This document shows positions 1 to 55,396 of a stretch of DNA of 55,396 nucleotides, piece after piece. The stretch is from a bacterium (GTDB lineage Bacteria > Patescibacteriota > Dojkabacteria > JAKAPS01 > JAJZLI01): positions 1 to 55,396 of the forward strand of contig JAJZIL010000005.1 in NCBI GenBank assembly GCA_021810605.1, given 5' to 3'. Position numbers and translations under genes: made by a program. How positions within the stretch are numbered: the stretch's first letter is position 1; each line of letters starts with the position of its first letter. Below the pieces are notes generated by a model. The model worked only from the letters and a program-made list of their open reading frames with translations. It was not told the DNA's origin and did not search any database.

Positions 1-504
1 ATCTTTAGAAAAGAAGGTTTTGACATTGGAGAGAATGTTTTTTTAGATCATACAGAAATAGAAGAGATTTATCCTGAATTTTTAAAAATTGAAGATAATG
101 TCACGATTGCATATGGTACTAGGATACTTGTACATGATAGTTCTATGAATAATCTTTTTTCAGATCCTATTAGATTTGGTAAAGTTATAATCAAAGAAGG
201 TGCATATATAGGTGCAAAATGTATAATAATGCCTGGGGTTACAATAGGTAAAGGTTCAGTAGTAGGTGCTGGATCGTTAGTTACAAAAAATGTTAAGAAT
301 AATACTATAGTGATGGGTTCTCCAGCTAAAGAGTATATGTCTACTAGAGAATATAGAAAGAAATTTTTAAAGAATATGAAGAATGATAAATATTATTATT
401 GGGATATAGAACCTTTCATGAAAAGATTAAAAAATGAAAATTGGGCTCTTTTAGAAAAAGAGTCATACATAAAATTCATAAAAAAAAATAAATTAAATAA
501 GTGA
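1..504 (+). CDS. Left-handed beta-helix acyltransferase, 5' end outside the window
   Basis: The frame is open from base 1, so the true start lies upstream; the first internal ATG at 145 is not the start. About 167 residues are visible. Hexapeptide-type repeats (for example IKEGAYIGAKCIIMPGVTIG and GKGSVVGAGSLV) followed by the turn VMGSPAKEY are typical of the xenobiotic/maltose acetyltransferase class of left-handed beta-helix enzymes, which move an acyl group from acyl-CoA to a sugar or similar acceptor. A C-terminal basic tail of about 50 residues follows the helix. The acceptor cannot be told from the sequence. The last 12 bases overlap the convergent mraY gene. A surface-polysaccharide role would fit the rest of the window but is inference. 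Confidence 0.8.
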   Translation: MFRKEGFDIGENVFLDHTEIEEIYPEFLKIEDNVTIAYGTRILVHDSSMNNLFSDPIRFGKVIIKEGAYIGAKCIIMPGVTIGKGSVVGAGSLVTKNVKNNTIVMGSPAKEYMSTREYRKKFLKNMKNDKYYYWDIEPFMKRLKNENWALLEKESYIKFIKKNKLNK

Positions 505-1587
505 TATCCAGATTGATATTAATGCAAGTACAAATGAGAATAACCAAAATCTCATTACTATCTTCTCTTCAGACCATCCGAGCATTTCAAGATGATGATG
601 TAATGGAGCCATTAGAAAAAATTTTCTTTTCAGATATTTTTTCCCCAATTTTTGAATTATTACTGAGAGAGTTTCTACTACAAAGATTCCTCCTACTATT
701 ATAAGTATAATTTCCTTTTGGAGAATAATTGATATAACTGCAAGAAGAGATCCTAATCCAAGTGTTCCAATATCACCTATCTGTACTCTAGCAGGTTTTA
801 TATTAAAATACATATATGTTATAAGAGCTCCTGTTATAGTAGCAGACAGAATTGCTATACTTTCATTGTGATCAATTAGTGCAATACTCATAAAAGTAAT
901 AAATGATGCAATCATTACACCTGAGGATAGTCCATCAAGCCCATCGGTTATATTTACTGCATTAGCAGTAGATATAATCATAAGGAAGATTAGAGGTATA
1001 ATCCAATATCCTATATTGATATATATATTGCTCCATATCCAAATACTATGAATATGTAGATAGAAGAAAATATAGTAAGAAACTATTGCACCTTCAATAA
1101 TTTGTATAAGTATTCTTTCATGTGGGTATAGTCCAGTTCCATACCTAGATCCAATTGAGTTAAATAATCCTTTATATAGTGCCCAAGGTAGAGTTATAGT
1201 ATAGAGTATTCTTTGTGATATTTTTTTATGGTGAAATGCTAGTTTAAAGTGATGTTTAAAACTTCTAAAGACTCTTTTTTTCTTTCCAAATATATTTAGA
1301 AGATCGTCAATTGCTCCTAGTATTGATCCAATTAAAAATATTATAATAGGTATTTGGGTGTATTTATTCCAATTAAAAAGTATTGTTATTATAACAACTG
1401 ATATCAGTATTATTATTCCACCCATCATAGGAGTTCCTATTTTTGATTTTCTTTGTTTAATTTTAAGAGAATCATCTGCTGCTCTTCCTCTTACAACCTT
1501 AAATTGATATAAAAGATCAATTATAAAAGGAGCTACTAGTATTGATACTAGTATAGAAAGTATTAAAAATGTAAATGCTGCTAACAT
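493..1587 (-). CDS. mraY: Phospho-N-acetylmuramoyl-pentapeptide transferase
   Basis: MraY transfers phospho-MurNAc-pentapeptide from the UDP precursor to undecaprenyl phosphate at the inner membrane, giving lipid I. The 364-residue protein has the usual length and about ten hydrophobic segments. Family signatures are GTPMMGG (residues 51-57), NITDGLDGLSSG (about 211-222, containing the catalytic and Mg-binding aspartates), a GDIGTLGLGSLLA motif, and the histidine triad APLHHHLE (about 326-333). It lies 7 bases after the NlpC/P60-like gene and is the last gene of the minus-strand wall cluster that also holds a MurF-like ligase and Ddl, so it is probably read from the promoter at 2313-2341. Its tail overlaps the convergent acyltransferase by 12 bases. 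Confidence 0.95.
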   Translation of the reverse strand: MLAAFTFLILSILVSILVAPFIIDLLYQFKVVRGRAADDSLKIKQRKSKIGTPMMGGIIILISVVIITILFNWNKYTQIPIIIFLIGSILGAIDDLLNIFGKKKRVFRSFKHHFKLAFHHKKISQRILYTITLPWALYKGLFNSIGSRYGTGLYPHERILIQIIEGAIVSYYIFFYLHIHSIWIWSNIYINIGYWIIPLIFLMIISTANAVNITDGLDGLSSGVMIASFITFMSIALIDHNESIAILSATITGALITYMYFNIKPARVQIGDIGTLGLGSLLAVISIILQKEIILIIVGGIFVVETLSVIIQKLGKKYLKRKFFLMAPLHHHLEMLGWSEEKIVMRFWLFSFVLALISIWISLI

Positions 1588-1594
1588 AATTTTA

Positions 1595-2302
1595 TTAAAG
1601 TAATTTTAGTCTTCTAACACCGTTCGAATTTATCTTCTTTTTATATAGGTATATAGGTTGATATTCTGCTCCTTTGATTTTTTGCCATTCTTGATCTTGT
1701 AATCCTTTATTCTCATTCTTAACTATTATGTAAGATTCACATACTCCTATATTTTCAGTTGATTGCCAATAAGTTATTTTAGATAATACCCCTTTATTAT
1801 AATTTAACTGAGATATTATAGCTACATGCTTTCCTCCATTCATTCTGATAAGATCTCCAGGTTTAATATCTTTTACTTTACTTATAGATATACTATTATC
1901 TTCATTAGTTAGTGTATCTGCATTCATTTTTGAACTAACTGGTCTTATCTTGTGAGAATAAAATATTTTAATAGGGTTTTTAGTTCTTTTAACTATTATT
2001 TCCCATATATTTTTATCTCTTTTTTTTAAAGCTATTATATTCAATATATGAGTGACAAACCCTGAACAATCAATGCCTACTTTTTTTTCTTCCAAAAACT
2101 TATATCTATTTTTACCTTTTATAAGTTTATTGTTATTATTATCTTTGATGAATTTGTCAATCTCGTCTGGAGATCCCTTTCCTAAATTAACACTACTTAA
2201 AAATTTATTCTTACTTCTATTTATATAGTAAGGTGTATTTTCATATCTCTGATATAAATCAAAGCATTCTTTAGGAAGTTTTTTAACCTTTGAATCATTC
2301 AT
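1595..2302 (-). CDS. NlpC/P60-like cysteine hydrolase
   Basis: The protein has 235 residues. The core looks like an NlpC/P60 (CHAP-like) papain fold: VGIDCSGFVTHIL carries the presumed catalytic Cys79, and KPGDLIRMNGGKHVAII the presumed His159 about 80 residues later. Such enzymes usually cut peptide bonds in the peptidoglycan stem. No signal peptide is visible, so a cytoplasmic or unconventional location is possible. A lysine/asparagine-rich stretch of about 75 residues precedes the catalytic Cys. It sits between ddl and mraY, which supports a cell-wall role. A consensus promoter lies directly upstream with its -10 box 10 bases before the ATG. The family assignment rests on motifs only and the substrate is unknown. 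Confidence 0.65.
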   Translation of the reverse strand: MNDSKVKKLPKECFDLYQRYENTPYYINRSKNKFLSSVNLGKGSPDEIDKFIKDNNNNKLIKGKNRYKFLEEKKVGIDCSGFVTHILNIIALKKRDKNIWEIIVKRTKNPIKIFYSHKIRPVSSKMNADTLTNEDNSISISKVKDIKPGDLIRMNGGKHVAIISQLNYNKGVLSKITYWQSTENIGVCESYIIVKNENKGLQDQEWQKIKGAEYQPIYLYKKKINSNGVRRLKLL

Positions 2303-2312
2303 ATAAGAGAAT

Positions 2313-2341
2313 ATTATAAGACTATAGATCTATTTTGTCAA
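2313..2341 (-). promoter_or_regulatory. Consensus sigma70 promoter for the NlpC/P60-like gene and mraY
   Basis: Read on the minus strand, TTGACA (2341-2336) is separated by 17 bases from TATAAT (2318-2313); both boxes match consensus fully. Only 10 bases separate the -10 box from the ATG at 2302, so the transcript should have a leader of about 3 bases. No Shine-Dalgarno sequence is seen. Confidence 0.8.
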
Positions 2342-2357
2342 TATTGGAGTATTTTTA

Positions 2358-3491
2358 TTATAAATTCCAAAGTGGACTATCAATATTTTTTATAAATTTA
2401 TTTTTTTCTTTAAAATCTAGGACTGCATTTTCTATAACAATATCAATTATTTCTCTGAATTGTATCCCTTTGGATTCCCAAAGATAGAAAGATAGTGATC
2501 CTGGAATAGTATTTATTTCAATGGTGTAGAATTTATTATTTACTGTATCAACTAGATAATCTATTCTAACAAGACTTTGAGATCTTAGAGAGGTATATAC
2601 TTTTCTAGATACATCTTTTATTTTTTTATCTAAATCATTATTTATTTTCGCAGGAATGATTTTTTTTGAATTAGCCATTCCTTGAGTTTTGGATTTAGAT
2701 TTATCTCCTGAAAGGTATTTATCATTATATGAATACACAATATTAATATCTTTCTCTATTTGCTCAGATAATGAAAATACTATATCTCCTTTATCTCTTA
2801 TAATAGAATAAGTTATCTCCATTAAATTTTCCTTAAATTCCTCTATTATTATAAATTCATCATAGAGTATATCTGAGTCGATAATATCTTTAAGTTCATT
2901 AACATTATTTACTCTTTTTACTCCAATACTAGATCCAAGAGATGATGGTTTTACTATTAGTGGATATTTTGAAAACTTATTAATCTTTTTTATACAATTA
3001 TTATTATTTTCCTCCCAATCTTTCTTTGTTATATACATCCAAGGAACTATTGGAATATCATTTTTTTCAAATATATACTTCATTACAATCTTATCCATAC
3101 CATATACTCCACTTCTTACACTCGGACCTGTATAAGGTATCTTTAAAGTTTCTAAGAAACCTTGGATTTCTCCTCCTTCTCCTTCTCCTCCATGAAATGT
3201 TAAAAATGCTGCATATATATCAGTTAGATTATTGAATCCTCCTAATTTGAATCCAACTTTTCCATTTTCTATTGTAATTTTTATATCTATTTTTTTTAAT
3301 TGTATAAAATCTTTAAATGTATCAAAAGTTTTAAATTCTGGAATATATTTAAATTTATGATCTTTATCAAGATATATAGGGTAGACTTTATATTTATCTA
3401 AATTAAATTTGGATAGAACTTGCTTTGCTGTAATTATTGAGATTTCATGTTCCGGAGATTCTCCTCCAAAAAGTAGTAAAATATTTTTCAT
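2358..3491 (-). CDS. ddl: D-alanine--D-alanine ligase
   Basis: Ddl makes the D-Ala-D-Ala dipeptide that ends the peptidoglycan stem. The 377-residue protein opens with the typical LLFGGESPEHEIS and has the ATP-grasp layout: a YGMDKIVMKYIF segment, PLIVKPSSLGSSIGV (ATP-binding lysine and Ser/Gly loop), an acidic IIEEF clamp, and the Mg-binding C-terminal strand YTIEINTIPG. Length agrees with the family. It lies 3 bases downstream of the MurF-like gene, whose product would consume D-Ala-D-Ala, so the two should be co-transcribed. The 55-base gap after it contains a strong internal promoter for the following genes. Confidence 0.93.
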   Translation of the reverse strand: MKNILLLFGGESPEHEISIITAKQVLSKFNLDKYKVYPIYLDKDHKFKYIPEFKTFDTFKDFIQLKKIDIKITIENGKVGFKLGGFNNLTDIYAAFLTFHGGEGEGGEIQGFLETLKIPYTGPSVRSGVYGMDKIVMKYIFEKNDIPIVPWMYITKKDWEENNNNCIKKINKFSKYPLIVKPSSLGSSIGVKRVNNVNELKDIIDSDILYDEFIIIEEFKENLMEITYSIIRDKGDIVFSLSEQIEKDINIVYSYNDKYLSGDKSKSKTQGMANSKKIIPAKINNDLDKKIKDVSRKVYTSLRSQSLVRIDYLVDTVNNKFYTIEINTIPGSLSFYLWESKGIQFREIIDIVIENAVLDFKEKNKFIKNIDSPLWNL

Positions 3492-3494
3492 TTT

Positions 3495-4907
3495 TTAACT
3501 TTTAAAATAATATTGATCAGTTATTTCATTTTGCATAAGTATACAATCTCCTTTTTTAAAATCTTTTTTATATTTTTCAAAATCCATATAGTTTTCTATC
3601 TCTACTGCTTTATCTAAGACTTTTATACCATTTTTAATATATTTTTTAAATGGGGTATTAAATATATATACACCATCTATTATTTTTGATAGAAACTTTC
3701 CATATTCAGTATTTACTTTTTCACTCTCTTTTCCTCTTTCAACAATTCCACCTGTAACTACAAATATTCTCTTTACAATACCTTTCTTTTTTAGATCATA
3801 TATAAAATTTATATCTGATTTTGCACTCTCTTCTCCTATATTGTATGTATCATCAATATATAGAACATCATTTATATATATTGGGTACATTCTTCTATCA
3901 GTAGGTTTAATAATATTAATTTTCCCTTGTATATTTGTTATGTTAAATAGTTCTGCAGTTTTTATTGCAAGAGTTAGGTTTGAGATCATTGAATATCCTA
4001 ATAAAGTGGTATGAAACATATCTTCTGAAAAATTTGTTTTAAAATATGTAACTCCACCTTCAATTTTATCTATCTTGTATGATGTTGTTATATATTCTTT
4101 ATTTTCATCAAATTTTATATCTATATCATATTGTTCAAAAGGTATATTATATATATCTTTTGGTGCTATTATCTTTGCATTTTTTTTTGCAAAATCTACT
4201 ACTTCAATTCCAGCTTTTATTATATTAGTAGTACTTTTAAATCTTTCTAAATGTTGTGTTCCAAAAGATGTAATAATAGATATATCAGATGGAAAGTTTT
4301 TCATAACCTCTTTTATCTCACCTACCTTATATGCACCTATCTCAAGTAATAATATTTCAGTATTGCTATCCATATTATTATTAATACTTTGAGATATTCC
4401 AAGAATTGTATTAATACTTTTTCCTGGAGTAAAGACTTTATAATCAAAAGATAGTAATGTTTTTATAAAATTTACTGTACTAGTTTTTCCATAACTTCCT
4501 ATTACTGCAATTACTTTCAAATTGGGTACTGTGGATACTTTCTTTTTAGCTTTCCTTATTTGAGAATTTTTTATTGTGTATTCAACAGGATATATTAGTA
4601 GTGTTGTAAAGTAGATGAAAAATGGTGTTAGTATTTCATAAATTAGTATAAGAATTACTACAAAGAGTATTAACTTATCTATTATATTTAGATTAATATA
4701 AAAACTTATTTCAATAGAACTAAAAATTTCAAGTATTAATGTTAATATAAGTAATATTTTTATTTTTGGTGTATATACTAATTTATCTTTATATTGAAAT
4801 TTATTTGTATGAATTTGAGGTCGTATTGAATATTTAGAAAAGCTATTTAAATCATATTCAAATGTTTGGAGTATATAAAGAAGTTTGATTATATATTTAT
4901 TATTCAT
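3495..4907 (-). CDS. murF: Membrane-anchored MurF-like ligase (UDP-MurNAc-tripeptide--D-Ala-D-Ala ligase)
   Basis: MurF joins D-Ala-D-Ala to UDP-MurNAc-tripeptide using ATP. The central Mur ligase motif IGSYGKTS (residues 136-143) is the phosphate loop, followed by an LLEIGAYKVGEI segment and a C-terminal YIDDTYN motif typical of MurF. Unusually, the first 110 residues contain at least two hydrophobic segments (about 50-70 and 78-105), so the catalytic domain is probably tethered to the membrane, whereas classical MurF is soluble. The usual N-terminal UDP-substrate domain is short or replaced. Neighbours Ddl and MraY act directly before and after it in the pathway. Its start overlaps the upstream hydrolase by 8 bases. 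A related amino-acid ligase with another substrate cannot be excluded. Confidence 0.8.
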   Translation of the reverse strand: MNNKYIIKLLYILQTFEYDLNSFSKYSIRPQIHTNKFQYKDKLVYTPKIKILLILTLILEIFSSIEISFYINLNIIDKLILFVVILILIYEILTPFFIYFTTLLIYPVEYTIKNSQIRKAKKKVSTVPNLKVIAVIGSYGKTSTVNFIKTLLSFDYKVFTPGKSINTILGISQSINNNMDSNTEILLLEIGAYKVGEIKEVMKNFPSDISIITSFGTQHLERFKSTTNIIKAGIEVVDFAKKNAKIIAPKDIYNIPFEQYDIDIKFDENKEYITTSYKIDKIEGGVTYFKTNFSEDMFHTTLLGYSMISNLTLAIKTAELFNITNIQGKINIIKPTDRRMYPIYINDVLYIDDTYNIGEESAKSDINFIYDLKKKGIVKRIFVVTGGIVERGKESEKVNTEYGKFLSKIIDGVYIFNTPFKKYIKNGIKVLDKAVEIENYMDFEKYKKDFKKGDCILMQNEITDQYYFKS

Positions 4908-5634
4908 TCTTATCTAGAAAATTTTTTACTACTCCGGCAAATAGATTTGGATTTTCAATATGAGCAAAATGAGTATATCCATTAAGTATACATAACTCTG
5001 ATCCACGTATATTTTTATTTAATATATCTGCTTTTTCTATTTCTAGTTCACTATCTTTATCTCCCCATATAATGAGTGTTTCACAGTCTATTTTTTTAAG
5101 GATTGGAAGTACATTATAATTTATAGCTTTCAAAAAAACTTCTCTGAGCTCTCCTGCTTCTTTATAATCTCTACTTTGTGCATTCTCTCTTATCTTTTTT
5201 GGAATAATTTTTTTTGGTATTTTTTCAGATATATATTTTTTTAATTTTCCTTTATCTGAAATTATTCCAGCAGATGAGAAAAGTATTAGAGATTTAATCT
5301 TTATATTTTCAGAAGATGTCATTTTGATAGCTATTCTTCCTCCTGCTGAATGAGCTAATATATTTATTGAATTTAAGTGAAGTCTTTTTAGAAATTTTTC
5401 TAGATATTGAGCATAATCATCTACTCCAAATGATAGAAATTTTGGATTTTTACTATCTCCAAAATTAGGTAAATCTGGACAGATGACTCTATAGTCATTT
5501 TTAAGTATATCTATTATATCAATCCAACTTTCTTTATTTTGTTTCCACCCGTGTAAAATAACAAGTGGTGTTTTAGAATGATCCTCTAGAGTATCAATAT
5601 ATGATATATTTTCTTTTTTATAAACATTATTCAT
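4900..5634 (-). CDS. Alpha/beta hydrolase
   Basis: The 244-residue protein has the alpha/beta hydrolase fold signatures: the oxyanion-hole strand LVILHGWKQNKESW, the nucleophile elbow AHSAGG with Ser96, an acid strand WGDKDSE, and the histidine loop YTHFAHIENP near the C terminus. Substrate is unknown; the family covers esterases, peptidases and acyl transferases. It is the first gene of the minus-strand wall cluster and its last 8 bases overlap the start of the MurF-like gene, so translation is probably coupled. A promoter with boxes TTGATA and TATAAA lies just upstream. A role in cell-envelope turnover is suggested only by position. Confidence 0.8.
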   Translation of the reverse strand: MNNVYKKENISYIDTLEDHSKTPLVILHGWKQNKESWIDIIDILKNDYRVICPDLPNFGDSKNPKFLSFGVDDYAQYLEKFLKRLHLNSINILAHSAGGRIAIKMTSSENIKIKSLILFSSAGIISDKGKLKKYISEKIPKKIIPKKIRENAQSRDYKEAGELREVFLKAINYNVLPILKKIDCETLIIWGDKDSELEIEKADILNKNIRGSELCILNGYTHFAHIENPNLFAGVVKNFLDKNE

Positions 5635-5661
5635 ATGTGTTAGTATAGGTTTATATCACAT

Positions 5662-5689
5662 TTTATACCTTATATTAGTATATTATCAA
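5662..5689 (-). promoter_or_regulatory. Predicted promoter of the hydrolase-murF-ddl operon
   Basis: On the minus strand TTGATA (5689-5684), a 16-base spacer and TATAAA (5667-5662) precede the hydrolase ATG at 5634, predicting a leader of about 20 bases. Confidence 0.55.
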
Positions 5690-5941
5690 GTTTTATATGA
5701 TTTTTATTATAAAATATTCAATTTATATATTCTATATATTACATGATTTGAGTTATATTGATAAGATAATTTATAACAGATCTTATATTAATAGTATTAA
5801 TTTATAATAATCATTTAGTATGAAAGATTTGAATTTTAATGCCACAATATCTTTGGTGGTTCTAATCAAGGATCTATTTTATATGTAATGTATAGATGGT
5901 AGAAAAATATGTTAATTTGATATAGAATACTCTTAGAAATT
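5690..5941 (+). other. AT-rich divergent intergenic region
   Basis: This is most of the only gene-free stretch over 300 bases (5635-5941), between the divergent hydrolase and trhO genes. Apart from the hydrolase promoter I see no tRNA-like structure, repeat or convincing gene. A 22-codon ATG frame at 5819-5887 has no supporting context. A possible -10 box (TAGAAT, 5923-5928) precedes trhO but no clear -35 accompanies it. Confidence 0.4.
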
Positions 5942-6817
5942 ATGAAAAGAGTAATACTGTTTTATAAATATATACATATAGCACATCCTCTAGCTTTGAG
6001 GAGTAGTCAGATGAAATTAGCTAAAAGATTATCTTTAAAGGGGAGGGTTATTATATCTTCTGAAGGGTTGAATGCTACTCTTTCTGGAGAGGATAAAGAT
6101 ATTGAAGAGTATAAAAGAGAATTAACTTTAAATGAGAATTTTTCAGATATTATTTTTAAAGAAGCAAGTGTAAAGGAAGATGTCTTTCCAAAGTTATCGA
6201 TAAAGGTGAGAAAGGAGATTGTATCTCTAAATCAAAATTTAGATATAGTTTCAGGAAAGAATAAAAAAGGTCAATATATATCTCCAGATGATTTTCATAA
6301 TATAATACAGAATAATGATGAAGAGGTTTTAATAGTTGATGCTAGAAATAATTATGAATCAGCAATAGGACGGTTCAAAAAAGCTATTACTCCAGATATA
6401 GATAATTTTAGGGATTTCCCAAAATTTATAAATGATATTAAAAAGTATAGAGATAAAAAAATTGTGATGTATTGTACTGGTGGAGTAAGATGTGAAAAAG
6501 CATCTTCTCTACTTATAAAAAAGGGTTTTAAGAATGTATACCAGCTTAAAGAAGGGATTTTAAATTATGCAAAATATTATCCAGAAGATTTTGAGGGAAA
6601 ATGTTATGTCTTTGATTCTAGAATTGCTGTATATTTAGATAATAAAAATAGAACTATAATCTCTAAATGTAAGCATTGTGGCGAGGATTCAGATATATAC
6701 ATAAACTGTGCTAATAAGAAATGTAATTTACAATTTATATGCTGTAATAAATGTGAAAAAAAGTTTAAACATTCATGCTCAAATAGATGTATGGAGATAA
6801 TTTCTGTAAAAGCTTAA
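5942..6817 (+). CDS. trhO: tRNA uridine(34) hydroxylase, rhodanese family (TrhO/YceA)
   Basis: TrhO performs the oxygen-dependent hydroxylation of the wobble uridine in certain tRNAs, the first step towards 5-carboxymethoxy or 5-methoxyuridine. The 291-residue protein has the family's three parts: an N-terminal domain with GRVIISSEGLNATLSG, a central rhodanese domain with the active loop YCTGGVRCEKAS (catalytic Cys178), and a C-terminal cysteine-rich tail (KCKHCG, INCANKKC, CCNKCEKKFKHSC) that probably binds zinc. Length matches the family. It is a single plus-strand gene converging with the yggT-like gene, whose stop codon is 2 bases away. No Shine-Dalgarno sequence is visible. Confidence 0.9.
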   Translation: MKRVILFYKYIHIAHPLALRSSQMKLAKRLSLKGRVIISSEGLNATLSGEDKDIEEYKRELTLNENFSDIIFKEASVKEDVFPKLSIKVRKEIVSLNQNLDIVSGKNKKGQYISPDDFHNIIQNNDEEVLIVDARNNYESAIGRFKKAITPDIDNFRDFPKFINDIKKYRDKKIVMYCTGGVRCEKASSLLIKKGFKNVYQLKEGILNYAKYYPEDFEGKCYVFDSRIAVYLDNKNRTIISKCKHCGEDSDIYINCANKKCNLQFICCNKCEKKFKHSCSNRCMEIISVKA

Positions 6818-6819
6818 TT

Positions 6820-7131
6820 TTATATTCTTGTATTTCTTATTCTTTCTTCTTCTCTTTGTGAAAAATAGAAAATTATTTCTATAATTATAAATCCTGCAAT
6901 TGTATATAGTACTAATGCTGTAATTGAATTTAAAGAGATTATAAATCTTCCATAAGTAAGATTTTTAAAAAGTCCTGAAAAAGGTGAATATAGTGGATTT
7001 GAGAATCCATATATAAATTTAGCGATTCCATTATCTGGATTTGCTCCGAACATTTTAAATAGAACTCTTAATACTAGAAGAGTCTCTATTACTGAAAATA
7101 CTATATATACTGTTTTTTCGGCTATTTTCAT
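6820..7131 (-). CDS. YggT family membrane protein
   Basis: This 103-residue protein has two hydrophobic segments (about residues 8-28 and 68-92) separated by the loop LFKMFGANPDNGIAKFIYGF and the NPLYSPFSGLF motif, the hallmark of YggT proteins. YggT members are small integral membrane proteins linked in other bacteria to cell division or osmotic stress; the biochemical role is not settled. It is the last gene of the leuS, PLP enzyme, ATP-grasp and beta-propeller run. A TATTAT box 7 bases before the ATG could give it its own promoter, but no -35 box is evident. Confidence 0.75.
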   Translation of the reverse strand: MKIAEKTVYIVFSVIETLLVLRVLFKMFGANPDNGIAKFIYGFSNPLYSPFSGLFKNLTYGRFIISLNSITALVLYTIAGFIIIEIIFYFSQREEERIRNTRI

Positions 7132-7170
7132 TATATTAATAATACTAATCTATAATTAAAGTACTATTAA

Positions 7171-8469
7171 CTATTTAAAGATATAGAAATTCCCATTTCC
7201 TGTAGTAACATAAAATTCACCACTATAAAAGCTTAGTCCTGAAGCCAATTCGGGACCACCAAGGGTTCTTTTTGCAACAAATTTACCATTTTTTATATTT
7301 AGTACATAAATATTTCCATCAACTGTAATTGAATATATTAGGTTTTTTATAACTATAAATGGTGAGTTTACCATTCCATTAACTTTGAAGTCCCAAAGGA
7401 TTTTTTTTGTATCTATATTTACTGCAAATATTTTTCTTGTTGTATTTGATGAAGTATAGAGTATATTTCCTACAATAGTTGATACACTACCTTCCATTGG
7501 ATCAGAAGGAAGGTTTATTACTCCATTTCCCTCATTAATACTCCATATAATCTGTCCATTTGATGCATTTATTTTATATAGATATTCATTTCCTTTATTC
7601 TTAGAATAATTTGTAAGAGATGTTGAATTAGTATATATGTAACCTTGAGAATATGTAGGAGTAGTATCATCTAGAGCTCCAGTGATTTTTGGAAAACTAT
7701 CTTCCCATGCAATTTTTTTAGTTTTTATATTAATATCAAAAAATTTATATGGTAGAGCTCCTCCAAAATATACATTATTCCCAATTAGTACAGGAGAAGA
7801 CATTGAAACAATTGATCCTATGTTTATTGACCAAAGTTTTTTCCCATTAGATGAGTTCAGTGCATAAAATTCTCTATTACCATTGGCAAAATACAATACT
7901 CCATCATTATATATTGGTGTAGGCATATCTTCTCCAAGAGTTTTATATTTCCAAATAATTTTTCCTGTTTCTAAGTTAATTCCATAGATATAATTATTCC
8001 CAGTTCCTCTATATAATACTTTAGTATTATTTATATTTGAATAATTAATACTATTTCCCGATCCTACAAAGACCATATCTTTTGAAGGAACTACTACAGG
8101 ATTAGTCATTATCCAATTTGAAAAATTATCATTCCAAAGTATATTTCCAGAAATTCTTTTTATAGCATAAAGAGACCCACCCATATCTGATTTATTCATT
8201 GTTCCTACAAAGATAATATCTCCAGATACAATAGGAGTTGTATCAAAACCTAATGCATTTATATTTTTTTCTAGTATAACTTTAGATATTAAAGTTTTTT
8301 CTGATCCATTAGTAATATTATTATCTTTCCCATTATTTGAATATTGGTTATAGCTGTTATAGTAATATGTTGTATCAGGTTTAACAGTATTAGTATTTAG
8401 ATTTACTATTACTGCAATAACAATTAAAACTAGAGCAAAAAAATAAAATATATACAATTTCTTGTTCAT
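7171..8469 (-). CDS. Membrane-anchored PQQ-type beta-propeller protein
   Basis: One hydrophobic N-terminal segment (about residues 5-25) acts as a signal anchor or signal peptide; the rest should be extracellular. At least seven repeats of the PQQ-like blade follow, each ending in a tryptophan-docking pattern, for example YIYGINLETGKIIWKYKTLG, EFYALNSSNGKKLWS, KIFAVNIDTKKILWDF and YLYKINASNGQIIWS. These propellers (432 residues in all) resemble BamB or PQQ dehydrogenase shells, but the catalytic residues of a quinoprotein dehydrogenase are not recognisable, so a scaffold or binding role is more likely. It is 45 bases downstream of the ATP-grasp gene and in the same operon direction. The ligand is unknown. 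Confidence 0.8.
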   Translation of the reverse strand: MNKKLYIFYFFALVLIVIAVIVNLNTNTVKPDTTYYYNSYNQYSNNGKDNNITNGSEKTLISKVILEKNINALGFDTTPIVSGDIIFVGTMNKSDMGGSLYAIKRISGNILWNDNFSNWIMTNPVVVPSKDMVFVGSGNSINYSNINNTKVLYRGTGNNYIYGINLETGKIIWKYKTLGEDMPTPIYNDGVLYFANGNREFYALNSSNGKKLWSINIGSIVSMSSPVLIGNNVYFGGALPYKFFDINIKTKKIAWEDSFPKITGALDDTTPTYSQGYIYTNSTSLTNYSKNKGNEYLYKINASNGQIIWSINEGNGVINLPSDPMEGSVSTIVGNILYTSSNTTRKIFAVNIDTKKILWDFKVNGMVNSPFIVIKNLIYSITVDGNIYVLNIKNGKFVAKRTLGGPELASGLSFYSGEFYVTTGNGNFYIFK

Positions 8470-8514
8470 AACTATATTTTCTAATAATGGTATTATATAT
8501 CTATTATATCTAAT

Positions 8515-9771
8515 TTACAATGATTTTAGTACTGCATTTATTATAATATCAGTGATTTTTTCTCTACTTTGTATTTTTGCTATTTCTAAATTAGTATTTA
8601 TCTCCCCTAGAGACGTTAATATAAGATATTGGTTATTAGATAAATAATCGATATCATATCCATCTTTAATTTTTTCTAAATTTTTTGAATATATTCCATT
8701 AAAGATATTCTTAGGCTGTATAGAATGATTACGAGTATTTCTTATTATGATTTGTCTAAAGTTATAGTCATCATAAATTACATTATTTATTTTTTTCTCA
8801 TCTAAACTATATCTAATTTTTAAAAATTCTAATATATGTATAAGTTTAAATGGCATAATTCCCTGCTCTATTTGTATTTTAGAGTATGTTGGAATGGATG
8901 CATTTTCTCTTGCATTTATTTCAATTAGAAATATATTTTCTGAATCAAATACAAAATCTGCTCCAAACATACCAATATATCCATCTGATCTCATTTTTTC
9001 TCCAATATATTTCATTTTTATTATGAATTGTTCTTTTTCTTTTATACTAAGATTAGTAATCCAATCATTTCCTACACTACCTCCTTTATAGTTTGTAAGT
9101 CCTTTTATTCCAGTAATTTGTTTAGATAAATTTCCTATAAGTATACTATCTTTTGTTATAATACCATTTACAGTATAGTACTCTCCTTCTATTTTCTTTA
9201 CAGCTTTTGCAATTCTTAATGGGTATTCTCTTTTGATATCTTCGAATTCATCATTATTATTTATAAAAAAAGTTGTATTACCACTCTGTCCTCTAGAAAA
9301 TTGTATGACAAATTGATCTCCTAGTTTATTTGAAATATCTCTATAGGAGTAATTATTAAGGTTAATCATTATTGTAGGTGGTACTATATCTTTAAATATT
9401 TCACTTACTGTAATCTTATTTTCATACTTTCTATTAAGTATAGATTGAGTATTTAATATGAGCTCATTTTTTAGTGTTATTTCTAAATTAGGCGCAATTT
9501 TAAAGAACATAAAGGATTTATTATCTAAATTTTCAAGATATTGTTTTACTTTTTCTTGCTGTAGTAGTTTATTAGAATTTCTGAAAATATTTATATTAGG
9601 ATTAATCTTTTTTAGTGAATAGTAGTGGTTTAGAAAATTTAAGATATATGAATCATCTATACATAGTGTATGAAAATTATCTACTATTTTTTCTATTCCT
9701 AAAGATCTTTCAGGGTCATTTGTTACATATATTATATTATTTTTTCCTATTAAATCGTTTATATTTTTCAT
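8515..9771 (-). CDS. ATP-grasp ligase of unknown specificity
   Basis: The C-terminal two thirds show the ATP-grasp fold: a substrate and ATP-clamping region with FVIQFSRGQSGNTTFFI, an acidic KKIEGEYYTVNGII strand, and the Mg-binding strand VFLIEINARENAS in the form IFLIEINAREN. These enzymes form amide or thioester bonds through acyl phosphates. I chose the ATG at 9771 because it overlaps the TGA of the upstream PLP-enzyme gene as ATGA, implying coupled translation; an ATG at 9786 would add five residues. It is not clearly RimK/LysX-like, D-Ala-D-Ala-like or biotin-carboxylase-like. Pairing with a PLP enzyme suggests that it condenses an unusual amino acid, which is inference. Confidence 0.7.
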   Translation of the reverse strand: MKNINDLIGKNNIIYVTNDPERSLGIEKIVDNFHTLCIDDSYILNFLNHYYSLKKINPNINIFRNSNKLLQQEKVKQYLENLDNKSFMFFKIAPNLEITLKNELILNTQSILNRKYENKITVSEIFKDIVPPTIMINLNNYSYRDISNKLGDQFVIQFSRGQSGNTTFFINNNDEFEDIKREYPLRIAKAVKKIEGEYYTVNGIITKDSILIGNLSKQITGIKGLTNYKGGSVGNDWITNLSIKEKEQFIIKMKYIGEKMRSDGYIGMFGADFVFDSENIFLIEINARENASIPTYSKIQIEQGIMPFKLIHILEFLKIRYSLDEKKINNVIYDDYNFRQIIIRNTRNHSIQPKNIFNGIYSKNLEKIKDGYDIDYLSNNQYLILTSLGEINTNLEIAKIQSREKITDIIINAVLKSL

Positions 9772-10703
9772 ATTCCTGTAAAACATAAAATTACTTTCTT
9801 GAATTTATATCCATTTTTAATTGCTTTTATAAGTGCTGCTATAGTCATACTAGATTCAAAAGATGTGATTATTCCATTTTTTTCTAGAAGTTCATGATAT
9901 TTTTCTATTTCACTATTTTCAATAGTCCAACCCCATCCTTTAGATTTATTTACTATATCTTCAACTGTTTTTTTTCTTTCTGTTACTCTTGCAACGATAG
10001 AATCAGAAAGAGAAATTTTCTCTGATGTAAAATTATTATCAAATAGTTTTGATATAGTATTAATTTTAGAATTTTGAACTATGTTTATATGACATCCTGA
10101 ATTTATTTTTGAAGATAAGCCAACTAGTGTTGTTCCACTACTAACTGGTATAAAAAGAGCATCTGCTCTAATAAGTGATAATTCTTCACCTAAACTTTTA
10201 TATCCTTCAATTGCAATTTTAGATGAGGATCCTCTAAATAATTCTATGTTATTTTTTAAAGAATATTTAATTGAATCAGAAAGAGGTCTTTTTGATTCAA
10301 TAACTTTAATATGTGTATTATTTTGTAATGCTTTTTTCAGTCTCTCATTTTTTATATTTGATAAGTTATCAGATATAAAGAGATATACGGTTATATTAGT
10401 TAATTTAGAGTAATATGCAGCAGATATAGCTGTATTTCCAGATGAAGGAATTATTACTTCATTTATACCTTTAGTTTTAAGGTATGAGAAAAAAAAAGAA
10501 ATTGATCTATCTTTAGCTGATCCAGTAGGATTTTTATCTTCTCTTTTAGCATATATTGTAGGTATCCCTGTATCTATTTCTAAAAATTTTAATCTTTCTA
10601 TTGGTGTATTTCCTTCACCTAGTGTTATTTGATTGTGAGTGGATATTTTATAAGAGTAAATACTACTATATTCCCAGATACCTTTATTTTTAGATGTATT
10701 CAT
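9768..10703 (-). CDS. Threonine synthase-like PLP-dependent enzyme (fold type II)
   Basis: The 311-residue protein is a compact fold-type-II PLP enzyme. It has LGEGNTPIERL near the N terminus, the PLP lysine in NPTGSAKDRS (Lys64), the phosphate/substrate loop PSSGNTAISAA, and a serine/threonine-rich PVSSGTTLVG cup. The order matches threonine synthase and threonine/serine dehydratase relatives, but it is shorter than classical threonine synthase (400 or more residues) and no homoserine pathway gene lies nearby. It starts on the leuS stop (shared base in TAATG) and ends overlapping the ATP-grasp start, so all three should be co-translated. It may act on serine, threonine or a phosphorylated derivative to feed the ATP-grasp ligase; that is inference. 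Confidence 0.75.
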   Translation of the reverse strand: MNTSKNKGIWEYSSIYSYKISTHNQITLGEGNTPIERLKFLEIDTGIPTIYAKREDKNPTGSAKDRSISFFFSYLKTKGINEVIIPSSGNTAISAAYYSKLTNITVYLFISDNLSNIKNERLKKALQNNTHIKVIESKRPLSDSIKYSLKNNIELFRGSSSKIAIEGYKSLGEELSLIRADALFIPVSSGTTLVGLSSKINSGCHINIVQNSKINTISKLFDNNFTSEKISLSDSIVARVTERKKTVEDIVNKSKGWGWTIENSEIEKYHELLEKNGIITSFESSMTIAALIKAIKNGYKFKKVILCFTGI

Positions 10704-13066
10704 TATTTAATTATATTTATAATTTTATTTTTTATATAAATAATTTTTTTAATTTTGGTATCTATTTTTTTAGAAAGGTTAGTATCTTTTTTTACAATAT
10801 CCATTACTTCTTCTTGGGATGAGTCTATTTTTATATATATCTCTCCTCTGAATTTTCCATTTATTTGTACTGGTATTTTAATATGAGTTTCTTTTATATT
10901 AATTTTTTGAATTTTAGGCCATAAAGTTTTTTGAATACTTTCTTCTTCTCCAATATTGTAATAGATTTCTTCTGTTATGAAGGGGGCATATGGAGAAAGT
11001 ACTATTAGAAATTTTTTTAAATTTTCATTTGTAATGGATCCTATATCTTCTATTTTATTAATATATTTCATAAATTCACTTACAGATAGGTTATATTTAC
11101 CTTTTTCTATATATTCATCTACATTTTTTATTAGTGTATTTGTCGCTATTATTTCTGAATCTGAAGGTATATTATTCAAAGATATTATTTTTTGTAATTC
11201 CCATACTCTAGTAAGGAATCTTTTTATTCCCATAATAGATTGTGTATCCCAAAATGCATATTGTTCAAATGGTCCCATGAATAGTTCGTATATTCTTACA
11301 GTATCAGCACCATATTCTTCTAATGCAAATTTTGCAGTTACTACATTTCCCCATCTTTTGCTCATTTTTCTTTTATCTTCTCCATAAATTAGACCAACAT
11401 GTTTTAATTTTTTAAATGGTTCTTTAAAGTTAACTTCTTTTTGATCATAAAGAAATTTTGTAATAAATCTTGAGTATAGAAGATGTCCTACTGCATGTTC
11501 ACTCCCTCCAACATACAAATCAACATTCATCCATCTATTAATATCTTCTTTGTTTCCAATTTCTTTTTTATTTTTAGGATCTATATATCTTAGGTAATAC
11601 CAAGAAGAATCTACAAATGTATCCATAGTTTTAGCTTCTCTCATAGCATTTTCTCCACATTTTGGACATTTAGTATTCATGAATTTTTCTGATTTTGATA
11701 ATGGTGGTATTCCCGTAGGTGCATAATCTTTTATGTCTGTAGGAAGAAGAACAGGAAGATCCTCTTCATTTACAGGAATCTCACCACAATGTTTACAGTA
11801 TATTATAGGAATTGGTGCACCCCAGAATCTTTCTCTTGATATAGACCAATCTCTAAGTTTATATTCAGTTTTCTTTATTGCAGAGGGAGTATCGTTTATA
11901 ATTTTTTCTCTAGCATCATTTACTAATTGACCTTTATATGGTCCTATTATAATTTCAGATTTTTTATAATCTGACTTATTTTCTTGAATTACATATTCAA
12001 TTTTAAGATTATGTTTTTTTGCAAATAGTAAATCTCTTTTATCGTGTGCAGGTACTCCCATACCACCTCCTGTACCATATTCCATTAATACATAATCTGC
12101 TATCCATACAGGTATTTTTTCATTATTTATTGGATTTATTGCAAAGGATCCTGTAAATACTCCAGTTTTAACATCTTTTTTCCTATCTATTTCTGATTGT
12201 GGAGTTATATTTTTGATATATTTGTCTACTATATCCTTATGTTCTTTGTCTGTAAGTTGATTTATAAGAGGACTTTCAGGAGCAATCACTATAAATGTTA
12301 CTCCATATATAGTTTCAGGTTTAGTTGTAAATATTTTAATATCTATATCTTTATTATCTATCTTAAAACTTATCTCTACTCCCTCACTTTTCCCCATCCA
12401 TTTTTCTTGCATTTTTTTTGTAGATATAGGCCATTGTAGGTCTTTTGAATCTTCAAGTAATCTTTCTATATATTTAGTTATTTTGAAATACCATTGATCA
12501 ATGACTTTTATTTCAACTTTACTATCACATCTCTCACATACTCCACCAATAGATTGTTCATTTGAGAGTACTGTTTTACATGATGGACACCAATTTACAG
12601 AAGCTCTCTTTTTTTCAGCTAGTCCTTTTTTATATAATTTTAGAAAGAGTAATTGGGTAAATTTATAATAATTACTATTAGAGGTATTGATTTCTCTATT
12701 CCAATCAAAACTGATTCCTGCATTAATAAGTTCTTTTTTAAACTCCAATACATTTTCTTCTGTAACTATATATGGATCTTTTCCTGTTTTAATAGCAAAA
12801 TTTTCTGTTGGGAGTCCAAAGGCATCCCAACCCATTGGATGAAGAACTTCAAACCCTTTTAATCTTTTATATCTGGAGTATACATCAGTACCTACATAGC
12901 CTTTAAGATGACCTACATGTAGTCCCGATCCTGATGGATATGGAAACATATCAAGTATATAATATTTTTCTTTTTTACTTTTTATATCTGTCTTATATAT
13001 ATCCTCTTTATCCCAAATATTTTTCCATTTACTTTCTATTTTTTTGAAATCATATCCAGTATTCAT
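10703..13066 (-). CDS. leuS: Leucyl-tRNA synthetase
   Basis: LeuRS charges tRNA-Leu. The class I signatures are present: the HIGH-type motif in PYPSGSGLHVGHLKGY, a zinc-like CPSC...CERC module, an editing domain with TTKPETIYGVTF and GVPAHDKRD, a second cysteine module (CKHCGE...CPKCGE), and the KMSKRWGN signature. A C-terminal anticodon and LeuS-C region ends in the lysine-rich tail. Length is about 787 residues, normal for bacterial LeuRS. I prefer the ATG at 13066 (MNTGYDFKKIESKW) to the ATG at 13084: it matches the family N terminus, and a TAATAT box lies 8 bases before it. It leads an operon with the PLP enzyme, ATP-grasp, beta-propeller and YggT genes. Confidence 0.95.
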   Translation of the reverse strand: MNTGYDFKKIESKWKNIWDKEDIYKTDIKSKKEKYYILDMFPYPSGSGLHVGHLKGYVGTDVYSRYKRLKGFEVLHPMGWDAFGLPTENFAIKTGKDPYIVTEENVLEFKKELINAGISFDWNREINTSNSNYYKFTQLLFLKLYKKGLAEKKRASVNWCPSCKTVLSNEQSIGGVCERCDSKVEIKVIDQWYFKITKYIERLLEDSKDLQWPISTKKMQEKWMGKSEGVEISFKIDNKDIDIKIFTTKPETIYGVTFIVIAPESPLINQLTDKEHKDIVDKYIKNITPQSEIDRKKDVKTGVFTGSFAINPINNEKIPVWIADYVLMEYGTGGGMGVPAHDKRDLLFAKKHNLKIEYVIQENKSDYKKSEIIIGPYKGQLVNDAREKIINDTPSAIKKTEYKLRDWSISRERFWGAPIPIIYCKHCGEIPVNEEDLPVLLPTDIKDYAPTGIPPLSKSEKFMNTKCPKCGENAMREAKTMDTFVDSSWYYLRYIDPKNKKEIGNKEDINRWMNVDLYVGGSEHAVGHLLYSRFITKFLYDQKEVNFKEPFKKLKHVGLIYGEDKRKMSKRWGNVVTAKFALEEYGADTVRIYELFMGPFEQYAFWDTQSIMGIKRFLTRVWELQKIISLNNIPSDSEIIATNTLIKNVDEYIEKGKYNLSVSEFMKYINKIEDIGSITNENLKKFLIVLSPYAPFITEEIYYNIGEEESIQKTLWPKIQKINIKETHIKIPVQINGKFRGEIYIKIDSSQEEVMDIVKKDTNLSKKIDTKIKKIIYIKNKIINIIK

Positions 13067-13074
13067 ATACAAAG

Positions 13075-13104
13075 ATATTAACATAGTAAGGAGATTTAAA
13101 TCAA
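13075..13104 (-). promoter_or_regulatory. Possible leuS promoter
   Basis: On the minus strand TTGATT (13104-13099), an 18-base spacer and TAATAT (13080-13075) precede the preferred leuS ATG by 8 bases. Each box matches four of six consensus positions, so this is only suggestive. Confidence 0.4.
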
Positions 13105-13122
13105 TTAAATAACTTTATAAAT

Positions 13123-13152
13123 TTGATATATTAAATAGTAATGTATTATAAT
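13123..13152 (+). promoter_or_regulatory. Promoter of the LysW-like gene, setting a leaderless start
   Basis: TTGATA (13123-13128), an 18-base spacer and TATAAT (13147-13152) form a good sigma70 promoter. The first ATG of the frame (13151) lies within the -10 box, so it cannot be transcribed. The next ATG at 13160 falls 7 bases after the -10 box, where transcription should begin. Confidence 0.65.
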
Positions 13153-13159
13153 GGTAGTC

Positions 13160-13318
13160 ATGAAAGTAACATGTTTAGAGTGTCAAAATGAGTTTGATAT
13201 TGAAACAGTGTCAGTTGGTGATACTGTGGAGTGTCCTTTTTGTGGGATAGAGCTAGAGTATAAGGGTAAAAGTAATGAAGGGAAGGAAGAATTTGAAGTT
13301 ATAGAGGAAGAAAAATAA
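13160..13318 (+). CDS. LysW-like mini zinc-ribbon protein
   Basis: This 52-codon gene lies between leuS and murB on the opposite strand. It begins MKVTCLECQNEFDIETV and continues GDTVECPFCGIELEYKG, a CxxC...CxxC zinc ribbon with the spacing and strand pattern of LysW, the amino-group carrier protein of the aminoadipate/lysine pathway. As in LysW the tail is acidic (about 12 Glu among the last 18 residues), but it ends in EEEK and lacks the canonical EDWGE to which LysX attaches the amino acid. I chose ATG 13160 from the promoter position; ATG 13151 would add three residues. It could be a carrier protein, or simply a small zinc-binding protein. The nearest possible partner is the ATP-grasp ligase behind leuS. 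Confidence 0.65.
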   Translation: MKVTCLECQNEFDIETVSVGDTVECPFCGIELEYKGKSNEGKEEFEVIEEEK

Positions 13319-13452
13319 TCTCACTTAATTTAGACAAATTTTGTACTAAAATTTTATATTTATTATCTATACAATTTAATCTAAAATTGTGTAGAATGTA
13401 TTGCTTTTCATTATTTTTCAATATTTAGAATATAAGAGATTATATATAAATA

Positions 13453-14442
13453 CTACTGTTTAAATATTATCTCTTCTTCGAGTTCAATTTTAAATTTTTT
13501 GTATACTTTATCTTTTATCTCTTCTATTAATCTAGATACATCATTTTGTGTTGCAAATCCCATATTTATAATATAGTTCGCATGTTTTTCATATACTTTT
13601 GCTCCTCCTATAGAGTAACCTTTCATACCCACATTATCTATTAACCAACCGGCAGAATTTACTGGAGCGGATATTGTATCTCTTTCTTGATCTGTGATAT
13701 TTTTAAAAATTGAACCCGCTGATGGTAGTATTGGTTGTATTGATCTTTTTCTCTTTATCCATTCTTTTGCAGTATTCTTAGCTTTCTCTATATTTCCTTT
13801 ATATAAAATTAATTCTGTGTCTAGTAGATAATACTCTTCTTTATGGAGTATGCTAGAGTCATAATCAAATTTGAAAAAAGAATTATCTACTTCCTTTATA
13901 TTTCCTTTTTTATCAATAAGTCTAGCTTTATATACTAAATCTCCGATCAATTTTGATCCTCCATGTATATTATTGAATATAGCACCACCAATTGATCCAG
14001 GTATTGCAGTAAAATATTGTATTCCAGTTATTCCTTTTGAAAGCGTCTCATTAATAAGATACGTTAAATTAACTCCAGAAGACACATTTATAAGTACTTT
14101 TTCATAAGATTTATCATCATCATCAAGATCATTAAATTTAAAATAATCACCTTCTTTGTATCTAGGTTTCCCTATTTGGAAATCAAAATTGATATCTATA
14201 TCCTCTTTTATATCTATAGATTTGGATCTGTTGATAATTGTAAGTCCTTTTATTCCTTTGTCTGATATTAAAATATTACTACCTCCACCTATTATAGTAA
14301 GATTTATTTTTTCTTTGTGAGAGTACTTAATAAGATTTATTAAATCTTCACTATTCAAAGCTTCTGCAAAAAATTCTGCATCTCCTCCAATTTTAAATGT
14401 AGTATAATTTTTTAAATTTATATTTTTTTTAATTTCTGGCAT
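13453..14442 (-). CDS. murB: UDP-N-acetylenolpyruvoylglucosamine reductase
   Basis: MurB reduces the enolpyruvyl group of UDP-GlcNAc-enolpyruvate to give UDP-MurNAc, with FAD and NADPH. Family features are the start NLKNYTTFKIGG, the FAD loop TIIGGGSNILISD, AIPGSIGGAIFNN, the catalytic serine in PSAGSIFKN, and the C-terminal NSAGWLIDNVGMKGYSIGG with KHANYIINMG. The 329 residues include a charged insert at about 85-115 (the DLDDDDKSYE region) between the second and third FAD-domain strands, which is longer than in typical MurB. It is the last gene of a long minus-strand run and overlaps the preceding glycosyltransferase by 14 bases, far from the other mur genes at 493-4907. Confidence 0.93.
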   Translation of the reverse strand: MPEIKKNINLKNYTTFKIGGDAEFFAEALNSEDLINLIKYSHKEKINLTIIGGGSNILISDKGIKGLTIINRSKSIDIKEDIDINFDFQIGKPRYKEGDYFKFNDLDDDDKSYEKVLINVSSGVNLTYLINETLSKGITGIQYFTAIPGSIGGAIFNNIHGGSKLIGDLVYKARLIDKKGNIKEVDNSFFKFDYDSSILHKEEYYLLDTELILYKGNIEKAKNTAKEWIKRKRSIQPILPSAGSIFKNITDQERDTISAPVNSAGWLIDNVGMKGYSIGGAKVYEKHANYIINMGFATQNDVSRLIEEIKDKVYKKFKIELEEEIIFKQ

Positions 14443-15535
14443 TATCTATTATATTTATTAGTTTTATAAAACTATTTGCAGACTTATCCCAACTAGTACT
14501 TTTTACTATTTTTCTACCTTTAATAATCAAATCTTTTCTAAGAGTCTCATCATTTATTATTTGTTTAATTTTATTTTCTATTTCTTCTTTATTAAATGGA
14601 TCTGTATAGAGTACCCCATCTTTACAGACCTCTGGAAGAGATGATCTGTTTGAGCATAAGGTAGGAATTGAGAAGCTCATTGCTTCTAGTGGAGGTAATC
14701 CAAAACCTTCATAATAAGATAAAAATATAAATGCAGTAGCATTTTTGTATAATGATCTGAGAGTTTTATCATCAACCATTCCAGGTGTAAGTATTTTCTT
14801 TTTATCTTTTATATCTAATTTATCAAATTGTGCAGCTGAGTTATTTCTATTTATATTACCTACTATAACTAATTTTTCTTTTATTTCTAAATTATTAAAT
14901 ACTTCTACTAATGTTTTATTATTTTTTCTCTTCTCTCCTCCTCCGATTGCTAGTATATATGGTTTTTTGATATTAATTTTTCTTAAATATTTTTGAGAAA
15001 ATAGAGGTGCTCGATCTATACATATAGCATGTTTTACTACATGGATTTTATTTTTTTCTATTTTTAAATATTTGTGAATCTCTTTTTTTGAAAAATCTGA
15101 TACAGTTGATATATATGTATTACTTCTAATGAATTTTAGAGATCCAATTTTAATTTTATATTTAATCTTGTCATACAGTTTATCATAGTAGTTATCAATT
15201 GTAAGAGGAATCAAATCTTGTATACAAATTATACTAGTTTTCTTAAAAAATATTGGATAAACAAAATTTTCAAATGAGAAAAATACATCAAATTTATTTT
15301 TATTTAAGAATATAGATAATCCAAATAATTGCCATATATATGTAAATCTAGCACCTCTTTTTTTAGGAGATAGAATTTTATTACATTTTAGTTTTGGAAA
15401 TGGATCGGTATCACAATACATTATTGTATAGATATTTTTTGAATCTTGTTTTATTATATGTGGATACAAATTTCGTATAACATTTCCTGTTCCTGTGTTA
15501 GAGTCTGCCTCTCTGGCATCAAGTAGAATCTTCAT
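14429..15535 (-). CDS. Family 4-type glycosyltransferase
   Basis: The 368-residue protein has the GT-B fold of family GT4. It starts MKILLDAREADSNTGTGNVI, has the mid-protein strand KPYILAIGGGEKRKNNKTLV, and carries the nucleotide-sugar signature FIFLSYYEGFGLPPLEAMS with the EX7E pattern. Donor and acceptor are unknown. It closely resembles the GT4 gene at 17692-18807 in layout (same N-terminal pattern and same KNN motif), suggesting an old duplication. Its start overlaps the upstream MGDG-synthase-like gene by 4 bases (ATGA) and its end overlaps murB by 14. It belongs to a surface glycan or glycolipid cluster. Confidence 0.85.
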   Translation of the reverse strand: MKILLDAREADSNTGTGNVIRNLYPHIIKQDSKNIYTIMYCDTDPFPKLKCNKILSPKKRGARFTYIWQLFGLSIFLNKNKFDVFFSFENFVYPIFFKKTSIICIQDLIPLTIDNYYDKLYDKIKYKIKIGSLKFIRSNTYISTVSDFSKKEIHKYLKIEKNKIHVVKHAICIDRAPLFSQKYLRKINIKKPYILAIGGGEKRKNNKTLVEVFNNLEIKEKLVIVGNINRNNSAAQFDKLDIKDKKKILTPGMVDDKTLRSLYKNATAFIFLSYYEGFGLPPLEAMSFSIPTLCSNRSSLPEVCKDGVLYTDPFNKEEIENKIKQIINDETLRKDLIIKGRKIVKSTSWDKSANSFIKLINIIDNARN

Positions 15536-16647
15536 TTTATAAGTTTAATAAGCTCTTTAACTGTTTTCAATCCAGAATCTTTTTCAGCTAATTTTGCTTC
15601 ATTTTTTTTATATCTTTCTAATCTTTTAGTATTTTTGGTAATAGTTTCAATACTTTCAATTATTTTTCTTTTATTTACAATTCCTGCTCTTTTTAATTTA
15701 ACAAAATCTGCACAATCTTTTTCTTGTCCTCTTACAAAATTTACAACTATTGGAACAACTTGTGTAGTAAAGAGCTCTTGAATTGTTGTTGATCCTGCTT
15801 TACAAACTGCAATATCAGATACATTCATTATATCTTCCATATTATTAATAAACCCTAGATTTACAATATTCATTTTACTCTTACTTTTTAATTTTTCTAT
15901 ATCTTTAAATGTTTTTATATTTTTCCCATTAATAACTATAATTTGGTATTTATTAATATCTTTTTTAGTTAATTCTTTTATAATTTTTGTAGGATTAACA
16001 GTTCCACTTCCTCCAAATGTGAAAAGTATTGTATATTTATCTTTATCTAGATTATATTTCTTTCTTATTTTATCTTTATCTGTATTTTTAGAAAATTTTA
16101 ATTTTACAGGAATTGGGTGAGTAATTATATTTTTTATTCCATGTTTACGACATTGTTTTGCTACATACTTATTAGGTGCAACATACAAATCTGAGTCTCT
16201 ATTAAACCAACTTTCATGAACATTATACATATCTGTTATAACTACAGCAAAAGGAATTTTTTTCTTTTTTGCTATTTCTCCAGATACATTATTAACAAGA
16301 GGATGAACTGAAATTATTAAGTCTGGATTAAATGAATCTACTAGTTGAGTTATCTTTCTTCTACTTTGTAATCTTATTAAAGATAGGAGTAATGATAGAC
16401 GTATTTCATTATCAGTGAAATAGAATCCAGAAGTATATAGAGTTGGGAGGTATTTAACAACTGGAACATAGGATTTAGACATATTTTTGATTATTTGAGT
16501 TGAGTAATCTTGCAGTGCATCAACTATTTTCACTTCATATTTTTTAGGATCAATATATTCAAAATACTCTTTTAGAGTTTCTGCAACAGATAAATGTCCA
16601 TTTCCTGTTTTTGACATAAGTATTAAGATTTTCTTTTTTTTATTCAT
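15532..16647 (-). CDS. MGDG synthase/MurG-like glycosyltransferase (GT28 type)
   Basis: The 371-residue protein begins KKILILMSKTGNGHLSVAETL, the glycine-rich start of monogalactosyldiacylglycerol synthase-like enzymes, and continues with SVHPLVNNVSGEIAKK and the C-terminal donor site DIAVCKAGSTTIQELFTTQV. These GT-B enzymes add sugars to membrane lipids, often diacylglycerol or undecaprenyl-linked acceptors. No transmembrane helix is seen, so peripheral membrane attachment is likely. It overlaps the next gene in each direction by 4 bases and is a paralogue of the neighbour at 16644-17705. A role in making glycolipids, or lipid-linked intermediates for the flippase and ligase encoded upstream, fits the context. 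Confidence 0.8.
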   Translation of the reverse strand: MNKKKKILILMSKTGNGHLSVAETLKEYFEYIDPKKYEVKIVDALQDYSTQIIKNMSKSYVPVVKYLPTLYTSGFYFTDNEIRLSLLLSLIRLQSRRKITQLVDSFNPDLIISVHPLVNNVSGEIAKKKKIPFAVVITDMYNVHESWFNRDSDLYVAPNKYVAKQCRKHGIKNIITHPIPVKLKFSKNTDKDKIRKKYNLDKDKYTILFTFGGSGTVNPTKIIKELTKKDINKYQIIVINGKNIKTFKDIEKLKSKSKMNIVNLGFINNMEDIMNVSDIAVCKAGSTTIQELFTTQVVPIVVNFVRGQEKDCADFVKLKRAGIVNKRKIIESIETITKNTKRLERYKKNEAKLAEKDSGLKTVKELIKLIK

Positions 16648-17705
16648 AATTCTTTTTGTATTATATTAATAATTTTTAAAGTTGCAGGATATCTTTTGTT
16701 AATTATCTTTCCATCAACTTTTATTTTACCACTTAATATGTTATTTGCGGTAATTTTTAATTTTTCTTTATCATTTATTTCTATACAAGCATTGTTCTTT
16801 ATAAAGTATTTTGTATTCTCAGTTTCTTGTCCTGGAATTGTTTTATAAATAATTATAGGGACTCTTTTTAGATTAAGTTCACTTAATGATAATCCTCCTG
16901 CTTTTGTTATTGCTAAATCAGATATACTCATTATCTCTTCTATATTATCAACATACCCTAAAACTTTAGTATTTTTATTAGCATTTTTTTCTAGAGAATT
17001 TCTTAAATTTTTATTTTTTGCTGTTATTATAATAATATTATATTTATTTTCAAATAGTGATATTATGTATTTAGCATCTTGTATTACTCCATCACCTCCA
17101 CCTAAGATCAATATAGTTTTTTTTGTATTATTTATACCTAAATTATTCTTTATTTCTTTAATATTTATATCTTTATAAAATTTTTGTCTGATAGGTATTC
17201 CTGTAATATGAATTTTTTCTTTTTCTACTCCTGATTTATAAAGTCTATCTTTTATCTCTTTATTAGCAACAAAGTATCCATCTATTTTTTTTGTTATCCA
17301 TCCTGAGTGTGCAAAATAATCTGTAATTATAGAATATTTTCTATATGCCTTTATATATGATAATGCTATTGTTGGATTTGGAAAGGTTGATATTAAAATT
17401 GAGTCTTCAATTCCACTACCTATTTTATTTTTTAATCTTTGAGCAATCATCATATCCATAAGTTTAGTTGAATCTTGTCTATCAATTAAACTATAAACTA
17501 ATTTATATAAATATGGAAAATTTGAAATTAAGTAACCATAGATACTTCCTATACTTCTATCGATATTCTCTCCTATTAGAGAAAAATAGTCTATAATAAT
17601 AACATTAAATTGTTCTTTTAATATTTCTTCAAGAGCATCAGATACTGATTTATGTCCATGTCCAATTTTCTCAGTTATTATATATACTTGTCTATTTTTC
17701 TTCAT
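16644..17705 (-). CDS. Second MGDG synthase-like glycosyltransferase
   Basis: The 353 residues show the same GT28-type architecture as the neighbour: QVYIITEKIGHGHKSVSDAL at the N terminus, an LISTFPNPTIAL strand, TILILGGGDGVIQDAK opening the C-terminal domain, and the donor motif DLAITKAGGLSLSELNLKR followed by PGQETENTKYF. It resembles diglucosyl-diacylglycerol synthase (UgtP) and MGDG synthases. Sequence differences from the neighbouring paralogue are large, so the two probably act at different steps or on different acceptors. Start and end overlap the adjacent glycosyltransferases by 14 and 4 bases, implying coordinated translation. Confidence 0.78.
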   Translation of the reverse strand: MKKNRQVYIITEKIGHGHKSVSDALEEILKEQFNVIIIDYFSLIGENIDRSIGSIYGYLISNFPYLYKLVYSLIDRQDSTKLMDMMIAQRLKNKIGSGIEDSILISTFPNPTIALSYIKAYRKYSIITDYFAHSGWITKKIDGYFVANKEIKDRLYKSGVEKEKIHITGIPIRQKFYKDINIKEIKNNLGINNTKKTILILGGGDGVIQDAKYIISLFENKYNIIIITAKNKNLRNSLEKNANKNTKVLGYVDNIEEIMSISDLAITKAGGLSLSELNLKRVPIIIYKTIPGQETENTKYFIKNNACIEINDKEKLKITANNILSGKIKVDGKIINKRYPATLKIINIIQKEL

Positions 17706-18807
17706 AAATTTTTCTGAATTCGTTTATGATTTTTTTAGCAGATTTATTCCAATCATAATTTCTTAGAATTGATAATCCTTTATTAATAAGTTCATTTCTT
17801 AAAGATTCATTTCTTATAATTTTTATCATTGCATCTTCTATTTCTTCTTTTTTATATGGATTTATTAGTATTGCAGCATCCTTAACAACTTCGGGAATGG
17901 ATGTTATATTAGATGTTATAACTGGAGTTTTATGTTTGAAAGACTCTAGTGGTGGAAGTCCAAAACCCTCATATATTGTAGGGTATACAAATATATCTGC
18001 ATTTTTATAAAGTACGGCAAGTTCTTCATCAGAAACTTCAATAATCATCTTTACTCTATCAGATAGATTTTCAGGAATAGCTCTTGTATCCATAGGTACT
18101 TTTTTTGAGTAAATTCTTCCAACTATAACAAGTGAGTGTTTTAGTTCAGTATTTTTTTCAATCATATCTATAAATGCATCTATCAATACTTTATTGTTCT
18201 TTCTCATCTCCATACCTCCTATTCCTAGTATATAAGGTTTATTAATTTCTAGATTATGTAGGATATTACTCTCATTTTTTATACTTTTTAATCTTTGGTC
18301 AAAACTTTCCTTTATAACAAAAATATCTTTTTCCGATACTTTCAAGACTCTTCTTATTTCTTCTTTTGAAAAGTGAGAGACAGTCATGAATTTTGCTGGA
18401 GGGAATAGTTTACTCATATAGACTTTTAATTTATAAGGAGATATTCTACCTTGCAGATATTCTTTAAATACTAGTGGGATAAGATCATGTACAGTAGTAA
18501 TTGTTTTTCCTTTAAAGAAGGGTGGAATTATAAAGTTTTCAGTCGAGAAAAATATATCTATCTTTTCTTTTTTTAGTATGTAAGGTAGATGTATAAATTG
18601 CCAAGTGAGTTTTTTCTTTACAGAAGAAGGGTTTTTAATTTTTTTTATATTATCTTTCTTTATATCACTAAAAGGATCTTCTTCTCCCAGGAGTATTACA
18701 TATGAATTTTCTCTATCCAATAGAATTATCTCTTTGGTAAGATTGTATGCAACTCTTCCGATACCTACTTTTAGATTTGCAAAACGAGCATCAATTGCTA
18801 TTCTCAT
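17692..18807 (-). CDS. Family 4-type glycosyltransferase
   Basis: The 371-residue GT-B enzyme begins MRIAIDARFANLKVGIGRVA, has the acceptor-domain histidine segment TVHDLIPLVFKEYLQG, and carries the GT4 donor signature FVYPTIYEGFGLPPLESF with the EX7E glutamates. It is the paralogue of the gene at 14429-15535: both share DLIPL, KPYILGIGG/AIGGG and NNKVL/NNKTL segments. It is the first of four overlapping glycosyltransferase genes and follows the flippase gene after a 74-base gap. A TATATA box 7 bases before the ATG hints at its own promoter, but no -35 is obvious. Donor sugar and acceptor are unknown. Confidence 0.85.
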   Translation of the reverse strand: MRIAIDARFANLKVGIGRVAYNLTKEIILLDRENSYVILLGEEDPFSDIKKDNIKKIKNPSSVKKKLTWQFIHLPYILKKEKIDIFFSTENFIIPPFFKGKTITTVHDLIPLVFKEYLQGRISPYKLKVYMSKLFPPAKFMTVSHFSKEEIRRVLKVSEKDIFVIKESFDQRLKSIKNESNILHNLEINKPYILGIGGMEMRKNNKVLIDAFIDMIEKNTELKHSLVIVGRIYSKKVPMDTRAIPENLSDRVKMIIEVSDEELAVLYKNADIFVYPTIYEGFGLPPLESFKHKTPVITSNITSIPEVVKDAAILINPYKKEEIEDAMIKIIRNESLRNELINKGLSILRNYDWNKSAKKIINEFRKIYEEK

Positions 18808-18881
18808 AAAATTATATATAAATTACATTAATCTAAAGTATACTATAATTGATCCCATTAGTTAAGGATATATTACTATAT

Positions 18882-20297
18882 TTACTTCTTTTTTAAATTT
18901 AAGTTTTCTTTTATAAATTCTATACTGATGTCTTTTGCTATTATAAGTACTATAAAGTAGACTAAAAGACCAATAATAGATATGAGATATACATTCATTG
19001 ATGAGAGTAGATACATTATTATCATTGATAGAAGACCTGCTAATATAGGAAATTTTAAATATTTAAAAAGTTTGAGTTCAAATCCTCTTTTAAGAATGAT
19101 ATATGAGTAAGATCCTATAAAGAGTTCTGTGAATATAGATGCACTAGCTGCTCCTGATGCACCATAATATGGTATTAGTATGAAATTAAGTATTACATTG
19201 ATCAACATAGAGAAAAACAGTCCCCAGAGTAAATCTTTTTGCCTATCAATTGCTCCAAAAGCATTTCCAATAAGAGCGTTTATAAATATTAATCCAGTAG
19301 CTACAGAGAGTATTTGTAGAGGAAGAATTGAATTATAATATTTATTTCCAAATATAGTCAGTACATAGCCTTTTGAGTTTATTAACATTTCAGCTACAAA
19401 GATTATTAGTAATATACACATGAATTTAATAGCATTATTCAAAAGATCTGTAAACTCAGATATATTTTTTTTGTATAGAAATGACAATGAGGGGAATAAT
19501 ACTCCTATAAGTATTCCTATGACTGAAGTTACAACCCCAGTTGCGGATCTTGCAAGAGCATAGTACCCTACTTGAGTTATAGGCTTTAAACTTCCTAATA
19601 TTACTTGATCAATTGTAAAATATACAGTTACAATAATAGAGCTTAGACCATAGGGCCAGATTTCTTTTAGCATATATATCCAAAACTCTTTATTTATAGA
19701 AAAACTGAATTTTGAGAAATATTTTCTTATTATAAATATGGAGATTATAATTCCAATAAACATTGTAGCAAATAGGACTTCTGAGTAGATAAGAATACTT
19801 CTGTAGTAGTAGAGTGCAATAATTCCAAATATTAGAAGGAGTATTTTTATTATTACTGTATTAAAAGATTCATAAATCATCTTATTATGAGATCTAAATA
19901 CTCCTGTGAAAAGTAGATAAAATCCTGATAATATATTATATAATCCCAAAAAGATCATGATATAGCTCATATTGTCATATTTCTTGACGAAGAATGAAGA
20001 TATAAATATAAGAGTGAGTATAATTAATCCAATTATTATTTTTAGAGAGATTAGATTATCTAGATACTTCTTCACAAGGTTAGTATTTCTAGCAATGTCT
20101 CGAATAAGAACAGTAGACATTCCGAAATCCACAAAGATAGCAAAAATACCTACAATTGAATTTGCATAATTATATATCCCATTATCTCTAGGACCAAGAT
20201 GTCTAGCTAAGATAAGAGATAGAAGTAATGATACAATAATAGATATTCCTTGAGAGAATAGTAGCCATATTGTATTATTTCTTATTTTATTAATCAT
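18882..20297 (-). CDS. Wzx-like polysaccharide flippase (MOP superfamily)
   Basis: About 470 residues with roughly twelve to fourteen hydrophobic segments, beginning NTIWLLFSQGISIIVSLLLS and LARHLGPRDNGIYNYAN, the classic start of polysaccharide-type MOP exporters. These proteins flip undecaprenyl-linked oligosaccharides across the inner membrane. The frame extends to an ATG at 20324, but the ATG at 20297 (MINKIRNNTIW) is preferred: it gives an 8-base overlap with the upstream polymerase/ligase gene rather than 35, and matches the usual N terminus. It sits between a Wzy/WaaL-like gene and four glycosyltransferases, a complete set for assembly and export of a surface glycan. Confidence 0.85.
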   Translation of the reverse strand: MINKIRNNTIWLLFSQGISIIVSLLLSLILARHLGPRDNGIYNYANSIVGIFAIFVDFGMSTVLIRDIARNTNLVKKYLDNLISLKIIIGLIILTLIFISSFFVKKYDNMSYIMIFLGLYNILSGFYLLFTGVFRSHNKMIYESFNTVIIKILLLIFGIIALYYYRSILIYSEVLFATMFIGIIISIFIIRKYFSKFSFSINKEFWIYMLKEIWPYGLSSIIVTVYFTIDQVILGSLKPITQVGYYALARSATGVVTSVIGILIGVLFPSLSFLYKKNISEFTDLLNNAIKFMCILLIIFVAEMLINSKGYVLTIFGNKYYNSILPLQILSVATGLIFINALIGNAFGAIDRQKDLLWGLFFSMLINVILNFILIPYYGASGAASASIFTELFIGSYSYIILKRGFELKLFKYLKFPILAGLLSMIIMYLLSSMNVYLISIIGLLVYFIVLIIAKDISIEFIKENLNLKKK

Positions 20298-21759
20298 TGA
20301 TGATTTTAAATGATAATATTTCAACTAATACTATCACCATCCATATTTGAAGAATATATAGTGTTGAGAAAGTTAGGTATTGAAGGAGTATTCCACATAA
20401 AGCTGCAAATGATGATACTAGTAAAATTTTCTCTAGTGAATTTTCATTATTTTTTACTTTATATGCTTTTATAAAATTCGAAAATATTTTATATATTAAG
20501 AATATAAATAGTACAAATCCTACAATCCCTGTTTCTGCAAGTATTTCTAAATATTCATTATTTACAATAGCCCACCCATATCCTTCTATTTGTCCAAAAT
20601 TTTGAGGTGGGGTTATAAATGGATTTATAGCCATATATGGTCCAAAACCTCCTATTCCTATTCCAAAAATAGGATTAGATGAGAATGCTTGTAGTGCATT
20701 ATTATCTAGATATGTTCTATCTACGGATTGCAAATTTGTTGCTCTTGCAATTATTTTATTAGCAAAATTAGGGAGTTTATTTAATTTATATAGTCCAAAT
20801 ATTCCAATGGATATTACTACTATAGCAATAAGGATTGTATATATGATATTTTTTTTAATTTTATAATTTATTAGAAAAACTAAAAATAGTATAAATATAG
20901 CAAAAGCCTCTCCTATCCATGCTCCTCGTGCATAAGTTAGTAGAAGGTTTATTCCTCCAAGTATTAGTGCTGCTAGTGCAATATATATATCATTCTTTTT
21001 AAGTATATTTTTACTCTTATTAAATATCAAAAGTCCGATAGCCAGAGTTATAGTAAATATTAGATATGTTCCATAATAAAGAGGTTCTACTTCTGTAGCC
21101 TGTATTCTAGGGTAACCTAGAACATTTTTAACATAAGGTGCTCTTAATCCAAGTACTGATCCTGGTAGATTTAGAATATTTCCAAAGTATTGATATAATC
21201 CAAAAATAGAAAGAGCTATTGTTACAGTAAAAAGAATATTAGGTATATATTTTATATATTTTGTATCAAAAAAATTTAAGGGTATTGCATAGTAGATGAT
21301 ATATGTAATAAGTGTAAATAATAATATTTCTATACTTCTTGTCATATTTAAAGCATTAGTCAAAGATAGTATATTTGCAATAATAAGTGCTAGCACAATA
21401 AGAAGAGTTGCATCTTTTTTAATTTTAAAATTCTTATTTATTAGAGATGATATTATAAATGATACTGCACTAATTCCTATTATTATCTGGTCAAATCTTA
21501 TATGTATAGAATGAATATAAAATCCTCCAATATTCTCAAAAGGCATAATTGCAAATGTTATAAGTATTCCTATTGTTGGATTTTTAAGTATTACTATAGT
21601 AGATAGTACTAATATTAATATTATGACAAATATTAACGGTATAAAATTTATAGGTGTTGCGAAAATTTTATCTGATAGAACAAGTATAAATATACTTACT
21701 ATAAGTACTGATATATAGTAAAATTTATTAGGGAGGATATAATTTATAATTTTTTTCAT
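20290..21759 (-). CDS. O-antigen polymerase/ligase-like membrane protein (Wzy/WaaL type)
   Basis: The 489 residues contain about twelve hydrophobic segments with one large extracellular loop (about residues 330-410), the arrangement of the Wzy_C/O-antigen ligase family. Typical segments are LTYARGAWIGEAFAIFI before the loop, and FSSNPIFGIGIGGFGPYMA with NNEYLEILAETGIVGFVLF after it. Such proteins polymerise lipid-linked repeat units or ligate them to an acceptor, which could be a lipid or a protein. It overlaps the acylphosphatase-like gene upstream by 4 bases and the flippase downstream by 8. Polymerase and ligase cannot be told apart by sequence reading alone. Confidence 0.8.
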   Translation of the reverse strand: MKKIINYILPNKFYYISVLIVSIFILVLSDKIFATPINFIPLIFVIILILVLSTIVILKNPTIGILITFAIMPFENIGGFYIHSIHIRFDQIIIGISAVSFIISSLINKNFKIKKDATLLIVLALIIANILSLTNALNMTRSIEILLFTLITYIIYYAIPLNFFDTKYIKYIPNILFTVTIALSIFGLYQYFGNILNLPGSVLGLRAPYVKNVLGYPRIQATEVEPLYYGTYLIFTITLAIGLLIFNKSKNILKKNDIYIALAALILGGINLLLTYARGAWIGEAFAIFILFLVFLINYKIKKNIIYTILIAIVVISIGIFGLYKLNKLPNFANKIIARATNLQSVDRTYLDNNALQAFSSNPIFGIGIGGFGPYMAINPFITPPQNFGQIEGYGWAIVNNEYLEILAETGIVGFVLFIFLIYKIFSNFIKAYKVKNNENSLEKILLVSSFAALCGILLQYLTFSTLYILQIWMVIVLVEILSFKIIND

Positions 21760-22295
21760 TTTATTACCTCAAATTTTTTAAATTCATTAGGATTATCTAA
21801 ATATTCTAGATAGACATTTTCCACATTTGTTTTTGGAAAACCTTTTGATATTAAATCTATTATACTATATATACTATCATAAGATCCTTCCATTTTGGAA
21901 TCTACATATCCATCTTCTGTTCTTTTGATCCATCCATAAATACCCATTTTATCTGCATATCTTTTTGTAATAGTTTCAAATGATGAATTTTGAAAAAGTC
22001 CATAAATTTTAATATATACCTTTATCTTTACTAAAGATTTATCTTTTACTATAGAGAAACTTTTGAGATCTCCTATATATTTAATTTTTTTGAAAGTTAT
22101 TTGTTTTTTCCCTCTAGAGAAAAAATTATTATTATGTTTTTCAATAATTGATTCGAGTAGATCTTCTCTACCTTCTAATTCTCCTATAGAATTGGTAGTA
22201 TTAATGTAACCATAGATCTCTTTAGATTTTACTAATCGAGAGAGTAATTTATAATTGATGTCACCTTTTATTAAGAGTCTTATTTTCCTATCCAC
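21756..22295 (-). CDS. Tandem degenerate acylphosphatase-like protein
   Basis: The 179-residue protein starts with GTG at 22295. Residues 90-179 follow the acylphosphatase fold: IKVYIKIYGLFQNSSFETIT aligns with the phosphate loop, then MGIYGWIKRTEDGYVDSKMEG and VENVYLEYL. The catalytic arginine of the loop (GxVQGVGFR) is Glu107 here, and the catalytic asparagine (GWVRN) is Arg125, so hydrolysis of acyl phosphates is unlikely. Residues 4-52 (IRLLIKGDINYKLLSR and IYGYINTTNSIGELEGREDL) look like a second, even more divergent copy. It is 41 bases after cobO and overlaps the Wzy/WaaL-like gene by 4 bases. It may be a binding or regulatory domain protein; function unknown. Confidence 0.6.
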   Translation of the reverse strand: MDRKIRLLIKGDINYKLLSRLVKSKEIYGYINTTNSIGELEGREDLLESIIEKHNNNFFSRGKKQITFKKIKYIGDLKSFSIVKDKSLVKIKVYIKIYGLFQNSSFETITKRYADKMGIYGWIKRTEDGYVDSKMEGSYDSIYSIIDLISKGFPKTNVENVYLEYLDNPNEFKKFEVIK

Positions 22296-22336
22296 TTATA
22301 AATTCTGTAATCTAAATAAAAATTATATCATATATT

Positions 22337-22873
22337 TTAAAAGTCTATTCCGATTTTTGCGAGTTTTCCTTTTGAGTATGTATGTTTTATTTCTTTCATT
22401 TCTGTAACAGTATCTGCCAGATCTATAATTCTTTTATCTGCATAATTTCCTGTAAGTATAAGATCAGTAGTAGGATTCTTCAATTTTATTATATCAAGAA
22501 TATCTTGTATAGTTATAAGTTTTCCATGTGCTGCATAATTAATTTCGTCAAGTATTACTATATCATTAGATTCTTTTATAACTTCTTTTTTAGCGATTTC
22601 TATTGCTTCTCTAGCAATTTTTTTATGTTCTTTAAAAGGGAGTTTATCATCTATAATCCCTACAAAACCTTTTCCATGTGTTATAAGTTTAAAATTAGGA
22701 GCTAATTTTTTAAAGCTTTTTTTTTCACCATAAAACCAAGATCCTTTTATAAATTGTATCATAACTCCATGTAGATCATAACCACAGGCTCTAAGAGCTA
22801 TTCCTAGAGCTGCAGTTGTTTTTCCTTTTCCTCCTCCTGTATTAACAAGTATAATACCTTCTCCTCTTTTCAT
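22337..22873 (-). CDS. cobO: Cob(I)yrinic acid a,c-diamide/cobalamin adenosyltransferase (CobA/CobO type)
   Basis: This P-loop enzyme adenosylates cob(I)alamin or related corrinoids with ATP, giving the adenosyl form. The 178-residue protein has the phosphate loop LVNTGGGKGKTTAALGIALR, followed by VMIQFIKG, the aspartate strand DIVILDEINYAAHG and a C-terminal LILTGNYADKRIIDLADTVTEM, all typical of the family. No other corrin synthesis gene is present in the window, so it probably serves salvage. It lies 3 bases downstream of nrdJ, whose cofactor is exactly adenosylcobalamin, a direct supplier-consumer pairing within one operon. Confidence 0.93.
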   Translation of the reverse strand: MKRGEGIILVNTGGGKGKTTAALGIALRACGYDLHGVMIQFIKGSWFYGEKKSFKKLAPNFKLITHGKGFVGIIDDKLPFKEHKKIAREAIEIAKKEVIKESNDIVILDEINYAAHGKLITIQDILDIIKLKNPTTDLILTGNYADKRIIDLADTVTEMKEIKHTYSKGKLAKIGIDF

Positions 22874-22876
22874 TAT

Positions 22877-25123
22877 TTAGACTGAGCAATATGAGTATCC
22901 ACAACTTGGACAAGTTGCACAACCCTCTTTCAATTCCATTTTTTCATTACATTCAGGACATCTTTCTGAATTAGATAACTGAGATTTATCTGATATAACT
23001 GATATTTTCTTTTTTTCTGTTTCAGCTTTTTTATCTTTTAGTAGATTTAATACTTGTATATCTCTTGATCCATCTCTATAAACAGTACACCCTTTACATT
23101 TTAGTTCCCAAGCAAGTATATATCCTTTCATAACATCATCTTTTGTAGCTGAGTTAGGAAAATTACATGTTTTTGATATTGCATTATCTGTATATTTTTG
23201 GAATGCAGCTTGTATTTTGATGTGATTTTCAGCTGATATATCCATTGCAACAACAAAAGTATCTTTAATATCTTTTGGGATTCCTTTTATATTTTGTAAT
23301 GAACCTTCCATTGCAATTTGCTCAATAATTTCTTCTGAGTAAATACCTTTTTCTTTTAGAGCTTTTTCTAAATGTTTATTAGTATAATAGAGTTTTTGTC
23401 CTCCCATAACTTCTTTATAGTATGATAGTGCAAAATAAGGTTCTACTCCAGAGGATACATCATATATCATAGATATGGATCCAGTTGGAGCTACAGTAGT
23501 AAGAGCTGCATTTCTCATTTTGATTTTATCTTTCTTGTATATTGAAAGATCGTAATTAGGGAATACTCCTTTTTCTTTTGCAAGTTGTTGAGATGCAGCA
23601 TGAGCTTCTTCATTTATTATCTTCATTACTTTTGAAGCCATTTTCAAGCCTTCTTCTGAATCATATCTTATTTTCAATAGGTATAATAAATCTGCAAAAC
23701 CCATTATTCCTAGTCCAATTCTTCTATTTCCTCTAAATACTTTATTTATTCTCTCTACTGGGTATTCAGATATATCTATAACATTATCAAGAAGTCGTAT
23801 AGATATTCGAGTTACTTCTTTGAGTCTTTCTTCATTTAATTTCCCATTTTTAACGAATTTCTCTAGGTTTATAGATCCAAGATTACAGACATCTCCATCT
23901 TGTAGGAATTGTTCTCCACAAGGATTACATGCCTCAATTCTACCTAATTCTGGTACTGGATTTTTCCTATTAACTTCATCTAGAAATACTATTCCAGGTT
24001 CTCCGTTACTCCATGCTGCAGATACAATTTCTTCAAATAATTCTTTTGCAGTTAGTGTAGATTCTTTAATATCAACTACTACTCCATATTGATCTCTAAC
24101 TATAGTTCTAGGTTTCATTTTTTCTCCATTAAATTCACAAATCCAAGGCTTTTTACTATTAGAGACTACTTCTTTCATAAATCTATCAGTTATTCCAACT
24201 GATATATTGAAATTTTTAATTTCACCTTCTACCCTTTTAGCATTTATAAAATCTAGTATGTCAGGGTGTTCTACAGACATTACTGCCATATTAGCTCCAT
24301 GTCTTCCTTGTTGTTTAATAACTCCAAAAGCTTCGTTATAGACTTTTAAGAATGATACAGGTCCTGATGCTACTCCTTTAGTTCTAATAGTTCTCATTCC
24401 TGCAGGTCTGAGTAGATGAAAAGGAAATCCTAATCCTGATCCTGACTGTTGAAGAAGGGCTGCATCTTTCAATGTTTCAAATATACCTCTCATACTATCT
24501 TCCATATGAAGGACAATACAGTTAGCAACTAGTTTAGTATCTGATCCAGCATTTGTGAGTGTTCTTCCAGCTGGGGTAAATTCAAAATTGTATAGAATCT
24601 CTTTAAATTGTTCCTCTATTTTTTTTATACTTTCTTTATCTTTTCCATATAATTTTTCTACTTCCGCAAGAGATTTTGCTACTCTATTAAACATATCTTC
24701 TGGAGATTCTATGATTTTTCCAGTAATAGCATCTCTTTTAAGGTATCTTCCTGCAACAACTCTAAGAGCATTTTCGGTAAATGGAAGATTTGTAGTAAAT
24801 CCTTCCATAAGTTTTTCCTGGCTAGCTCTAATCTTTGAATGTTCTTCTCTATAAAGGATATATGATTTAGCAATTCGATGAAATCTCTCATCGTTTTGAG
24901 CCATAAGAGTAATTTCTACTACATCTTGTATTTGTTCTACATTAGGTATTTTATCTCCATATTTTTTATTGAGTATAGCTATAACTTTTGATGATAATTC
25001 TTCAGCATCTTCTTCCTTAAAATCTTTTAAAGCTGCATCTCCTGCCTTTTTTATAGCTTGAGTAATTTTGTTTGAGTCAAATGATACAGACGTACCATCC
25101 CTTTTGATTATTTTTTTAATCAT
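22877..25123 (-). CDS. nrdJ: Adenosylcobalamin-dependent (class II) ribonucleotide reductase
   Basis: This enzyme reduces ribonucleotides to deoxyribonucleotides using a thiyl radical generated from adenosylcobalamin, without oxygen. The 748 residues begin with an ATP-cone (KKIIKRDGTSVSFDSNKITQ), an allosteric domain. The barrel carries the redox pair Cys202 (VANCIVL) and Cys413 (DVCNLGSINL) and the radical Cys402 (EACNPCGEQFL), the same 11-residue spacing as in the Thermotoga enzyme. The C terminus ends in a zinc-ribbon-like CPECNEKMELKEGC...CPSCGYSYC module with the swinging cysteines. It is the first gene of the long minus-strand run and has a strong promoter. Its leader is too short for a cobalamin riboswitch. 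Confidence 0.95.
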   Translation of the reverse strand: MIKKIIKRDGTSVSFDSNKITQAIKKAGDAALKDFKEEDAEELSSKVIAILNKKYGDKIPNVEQIQDVVEITLMAQNDERFHRIAKSYILYREEHSKIRASQEKLMEGFTTNLPFTENALRVVAGRYLKRDAITGKIIESPEDMFNRVAKSLAEVEKLYGKDKESIKKIEEQFKEILYNFEFTPAGRTLTNAGSDTKLVANCIVLHMEDSMRGIFETLKDAALLQQSGSGLGFPFHLLRPAGMRTIRTKGVASGPVSFLKVYNEAFGVIKQQGRHGANMAVMSVEHPDILDFINAKRVEGEIKNFNISVGITDRFMKEVVSNSKKPWICEFNGEKMKPRTIVRDQYGVVVDIKESTLTAKELFEEIVSAAWSNGEPGIVFLDEVNRKNPVPELGRIEACNPCGEQFLQDGDVCNLGSINLEKFVKNGKLNEERLKEVTRISIRLLDNVIDISEYPVERINKVFRGNRRIGLGIMGFADLLYLLKIRYDSEEGLKMASKVMKIINEEAHAASQQLAKEKGVFPNYDLSIYKKDKIKMRNAALTTVAPTGSISMIYDVSSGVEPYFALSYYKEVMGGQKLYYTNKHLEKALKEKGIYSEEIIEQIAMEGSLQNIKGIPKDIKDTFVVAMDISAENHIKIQAAFQKYTDNAISKTCNFPNSATKDDVMKGYILAWELKCKGCTVYRDGSRDIQVLNLLKDKKAETEKKKISVISDKSQLSNSERCPECNEKMELKEGCATCPSCGYSYCSV

Positions 25124-25155
25124 GATGTTTGAGTTGGACTAATTTTAGTAATAGA

Positions 25156-25184
25156 AATATATTCTTAATGAAAAATTTTGTCAA
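25156..25184 (-). promoter_or_regulatory. Promoter of the nrdJ-cobO operon
   Basis: On the minus strand TTGACA (25184-25179), a 17-base spacer and TATATT (25161-25156). Transcription would start about 25 bases before the nrdJ ATG, with no Shine-Dalgarno sequence in the leader. The promoter partly lies over the end of the region after yidD. Confidence 0.7.
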
Positions 25185-25201
25185 ATATGGTGTATATATA
25201 T

Positions 25202-25444
25202 TTATTTTACAGGATCTTCTCCACCTTTAGAAAATGGATTGCATCGAAGAATTCTATAAAATCCAATTATAGAGCCTTTAATTAATCCATATTTATCAAT
25301 TGCCTGATAGGTATATTCTGAACAGGTAGGATTATATCTGCAATATCCTTGAGGAAATTTTGAATGAAATATTCCATGATCTGGGGATATTGTTCTTTGG
25401 TATAACCTTATTAATTTTAAAAAAGGTTTTCTTATCTCTTTCAT
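25202..25444 (-). CDS. yidD: Membrane protein insertion efficiency factor YidD
   Basis: YidD is a small membrane-associated protein that helps YidC-type insertases. The 80-residue protein has the family core: [34 protein letters not shown] and [20 protein letters not shown], with conserved cysteines. Length is typical. In most bacteria yidD sits between rnpA and yidC; here it is the third gene of a CvpA/NRAMP-like/YidD operon, 3 bases after the transporter gene. Function is assigned with confidence by family, though its relation to these neighbours is unclear. Confidence 0.92.
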
Positions 25445-25447
25445 TAT

Positions 25448-26683
25448 TTAGAAAAATATTAAAAGACTAGCTCCAACCATTATTATTAATGATAGAATTG
25501 AGAAAAAATTATCAAATATTTTATTTGTATTATTTCCCATAATTTTTTTGTTATTTGCAATTATTATAATGAATATAACAATCAGAGGTGCTAGTATACC
25601 ATCTAATACCTGAGAATAGTAGAGAGCATTTATTGTATTTACTTTAAATATAGCAAAAACAAACCCTGAAAGAAGAGATGCAATTATTATATAGTAGAAT
25701 AATTTTCTTTCTTTAAATTTATTTGATAGAAATCCCCTTTTTTGAGTAAGTTCAGTAAATGCATATGATGAAGATATAGCAAGTACAGGTATGGCAATAA
25801 GACCTGCTGATATTATTCCAATAGCAAATAGTTGTTCAGTAATAGCTCCTGCTAGAGGTTTTAGTACTGATGCAGTAGTAATTGCGGGATATGGAGAATT
25901 GAGTATATTAATATGATGTTTGTATAGAGTTGCACCTGCAGCTGTAATGATAAAGATAGTCATAACTTGAGAAAATATAAATCCTACACTTACAGCTTTA
26001 CGTTCTTTTTTTGCAAATGATAATATTCTTTTCTCCTCTTGTTCTTCTTCTTGTTGCCAGAAAAGTAGATATGGTGAGATTGTAGTTCCAAGTATTCCTG
26101 TTGCAGTTATTGCATAATTCTTATTGAAAAATTGAGAGATATTAGGAATAAAAGTACCTTTAAGTACTGCAAATACATTTGGATGTACTAATAGAACAGT
26201 TATAAAGTACGCTAGAAAGACTAGAGATCCAAAAAACATATATTTAGCTATTTTCTGATAATTTTTAAATATTATTATATACGATAGAAAAAGGAATAAA
26301 GGTATCAGTATATAGTATGTATTAGAAGTATTATTTGTAAAGAACATGTCAATTGATGCTGATGTTGCAAGCATATCAGCTCCAATTGTAAATGTATTAC
26401 ATACAATAAGGATAGCAAATATACCAAAAGCTACAATTCTTCCATACTCATTTTTCAGTATTTCGTTGAGCCCTTTTTTTGTTACGACTCCAATTCTTGC
26501 AATAGTACCTTGAATTGCTATAAGCATAGGAATACTTATAAGCATTAGCCAGTTTTGTGAATATCCAAATTGTGATCCTGATATTGAGTAGGTTGATATT
26601 CCAGCTGGATCATTATCGGCAGCACCTGTTATTACTCCTGGTCTTATATCATCTATATATTTTTTTATTTTTGATTCACTCAT
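25448..26683 (-). CDS. NRAMP-family divalent metal transporter lacking the metal-binding methionine
   Basis: The 411-residue membrane protein has about eleven hydrophobic segments. The first unwound helix reads ITGAADNDPAGISTYS, the counterpart of the DPGN motif of NRAMP transporters. In the sixth helix the usual MPH motif is replaced by GTTISPYLLFWQ (Ser203-Pro-Tyr), so the methionine that selects soft metals such as Mn and Fe is missing. Loss of this methionine is known from the NRMT clade, whose characterised member transports Mg; the substrate here could be Mg or Mn. An acidic QQEEEQEEKR stretch follows. It overlaps the cvpA-like gene by 4 bases. Confidence 0.82.
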   Translation of the reverse strand: MSESKIKKYIDDIRPGVITGAADNDPAGISTYSISGSQFGYSQNWLMLISIPMLIAIQGTIARIGVVTKKGLNEILKNEYGRIVAFGIFAILIVCNTFTIGADMLATSASIDMFFTNNTSNTYYILIPLFLFLSYIIIFKNYQKIAKYMFFGSLVFLAYFITVLLVHPNVFAVLKGTFIPNISQFFNKNYAITATGILGTTISPYLLFWQQEEEQEEKRILSFAKKERKAVSVGFIFSQVMTIFIITAAGATLYKHHINILNSPYPAITTASVLKPLAGAITEQLFAIGIISAGLIAIPVLAISSSYAFTELTQKRGFLSNKFKERKLFYYIIIASLLSGFVFAIFKVNTINALYYSQVLDGILAPLIVIFIIIIANNKKIMGNNTNKIFDNFFSILSLIIMVGASLLIFF

Positions 26684-27216
26684 TTGGATTTTATTACTAC
26701 ATTTTTAGTTAAGGTTATCTTACTTATTTCATTTCCTATGAGAGGATCAAGTATTTTTTTATTCTCTTTTATTATATATCTTCCTATTGTTGATTGTTCT
26801 ATTCCTAATTTTATATTTGATTGATCTGGGAAAAAATTTATATTAATGATAATAAATATTAGAAAACTTATAAGTATGAGAGCTTCTGTAAATGAAAGTG
26901 CAACGCCTATATATTTATTTATTGCAGAAGATCTAAATTCTTTTGGGATTTTTTTATAAAAAAATCCTGAGAGTATTTCAAATAGAATTATTACTATAAT
27001 AAATGTTACTACTATAGCAATAAATCTATTTAATCCAAGAGATATGTGAAATATTTTGTCTAATAGTCCTCCTCCAAATGAGTAATACCTAACAGATATT
27101 ATATATGCAATTATTAATCCTAAGAATCCTGTAATAATACGAACTCCTCCATCAGTGTATCCTCTATATACATATATAATGAATATTATAATAATGATTA
27201 TATTTATAGAATTCAT
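26680..27216 (-). CDS. CvpA-like membrane protein
   Basis: About 178 residues with four hydrophobic segments and the glycine-rich opening YRGYTDGGVRIITGFLGLII, characteristic of the CvpA/colicin V production family, whose members are small membrane proteins of unsettled function. I start it at ATG 27216 (MNSINIII): the longer frame would need a TTG at 27252, and a TAATAT box lies exactly 7 bases before the ATG with TTGCAA 17 bases further up. It overlaps the downstream NRAMP-like gene by 4 bases (ATGA), giving a three-gene operon with yidD. Confidence 0.7.
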   Translation of the reverse strand: MNSINIIIIIIFIIYVYRGYTDGGVRIITGFLGLIIAYIISVRYYSFGGGLLDKIFHISLGLNRFIAIVVTFIIVIILFEILSGFFYKKIPKEFRSSAINKYIGVALSFTEALILISFLIFIIININFFPDQSNIKLGIEQSTIGRYIIKENKKILDPLIGNEISKITLTKNVVIKSK

Positions 27217-27223
27217 ATATAGT

Positions 27224-27252
27224 ATATTATTGTGTTTTAATTTAAGTTGCAA
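27224..27252 (-). promoter_or_regulatory. Possible promoter of the cvpA-NRAMP-yidD operon
   Basis: On the minus strand TTGCAA (27252-27247), a 17-base spacer and TAATAT (27229-27224) end 7 bases before the preferred ATG. Box matches are moderate (four of six each), but the spacing repeats the near-leaderless pattern seen elsewhere in the window. Confidence 0.45.
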
Positions 27253-27355
27253 TAGTCTATAATAAAAATATAAAAACCTTTCTTTAATGATCCATTAATG
27301 TTTGTTTAATATATTGTTCTAGTAAATTTGTATATATTAGTTTAGTTAATTTTTT

Positions 27356-28642
27356 ATGGAAAAGAATATTTCTGAAATAAAACCAGAGGAAGGAAGCTCT
27401 GTAGAAGATAAATCTTTCGATTATATAACAAGAAAAGATCTTAAAAAGACCATGACTTTTGTTATTATTGTAACAATTGTTTTCTCAGCAGTGCTGGGGG
27501 CATTTTTTGGATTTTTAACATCTTCAGTATTTAGTAACAATAATATCAATAATATTCAATATTCTGCGACTGGAGCAAAGGTACAAAATTTACCAGTGGT
27601 TAATGAGCAGTCTGCTGTTGTTGCTGCAGTTAAAAAAACTAATCCTTCTGTTGTAAGTATAGTTATATCTCAATATGTATCAAATAGTAATAATTTAAAT
27701 AATCTTTTTAATTTTCTTAACTCAGGTGGTAGTAGTAGTAGTAATGGTAGTGGTGGTTCTTCTGGTAGTACACTTCAAGAAGTTGGAGCAGGTTCTGGTT
27801 TTATAATATCTTCAAATGGTTATATTCTTACTAATAAGCATGTAGTTTCAGGTTCAGGTGATTCATATACAGTAATAATGAATAATGGGAAGCAGTATAA
27901 TGCACATGTTGTATCTCTGGATCCAACTAATGATCTTGCTGTAGTAAAGATTAATGCTACGAATCTTCCTTATCTTACATTAGGAAATTCCTCTACTTTG
28001 CAATTAGGACAAGGTGTTATAGCTATAGGTAATGCTTTAGGGCAGTATCAAAATACAATAGATACAGGAGTTGTATCTGGTTTAGATAGGACTGTTCAAG
28101 CTCAAGATCCTTCTTCAGGTGCAGTTGAGACATTAAATAATGTAATACAGACGGATGCTGAAATTAATCCTGGAAATTCTGGTGGACCTCTTTTAAATCT
28201 TGCAGGTCAAGTAATTGGAATTAATACTGCTGTTGCATCAACTGCACATGGTATTGGATTTGCAATTCCTATTAATCAGGCAAGAGCTGATGTAGCTTCT
28301 GTACTTAAGAATGGAAAGATAATAAAACCAGAATTAGGTGTTCAGTATGAGCCAGTAACTCCAGGTTTACAGAAATCTAAACATTTAAAATATAGTTATG
28401 GGGCTCTTATAGTATCAAGTTCAACTAATCCTGGAATAGTACCAAATTCTCCTGCTTCTAGAGCTGGTCTTAAGACTGGAGAGGTAATACTTGCAGTGAA
28501 TGGTCAGGATGTAAATTCTACTAATCCATTAAGTTATTTAATAGGAGAACAACAAATTAATAGTACTATAACACTTAAAATTTATACTAATAGTGGTAGT
28601 ATTAAAAATGTTTCAGTTACACTGAATGAAGTTTTTAAATAA
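27356..28642 (+). CDS. HtrA/DegP-type membrane-anchored serine protease with one PDZ domain
   Basis: HtrA proteases degrade or refold damaged proteins outside the membrane. The 428-residue protein has a cytoplasmic N-terminal tail, one transmembrane helix (about residues 35-58), a Gly/Ser-rich linker (about 120-142), and a trypsin-like domain with the triad His162 (LTNKHVVSG), Asp193 (TNDLAVV) and Ser275 (NPGNSGGPL). A PDZ domain follows (PELGVQYEPV to the C terminus, with SPASRAGLKTGEVILAVNGQ). It is transcribed with the two-component genes 3 bases downstream, so it may belong to an envelope-stress regulon. A TATATT box at 27333-27338 suggests a leader of about 11 bases. Confidence 0.93.
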   Translation: MEKNISEIKPEEGSSVEDKSFDYITRKDLKKTMTFVIIVTIVFSAVLGAFFGFLTSSVFSNNNINNIQYSATGAKVQNLPVVNEQSAVVAAVKKTNPSVVSIVISQYVSNSNNLNNLFNFLNSGGSSSSNGSGGSSGSTLQEVGAGSGFIISSNGYILTNKHVVSGSGDSYTVIMNNGKQYNAHVVSLDPTNDLAVVKINATNLPYLTLGNSSTLQLGQGVIAIGNALGQYQNTIDTGVVSGLDRTVQAQDPSSGAVETLNNVIQTDAEINPGNSGGPLLNLAGQVIGINTAVASTAHGIGFAIPINQARADVASVLKNGKIIKPELGVQYEPVTPGLQKSKHLKYSYGALIVSSSTNPGIVPNSPASRAGLKTGEVILAVNGQDVNSTNPLSYLIGEQQINSTITLKIYTNSGSIKNVSVTLNEVFK

Positions 28643-28645
28643 ATT

Positions 28646-29329
28646 ATGGTAGAGAATAGATATAGTAAAGTTCTAGTAGTTGAAGATGAACGAAAGATAT
28701 CTAATTTTATTAAGAGGGGTCTTTTAGATTCAGGATATTCTGTAGATACAGCATTTACAGGAGAGGAGGCATTAGATAAAATACATGATGAGTATAATCT
28801 TATTATTCTTGATTTAATGCTTCCTGATATGGATGGGTTTGATATTTGTGCAAAGATTAGAAGATCAAAAATACAAACTCCAGTTTTAATGTTAACTGCT
28901 AGAAATTCAACAGAAGATAAAATTAAAGGTTTAGATATTGGTGCAGATGATTATCTAACCAAACCTTTTGCTATAGGAGAACTACTTTCTAGAATAAAAG
29001 CTTTGTTAAGGAGATCACCTTCAATTATAGATGGTATTATTAGTGTAGGTGATTTAACTCTTAATACTAAAACATATGAGGTTTTTCGAAATGGAGTTCA
29101 AATAGAGCTTTCTCAGAAAGAATTTTCGATATTGGAGTATTTAATGGTAAATGAAGGTGTAGTATTGACTCGTACAATGATTGAGGATCATGCTTGGGAT
29201 TATGAATTTGAGGGCTTTTCTAATGTTGTAGATGTTTATATAAGGATGTTAAGAAAAAAAATAGATGATGGATATAAAGAAAAAATTATCAAAACAGTTC
29301 GGGGTGTGGGTTACAAAGTTAAAGGATGA
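28646..29329 (+). CDS. OmpR-family response regulator
   Basis: The 227-residue protein has an N-terminal receiver domain with acidic pocket Glu13/Asp14, phospho-acceptor Asp56 (LIILDLMLPDMDGFD), the conserved TARN and lysine in DDYLTKPF, and a C-terminal winged helix (about 130-225) ending in IIKTVRGVGYKVKG, the OmpR/PhoB signature. It should bind DNA when phosphorylated by the histidine kinase encoded next, whose start lies inside the end of this gene. The gene begins 3 bases after htrA, suggesting that HtrA is controlled by, or reports to, this system. Confidence 0.93.
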   Translation: MVENRYSKVLVVEDERKISNFIKRGLLDSGYSVDTAFTGEEALDKIHDEYNLIILDLMLPDMDGFDICAKIRRSKIQTPVLMLTARNSTEDKIKGLDIGADDYLTKPFAIGELLSRIKALLRRSPSIIDGIISVGDLTLNTKTYEVFRNGVQIELSQKEFSILEYLMVNEGVVLTRTMIEDHAWDYEFEGFSNVVDVYIRMLRKKIDDGYKEKIIKTVRGVGYKVKG

Positions 29330-30722
29330 TCCTATATTTTCAACTTTAAAGTTTAAGTTTTTATTTTGGAACATCATTCTTTCTACTGTATCTATTGCTG
29401 TTATTCTTTTAGTATTTTTTGAAACTACTCAATATATACTCTACTCTCAATTCAATTCTAACTTACTTTATACTGCAAACGAAGTCTCTTCTATTGTAGG
29501 TCATTCGAGTTCATCATTTAGTGCTAATAAGGTATCTCAGTTCCATAATAAAAAATTTATTGGTTATTTTATTGTTGTACTTAATTCTAATGGTCATGTT
29601 GTAGCAGAATCAAATAATATAAAGCTTAATAGTAGTTTTATTACAAGTGTCTTTAATGCAATTCAGGATAAGACTAATTCTTCAGTATTTACACAAAAGA
29701 TAGGTAATCAAGATCTATCTTTAATATCAATTCCTACATTTAATAGTTTTGGAGATCTTTCTGGAGTTGTTATTGTAGGTAATTCTATTAATATAATTCA
29801 TGATACTCTACATACACTATTGATAGTGATGTTTTTTATGGCACTTATATTTATTTTTATAGTAGTGCTATTTACTTTTTATTTTTCTGATAAGATTACT
29901 GACCCTTTAGCAGATATAACATCTCAGATAGTATCTATAACAGGATTTAACTTAAATCAAAGGATTAAGACTAAGAACTATGATAAAGAATTTAATACTA
30001 TGTCTGAAGAATTTAATAAGCTTCTAAATAGATTAGAGAATACTTTTGATAGAGAAAAGAGTTTTATAAATGATGTAGCTCATGAAATAAAAACGCCATT
30101 AGCAATAATTAATGGTGAGACTGAGCTTTATTTAAAGAGTAAAAAAGATGATATAGTATCATATAAAAAGATGTTGGATGCTAATTTGTATCAAGCAAGA
30201 AAAATTGAGAAAGTTTTAAATGATGTATTATCTTTAGCAAGGGTAGAATATAATACTTCATCTTATATAACTGAAAAGATTGATATACAGTCTCTACTCT
30301 CAGAGATTGCAATGGATATGAAGATTATTGCACAAACAAAAGGTATTGAATGTAATTATATTATAAATGGTAAAGATTTTTATGTTTTTTCGAATAAGGA
30401 AAATTTATCAAAGGCAATTTTGAATATTTTAACTAATTCTATTAAATATACAAAGAAAGGTAGTGTTATTCTTTCTTTATCAAAAAAGGCGAAGAATATA
30501 TTTATTAGTATAGAAGATACGGGTATTGGTATTAAAGAGGAAGATTTACCTAAAATCTTTAATAGATTTTATAGATCACCAAATGTTAGAAATATTGAGG
30601 GTACTGGGTTAGGATTATCTATTTCAAAGTCAATAATTGAGGGGTATAAAGGAACTATACTTGTGGAAAGTAAGATCTCTTTGGGTACAAAATTTACTAT
30701 AATTTTACCTGAATTTAGATAA
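29304..30722 (+). CDS. Membrane sensor histidine kinase, HAMP type
   Basis: About 472 residues. The GTG at 29304 is chosen because it reduces overlap with the response regulator to 26 bases; an ATG at 29265 would overlap by 65. Two transmembrane helices flank an extracellular sensor of about 120 residues; a HAMP segment (ITDPLADITSQIV) follows. The HisKA domain has the phospho-acceptor in FINDVAHEIKTPLAI, and the ATPase domain has the N box NKENLSKAILNILTNSIKY, DTGIGI and GTGLGLSIS. It is the partner of the adjacent OmpR-type regulator. The extracellular sensor domain, rich in Ser and Asn, has no recognised ligand. Confidence 0.92.
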   Translation: MWVTKLKDDPIFSTLKFKFLFWNIILSTVSIAVILLVFFETTQYILYSQFNSNLLYTANEVSSIVGHSSSSFSANKVSQFHNKKFIGYFIVVLNSNGHVVAESNNIKLNSSFITSVFNAIQDKTNSSVFTQKIGNQDLSLISIPTFNSFGDLSGVVIVGNSINIIHDTLHTLLIVMFFMALIFIFIVVLFTFYFSDKITDPLADITSQIVSITGFNLNQRIKTKNYDKEFNTMSEEFNKLLNRLENTFDREKSFINDVAHEIKTPLAIINGETELYLKSKKDDIVSYKKMLDANLYQARKIEKVLNDVLSLARVEYNTSSYITEKIDIQSLLSEIAMDMKIIAQTKGIECNYIINGKDFYVFSNKENLSKAILNILTNSIKYTKKGSVILSLSKKAKNIFISIEDTGIGIKEEDLPKIFNRFYRSPNVRNIEGTGLGLSISKSIIEGYKGTILVESKISLGTKFTIILPEFR

Positions 30723-30800
30723 ACTAAATTTTATTCAATATCTATATTTTTCTGTATGAGTAAAGAAAAACTTTACATAATTTAGTAATATATGTTAATA

Positions 30801-30835
30801 TTAATTTAAGTTTTTATAAAACTGCCTTAAATTAA
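30801..30835 (+). promoter_or_regulatory. Ten-base inverted repeat upstream of the LysM-C39 gene
   Basis: TTAATTTAAG (30801-30810) is repeated inverted and without mismatch as CTTAAATTAA (30826-30835), with a 15-base loop containing TATAAA. It ends 12 bases before the ATG at 30848, and a smaller palindrome (TTGAA-A-TTCAA) fills most of the remaining bases. It could be an operator or a hairpin in the 5' leader. There is no poly-U tail, so it is not a plain terminator. Confidence 0.45.
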
Positions 30836-30847
30836 TTTGAAATTCAA

Positions 30848-32194
30848 ATGTTTAATTTAGAAGACAAAGATTCGGCCAGAAGATTTTCTGTATTTCAATC
30901 TTTCAAAGATGTAGCTTTGTTAAGCATTTTTGAAGAGTTTGTGTCTTCTATATCTTCCTATTATTCTGATAGAAAAATTATATTTTCATACTTTAATTAT
31001 CGTATAAAAAAGTTATCCAAAAAGCTCAATTTTATTAAATCTAGTGTATTTCAGAAGTTTTATTGGGGACGAGGATCTTTATATAAACCAATTTTTACTC
31101 TACTTCTAATATCTATATTTGCTTTTAGTTTCTATATGATAGGGTTTTTATATAATATCGGTGGTGCAAAACATATTAAAGTTGCAACACTTTCAGCAAA
31201 TGCTTATTCTAAAGGAATAATATCTTCTTCTTCTGCATTACCTTCGAATACAACAAAATCAAAAATTAGTGCAGATTATGGATTAGTTAATTGGTATAAA
31301 GTAGAACCAGGAGATACACTTGCAAGTATTGCAAAGAAATTTAATACATCTGTAAGTGTTATTCAATGGTCTAATAATCTTAAAACTACAAATATTTACA
31401 CAGGAGAAGCTTTAAATATTATTCCTATATCAGGAATAACTTATACTGTAGCACCAGGAGATACACTTGCAAGTATTGCATCGAAGTTTTCTACTTCAAC
31501 AACAGAGATTGAAGATTGGAATCTTCTAAATAATTCTACTATAGCAACTTCTCCTTTAACTACAGGAGAAGTAATATTTATTCCAAATGCAATAATATCT
31601 ACTCCAGTTAGTCAAAATTCAACAAATAATAATGGAGGAATATCTCAGACTCCTACAGTAGCATCAAATTTTTCAAATTTTTCAAATACATATATAAAAA
31701 GTAATATATCAGCAAAAACTGCACCTATACTTCCTCAAGATTATTATTATTCTCAGACTAATCCTGCTTGGGCATATACTAGATTAGGTTATAGTGGCTA
31801 TGATATAGCAGAGGTAGGTTGTTTAGTAAGTAGTGTTGCTATGATTGCAAAATATTATGGATATAACATAACTCCTCAAGATATAGCTCAAAATCCTGGT
31901 AATTTCTCTGGCCCTTTATTTAATTGGAATGGATTAGGAATATTTAATGTTATACCCCTAGGTAGTCTTTATGGAGGGTATGTAAATTGGACTCAGATTA
32001 ATAGTGAATTAGCTTCAGGTCATCCTATCGTTGTGTCAGTAGATTATGCTTATCATTATGTTGTTTTAATAAAACAACTTGCAAATGGTGAATATTTAAT
32101 GAATGATCCTGCTCATGGACCAAATTTGATATTTAATGATTATTATTCTCCATCATCTGTTACTCAAGCTGTATTATTTACTCCATCTGATTAA
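30848..32194 (+). CDS. Membrane-anchored double-LysM protein with C39-like peptidase domain
   Basis: The 448 residues comprise a basic cytoplasmic stretch (1-75), a transmembrane helix (about 82-102), two LysM domains (WYKVEPGDTLASIAKKF, about 153-200; YTVAPGDTLASIASKF, about 203-250), a Ser/Asn linker and a C-terminal papain-like C39_2 domain. The probable catalytic residues are Cys325 (AEVGCLVSS) and His403 (YAYHYVVL), with DPAHG supplying the acid or its neighbour. LysM binds peptidoglycan, so the enzyme should act at the wall on the outside of the cell. The PGDTLASIA core is repeated exactly in both LysM units. It lies downstream of the HtrA two-component operon after a 125-base gap with an inverted repeat. 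Confidence 0.85.
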   Translation: MFNLEDKDSARRFSVFQSFKDVALLSIFEEFVSSISSYYSDRKIIFSYFNYRIKKLSKKLNFIKSSVFQKFYWGRGSLYKPIFTLLLISIFAFSFYMIGFLYNIGGAKHIKVATLSANAYSKGIISSSSALPSNTTKSKISADYGLVNWYKVEPGDTLASIAKKFNTSVSVIQWSNNLKTTNIYTGEALNIIPISGITYTVAPGDTLASIASKFSTSTTEIEDWNLLNNSTIATSPLTTGEVIFIPNAIISTPVSQNSTNNNGGISQTPTVASNFSNFSNTYIKSNISAKTAPILPQDYYYSQTNPAWAYTRLGYSGYDIAEVGCLVSSVAMIAKYYGYNITPQDIAQNPGNFSGPLFNWNGLGIFNVIPLGSLYGGYVNWTQINSELASGHPIVVSVDYAYHYVVLIKQLANGEYLMNDPAHGPNLIFNDYYSPSSVTQAVLFTPSD

Positions 32195-32257
32195 TTGATA
32201 TTGGAATAGGTTTGAATTATTTAGGTTATATCAAATTAGTATTAACTTTTTTAATAA

Positions 32258-33904
32258 TTACATTCTTTTAACAGTTTTTATTCCTAATAGATCTAGACCT
32301 ATTTCGATTGTATACATTGTTTTTTTAGTTAAATTCAATCTGGTATTTCTAATAATTGAATTAGGTTCTTTTAATATATTGTATTTTGAATATATTAAAT
32401 TATATAACTTTGAAATATTTAGAAGATATTCAACTAATATATTGGGTGATAGTTTTGATAGATCTATATAATCATTAAATTTATATAGTTCTCTTGCAAG
32501 ATTTTGTTCATCTTGATTTTCTAATTTTATAGTATCATTTTCTATATCAACTCCTTTAAGTAGACTCAGACATCTTACAAAAGTATACTGAATATATATA
32601 CTTGTATCTCCTTCGAAATTAAGGATTTTATCCCACTCAAATATTATGTCTGATGAATAATGTCTCTTAAGTATATTAAATTTAATTGCTCCAATTGCAA
32701 TTCTGTCTATTATTTCATTATTAGTAATATTTCTTTCTTTTAGAAGACTCATTGTTTTTTCTTTAGATTCTTTTATAAGAGTGTTTAATTTTATTGTGTT
32801 ACCCTTTCTTGTTGACATTTTTTCTCCCCCAGGAAGTTTTATAAAGCCATGAGATATTAGTATTAATTTTGTTTTATCAGAATAAATCCCAAGTATTTTT
32901 GCAGCTTCAAACATTTGTTCAATATATTGTTTTTGTTCAACACCTATCTCATATATAATTGTATCCATTTTTAGCATATTTACTCTGTAATCTATAGTTG
33001 CAAGATCGTGTGAAGAGTAAAGACTAGTTCCGTCTGATTTTCTTACTATTAATGGTTTTTGATTTTCTTTTGTATATACTACAACGGCACCATCTTCTAT
33101 TTTTGCTTTTTTATCTATTAAAGCTTTATCTACTATTTCTTGAGCTTTTTTATAATAGAAACTTTCTCCATATGTATTTTCAAATGATATATCTAGAAGA
33201 GAATATGTTTTATTAAATTCTTGCATACTCCAGTCAACAATTTTTTTCCAATATGCTGTGATTTCCTTATCTCCATCTGAAAGTTTTTTATAATATTCTT
33301 TAGCTTTTATAACTGATTCAGGGTTATTTTCTTCTTCTTTATGAAATTTTACATATAGTTTATTAAGCTCATTAATAGGATTCTTCTCTATTTGTGTCTC
33401 ATTTCCCCACTCTTTAATAGCATAAATTAGTTTTCCAAACTGTACTCCCCAATCTCCTATATGGTTATCATTTGTTGTATCATATCCTAAGTATTTATAT
33501 ATTCTATAAATACTATCTCCTATTATTGTAGTTGTAAGGTGTCCGATACTGAATGATTTAGCTATATTAGGTGAAGAGTATTCTACTAATACTTTTTTAT
33601 TTATCTTTTTAAACTTAGGGATATCTTTTTTTAATATATTTTCTAATGTATCTTTTTTTATAGAAATATTAATAAATGAGTTAAGGTTTTCAACTTCATA
33701 CTCTGAAAGCTCATATTTGATTTTTTCAAACAGATAAATCTTATCTATTTTATCTTTATATTTTGAATCTAACTTAAGTAGTATACTAGTTGAATAATCT
33801 CCATGTTTAGTGTCTTTAGATATTGATATTTCAACATCTTCTTTTATCCCATACTCTTTTAGGATTAATAATTCTATTTTTTTTGATATACTATCTTTCT
33901 CCAT
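32258..33904 (-). CDS. argS: Arginyl-tRNA synthetase
   Basis: ArgRS charges tRNA-Arg. The 548-residue protein has an N-terminal Add-1-like domain, the class I HIGH-type motif in PNIAKSFSIGHLTTTIIGD, the SDGTSLYSSHDLATIDYR region, the KMSKS-type loop in GGEKMSTRKGN, and the C-terminal DALR anticodon-binding helix bundle (about 430-548), ending in the usual GIKTVKRM form. Length and motif order are normal. It is convergent with the LysM-C39 gene and divergent from thyX, with overlapping promoters in the 44-base gap. A TAGAAT box lies 10 bases before its ATG. Confidence 0.95.
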   Translation of the reverse strand: MEKDSISKKIELLILKEYGIKEDVEISISKDTKHGDYSTSILLKLDSKYKDKIDKIYLFEKIKYELSEYEVENLNSFINISIKKDTLENILKKDIPKFKKINKKVLVEYSSPNIAKSFSIGHLTTTIIGDSIYRIYKYLGYDTTNDNHIGDWGVQFGKLIYAIKEWGNETQIEKNPINELNKLYVKFHKEEENNPESVIKAKEYYKKLSDGDKEITAYWKKIVDWSMQEFNKTYSLLDISFENTYGESFYYKKAQEIVDKALIDKKAKIEDGAVVVYTKENQKPLIVRKSDGTSLYSSHDLATIDYRVNMLKMDTIIYEIGVEQKQYIEQMFEAAKILGIYSDKTKLILISHGFIKLPGGEKMSTRKGNTIKLNTLIKESKEKTMSLLKERNITNNEIIDRIAIGAIKFNILKRHYSSDIIFEWDKILNFEGDTSIYIQYTFVRCLSLLKGVDIENDTIKLENQDEQNLARELYKFNDYIDLSKLSPNILVEYLLNISKLYNLIYSKYNILKEPNSIIRNTRLNLTKKTMYTIEIGLDLLGIKTVKRM

Positions 33905-33909
33905 TTTTA

Positions 33910-33938
33910 TTGATATTCTACCATAGATTTATTACAAT
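33910..33938 (+). promoter_or_regulatory. thyX promoter
   Basis: TTGATA (33910-33915), a 17-base spacer and TACAAT (33933-33938) end 10 bases before the thyX ATG at 33949, predicting a leader of about 4 bases. Confidence 0.65.
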
Positions 33939-33944
33939 AGTCTA
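33915..33944 (-). promoter_or_regulatory. Possible argS promoter overlapping that of thyX
   Basis: On the minus strand TAGACT (33944-33939), an 18-base spacer and TAGAAT (33920-33915) end 10 bases before the argS ATG at 33904. The two divergent promoters occupy the same bases, so they probably compete. Confidence 0.5.
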
Positions 33945-33948
33945 AGTT

Positions 33949-35640
33949 ATGGATATAGAAAAAAACACTATTTCTCAAGATGATTCTACCCTAGAAAATT
34001 TTAGTACAGAAGAGATTAAGGTTCTTAATCTTTTTTTTACTAATACTAGTAGCAGTATATTTTTTGCCAAGAATACTCTTCCTCCTGAATTAGTAGGAGC
34101 TTTATCTTCTAGATATAGTAGATCAGAAAAATCTGTAAGGAGGATTTTTTTAGATGAATTTTATAATACAAATGAGTTTTCAGGGTTCTTATCTGGAGTT
34201 GATAAAACTGAAGATTTCTTAGGGAAATTTTTAAATACGGATAGAGCTCGTAATTTTTTTAAAAAATGGCTTTCAATGTATGGGGATGATTCAATTGCTG
34301 AAATGGGAGGTATAAATGTTTTTTTTGAAGGTATTTCTAATATTGCATCTAACTATCTTGAATCATTTGGGTTAGGATCATTTTTAGAGAAATCTTCTAG
34401 ATATGTATCATTCTCTTCAAAAGATAGTGCAGGTAAATATAGTTACTTTATACCAACTGAAATAAAGGAGTCTCAATATGGAAGTTCTGGAGAATCTTTA
34501 GTTAATGAAATGTTTGAACTATACTCCTCACTACAAGATAAATATTTAGATTATATAAAAAAGCTTTATCCAAAAGGAGAAGATGAGACTGATATATCTT
34601 TTAATAATTCAAGATCTGCAAAAAGATTTGATGACTTGAGAGATATATTACCTTTTGCTACTAGAACTAATGTTGCTTTGCATGTAAATGGAAGATTATT
34701 AGAAGATATTATTGCAAATGGAATAGATCATCCTTTATCTGAAGTTAGACATTTATCTAAGGTATTATTAGAGGAGTCAAAAAAAATAGTTGGATCCTTT
34801 ACTGATAGGGTTGAAAGTCCGAGAGGAAAAGAGTTATCTTCTTATTATAGAGCTGTATCAGAATTTTCTATAGATAATGCACCTAATTTTAGTCAAAGAG
34901 AAAGTGACTCTGATTTAGAAGTATTATCTGAGGCAGGTGTAGAGTTAGTATCATATCCAAAGGATAATGAGATTAATATTCTAGCTTCTCTACTTTATGA
35001 TAGATCTTCATCTGAACAAAATCTTGATTTTAATTGGTATGTTAATTATGTAATAAGCTCAAAGGATATATCAGATCTATATAATAAATTTTTTAATTTG
35101 AGATATTTTTCAGGAGAGGATAGAGAGAAAGTTAGAGGAAAGAAACTTGTAGGTGCATTTAAATTAGGTGATTATGTTTTTGAAATAAAATCACGTGGAG
35201 GCGATTATCGGGATTTATTTAGACACAGAGTTGTAGTTCATCAGAGACCTAAATTGACAACTAGATTAGGTTATAGTTTAGATCCAGATTTAAAAGAGTC
35301 TCCATACTATAACGAAGTACATGAATTATTTAAAAAAATAGATAAGTTTTATAAATCTCTTCCTGAAGATATGATTAACTATGCTGAATATTTGATACCA
35401 TATGCTTTTCATCAAAGATACTTAATGTCTATGTCTGCTTGGGAAGCATATCATTTAATAGAGTTAAGATCAGGTCCTCAAGGCAGATCTCATTATAGAG
35501 AGATTGTTCAAAAGATGTCAGATCTACTTAAAGGTGTACATCCAAATATATTTTCAGGACTTAAGACTGATTATAACAAATATAATCTTTCTCGAAGAGA
35601 ATCTGAGAAAAAAATATCCAAGAAATTAGAAAACTTATAG
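33949..35640 (+). CDS. thyX: Double-length flavin-dependent thymidylate synthase (ThyX)
   Basis: ThyX makes dTMP from dUMP with FAD and methylene-tetrahydrofolate. At 563 residues it is about twice the usual 210-270 and looks like two fused ThyX-like halves. The first half keeps the GDDSIAEMG segment (112-120) and a FLEKSSRYVSF motif (145-155), but has no RHR. The second half carries FRHRVVVHQRPKLTTRLGY, with RHR at residues 425-427, while its following serine/arginine part is degenerate. The signature is thus divided between halves, which might form an intramolecular pseudo-dimer. Long ThyX forms are known from some CPR and archaeal genomes. It precedes cydAB and a thymidylate-kinase-like gene on the same strand. 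Confidence 0.85.
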   Translation: MDIEKNTISQDDSTLENFSTEEIKVLNLFFTNTSSSIFFAKNTLPPELVGALSSRYSRSEKSVRRIFLDEFYNTNEFSGFLSGVDKTEDFLGKFLNTDRARNFFKKWLSMYGDDSIAEMGGINVFFEGISNIASNYLESFGLGSFLEKSSRYVSFSSKDSAGKYSYFIPTEIKESQYGSSGESLVNEMFELYSSLQDKYLDYIKKLYPKGEDETDISFNNSRSAKRFDDLRDILPFATRTNVALHVNGRLLEDIIANGIDHPLSEVRHLSKVLLEESKKIVGSFTDRVESPRGKELSSYYRAVSEFSIDNAPNFSQRESDSDLEVLSEAGVELVSYPKDNEINILASLLYDRSSSEQNLDFNWYVNYVISSKDISDLYNKFFNLRYFSGEDREKVRGKKLVGAFKLGDYVFEIKSRGGDYRDLFRHRVVVHQRPKLTTRLGYSLDPDLKESPYYNEVHELFKKIDKFYKSLPEDMINYAEYLIPYAFHQRYLMSMSAWEAYHLIELRSGPQGRSHYREIVQKMSDLLKGVHPNIFSGLKTDYNKYNLSRRESEKKISKKLENL

Positions 35641-35662
35641 TATTAATATCGAACTATAGGTC

Positions 35663-35691
35663 TTTAATATTTTTTCATACATACATATAAT
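35663..35691 (+). promoter_or_regulatory. Possible cydA promoter with leaderless start
   Basis: A consensus TATAAT (35686-35691) ends exactly 6 bases before the cydA ATG, so transcription should start at the start codon itself. The -35 box 17 bases upstream (TTTAAT) is weak. Confidence 0.45.
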
Positions 35692-35697
35692 AGTTTT

Positions 35698-37014
35698 ATG
35701 ACGAATCTCTTATATGCAAGAACACTGATGGGAATGTCTTTAGGTTTCCATATCATATTTGCATATCTTGGTATTGGACTTCCATTTTTGATATCACTTT
35801 TTGAATTAATTGGTATTATTAAAAAAGATAATAATTACTCTATTTTTGCAAAAAGGCTTTCATATGCTCTAGTTATACTTTTTGCAATTGGTGCCGCATC
35901 TGGGACTCTTGTTGCATTTGAACTATCTTTACTCTGGCCTCCATTTATGAGTCTTATTAGTAAAGTTGATATACTCCCATTTGCTCTAGAGGGAATAGCT
36001 TTTGTAATAGAGGCAATCTTTTTAGGAATATATATTTACAACTGGGATAAATTTAAAACTAAAATAGGTCATTGGATTACATCAATACCTATAATAATTG
36101 GTTCTACTGCATCTGGAGTACTTATTACTACAGTTAATGCATTTATGAATACTCCAGCAGGGTTTAAAATTGTTAACGGAAAAATTACTGATATTCAACC
36201 AATAAAAGCTCTAATGAATCCAATCTCTTTTGCTGAAGTATCTCATGTTATTATTACTGCATATCTCGCTACTTTTTTTACAATTGCAGCAATCTATGCT
36301 TTCTATATACTCAAAGGTAAAAAAGAAAAATATTATAAAAATGTATTAAATGTATCTATGTTTTTAGTACTTATAACATCTGTTCTTACTGCCTTTACAG
36401 GAGATTTACAAGGTAAGGCAGAGGCTTTATATAATCCTGAGAAACTTGCTGCAACAGAAGCTGTTTTTCATACTCATAGTTCCGTTGCAGAAAGAGTGGG
36501 AGGAATATTTTCAAATAATCATCTTATATATGCTCTAAAAGTTCCAGATTTACTGAGTTTTCTTGCATATGGGAATCCTAATGCTAAAGTGGTTGGGCTA
36601 CTATCCTTTCCTAAAAGTAGTTGGCCTCCATTTTTTGTACATTATACATTTGATGCAATGGTTCTTTTAGGTAGTCTTTATGTACTATATTCTCTCATAT
36701 ATGTAATTATACAATTTACAAAAAAGAAATCTTATATTCTTTATAATAAATTAAATCTATATATACTTATTGCTATCGGAATGAGTTCTTTTATAACAGT
36801 TGAACTAGGTTGGATTTCTGCAGAAGTTGGAAGGTATCCATGGATAATTTATCACGTAATGAGAATAAAAGATGCTATAACAAGTTCAGCTTATGTACCT
36901 TTTGTCTTCTATCTATTTCTTCTTACATTTATATTTTTATTTATAATGATGATATTTTTATTAATAAGCTTTTTTAAAAAAAGACCTATTTATAGAGATG
37001 GAATAATAACATGA
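35698..37014 (+). CDS. cydA: Cytochrome bd-type quinol oxidase subunit I
   Basis: CydA carries the haems and quinol site of the oxygen-reducing bd oxidase. The 438-residue protein has about nine hydrophobic helices and recognised family landmarks: His18 in MSLGFHIIFAYLGIG (a haem ligand position near the N terminus), GTLVAFELSLLWPPFM with the conserved glutamate, AFTGDLQGK, and ELGWISAEVGRYPW, the counterpart of the GRQPW quinol-site motif. The loop between the last two regions is short, so this is a short-Q-loop form (E. coli CydA has 522 residues). It overlaps cydB by 4 bases (ATGA). It allows respiration or oxygen removal in a lineage that usually lacks electron transport chains. Confidence 0.93.
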   Translation: MTNLLYARTLMGMSLGFHIIFAYLGIGLPFLISLFELIGIIKKDNNYSIFAKRLSYALVILFAIGAASGTLVAFELSLLWPPFMSLISKVDILPFALEGIAFVIEAIFLGIYIYNWDKFKTKIGHWITSIPIIIGSTASGVLITTVNAFMNTPAGFKIVNGKITDIQPIKALMNPISFAEVSHVIITAYLATFFTIAAIYAFYILKGKKEKYYKNVLNVSMFLVLITSVLTAFTGDLQGKAEALYNPEKLAATEAVFHTHSSVAERVGGIFSNNHLIYALKVPDLLSFLAYGNPNAKVVGLLSFPKSSWPPFFVHYTFDAMVLLGSLYVLYSLIYVIIQFTKKKSYILYNKLNLYILIAIGMSSFITVELGWISAEVGRYPWIIYHVMRIKDAITSSAYVPFVFYLFLLTFIFLFIMMIFLLISFFKKRPIYRDGIIT

Positions 37015-37976
37015 TAGAATATATACTTTTAAATCTTTTATTATTTATATATCTGACTCTTATCTCAATAGAGTTTGGTAATAGTATATATTACTATGTA
37101 TATTCAAAATTAGATATTAATATATCTAAAATAATATTTAGATATACTTCTCCAGTATGGGAGCTTACAAATACATTTTTGGTTCTATTTATTGTATTTT
37201 TAATAGCACTCTATCCAAAAGCACCTCTTATATATGGAACGGTTTTTCTTATCCCTGGATCATTAGCTCTATTCTTTTTTCTTCTAAGATCATTCTCATT
37301 CGTATATATATATGAATTTGATGAAAATAGTATTCTTTTTAGAACCCTTTATGGAGTATCTAGTTTTTTTATCCCAGCATTTCTTTCTCTATATTTTTCT
37401 ATTTCTATCTATAATAACTTTAAAGTTATTGGAAATAGTGTAGTATATTCTCTCCAGTCAATTCTTTTTTCACCTCTTTCAATAGCATTTATTATTTTTT
37501 CAATACTTAATGTTTTATATATATCAGCCTCATTCCTTCTTATGTATACTAAGGAAGATAAAAAACTTGTATCAGAAATTTCAAATGTATTTATAATACT
37601 CTCATCTATTATGCTATTTTTTGTGTCAATTGTATTCTACATATTTCGATCAATTCCATTTTTCTCACAGATACTTAACCATTACTTTTTAATATTATTT
37701 GTATATATTCTCCTCTTTGCACTATCTCAAATGTTTATAGTCTTTAAAGAATATAGGTATTTATTTTCATTTATTCTATTACAGATGTTTTTATTATTTT
37801 TAATATATATTATAGGAAATTATCCATACATATTATATAAAGGTATTAGTGTATATAATATAAATAATTCCGTTGTAATGCAGTATTTACTTTATACTCT
37901 TATTATAGCTATAATACTCATAGTCCCCTCTTTAATATTTTTTATATATTTTTTGAAAAAAAAGAAAAGTGTTTGA
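37011..37976 (+). CDS. cydB: Cytochrome bd-type quinol oxidase subunit II
   Basis: CydB is the haem-free partner of CydA. The 321-residue protein is almost entirely hydrophobic with about eight or nine helices. It keeps SPVWELTNTFLVLFIVFL (the counterpart of the P-WDGNEVWL motif, with the charged residues largely altered) and LRSFSFVYIYEFD at the second conserved site. It is shorter and more divergent than typical CydB (about 335-380), and identification leans on its overlap with cydA. Its stop overlaps the GTG start of the next gene by 8 bases. No cydX-like small subunit or CydCD exporter is seen nearby. Confidence 0.85.
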   Translation: MIEYILLNLLLFIYLTLISIEFGNSIYYYVYSKLDINISKIIFRYTSPVWELTNTFLVLFIVFLIALYPKAPLIYGTVFLIPGSLALFFFLLRSFSFVYIYEFDENSILFRTLYGVSSFFIPAFLSLYFSISIYNNFKVIGNSVVYSLQSILFSPLSIAFIIFSILNVLYISASFLLMYTKEDKKLVSEISNVFIILSSIMLFFVSIVFYIFRSIPFFSQILNHYFLILFVYILLFALSQMFIVFKEYRYLFSFILLQMFLLFLIYIIGNYPYILYKGISVYNINNSVVMQYLLYTLIIAIILIVPSLIFFIYFLKKKKSV

Positions 37977-38865
37977 AAAAGTTCTAGATAAAAGTTATTC
38001 TGAAATTTTATTTTCTGGCAGTCTTACTCCTATTATTATAGATGGGCTAGATGGTACAGGAAAAGAGACGTCATCTCGTCTTATTGGAGAAGAACTCTCA
38101 TCTAAAGGATATAATTCTCTTGTAGTATCTTATCCTCAATATAAGACATATTGGGGAAATGTTATAAGATCATTTTTACGAGAAGATGGTAAAAATTTTG
38201 ATTTTTCTTTAGAAGAAAGAATGCTTGTTTATGCAATAAATAGGCTTGAGAGTGTATCTTCAATAAAAAATTCTGTTGAGAGTAATTATTCATCAAATGG
38301 AGAATTTATAATATTTGATAGATTTATTACATCAAATCTTATTACTTATTCATATTTTACTAAAGATAATCCTAAAATTGATAAAACTCATTTAGTTGAA
38401 GTATACAGATATATGAATTCTATTGATTCACTTTTTCTTTCAGAATTGAGGATTTCCAATGTGAAAATTATTATACCTACTATTAATCCTACTGATTCAT
38501 CAGAATTATTAAAAAAAGATCCCAAAACAGATGTAAAAGATAGTTATGAAAAAATAGCTGTTCAGAAAAAAGCTTATGAAGTATATAGATTTGTATCAGA
38601 GAATATTGATAAAGGTAAGTTTAAATTTATTTCAATAAGTGATAAGGAAGGTATGCTTTCTCCATCTATTGTGGCAAGTAAGATAATCTCTGAAAGTGTT
38701 AGTAAGATGATAAAAAAAACAATTGGACAAGGGAAAATTACTATTCTAAATTTAGAAGGTAGGATATTAGATAAAGATGTAGTTACTCTTATATCAAAGT
38801 TGGTTGATTTATATGGAACTCAGAGAATTAAAGATTTATATAAGAATTCTTTATTGCAAGATTGA
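37969..38865 (+). CDS. tmk: Thymidylate kinase-like protein with C-terminal extension
   Basis: Tmk phosphorylates dTMP to dTDP. The protein starts at GTG 37969, inside cydB. The P-loop IIIDGLDGTGKETSS (residues 22-36) and the DR(Y/F) segment FIIFDRFITSNLITYSYF match thymidylate kinases, as does the SYPQYKTYWGNVIRSFL substrate region. At 298 residues it is about 90 longer than usual; the extra C-terminal domain (about 235-298, ITILNLEGRILDKDVVTLIS onward) is unrecognised. The thyX product dTMP would be its substrate, so the two dTTP-pathway genes bracket cydAB. The assignment as dTMP kinase rather than another NMP kinase is by motif and context. Confidence 0.75.
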   Translation: MFEKVLDKSYSEILFSGSLTPIIIDGLDGTGKETSSRLIGEELSSKGYNSLVVSYPQYKTYWGNVIRSFLREDGKNFDFSLEERMLVYAINRLESVSSIKNSVESNYSSNGEFIIFDRFITSNLITYSYFTKDNPKIDKTHLVEVYRYMNSIDSLFLSELRISNVKIIIPTINPTDSSELLKKDPKTDVKDSYEKIAVQKKAYEVYRFVSENIDKGKFKFISISDKEGMLSPSIVASKIISESVSKMIKKTIGQGKITILNLEGRILDKDVVTLISKLVDLYGTQRIKDLYKNSLLQD

Positions 38866-39066
38866 TATTTTTAATTTTTGAATACAGTATATCAATTTCT
38901 TTTAAGTTAATATTATCAATTAATATATCTCTTTTATCTGGATCATGAATCTATAGAGTAGGTTTATAAAAATAGATTTTTCAGCACCATTTTTGCCTAC
39001 TATGGCAAGTATTAGCGATTTTTATACTGAGATGTTCAGTTTAAATTGTAGTAGTAAGCATTCCAT
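38866..39066 (-). pseudogene. Relic of an ABC transporter ATP-binding domain
   Basis: The gap between tmk and the DUF1634 gene holds a decayed ATPase on the minus strand. One frame (39066 to about 38947) reads FKLNISV, a stop, KSLILAI and then VGKNGAEKSIFINLLYRF, a Walker A with GAGKST changed to GAEKSI. A frameshift then moves to DPDKRDILIDNINLKEID (about 38944-38891) followed by ILYSKI. In intact MsbA-type exporters these pieces are continuous (IVGKNGAGKSTL...RFYDPTKG.ILIDG.DI). Only about 65 codons survive; the rest of the ATPase and the transmembrane domain are absent. Confidence 0.65.
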
Positions 39067-39093
39067 AAGTAGCAAATTTTTATGAAAGATTCT

Positions 39094-39435
39094 TTAAATA
39101 ATAAATATAGATATAAGAAGTATTATTAATACAAAACTTGTTATAAATACAAACTGTATATTTTTTTCTTGTTTAAACATAAATATAGAAAATATTACTC
39201 TTAAAAGAGGAGTTAATATTAAAACTATAATTGGAATAAATACAAAAGAAGTTAGAGATAGATGTTTCATATAATTTATATATATAAAATTATATATACT
39301 TGTATATTTATATATCTTTCCTGTTTTATTACTATTTAATGATAGAAATATTCCTATTATTGCTAGTATAAAACTTAACCCTACTCCTATTCTTAGAATA
39401 TAACTTATATATTTGTTGTAATCTATTTTTTTCAT
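39094..39435 (-). CDS. DUF1634-type small membrane protein
   Basis: The 113-residue protein has three hydrophobic segments (about 12-30, 58-80 and 92-112) with the LRIGVGLSFILAIIGIFLSL opening and LTPLLRVIFSIFMFKQEKN core typical of DUF1634. This family is commonly encoded next to TauE/SafE permeases and probably forms part of the transport system. Here it starts within the end of the TauE-like gene (4-base overlap, ATGA). Biochemical function is unknown. Confidence 0.75.
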   Translation of the reverse strand: MKKIDYNKYISYILRIGVGLSFILAIIGIFLSLNSNKTGKIYKYTSIYNFIYINYMKHLSLTSFVFIPIIVLILTPLLRVIFSIFMFKQEKNIQFVFITSFVLIILLISIFII

Positions 39436-40262
39436 AATAGTCCTGCTCCTCTAAGAATCATTTCAATTGCTATGATAAAAAGTATTATAGAGAATATAAT
39501 TTTAAGTCTATTGTTAGATGTTCTTCTTAGAAGTTTTGTTCCTATAAGAGATCCTAAAAAAATTCCTGCCATTACAGGAAGTGCAAGATATGGATTGATA
39601 TATCCTTTTATAAGGTATATGACAGAAGAAGCTAATGCTGTTACTCCTATCATGAAATTTGAAGTGGTTGTGGATACTTTCATTGGTATATTCATAATAT
39701 TATCCATAGCAATAACTTTAAAGACTCCACTTCCAATTCCTAGAAGTCCTGAAGCAAAACCTGCAATATACATCATGATTAATCCATAGGGAGTATTATT
39801 AATATTATACTTATACTCTACTCCATCATTATCTATATATGAAGATGATAATTCTAATTTTTCTGCAAGATAATCATTTTTTACTTTTTTTTCTTTATCT
39901 TCTTTTTTAAAAAGCATTGGATATATACTTAAAATAAGTACTACTGCAAATATATAAAAAAGTGCAATTGGGTTAATTATTCCCAAAAGAGTAGCTCCAG
40001 AGATTGCTCCTGTTGTAGTTGCTATCTCTAAAAACATTCCTGTTTTAAGATTGATTAACTTATCTTTTAGATACACTGATGCAGCTCCAGAAGAGGTTGC
40101 TATAACAGATATAATACTTGCTCCAATTGCCTCTTTAATATTTATATGATAAAGAAATATCAGTATTGGAATTATTATTATTCCTCCTCCAATCCCTAAT
40201 AAGGATCCTATTATGCCTGCAACAATTGCAAGTATTATTAGACTTATATAAAAAGTTAACAT
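39432..40262 (-). CDS. TauE/SafE-family sulfite or organosulfur permease
   Basis: About 276 residues with seven to eight hydrophobic helices and the duplicated glycine-rich motif of the family: AGIIGSLLGIGGGIIIIPIL near the N terminus and AGFASGLLGIGSGVFKV in the second half. TauE/SafE proteins export or import sulfur-containing anions such as sulfite, taurine-derived compounds or sulfoacetate; the substrate here is unknown. I start it at ATG 40262; the TTG at 40265 is less likely. A TACAAT box ends 8 bases before this ATG, although no good -35 accompanies it. Confidence 0.85.
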   Translation of the reverse strand: MLTFYISLIILAIVAGIIGSLLGIGGGIIIIPILIFLYHINIKEAIGASIISVIATSSGAASVYLKDKLINLKTGMFLEIATTTGAISGATLLGIINPIALFYIFAVVLILSIYPMLFKKEDKEKKVKNDYLAEKLELSSSYIDNDGVEYKYNINNTPYGLIMMYIAGFASGLLGIGSGVFKVIAMDNIMNIPMKVSTTTSNFMIGVTALASSVIYLIKGYINPYLALPVMAGIFLGSLIGTKLLRRTSNNRLKIIFSIILFIIAIEMILRGAGLL

Positions 40263-40265
40263 CAA

Positions 40266-40539
40266 GGATTATTGTATCATTATAACTGAGTTATAAAAAC
40301 TATCTGAAGTAAGAAATATAATTTATTGTTATCTCAGAATCTTTTATATTCATATTTAACAGCTTTCCTATCAAATTCTTTTTAATCCACAATGAAATAT
40401 TATTAGTATATTTTTTATCATTGAAAGATTTTCTTATCTCTTAATGAGAATTCTTTTATTTATAATAGAGAATATATCAATACACCTTTTGATTGTATTG
40501 AAAGATTATATTTATATAATCTTTTGTAAGTTTTTATTT
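40266..40539. other. Intergenic region with two adjacent perfect hairpins
   Basis: Between the CYTH and TauE genes, both on the minus strand. TCAATACA/TGTATTGA (40477-40501, 9-base loop) and AAAGATTATA/TATAATCTTT (40501-40524, 4-base loop) are contiguous perfect hairpins, perhaps the end of the upstream CYTH operon, although the T-rich tract follows on the plus strand. A 46-codon open stretch on the minus strand (40440-40303, ending TAG) has no start and no recognisable family; it may be a gene relic. Confidence 0.4.
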
Positions 40540-41064
40540 TTATACTATTATTCTCTTATATTTAAATTTTTCAAGTTTATTTTCTATATCTGAATATTTT
40601 CCTCCAGCCAGTATTCCTCCTGCTAAAAAATTTTCTTCTGTTACATCTGATAGGCAGAAATCTGGAATTTTAAAATCTAAGAATTCTTTTTCATTTCTAA
40701 ATTCAAAATCTACAAGAATTAACCCTAATAAATCATCTAGAAATAGATCTATTTCAGATTTATATTTTTTATATAAATATTCATATCTTATTTTTCTTAT
40801 TCTCTTTCCTTTTATTTGGGATAGCTCTAGATATTCATTTTTCGTAATAGAAATAGTATTTTCTATTTGTGAATATATTTTATTTTCATCAATGGGGTAT
40901 TTTTTTGTTATTTCATATTTGTCTCCATTTTTTCTTATTCTTAAATGAGGGTGTTTTTCATTAGATGGAATATATATATCTAAAATTTCTTTATAAGGTA
41001 ACAATTTAATATCTACAGGTATATATTTTAAAAGATACGTTTTTTCTATCTCTATTGCTTTCAT
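40540..41064 (-). CDS. CYTH-domain protein
   Basis: The 174-residue protein has the CYTH (CyaB/thiamine triphosphatase) fold: an N-terminal EIEKTYLL close to the ExExK signature, then PHLRIRKNGDKYEITKKYPI with alternating basic residues for the tunnel that holds triphosphate, and later KSEIDLFLDDLLGLILVDFEF with the acidic metal-binding residues. CYTH enzymes hydrolyse inorganic or organic triphosphates or cyclise ATP; the substrate cannot be deduced. The start is the ATG at 41064 rather than the TTG at 41067. It lies 12 bases after the GreA-like gene and is presumably co-transcribed with it. Confidence 0.75.
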   Translation of the reverse strand: MKAIEIEKTYLLKYIPVDIKLLPYKEILDIYIPSNEKHPHLRIRKNGDKYEITKKYPIDENKIYSQIENTISITKNEYLELSQIKGKRIRKIRYEYLYKKYKSEIDLFLDDLLGLILVDFEFRNEKEFLDFKIPDFCLSDVTEENFLAGGILAGGKYSDIENKLEKFKYKRIIV

Positions 41065-41076
41065 CAATTTGGGTAA

Positions 41077-41292
41077 TTATTTTATTTTATAGATTATATA
41101 TTCTATTATACCAGATTCAGTGTTTATAGTTATTCTATCATTTTCTTTTTTTCCTAATAACATAGATCCTATAGGAGATGTGTTAGTAATTTTTCCAGAT
41201 AAAGGATCTGGATTTTCGCTTACAATAGTAAATATGCAATCAATTTTTCCTTTCTTTGTGTATACTATAGAACCTATTCTTACTATATTCAT
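41077..41292 (-). CDS. Free-standing GreA/GreB C-terminal domain protein
   Basis: All 71 residues match the C-terminal FKBP-like domain of transcript cleavage factors GreA/GreB: GSIVYTKKGK, FTIVSENPDPLSGKITNTS, PIGSMLLGKKENDRITI and SGIIEYIIYKI. The N-terminal coiled-coil finger that reaches the RNA polymerase active site is absent, and no in-frame extension upstream encodes it. The product could bind RNA polymerase without cleavage activity, as Rnk-type proteins do. It sits 80 bases downstream of the 7TM kinase gene and 12 bases before the CYTH gene. Confidence 0.75.
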   Translation of the reverse strand: MNIVRIGSIVYTKKGKIDCIFTIVSENPDPLSGKITNTSPIGSMLLGKKENDRITINTESGIIEYIIYKIK

Positions 41293-41372
41293 AGATTATT
41301 ATCTATATATAACATAATATAATAATTTATGCATTGCCACTTATAGCAAATTTTATTGATTATTTATGAATA

Positions 41373-43640
41373 TTATTTAAGTTTTAATTTTTTGAAAACA
41401 TCTTGTGTTTGAAATTGAGTATTATCATATTGCTCTACATCTTTTGCTACTGGTATTTTAAATGAAAAAATGGATCCTTTTCCTACTATACTCTCTAACC
41501 ATATTTTCCCATTCATCCTTTCTATTAGACCTTTTACTACATATAGTCCTAATCCTGTTCCACCAGGTCTTACTAATAAATGTTTTGTATCTTTTGGATC
41601 ATTTGGATTTCCTATATAATTATTTAATCTGTGAAATTTTTGAAATAAATTAGGTATTTCTTCTTCAGGTATTCCTACACCATCATCTTTTATATGGACA
41701 GTTACAAATTCTTTCCCATCTTCTGTGCTTATCTCTACTTCTCCTCTTTCAGAATATTTTATAGCATTTGAAATTAAATTACCTAAAATTTCCTCTACTT
41801 TTGTCCTATCTCCATAGACCATATGAATATTATTTTTCTTATAGATTATTTTTATGCCTTTACTCATTGCTTCTTTTTTAAATCCGTCAACTTGACTTTC
41901 TATCATGGATACTAAATCTAAATTTTCTGGAAGTATAGGTACATTGGATTTACCCATTCTTGAAGCTTCAAGTAAAGTATTTATTATTCTTATCTCACTT
42001 TCAATACTTTCTATACTTCTCTGTATATATCTATCCAACTTTTCTATATATTCATTATTTCTTTTATTTTTAGGGAGAGTTTTAATATATGATTTAATTG
42101 TAGATTGTGCCATATATACATTACCTTTAACTATACTAGCAGGAGTTCTTAGTTCATGTGATGATATTGAAATTAAATCATCTTTGAGTTGATCTAACCC
42201 TTTTAATTCTTCATTTGCTCTTTTCAATTTGTTATTATTCTCTTCTAATTCTTTTGTAGCTGTGGCTATTTTATCTTGTAGATTTAAACTGAAATCTTTA
42301 GTTTTTTTGTAAAGATTAATATTATTTATAAATAAACTTAATTGTAGACTGATTTTATTTAATATATCTATATCATTTCTATAATATATATCATTGGAAT
42401 ATTTTCTACCTAATAGTATTGTTGCAATTGTCATATTTTCATAAATTATTGGAATAATAACTTCTATTCCAGAATTTATTAAAGTTCTATATTTACTATC
42501 TTCTTTTTTATCAATATAATCAATTATAATAATGTTATTAGGGGTATTAATTATTTGTAAATTTTTTTCTATTATAGCTTTATCTATATTATAGCAATAA
42601 ATATTATAATCATAGGATGTATTTATTATTAATACTATTTTATTTGTTCCAAATATATTTAAAATAGAATTTTTTAATAATTCAAAAAAATTATCTATAT
42701 CTAAATATTTATTTATGGATTGAAATAAATTATCAACTTCTTTATTAGTATCACTAATTTTTCTAAATATATATCTATCTAATAATATAGATATATATTT
42801 TTTTAATATAGGAAAAATTATTAAAATTATTAAAGAAAAAATGATTTCAAATAAGTTCTCATCGTTAGTAATTTTTAATTGTAATATGTTTATTGATACT
42901 ATTAATGTAATAATTAGTATTATATAAGATAATAGATATATTAAAATAGCTCTTGTAGCGATAGCAAGATTAAAAAGTTTTCTTTGTGTAATAGAATATG
43001 AAATTATTAAAAATATTAATATAGTATATAAATTCTGAGTTATAATAGAAAATTGATCTATTTTGAAAAATATAGGTAATAATATATTAAATATTATTAC
43101 AAAAATAAAAAATAATGAAAATGATAGATAAATATATTGTATTTGTAGTTTTTGGTAACTATTAGATTTTTTATATCCAATATAAAATTTATAAAGTAAA
43201 TATATTACAGTTAATATATTTATTATTACGAAAATATATATACCAAATCCAAGCTGAGGTGTTATATTTTTTGATATAGTTACTGATTTAAAAGTTAAAT
43301 TTGAAAAGATCAATAATTCCATAAATAGAGATAATATAGTTAAATATATTAATTTTTTTATATATTTTTCATTAATCTTTTTTATAGAAAAAGAATCTAT
43401 GAATACTAGTAAAGACAATATTAGTATATATCCTAAAAATGCAGTAGATCTAATATAAAATAAAGTTAAGTTTTCACTAGGTGTATTAAATGATAAATAA
43501 TCAGCTATATTAACTAAAGAGAATAATATTATGATAGAAAAAAAGGAAAATGATTTGAAATTAACTTTTTGATTGAATATAACAATTACTCCTAAGAGGA
43601 ATAGTATAAAAATAGAAACAAACGTTATTATTTCATTCAT
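41373..43640 (-). CDS. 7TM-GAF orphan sensor histidine kinase
   Basis: The 755 residues start with a membrane domain of seven or eight hydrophobic helices (1-240) resembling the histidine kinase N-terminal 7TM family, then a further helix region (to about 275), a GAF-like domain (about 300-445), a coiled coil rich in Glu/Asn/Lys (about 455-485), HisKA with His495 (SISSHELRTPASIVKG), and an ATPase domain with NAIKYSERGEVEIS, DDGVGIPEEEIPNLFQKFHR and GGTGLGLYVVKGL. No response regulator gene is adjacent. It is the third gene of the operon with the ThiF-like and LuxE-like genes (gap 45 bases), so it may sense their product or control it. Confidence 0.9.
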   Translation of the reverse strand: MNEIITFVSIFILFLLGVIVIFNQKVNFKSFSFFSIIILFSLVNIADYLSFNTPSENLTLFYIRSTAFLGYILILSLLVFIDSFSIKKINEKYIKKLIYLTILSLFMELLIFSNLTFKSVTISKNITPQLGFGIYIFVIINILTVIYLLYKFYIGYKKSNSYQKLQIQYIYLSFSLFFIFVIIFNILLPIFFKIDQFSIITQNLYTILIFLIISYSITQRKLFNLAIATRAILIYLLSYIILIITLIVSINILQLKITNDENLFEIIFSLIILIIFPILKKYISILLDRYIFRKISDTNKEVDNLFQSINKYLDIDNFFELLKNSILNIFGTNKIVLIINTSYDYNIYCYNIDKAIIEKNLQIINTPNNIIIIDYIDKKEDSKYRTLINSGIEVIIPIIYENMTIATILLGRKYSNDIYYRNDIDILNKISLQLSLFINNINLYKKTKDFSLNLQDKIATATKELEENNNKLKRANEELKGLDQLKDDLISISSHELRTPASIVKGNVYMAQSTIKSYIKTLPKNKRNNEYIEKLDRYIQRSIESIESEIRIINTLLEASRMGKSNVPILPENLDLVSMIESQVDGFKKEAMSKGIKIIYKKNNIHMVYGDRTKVEEILGNLISNAIKYSERGEVEISTEDGKEFVTVHIKDDGVGIPEEEIPNLFQKFHRLNNYIGNPNDPKDTKHLLVRPGGTGLGLYVVKGLIERMNGKIWLESIVGKGSIFSFKIPVAKDVEQYDNTQFQTQDVFKKLKLK

Positions 43641-43685
43641 TATTCTAAATATACACTACTTAAATTTATTTTTAAATAGTACTTT

Positions 43686-45125
43686 CTATACCTGTTTTAT
43701 TTTATTTTTTGTTTTGAATGAATTATCTGGACCAAACTCTTCAAGTATAATTTGAGGAACAGCTTTTTCTTTTATTGAACTAATTAATTTATTATATTCT
43801 CCATTTATTTTTCTTAAATTTCGTACAAAAGTTTCTTTTATGAATTTCTCATCATTTTTTGAAATTTGAGAATATGATAAATTAGGGGATAATTCTAAAT
43901 GTAATTTAAATATAGGATTTCCATTAGGGTCTAATTCTTGGTATGCTCTAAATTTACCTGAAATCAGTGATAATAATTCTTCTGATTGTATTGAACTTTG
44001 AATATGAAAACTTGGTATTTTAACTGAGTAAAATGATAAAACAACATCTTTTTTAGAAGATATAAATATAAAAGGATTTTTGTCTTTAGGCTTAAAATTA
44101 GGTATTTTTTCTTTAATATATTCCTCTAATTTATTTGATGTAATTATTCCTCCATTATCATTTAATGTATATCTGATTAAAGGAGTATTAGATGTAAAAT
44201 CTGTTATGACAATTAGTCCATTTTCTGATACTTGGAAAAAATGTTTATTAGGATTATATTGATAAATAGATGGTATATATTTTGTATTAAAAATTTTTTC
44301 AATTTCATTCTCATTTAATCTTTGTTCCATTATTAATTTTAATTCTGGAGTATAGTCATTATCAATTGCCATAATTCCTACTTCTGAAGCTGCATATAAT
44401 GATTTTAATCTGCCTTTTCCAATTATTGACTCTACCCTTTTTCTAATTTCATTTGATAAAATATCTCCTCCTACATAGGCATAGATATTAATATTCTTAA
44501 TGAGATTTTTTTCTTTTGCTATATCAATTATATCTTTTGTTGAGCTTGTATATCCTATTAGTACTAAAGTATTAATTTTTTCTTTTTTTACATAATGTTC
44601 TAATATCTTCATATTTTCATCAATATCTAGTCCAGGAGTTATAAATTGAAAGGAATCTAATTCTTGAGATAATATTCTAAATACTCTAGACATTAACCCT
44701 CCTGCACCCCAAACTCCCATACCAGCTGTTACTATTCCTAATATAGTGTCAATATTATCAATATTATCAATATCTTTTTCTATCCTAGATTTAAAATCTG
44801 CAGCAATAGACATATCTAAGTTCTCATCTTGTGCCCAATAATGAGGTTTACCACTAGATCCTGAAGAAGAGAGTATTTGTGTTATTTTTGTTGGATCTAT
44901 AGATCTATCTTTCAAAGAAAATAACTCTATATAATTTTCTTGATTTGTATACGGGAGTCTATTAAAATCATCAATATTTTTTATATCAGATATATTTATT
45001 TTTTGATCAGATAAGAATTTTATATATGCAGGAATTTTATGTGCATATAATAGAAAATTACTCAATACTTTCTGTTGACTTATTTCTATTATATCTACAG
45101 TTTGTTTACTATCTACTTTATACAT
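43686..45125 (-). CDS. LuxE/PaaK-like acyl-activating enzyme (ANL superfamily)
   Basis: The 479-residue protein has the adenylate-forming core motifs: the A3 phosphate loop ILSSSGSSGKPHYW (residues 84-97), a Gly-rich MGVWGAGG segment (136-143), the A5-type YAASE (244-248), and TPLIRYTLNDNG (314-325), the (R)xYxxxDxG motif. The order resembles phenylacetate-CoA ligase and LuxE-type acyl-protein synthetases, which activate a carboxylic acid as acyl-AMP before transfer to CoA, a protein or an amine. Substrate and acceptor are unknown. It lies 20 bases after the ThiF-like gene, another adenylating enzyme, and before the 7TM kinase. I infer that it prepares an acyl-derived signal or modification. 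Confidence 0.72.
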   Translation of the reverse strand: MYKVDSKQTVDIIEISQQKVLSNFLLYAHKIPAYIKFLSDQKINISDIKNIDDFNRLPYTNQENYIELFSLKDRSIDPTKITQILSSSGSSGKPHYWAQDENLDMSIAADFKSRIEKDIDNIDNIDTILGIVTAGMGVWGAGGLMSRVFRILSQELDSFQFITPGLDIDENMKILEHYVKKEKINTLVLIGYTSSTKDIIDIAKEKNLIKNINIYAYVGGDILSNEIRKRVESIIGKGRLKSLYAASEVGIMAIDNDYTPELKLIMEQRLNENEIEKIFNTKYIPSIYQYNPNKHFFQVSENGLIVITDFTSNTPLIRYTLNDNGGIITSNKLEEYIKEKIPNFKPKDKNPFIFISSKKDVVLSFYSVKIPSFHIQSSIQSEELLSLISGKFRAYQELDPNGNPIFKLHLELSPNLSYSQISKNDEKFIKETFVRNLRKINGEYNKLISSIKEKAVPQIILEEFGPDNSFKTKNKIKQV

Positions 45126-45145
45126 ATTTTATATACATAATTTAT

Positions 45146-46219
45146 TTAAATTCTAATTCTTGATGAATAATTATATCCCAATGCATGTTGTATAATTACA
45201 TTTGTTACTCCAGCTCCTGCATGAGAGGATGCAGTTACTAATTGACTCATCCAGAATAGTTCTCCTTTTGACATAGCTTTAAAATGTCTAGACATTCTTT
45301 CAATTTCTTCAAAATTAACACCTAAAATTGCAGATATTATTTCAACTAAATCTTTAGGATCTAAACTATTCATTTCTTCAATTTTTTTTAATTGATATGT
45401 AGATAATCTACCCAAGAATATCTTATCTTTTGGAGTTTCAATATCAATTAGTGCTCCAAGTTCTAAATCAGTACCCATAACTACAGTAAATCCCATCTCT
45501 TTAGATAATTTTCTTAATTCTAATTTTAAAGGTAGTGTATCAAATGCATCTACTACATAATCTAAATCTTCTGTAAATAATTTTAAATCATTCTTATTGT
45601 TTAATCCATTAGGATAATATTTTATCTTAAGATATGGATTAGATTCTAAAGCTAATCTTCCTGCTAAATAAGTTTTATTTAATCCTAATTCTGTAATTCC
45701 GGAACGAGGTAATCTATTACTGTTTGATAAAGATAATGTATCATAATCAGCTAATCTATATTCATTACCTGTTCCAGATTTTATTAAATTTAATAAACTT
45801 GATTGTCCTACACTAAGTCCTATAATTCCAATTTTCAAATTATACAATGTTTTTTGTTCTAAATTAGTTATTTGTTCTCTATTTCTCGATGTATTAACAA
45901 GTCTTAGATACTCTTCAATAGGAACAAAAGATAAATTTCCATTCCAAGGAAAATATATGAGATTAAATTTAATTTTATTACTATTTTTAAATTCATTTAA
46001 CTGTTTAGAATATTTGGGATTTTTAGGGTGGATATGCGGATATAGTGAATTAAATATTTCTTCTAAAATATCTATTCTTTTATCATATATTGATAAAATT
46101 TTGTTATTAGAAACGAAATTTTCTAAATTTACTTGATCATTAGGATCTAAAAATACAACCTCTGGACTAACCATATCTTTTTTTGCAGTTTTTAAAATCA
46201 AAGAATCTATAATTTTCAT
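45146..46219 (-). CDS. ThiF/E1-like adenylyltransferase, Rv1355c-like, without cysteines
   Basis: Residues 1-110 form an unassigned N-terminal region (YDKRIDILEEIFNSLYPHIH is typical of the Rv1355c-like group). Residues 125-290 form a Rossmann-type ThiF domain: LKIGIIGLSVGQSSLLNLI, LADYDTLSLSNSNRL (with the D and NR pair that bind ATP), GLNKTYLAGRLA and VDAFDTL. There is no cysteine in the 357 residues, so neither an E1 thioester site nor a Zn(Cys)4 site exists; the enzyme could adenylate a substrate but not carry it as a thioester. The C-terminal helix region (from about 290) is unrecognised. It is the first gene of the minus operon and has a TTGACA promoter. Confidence 0.78.
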   Translation of the reverse strand: MKIIDSLILKTAKKDMVSPEVVFLDPNDQVNLENFVSNNKILSIYDKRIDILEEIFNSLYPHIHPKNPKYSKQLNEFKNSNKIKFNLIYFPWNGNLSFVPIEEYLRLVNTSRNREQITNLEQKTLYNLKIGIIGLSVGQSSLLNLIKSGTGNEYRLADYDTLSLSNSNRLPRSGITELGLNKTYLAGRLALESNPYLKIKYYPNGLNNKNDLKLFTEDLDYVVDAFDTLPLKLELRKLSKEMGFTVVMGTDLELGALIDIETPKDKIFLGRLSTYQLKKIEEMNSLDPKDLVEIISAILGVNFEEIERMSRHFKAMSKGELFWMSQLVTASSHAGAGVTNVIIQHALGYNYSSRIRI

Positions 46220-46248
46220 GTTGCCCTATAGTGTATGTATGTGAAAAT

Positions 46249-46277
46249 ATTCTCTCATAATTATATTTTTTTGTCAA
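46249..46277 (-). promoter_or_regulatory. Promoter of the ThiF-LuxE-kinase operon
   Basis: On the minus strand TTGACA (46277-46272), a 17-base spacer and GAGAAT (46254-46249) lie 29 bases before the ThiF ATG at 46219. The -35 box is perfect and the -10 moderate (four of six). Confidence 0.55.
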
Positions 46278-46295
46278 TAAAATTATGCGTCATTA

Positions 46296-46324
46296 TTGAA
46301 AAACACTATAAGTTTTGATATAAT
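46296..46324 (+). promoter_or_regulatory. Promoter of the TraD-fragment and HTH regulator operon
   Basis: TTGAAA (46296-46301), a 17-base spacer and TATAAT (46319-46324). The predicted leader to the TTG at 46400 is about 70 bases, unlike the short leaders elsewhere. Confidence 0.7.
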
Positions 46325-46399
46325 GTGTCCGTATTTATAATTAAATAGTGTAGATACTTTTAATTACAGTTCTTAATTATTTGAGTATTTTGTGTATCT

Positions 46400-47182
46400 T
46401 TGTTATTTAAAAAAGATTATATATTTGAAGATATTAATAGTTCATCAATTCTTAGAATTGCTGTTCCTAAGAACAATGATAAGACTCCTTTATCCGGAGA
46501 ACAACTTTTTACTTCCATTCATGGTATATTAGATGATTCTAAAATTTCTAAGAATCATTTTAGTTTAGAAATAGTATCCTCTTTTGATGGTATTTCTTTT
46601 TATGTAGTTATTCCAAAGGAATATAGAAATTTCATAAAAGGTCAAATTTATGCACAATACCCTACTGTTGAGATTAATGAAATTGACGATTATACAAATC
46701 AATTTCATAATTATAAATACTTCTTTTCATCAGAGATATCTTTTGGAAAAGAGTATATATTCCCAATAAGGACATTTCCTAACTTTGATGTTGATCCTCT
46801 TTCATCTATAACTATTGCAATGAGTTCTAAATTAGATGAATTCCAATTATTTGGCACAAATGCTTTTTCGAAAATTTTATCAGAATCAAGGAAATATAGA
46901 TTGAATTTAATACTAGCTCATCAGTATATTTCTCAATTAGAAGAAGATATTCAAAATGCTATATTTATAGGAGAAGATTTGATATCATTAGAGAAACATC
47001 ATTTTTATATAAAGTTAATGATTGATGGTATGATTTCTAAACCTTTTATTGGAATATCAATGAATATTCAATATGAGAGGAATAATAATAAAGAAAAAGT
47101 TTTGAATGTATCAAAAGAACATTATTCTAGGAGAAAAGAAATTTTTGAAGATAAAATAAATCGTTGGTCAAATAATAACTAA
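46400..47182 (+). CDS. Internally deleted TraD/TraG-like ATPase of CPR type
   Basis: The 260-residue ORF begins at TTG 46400 (no ATG is available). Residues 14-135 match the N-terminal domain of large CPR type IV secretion-like ATPases: SSILRIAVPKNNDKTPLSGE, then FYVVIPKEYRNFIKGQIYAQ, YPTVEI and VDPLSSITIAMS. The sequence then jumps to the Walker B region (LDEFQLFGTNAFSKILSE, from residue 145) and RKYRLNLILAHQYISQLEED, and jumps again at about residue 190 to LISLEKHHFYIKLMIDG. The Walker A domain and the stretch after QNAIF are missing, yet the frame is intact. It is the first gene of the HTH regulator operon, 1 base before it. It is probably not an active ATPase; the remnant may be retained as a binding protein. 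Confidence 0.72.
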   Translation: MLFKKDYIFEDINSSSILRIAVPKNNDKTPLSGEQLFTSIHGILDDSKISKNHFSLEIVSSFDGISFYVVIPKEYRNFIKGQIYAQYPTVEINEIDDYTNQFHNYKYFFSSEISFGKEYIFPIRTFPNFDVDPLSSITIAMSSKLDEFQLFGTNAFSKILSESRKYRLNLILAHQYISQLEEDIQNAIFIGEDLISLEKHHFYIKLMIDGMISKPFIGISMNIQYERNNNKEKVLNVSKEHYSRRKEIFEDKINRWSNNN

Positions 47183-47183
47183 T

Positions 47184-47990
47184 ATGAAAAATAACATAGG
47201 AGAATATATAAAAGCAGAGAGATTGAGATATAAGAATGGTAATAATATTGGAATAAGTCAGATTGATTTGTCACTGAAAATAGGTTGGGAGAACCCATCT
47301 ACACTATCACGAATAGAGCAAGGTAAAATAATTCCTACAAAAGAAACAGTAATAAATATATTTGAAGCATTAGAAATTCCTCAAGAAGTAGTAGTTTGTA
47401 TTTTTATAAAAAGTAATTATTTATATACAGGAGAAATTCTTACAGAGAAATATATAGAAAAAGTCACAAATTCTTTAATATCTAAAATTGACTTATTAAA
47501 AGTCCCGACTTTTTTAATAAGTTATCCAAATGACTCTGTATTACATATTAATAATATAGGTAAAAAAGTATTTTTTGGAGAAGAGATTAATTCTGAATTA
47601 GAAAATATTCTCTTATCTGGAGAGAGTTTTGTGAACATAATTTTTAATCCTAATTATATAATGAAAGATTTGATATTAAATTGGGAAGAATTTGTAAAAA
47701 TTATAATATCTAATCAACATATTATATATAATGATACAGATAAAGAGAGAGAAGATATTAGGGTATTAAAAAAATTTCCTAGATTTAATGAATTTTGGGA
47801 AGATTCTCAAAATAAAACAGTACATGATTTTCAATCTTTTAATATTCCTTTTAAATATAACTCACCTATTCTTGGTGAAATAAAATTTTTAATACAAGAG
47901 ACTCCAGTATTAGAAGATAATAGATTTTTTATTATTCAATTTATTCCTGCAATTAGAAAAGATTTCATTAAATTAGAAGGTTTAAAATAA
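47184..47990 (+). CDS. HTH (XRE) regulator with MmyB/MltR-like ligand-binding domain, first copy
   Basis: Residues 6-70 form an XRE-type helix-turn-helix (ISQIDLSLKIGWENPSTLSR as the recognition region). Residues about 100-268 resemble the MmyB-like transcription regulator ligand-binding domain, a PAS-like fold: VPTFLISYPNDSVLHINNIG (the DxxxxINxxA-type strand), ESFVNIIFNPNYIMKDLILN with WEEF, and FPRFNEFWEDSQ near the end. To my knowledge members of this domain family have been found with fatty acid bound. The gene starts 1 base after the TraD fragment and 4 bases before a paralogue. It is likely to sense a small hydrophobic ligand and to bind the divergent control region. Confidence 0.75.
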   Translation: MKNNIGEYIKAERLRYKNGNNIGISQIDLSLKIGWENPSTLSRIEQGKIIPTKETVINIFEALEIPQEVVVCIFIKSNYLYTGEILTEKYIEKVTNSLISKIDLLKVPTFLISYPNDSVLHINNIGKKVFFGEEINSELENILLSGESFVNIIFNPNYIMKDLILNWEEFVKIIISNQHIIYNDTDKEREDIRVLKKFPRFNEFWEDSQNKTVHDFQSFNIPFKYNSPILGEIKFLIQETPVLEDNRFFIIQFIPAIRKDFIKLEGLK

Positions 47991-47994
47991 CTCT

Positions 47995-48855
47995 ATGTTG
48001 AATAATATTTATACAAATGAAGATCTAAAAAAAGTAAAGATTGGAAAATTAATCAAAGATTTCAGGTTAAGAAAAATTGGAGATAATGGAAGGCATTGGT
48101 CTCAGTTAGATTTAGCAAATGCAATAGGATGGGAGAATCCTTCGACTTTATCTAGAATAGAAAATAGTCAAATAAAGCCATACCGAGATACAATTTTAAA
48201 AATATCAAAATGTTTAGATTTAAATAATGAAGATACGAATACACTTTTAAAGAAAGCTGGATACTCAGAGTATGGAGAAAGGATAGTTCCTTCTTATACT
48301 GAGAGATTAATAGACCGTATAAAAAATGAGCTAGAATTATATGATTTTCCGGTAATGGTTAATACTATAAATAATCTTGAAGAGATAATATATATAAATT
48401 CTGCCAATGCAATATTTTTTACTGAATACGAAAATCATAAATCCCTTATAAAAGATTTAAATGGAATAAGTTTTTTTGATATTATTTTTACAGATGATTT
48501 TGGGTTTAAAAAAAATATACTAAATTATGAAGAGTTCATTTATTCTTTTACTTCGAATATATATATGATGTATGCAAATTTTACTAATGAGGAAGAATCC
48601 TTAAATATAAATAAAAATTTAGATAAGTATAAAGATTTTAAAGATGTATGGAAGTCTATCTTTAATAAAGATCATAATAGTTTGAAAATTAAAGGAATTC
48701 CGTTAGAGTATAATATATCCAAATTAAATAAAAAAATAAGATTTTTGATATTAACATTTCCAATATATATAGATACTAGATTTTTATCTGAGCATTTTGT
48801 TCCTACGGATAAAAAATTATATTCAGAAATTTTAAATGAGTTAGCTTTATTTTAA
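47995..48855 (+). CDS. HTH (XRE) regulator with MmyB/MltR-like ligand-binding domain, second copy
   Basis: The 286-residue paralogue of the preceding gene shares IGWENPSTLSRIE in its helix-turn-helix (about 35-75) and the same C-terminal layout: FPVMVNTINNLEEIIYINS, ISFFDIIFTDDFGFKKNILN, NYEEF, YKDFKDVWKSIFNKD and a closing RFLILTFPIYIDTRFLSEHF. Similarity outside the HTH is modest, so the pair has diverged, perhaps to bind different ligands or to form a heterodimer. It lies 27 bases before the phosphohexomutase gene, which may share the transcript, although a TATACT box at 48869-48874 could give that gene its own start. Confidence 0.75.
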   Translation: MLNNIYTNEDLKKVKIGKLIKDFRLRKIGDNGRHWSQLDLANAIGWENPSTLSRIENSQIKPYRDTILKISKCLDLNNEDTNTLLKKAGYSEYGERIVPSYTERLIDRIKNELELYDFPVMVNTINNLEEIIYINSANAIFFTEYENHKSLIKDLNGISFFDIIFTDDFGFKKNILNYEEFIYSFTSNIYMMYANFTNEEESLNINKNLDKYKDFKDVWKSIFNKDHNSLKIKGIPLEYNISKLNKKIRFLILTFPIYIDTRFLSEHFVPTDKKLYSEILNELALF

Positions 48856-48882
48856 TATTGAAATTATATATACTATTAGGAT

Positions 48883-50229
48883 ATGGATGAATCTATTTTT
48901 AAAGCATATGATATAAGAGGAATATATCCTACTACTATTAATGAGAATTTAGTTTTCAGAATAGCATATTTTTATGTAAAGCAATTTAATTTGAAAAATA
49001 TTTGTGTAGGTAGAGATATAAGAAGTTCTTCTCCCTCATTATTTGAATCTTTTGTAAAAGGGGCAATTCTTGCTGGAGCTAAAGTCACAGATATAGGTAT
49101 AATTTCTACAGATATGATGTATTTTGCATCTGGATTTTATGATTTTGATGGAGGAGCTCAGATTACAGCATCACATAATCCTAAAGAATATAATGGTGTA
49201 AAATTGGTAAAAAATGGTGAACCTATAAGTAGTGATACTGGAATTTTTCAAATAAGAGATTTAGTGAAAGAAAATCTTAATTTGGATTTGAATTTTAATG
49301 ATAAAATAGTAACAGATACAAAAAATATACTTGCAGATTATGTTAAACATGTACTTTCTTTTGTGGATACAGATAAAATAAAAGGTCTTAAAGTTGTTGT
49401 TGATGTAGGTAATGGAGTTGCAGGTTATATAGTGGAAGAGATTTTTAAATATCTAGATTGTAGTCTTATCCCATTATATTTTGATCCTGATGAAAATTTC
49501 CCAAATCATCCAGCTAATCCTATGGATGAGAATAATGTTAAAGATTTAGAAAAAAAAGTTATAGAAGAGAATGCTAATTTAGGTATTGCTTTTGATGGTG
49601 ATGCAGATAGATGTGTATTTGTAGATGAATTAGGTGGTTATACTTCAGGATATTTTATGACAGCTATACTAGCAAGAAATATATTAAGAGAAAATAAGGG
49701 AGCAAAAATAGTTCATTCTCCTCAATTAATATGGGCTGTGGATGATACTATTAGAGATATGGGGGGGATATCTATTCTCTCCAAGACTGGACATTCATTT
49801 GTTGCATCTAAGATGAAAGAAGAAGATGCAATTTTTGGAGGTGAAATATCTTCTCATTTTTATTTTAAGAAAAATTATTATTCAGATAATGGTATGATTC
49901 CTATGCTTATGGGAATGGAACTTTTATGTGGTGAGAATAAAAAGCTTTCTACCCTACTTAATTCTTATAGGAATAAATATATAACCTCTCCAGAGATAAA
50001 TTATACAGTATCTAGTACTCAGGATAATTTAGATAGAATTGAGAATTATTATAAAAATATATCTGGTGTTAAAATTTCAAAATTAGATGGTGTTTCAATA
50101 GAATTTAGTGATTGGAGATTTAATCTTAGAGGTTCAAATACAGAGCCTGTAATAAGGCTTAATATGGAGTCATTATCTCAAGATGTTTTTTATGAAAAGT
50201 TGAAAGAAGTTGAATCATTGATTTATTAA
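48883..50229 (+). CDS. Phosphomannomutase/phosphoglucomutase
   Basis: This alpha-D-phosphohexomutase interconverts hexose-6-phosphate and hexose-1-phosphate through a phosphoserine. The 448-residue protein has the metal-binding and active-site motifs in order: AYDIRGIYP at the N terminus, the catalytic serine TASHNPKEYNG (Ser97), the Mg loop FDGDADRC, the sugar-binding GGEISSHF, and the phosphate-binding RGSNTEPVIRL near the C terminus. Specificity for mannose or glucose cannot be decided. It would supply nucleotide-sugar precursors for the glycosyltransferase cluster at 14429-21759. Confidence 0.93.
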   Translation: MDESIFKAYDIRGIYPTTINENLVFRIAYFYVKQFNLKNICVGRDIRSSSPSLFESFVKGAILAGAKVTDIGIISTDMMYFASGFYDFDGGAQITASHNPKEYNGVKLVKNGEPISSDTGIFQIRDLVKENLNLDLNFNDKIVTDTKNILADYVKHVLSFVDTDKIKGLKVVVDVGNGVAGYIVEEIFKYLDCSLIPLYFDPDENFPNHPANPMDENNVKDLEKKVIEENANLGIAFDGDADRCVFVDELGGYTSGYFMTAILARNILRENKGAKIVHSPQLIWAVDDTIRDMGGISILSKTGHSFVASKMKEEDAIFGGEISSHFYFKKNYYSDNGMIPMLMGMELLCGENKKLSTLLNSYRNKYITSPEINYTVSSTQDNLDRIENYYKNISGVKISKLDGVSIEFSDWRFNLRGSNTEPVIRLNMESLSQDVFYEKLKEVESLIY

Positions 50230-50339
50230 TTTTTTTATTTAATCATAATTAGTGATTATATTGAATAGTTAGTCTTTATACGAGTTTTTATAATCTTTAT
50301 ATTAAATACTTTTGATAGTTTAATAAATTTCAATATAAA

Positions 50340-51569
50340 TTATATATATTTATCTATATTTTCAATTGCTATAATATTACTTTTATCTTTATTTCTTTCT
50401 TTTATTTCTACTCCTCCACTTTGAATACTTTTTTCTGAGAGTATTATTCTTTTAGATATTCCTATAAGGTCTGAGTCTTTCAATTTTTCACCCATACTAA
50501 TATCAACTCTATCATCCCAAAGGATTGTTTTATTTTTCTTCTCTACTATTTTTTTAATTTTATCTATATCTGAATCTTTAATTTTACCATATGTTATAAG
50601 ATGAATATTGTATGGAGATATACTTTCTGGCCAAATTAATCCAGAGTTATCATTGAAATTTTCTGCAATAATCCCCATTACTCTAGATGTACCTATCCCA
50701 TAACACCCCATATATATATCACCTTTTTTATTATCTTTTGTTTGATATGTATAATCAAAAGCTTTGGTAAATTTATCTTTAAGTATAAAAATATTCCCTG
50801 CTTCTGATGCATTTTTCCCATTATGTAAAATATCTTTACTAGCTACTTCTTTATTATAGTAAGTATTAGTTTTATCATCATAATATATTATATCTTCACC
50901 ATTTTTACATAGTACTTGAAATTCATCTGAGTAATCATTTGTAAAGTCTCCTCCTGATGCTTTTACTAAAACTGTATATTCTTTTAGTCCTAACTTTTCA
51001 AATATTATAAAATATGATTTTTTTACTTTTTCATAATATTCTTTTAAATCTTCAATAGATGTATGAAAACTATATAGATCTTTCATTCTAAATTCTCTGC
51101 CCCTAAGTAATCCAGATTTTGCTCTAGCTTCATTTCTGAATTTTGTTTGTATTTGAAATAGTGCAAATGGAAAATGTTTGTAGCTGACAATATATTCTTT
51201 TGCAAGAGGAGTTATAACTTCTTCATGAGTAGGGTTAAGGATATATTCTACATTATTTCTCTCATACGATTTTGCATTTGCTCCAATAGTTTTCATTAGT
51301 ACATCAACACTGTCAATTCTTCCAGTAGTACTCCATAATTCTTTAGAGGCTAAAGATGGCATATTAATTTCATTTGAAATCTTCAACATTTCTTCTCTTA
51401 CTAAATTCTCTATTTTATCTAAGACTAACTTACCAAGAGGTAGATATGAATAAACTCCAGCCATTTCTTGATGTATGAATCCTGCTTTTGTTAAAAGTGT
51501 TGCATTTAATGATTCAAATTCTTTTGCTTCTTTATTAGTTTTTCCAAATAGACTTGATTGTCTTTGCAT
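50340..51569 (-). CDS. proS: Prolyl-tRNA synthetase without the editing insertion
   Basis: ProRS charges tRNA-Pro. The 409-residue protein has class II motif 2 (RNEARAKSGLLRGREFRMKD), the proline-binding TPLAKEYI region, motif 3 (MGCYGIGTSRVMGI) and a C-terminal anticodon-binding domain (about 310-409). Bacterial ProRS usually has about 570 residues with an editing INS domain between motifs 2 and 3; here the passage from KASGGDFTNDYSDEFQVLCK to motif 3 is only about 60 residues, so INS is absent. A TACAAT box ends 10 bases before the ATG. It is convergent with the phosphohexomutase gene across 110 bases. Confidence 0.93.
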   Translation of the reverse strand: MQRQSSLFGKTNKEAKEFESLNATLLTKAGFIHQEMAGVYSYLPLGKLVLDKIENLVREEMLKISNEINMPSLASKELWSTTGRIDSVDVLMKTIGANAKSYERNNVEYILNPTHEEVITPLAKEYIVSYKHFPFALFQIQTKFRNEARAKSGLLRGREFRMKDLYSFHTSIEDLKEYYEKVKKSYFIIFEKLGLKEYTVLVKASGGDFTNDYSDEFQVLCKNGEDIIYYDDKTNTYYNKEVASKDILHNGKNASEAGNIFILKDKFTKAFDYTYQTKDNKKGDIYMGCYGIGTSRVMGIIAENFNDNSGLIWPESISPYNIHLITYGKIKDSDIDKIKKIVEKKNKTILWDDRVDISMGEKLKDSDLIGISKRIILSEKSIQSGGVEIKERNKDKSNIIAIENIDKYI

Positions 51570-51660
51570 ATTGGTAATAATTGTATCATAAAGACTTTCA
51601 TTATGACTACTTGTCTTTATTTTTCAATAATGGATAGCATATGTTAATATATATTTAGGT

Positions 51661-52548
51661 ATGAATACTAATTACATTAATTTTTTAGATAGAGATTTAA
51701 TTAAGGGGCTTATTCCAAGAAGAGAGAGTAATTCTCACAAGGATGATTTTGGAAGATTACTTGTTATAGCAGGATCTTATATGTATCCAGGGGCAGCTAT
51801 TTTATCTTCAAGAGCAGCATATAGGGTAGGTACTGGAGTTGTGAGCATTATTGCAGATAAATATTTAGAGAGTATATATGCTTCAAATTTTAATGAAGCC
51901 ACATATTTTCCTCTTGAAAAAAGAGGGTCTATAAGTGAGTATGAAAAATTTTTAGATTCAAATATATCAAGATATAGTACTATTCTTATTGGTCCTGGCT
52001 TAGGTGTAGATGATAATGCTTTTGATTTGATATATTTTTTAATAAAGTATTTAAAGGATAAGAGTGTTAATATATTGATTGATGCAGATGGTCTTGTAAA
52101 TATCTCTAAGATATCTAGATGGTGGGAATATTTATCGGATAGTACAGTAATTACACCTCATATTGGAGAATTTAAAAAACTTTTAGGTTATGATTTTGAT
52201 ATAGAAGATAGTATTAAAATTGTAAAGGAAAAATCTGATGAATGGGGGTGTAGTATTGTTTTGAAAAATTCAAAAACTATTATAGCAAAAAATAGTGTTG
52301 ATATTTTTATTAATAATAATGAAAATTCTCTTCTCTCAACTGCAGGTACAGGAGATATACTTTCTGGTATTATTGCAGGATTAATAGCACAAGGAGTAAA
52401 TACTTTTGATGCTTCTTGTGTTGGTGTATATATTCACTCAATGGTTGGAATGAAATTAAAAGAGCGGTTTTCTGATAGAGGAATGCTTTCTTCGGATATG
52501 TTAGATGAGATCCCTATTGTAATAAAAGATCTTTTAAAAGAACATTAA
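51661..52548 (+). CDS. nnrD: ADP-dependent NAD(P)H-hydrate dehydratase
   Basis: NnrD repairs hydrated NAD(P)H with a nucleoside triphosphate or diphosphate. The 295-residue protein has the YjeF C-terminal (ribokinase-like) fold: RRESNSHKDDFGRLLVIAGS at the N terminus, IDADGLVNIS, VITPHIGEFKKLLG and the catalytic anion hole STAGTGDILSGIIAGL. Length is typical of the stand-alone domain; the epimerase partner domain (YjeF_N) is absent. A TATATT box (51650-51655) ends 5 bases before the ATG, but no clear -35 is present. Confidence 0.9.
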   Translation: MNTNYINFLDRDLIKGLIPRRESNSHKDDFGRLLVIAGSYMYPGAAILSSRAAYRVGTGVVSIIADKYLESIYASNFNEATYFPLEKRGSISEYEKFLDSNISRYSTILIGPGLGVDDNAFDLIYFLIKYLKDKSVNILIDADGLVNISKISRWWEYLSDSTVITPHIGEFKKLLGYDFDIEDSIKIVKEKSDEWGCSIVLKNSKTIIAKNSVDIFINNNENSLLSTAGTGDILSGIIAGLIAQGVNTFDASCVGVYIHSMVGMKLKERFSDRGMLSSDMLDEIPIVIKDLLKEH

Positions 52549-52561
52549 TATAATATTGTTC

Positions 52562-52590
52562 TTGACTATATGTATAAATAGTGATATAGT
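52562..52590 (+). promoter_or_regulatory. Promoter deciding the start of the secreted-protein gene
   Basis: TTGACT (52562-52567), a 17-base spacer and TATAGT (52585-52590). The first in-frame ATG (52591) abuts the -10 box and would not be transcribed. The second ATG (52600) lies 9 bases downstream, at or within a few bases of the expected transcription start. Confidence 0.65.
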
Positions 52591-52599
52591 ATGATTACT

Positions 52600-53403
52600 A
52601 TGGGTACAGAAGCCTTAAGTCATAGAGATAGATTTAAAAGAACAATTGCGAGTGGAATGCTTTTAGCAGGGGTATCTTCAGGTATTGGTTTGACACAAGA
52701 GTCAGTAGCTTCTGCAAGTACTCGGTCACAAGAAATCTCTCAGTCACAAGAAGTCTCCACAAAAGTTCCAACAGCAGAAAAATTTTTCCAAAGTTTATAT
52801 GGTTCTTTTGTAAGAAATTTGAATAGGATTGTTCCAAATGATAAGGATAAAATAGTTAATGCTCCTACTATTAACATTGGAGTTACTAAACCTTTTGAAT
52901 GGGATCCTGGTGTTATGCTTTCTGGAAAAGATTTGTCTATTGTGTCTAAAGATAAAACTATTAAACTAGTGGCAGAATATACTAATTTGACTAGTACAAA
53001 TGGTGATAATGGGAAAAGTCATGTAATAGAGAGAGTTTTTGGTATTTCTTTATATGTAGGAACTCCTAAGGAAATATTGAGTAATTTAACAGATAATTCT
53101 GCTATTGAGAAGTATTCATTAGTTATAAATACGTATAATGATCAAAAAAATTTATCTTTTTATAAGTTGGGTTTTAATTTAATTGGAAGTGAAAGTCTTC
53201 CTTTTTATTATAAATTTGGTACTGCACTTAATAGTATAGATTCTCAAAGGAAATTAACTTCATCAGAGATGATAAAGATGAAAGCATTATTATTACAAAC
53301 TGAAGATCTTATGAAAGGTTTAGCACATGGAGATACGATTAGGATTGTTGGAAAATATGATGGATATCCAGCACATAGATTAGTTTCTTATAAACATAAA
53401 TAA
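52600..53403 (+). CDS. Secreted protein of unknown function
   Basis: About 267 residues from ATG 52600, chosen from the promoter. The N terminus has basic residues and a hydrophobic segment (about IASGMLLAGVSSGIGLT) ending in a likely signal-peptidase site near ASA-ST, so the protein is exported. A Ser/Gln/Glu-rich linker (about 35-55) follows. The mature part (60-267) shows beta-rich strands such as KTIKLVAEYTNLTST and RVFGISLYVGTPKEIL but no recognised domain or cysteine. It is followed 40 bases on by another exported protein. Function unknown. Confidence 0.6.
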   Translation: MGTEALSHRDRFKRTIASGMLLAGVSSGIGLTQESVASASTRSQEISQSQEVSTKVPTAEKFFQSLYGSFVRNLNRIVPNDKDKIVNAPTINIGVTKPFEWDPGVMLSGKDLSIVSKDKTIKLVAEYTNLTSTNGDNGKSHVIERVFGISLYVGTPKEILSNLTDNSAIEKYSLVINTYNDQKNLSFYKLGFNLIGSESLPFYYKFGTALNSIDSQRKLTSSEMIKMKALLLQTEDLMKGLAHGDTIRIVGKYDGYPAHRLVSYKHK

Positions 53404-53443
53404 TACTTGTAAAAAACAATGTATCTGTTAATATATTAGATAT

Positions 53444-54319
53444 ATGAAAGATAATGTAAATAAGTATTTTGTATTGATTATATCTATTATTGCAGTTATC
53501 ATATTGTTAATTATACTTATAATTTATTTTGTAAGTAGAAATAATATAAATTCAAATGATCTTGCAGATGTAAATGGTCAAGTTCTCACAAAGGCAGATT
53601 TAATATCATATAATTGTGCTCTTCATCAAAAGAGTAATTCTAATTGTACTAATGATTATATAGGTCAGCTCCAAAATTTAATAAATTATACACTAGAGCA
53701 ACAATATTTAAAAAAACATAACGATCTTCCAACAAAGACACAAGTATATAAAGCAATGTTTTATCCAAGTGTAGTTCCTTCAAATGTAACTTCATTTAAA
53801 AATTATAATAATCTATATTATTATAATTATAATTTGTTAGTAGTTAAAAATATTCAGAAATTATTAGTAAGAAATGTTACTGGGAATATATTTGTTATAA
53901 CTAATAATAATGTAACAAATATTAATCTCCATTTGAATTTATCTACAGAGAAAAGTATCTTAAATGGATTTAGAAATAAACTTTTATCTAGAAAATATAC
54001 AGTATCAGAATTGAATATATTAGGGAATCAAATACAATCTCCATATAATCATTTTTTCTATATATCTAAATATAGTAGACTTAATCAAGGAAATATATTT
54101 TATAATTATGGAAATTTATCTGTTAGTATTATTAAAAATATATTTAAGGTAGGAGTAGATAAAGTTTCTCCTATATATACATATGTATATACCATAAAGA
54201 ATAAAGTTATATCTACTTATTATTATTTCTTTGAAAATACCAATATAGAAGGACGATATTCTAATATATCAGATGTATTAAATTATTTAAGAAGATCTGC
54301 TAGTATAACTTTATATTAA
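53444..54319 (+). CDS. Single-pass membrane protein with SurA-N-like segment
   Basis: The 291 residues begin with a basic stretch and a strong transmembrane helix (about 8-30). The extracellular part starts LADVNGQVLTKADLISYNCA, resembling the beginning of SurA/PrsA-type chaperone domains (VNGxxIsxxdl), and contains a TLEQQYLKKHNDLPT segment of the same type. The following Asn/Tyr/Ile-rich region shows no parvulin PPIase signature. Two cysteines (NCALHQKSNSNC) may form a disulfide. A TATATT box ends 6 bases before the ATG, with TTGTAA 19 bases further up. It may assist folding of the neighbouring exported proteins, which is inference. Confidence 0.5.
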   Translation: MKDNVNKYFVLIISIIAVIILLIILIIYFVSRNNINSNDLADVNGQVLTKADLISYNCALHQKSNSNCTNDYIGQLQNLINYTLEQQYLKKHNDLPTKTQVYKAMFYPSVVPSNVTSFKNYNNLYYYNYNLLVVKNIQKLLVRNVTGNIFVITNNNVTNINLHLNLSTEKSILNGFRNKLLSRKYTVSELNILGNQIQSPYNHFFYISKYSRLNQGNIFYNYGNLSVSIIKNIFKVGVDKVSPIYTYVYTIKNKVISTYYYFFENTNIEGRYSNISDVLNYLRRSASITLY

Positions 54320-54329
54320 TAATTTGTGT

Positions 54330-55396
54330 ATGGTTTTATATAAAGAGATAATATTTAATAAAATTTATAAAAAGTTAATATATTTTTTTATATCAGTAGC
54401 TGTTATAAGTATTTATATTTTTTTTAATCATTCAAATATTTATGCAGCTGTTCCTAGGTGTAATCTTAATGGTGGGGCTTTATTTGGATCTGCTCAGATT
54501 GTTGTTAAAAGTTCGAATGGACAACCACTTCCTAGTAATTTAGCTGTTAATGTACAAACAGATATATGTCCTGGTGGGGAATATTCATCTTCTAAAATAT
54601 ATTCTGGTTATGAGAATGGTGTACAAGTTCCAAGTTTTGATAATGGTTCAGTAACTAATCCAGGATATAATTCTAACTTTAAGGATTGGGAAATTAGTTC
54701 TACTTCTAATATATCAAGTACTCTTACTAGTATATCAAGTACTCTTACTAATATATCAAGTACTCAATTAAAGAATTATGCCGAATCAACAAATCAATAT
54801 GCTACTACTTTTCAAGATTTTGGAAATATACCATTAACTCCAACAGGAAAAGTATATTGCCCATTAGGTTATGGGTGTAATTATAATTATGGGGAGCCAC
54901 CTGGAGAATATAATGATGCAAATAATGGTGAATATAATGGTTATACGAGTGTAACTTTTAATAGCTCTAATACTGTTGCATATATAAATTTTTATCAGGT
55001 TTTAGATTGTGGTTTTTCTTTTTTAAATTATAATATAGTTTCAAAATCACTAAACAATGATGGTTGGACTCTTCAGTCTACTGGTGCTCCAATTCTGTTA
55101 AAAAATGAACCTCCTTCATATACACCACAGGGTACAATTACAATATCACCACCTCCACCTACACCAACTATTACCAAGAGTTGTCATAATGCTTCTGGAT
55201 CTAAATGTTCCTATAAAGTTCATAAAAAAAAGCATACTTCTGCTCCTCCTTCTACAAAGACTCCTAATCCTACTAGTAGTTGTTCTAATGGTATTTGTAG
55301 CACTACTCCTGTTTGTGGAGTTAATAGTCTTTTAAACTGTACTAATCCTACTATACCTACATCAACTGGTAGTACACTTACTATAAATGGAAGTAT
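54330..55396 (+). CDS. Exported Cys/Pro/Ser-rich protein, 3' end outside the window
   Basis: The frame is open from ATG 54330 to the window end (355 codons visible), 10 bases after the previous gene. A signal peptide (basic start, hydrophobic core ending HSNIYAA) precedes a mature region rich in Asn, Ser, Thr and Pro with about a dozen cysteines, several in pairs (CSNGICS, CPLGYGC). A 21-base tandem repeat encodes ISSTLT units near residue 130. The C-terminal visible part has proline-rich (PPPPTPT) and Lys/His-rich stretches. No known domain was recognised; it looks like a surface or wall-associated protein with disulfides. An ORF in another frame at 55105-55335 is a shadow. Confidence 0.6.
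   Translation, partial: MVLYKEIIFNKIYKKLIYFFISVAVISIYIFFNHSNIYAAVPRCNLNGGALFGSAQIVVKSSNGQPLPSNLAVNVQTDICPGGEYSSSKIYSGYENGVQVPSFDNGSVTNPGYNSNFKDWEISSTSNISSTLTSISSTLTNISSTQLKNYAESTNQYATTFQDFGNIPLTPTGKVYCPLGYGCNYNYGEPPGEYNDANNGEYNGYTSVTFNSSNTVAYINFYQVLDCGFSFLNYNIVSKSLNNDGWTLQSTGAPILLKNEPPSYTPQGTITISPPPPTPTITKSCHNASGSKCSYKVHKKKHTSAPPSTKTPNPTSSCSNGICSTTPVCGVNSLLNCTNPTIPTSTGSTLTINGS
54710..54765 (+). repeat. 21-base tandem repeat inside the exported protein gene
   Basis: The unit TATATCAAGTACTCTTACTA plus G/A occurs at 54710-54730 and 54731-54751 and partially at 54752-54765. Being a multiple of three it adds seven-residue units (ISSTLTS/N) and could expand or contract without changing frame. Confidence 0.8.

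Follow-up and report, generated by a model that had tools for sequence, protein, structure and literature searches.

A conserved Patescibacteria gene module pairing a PaaK-type ligase and a ThiF-like enzyme with a 7TM histidine kinase resembles a make-and-sense signalling system

The described pathways closest in enzymology to the locus analysed here are OxzAB of Pseudoalteromonas rubra, TyzABC and TrzAS of M. tuberculosis, with which it has its type of ThiF cyclase in common. TrzS, a ThiF cyclase fused to an oxidase, converts N-acyl-Trp with ATP to an oxazolone in M. tuberculosis and its relatives; the N-acyl amino acid itself comes from a distinct acyltransferase that acts beforehand (PMC12856293; PMC10404671). 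TrzS no longer works once its ATP-binding Asp has been mutated, and the role of oxazolone lipids, those of M. tuberculosis included, is stated to be an open question (PMC12856293). No kinase was found described for the Oxz, Tyz or Trz pathways in the literature examined. Benzoxazole pathways (NatL2/NatAM; ClxA/ClxD and Pfx) use a stand-alone PaaK-family ligase and a separate ring closer, as is proposed below, but their ring closer is a zinc amidohydrolase rather than ThiF and no 7TM kinase is linked to it. The PaaK-family ligases NatL2 (nataxazole; PMC7204872) and ClxA (closoxazole; PMC12118335) join two acids through an ester or amide bond without CoA, before ring closure. In gene arrangement, the nearest systems are CqsA/CqsS, LqsA/LqsS, ComQXP and Agr, all of which encode a synthase next to its membrane histidine kinase. 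Two of them, ComQXP and Agr, are polymorphic: their kinase half is kept, and their sensor half differs according to the synthase. Little is known of how the ultra-small, host-dependent Patescibacteria signal to one another. Adjacencies of LuxI homologues with sensory kinases, and of CqsA with CqsS, were reported from CPR genomes in 2020 (PMC7567580). Those LuxI-homologue/kinase pairs embody the same idea in the same phylum and may overlap one of the variants described below; the main text of that report does not mention ThiF, LuxE or phenylacetate ligases.

Here we describe a locus in a 55,396-nucleotide contig of a Dojkabacteria genome (JAJZIL010000005.1; the whole stretch is hereafter the window). 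It belongs to a real, conserved and apparently undescribed gene module: the literature searched, with incomplete coverage, yielded no publication on the ligase-ThiF-7TM composition. It differs from the Oxz, Tyz and Trz pathways in that a PaaK-type ligase replaces the N-acyltransferase, a 7TM kinase is built in and, in the window, the oxidase is missing. The module also differs from CqsA/CqsS, LqsA/LqsS, ComQXP and Agr in its unrelated synthase chemistry and its HisKA_7TM-type sensor. We put the probability that the window carries an allele of a modular Patescibacteria make-and-sense signalling cassette at about 0.6.

The locus consists of two divergent gene runs, and all six gene coordinates given in a preliminary description were confirmed with intact reading frames, as was its claim that two divergent operons share a 180-bp control region. 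A minus-strand operon (46219-41373) encodes, in 5'-3' order, the ThiF-like protein, the PaaK-type ligase and the 7TM histidine kinase, with spacers of ~20 bp (ThiF-ligase) and ~45 bp (ligase-kinase). The opposite, plus-strand run (46400-48855) encodes a deleted HerA/TrwB-like gene and then two helix-turn-helix (HTH) regulators, with a phosphomannomutase gene as its next member. The region between the runs is exactly 180 bp long (46220-46399) and contains one sigma70-like match per strand (46296-46324, plus; 46277-46249, minus), a number of promoter-like matches not above shuffled expectation. No response regulator gene lies beside the window operon; one at 28646-29326 was considered as the kinase partner and rejected, as it pairs with its own adjoining kinase (29265-30719). 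The genomes analysed are mostly metagenome-assembled, and gene calls in the neighbourhoods are mechanical.

The first operon gene (45146..46219, minus strand) encodes a ThiF-like adenylating enzyme of the Rv1355c/TrzS type, a putative ATP-dependent cyclase. It matches Pfam ThiF (8e-16), and its best NCBIfam model is the Rv1355c family PRK07877 (1e-45), with a score of 156 bits that is below the 476-bit cut-off set for a two-domain protein. The Arg, Lys and Asp columns that we take to be the catalytic residues of E1/MoeB/ThiF are invariant across an alignment of 18 ThiF homologues, the window's included, so that the protein has a TrzS/Rv1355c-type ThiF domain with the ATP-binding Asp. The second gene (43686..45125, minus strand) was previously labelled a 'LuxE/PaaK-like' ANL enzyme, of which the PaaK half holds. 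Although NCBIfam PaaK/FlxY matches are weak, a PDB profile identifies PaaK 4r1l (8e-27), and a Foldseek search with the AlphaFold (AF2) model (pLDDT 84.6) places BT_0428 and PaaK1 best (E ~1e-22), followed by NatL2, ClxA and AjiA1. The model predicts an ANL fold with the SSGSSGKP P-loop and a C-terminal catalytic Lys, as expected of the PaaK family, and these motifs are invariant in the alignment. LuxE membership was rejected on the basis of this structural match to PaaK and of the LuxE Pfam model, which gave no match at E<=1.

The third gene (41373..43640, minus strand) encodes a 755-aa histidine kinase with matches to Pfam HATPase_c (8e-27) and HisKA (1.5e-5) and an invariant phosphoacceptor His. 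Its N terminus is modelled by AF2 as a seven-helix sensor in which helices 4 and 5 are separated by a beta-hairpin. The earlier label '7TM-GAF histidine kinase' thus stands for the kinase domains and the predicted 7TM region, whereas no GAF domain was matched in Pfam at E<=1. Pfam HisKA_7TM (PF16927) matches kinases of the cassettes described below and that of G006 (8.6e-5), a member of the window's family, but does not match the window kinase.

Linkage of these three genes extends across the phylum. We searched 380 Patescibacteria genomes with a profile of the ligase made from homologues in the phylum, and then for the 7TM and Rv1355c families; the ligase gave 55 matches in 54 genomes, at loci spread over dozens of families. 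Within 10 kb of the ligase, a TrzS/Rv1355c-type ThiF is encoded at 41/55 loci (mostly within 100 bp), the flavin oxidase half of Rv1355c at 32/55 and, among the 7TM matches listed, a HisKA_7TM sensor at no fewer than 31/55, a lower bound also because the window's own sensor escapes the HisKA_7TM model. These frequencies are far above the chance expectation of ~1 in 100 loci. Among genomes with a long-type ThiF, 42/46 also encode the ligase (hypergeometric 3e-40, a test that ignores shared ancestry). A second, independent scan, which took ThiF as its starting point and covered 84,980 named species, returned 47 loci, with the ligase beside ThiF at 45/46 loci, the oxidase at 36/46 and the 7TM kinase at 34/46. 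All scan loci with a lineage name are Patescibacterial (Doudna-, Kaiser-, Taylor-, Lipton-, Uhr-, Magasanik-, Parcu- and Paceibacterota), as read from search patterns that were themselves Patescibacteria-derived and could miss cassettes in other phyla. One scan record has the label Gracilibacteria; for several, no lineage name is given. A DNA-level plasmid search found no ligase cassette and matched only actinobacterial Rv1355c-like loci and ThiF+GNAT or ThiF+KASIII loci. The preliminary description had named co-occurrence in CPR genomes as the check on its proposal; ligase, ThiF and 7TM kinase are linked phylum-wide, and a general failure of homologues to co-occur was looked for and not seen. 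In genome after genome, the putative synthase genes accompany a membrane histidine kinase, the arrangement expected of a make-and-sense quorum system.

The usual cassette order is precursor enzyme, ligase, ThiF, oxidase and 7TM kinase, often with a divergent single-domain response regulator. The gene 5' of the ligase encodes one of three enzymes. The first is a lyase of aromatic amino acids (Pfam Lyase_aromatic), for which the flexirubin Tyr lyase FlxA is the top NCBIfam model; the second is a dehydrogenase most similar to ScyB, the Trp dehydrogenase; and the third is a class I/II aminotransferase. The selectivity pair of the ammonia-lyase is Ser-His, which does not discriminate among Tyr, His and Phe. 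With its nitroreductase-family oxidase partner, which matches the other half of Rv1355c, and its aromatic amino acid theme, the cassette of most relatives is like Oxz, Tyz and Trz. A variant locus encodes a short ThiF, a FeeM/LuxI-like N-acyl synthase and a 7TM kinase without the ligase; it is like TrzA/TyzA in its acyl synthase, may be the variant that overlaps the published LuxI-homologue/kinase pairs, and supports a swap of the acyl-joining enzyme. The window version is reduced: its genome has no homologue of the nitroreductase-family oxidase (FDO), no ELFV dehydrogenase, no aromatic lyase and a single weak class I/II aminotransferase match, and no N-acyltransferase of the FeeM/OxzA/TrzA kind is present at the locus, where the PaaK-type ligase takes its place.

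Comparison with relatives suggests that the sensor and the enzymes change together. Identity of the window kinase domain (~41373-42275) is 79-82% to those of G001, G002 and G005 and 60% to that of G006. Among the family members whose kinases were compared, G006 is the one besides the window genome that has ligase and ThiF. The 7TM sensor (residues 1 to ~455; ~42276-43640) shows the opposite ranking, with 40% identity to G006 and 21-27% to G002 and G005. At the same chromosomal site in G005, the flanks are conserved (TauE 86%, a 113-aa gene 77%, the HerA/TrwB-like gene 77% and phosphomannomutase 80%), as is the kinase half (78%), and between them the sensor is 23% and ThiF 25% identical to the window, an unrelated 279-aa protein replaces the ligase, and the drop in kinase identity begins near residue 455. 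In G002, a methyltransferase gene precedes the kinase. Judged from these alignments, the sensor half and the enzymes have been exchanged together on a kept kinase half, in a manner resembling ComQXP- and Agr-type polymorphism. This co-variation of sensor half with synthase, a hallmark of quorum systems, is partly confounded because sensors generally evolve faster than kinases; in control pairs, sensor and kinase identities are 70% vs 92% (G003/G007) and 50% vs 91% (G040/G029). Across 94 kinases, sensor similarity is correlated with gene context in a partial Mantel test (r 0.27, P 0.0005), and the reverse control is weaker but still significant (r 0.13, P 0.003). Nearest neighbours by sensor and by kinase do not differ in agreement of context (65/94 vs 61/94).

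The first gene of the plus-strand run (46400..47182) was previously described as a 'TraD-like fragment'. It is indeed a deleted gene, of the HerA/TrwB-like ATPase kind: the intact G005 homologue at the same site has 748 aa, the window gene is 77% identical to its ends, and two in-frame internal deletions of 460 and 27 codons have removed the Walker A region. It is probably a remnant outside the signalling core. The two HTH regulators (47184..47990 and 47995..48855, plus strand) are divergent paralogues, 33% identical to each other, and both match Pfam HTH_3 (regulator 1, 3e-8). The only clear PDB match of their C-terminal domain is the MmyB-like HTH protein 3pxp (regulator 1 profile, 4e-11 over the full length and 2.9e-6 for the C-terminal domain alone), with which the window pair has the HTH and a homologous C-terminal domain in common, although the Pfam MmyB-like ligand-binding model matched neither protein at E<=1. 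The earlier designation of these proteins as MmyB-like is thus supported as regards the fold; the phylum-wide cassette does not include them. In the window's class, full or partial members of the HTH family occur in 24/86 genomes, and a histidine kinase, usually 7TM, is encoded nearby in 16 of the 24 stretches examined that contain one. The enzymes encoded next to them vary and include the ligase at L226, ThiF at L173, polyprenyl synthases or UbiA at L219, L220 and L224, and a DDAH-like together with a HisRS-like protein at L176. The HTH pair was rejected as a universal cassette part, being class-restricted and absent from beside the operon in G006 and from most of the phylum. At the G005 site, regulator 1 has an ortholog (DNA-binding domain 73%, ligand domain 36% identical) and regulator 2 is absent. 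Divergence of the ligand domain was not accepted as proof that the regulators read the same signal, because in controls this domain always outpaces the DNA-binding domain. Plausibly, the regulators belong to the 7TM module in the window's class, as a reader or as output.

That the enzymes make a compound which the kinase senses, as the preliminary description proposed, is strongly supported on comparative-genomic grounds by the phylum-wide co-occurrence and by the joint replacement of sensor and enzymes on a conserved kinase domain, and the conserved module is likely to be a small-molecule make-and-sense system. The compound had been proposed to be an acyl compound; an acyl or aryl amino-acid heterocycle is indicated rather than a plain fatty acid, because the partners are a TrzS-type ThiF, a nitroreductase-like oxidase, an aromatic lyase, a ScyB-like dehydrogenase and, in the variant, FeeM. 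Sequence cannot separate amide, ester and CoA-thioester as the ligase product; combining the chemistry of TrzS with that of NatL2/ClxA, the ligase would most likely make an amide or ester that ThiF cyclises. In the model that we favour, the precursor enzyme would convert an amino acid to an alpha-keto or cinnamate-type acid, a possible substrate for activation by an ANL ligase, the PaaK-type ligase would convert a carboxylic acid to acyl-AMP and couple it with an amino acid or a comparable amine, and the TrzS-type ThiF, by its family chemistry, would adenylate the new carboxylate and cyclise it to an oxazolone-like or related N-acyl-amino-acid product. The 7TM histidine kinase would then detect this product and signal to a response regulator encoded elsewhere, and the MmyB-like HTH pair would probably be a second, cytoplasmic, class-specific reader or output regulator. 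Since the window genome encodes no oxidase, dehydrogenase or lyase, its substrate and product are expected to differ from those of full cassettes or to depend on the environment: the missing flavin oxidase would give a non-desaturated product, and the missing precursor enzymes imply another source of the acid. Oxazolone-like chemistry of the module falls somewhat short of an even chance, and shorter still for the window's reduced version. More tentative again is a new autoinducer class, in which aryl- or acyl-amino-acid oxazolones and their relatives are made by ligase and ThiF (with or without oxidase), read by 7TM kinases and exchanged among lineages, synthase with sensor half, as 'pherotype' cassettes on a kept chassis of kinase and regulator.

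The product of the gene set could instead be a metabolite for export, of an antibiotic-like, surfactant-like or host-acting kind, with the kinase regulating its production in response to an unrelated cue. Benzoxazoles, N-acyl amino acids and oxazolones are often bioactive, and some cassettes bear tailoring enzymes such as hydrolases and methyltransferases; however, a cue-independent regulator does not predict exchange of the sensor half with the enzymes on a kept kinase half, and many genomes have 7TM kinases next to an alternative synthase, be it FeeM-like, ThiF or a methyltransferase, which leaves this reading rather unlikely. That host fatty acids or lipids are what the kinase and the MmyB-like regulators detect, with the enzymes salvaging or detoxifying them, would suit both the dependence of Patescibacteria on host lipids and the relationship of the MmyB-like domain to 3pxp, a structure reported with bound myristate. 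We consider it improbable, in that the cassette's enzymes are of the kinds that close rings and supply aromatic precursors, not those of beta-oxidation or lipid assembly, and relatives with different enzyme types have different sensors.

Protein modification, in which ThiF would be an E1-like activator and the ligase a LuxE-like acyl-protein synthetase, is less probable still. It draws on weak PADLOC E1-E2 matches of ThiF (1e-5 range) and on LuxE being itself an ANL enzyme, against which stand the absence of any recognised ubiquitin-like, E2-like or JAB-like gene at the cassettes, a ThiF family model that is the TrzS/Rv1355c small-molecule cyclase, a top PDB relative that is TcdA, the tRNA t6A cyclodehydratase, and the unmatched LuxE model. 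Ubiquitin-like conjugation was accordingly rejected for want of recognised partner genes and the weakness of the E1-E2 scores. Finally, the neighbourhood could be fortuitous, given that the same-genus genomes G001 and G002 lack ligase and ThiF and that the adjoining HerA/TrwB-like gene is decaying, but co-occurrence in dozens of families strongly disfavours this reading, to which we give hardly any weight.

Under the make-and-sense reading, oxazolone-type enzymes lie beside a receptor kinase in ~1/7 of the sampled Patescibacteria genomes, and the cassette makes both communication in Patescibacteria and the role of oxazolones directly testable. The kept kinase chassis with its interchangeable sensor and enzyme halves also forms a natural library for matching 7TM sensors to small molecules. 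If the tentative autoinducer proposal is true, oxazolone-type metabolites would gain their first dedicated receptor.

For the predicted 7TM sensor of the window kinase (residues 1-300, encoded at 42741-43640 on the reverse strand), all of the best 50 PDB matches to the structural model were G-protein-coupled receptors of classes A and C, none of them significant (E ≥ 0.013, TM-score ≤ 0.53). Within one 7TM kinase family, the kinase halves are 77-82% identical and the sensor halves are unrelated, as in two stretches from other genomes (L230, 7358-9553; L173, from the same chromosomal site in relative G005, 3969-6221). The gene preceding the kinase also differs each time within one family, encoding a methyltransferase, an unknown 279-aa protein or the ligase.

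The HerA/TrwB-like gene at window 46400-47182 (forward strand) is a precise in-frame deletion derivative lacking 460 and 27 codons, and its frame remains open despite both deletions; the G005 site carries its intact 748-aa counterpart (L173, 8537-10783). Elsewhere in the window, this 0.75-Mb Patescibacterial genome encodes cytochrome bd oxidase subunits I and II (35698-37973, forward strand).

Among six cassette ammonia-lyases, five (aromatic lyases of L091, L092, L097, L102 and L105) have a Thr-Ser-Gly rather than Ala-Ser-Gly MIO triad, accompanied by a Ser-His selectivity pair. A parallel, ligase-free cassette (L081-L085, L087 and L088) comprises a FeeM/LuxI-like N-acyl synthase, a short ThiF and a 7TM kinase; some of these loci also carry a response regulator.

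L176 (8653-11838) combines an HTH pair and a 7TM kinase with three further proteins: one DDAH-like, one HisRS-like and one of 348 aa with no assigned family. A similar DDAH/aaRS-like pair occurs in L218. Four loci from the class but outside the window's family (L218, L219, L220 and L224) place MmyB-like HTH regulators and 7TM kinases alongside polyprenyl synthases, an HD protein or a prenyltransferase of the UbiA type; they may represent an isoprenoid form of the module.
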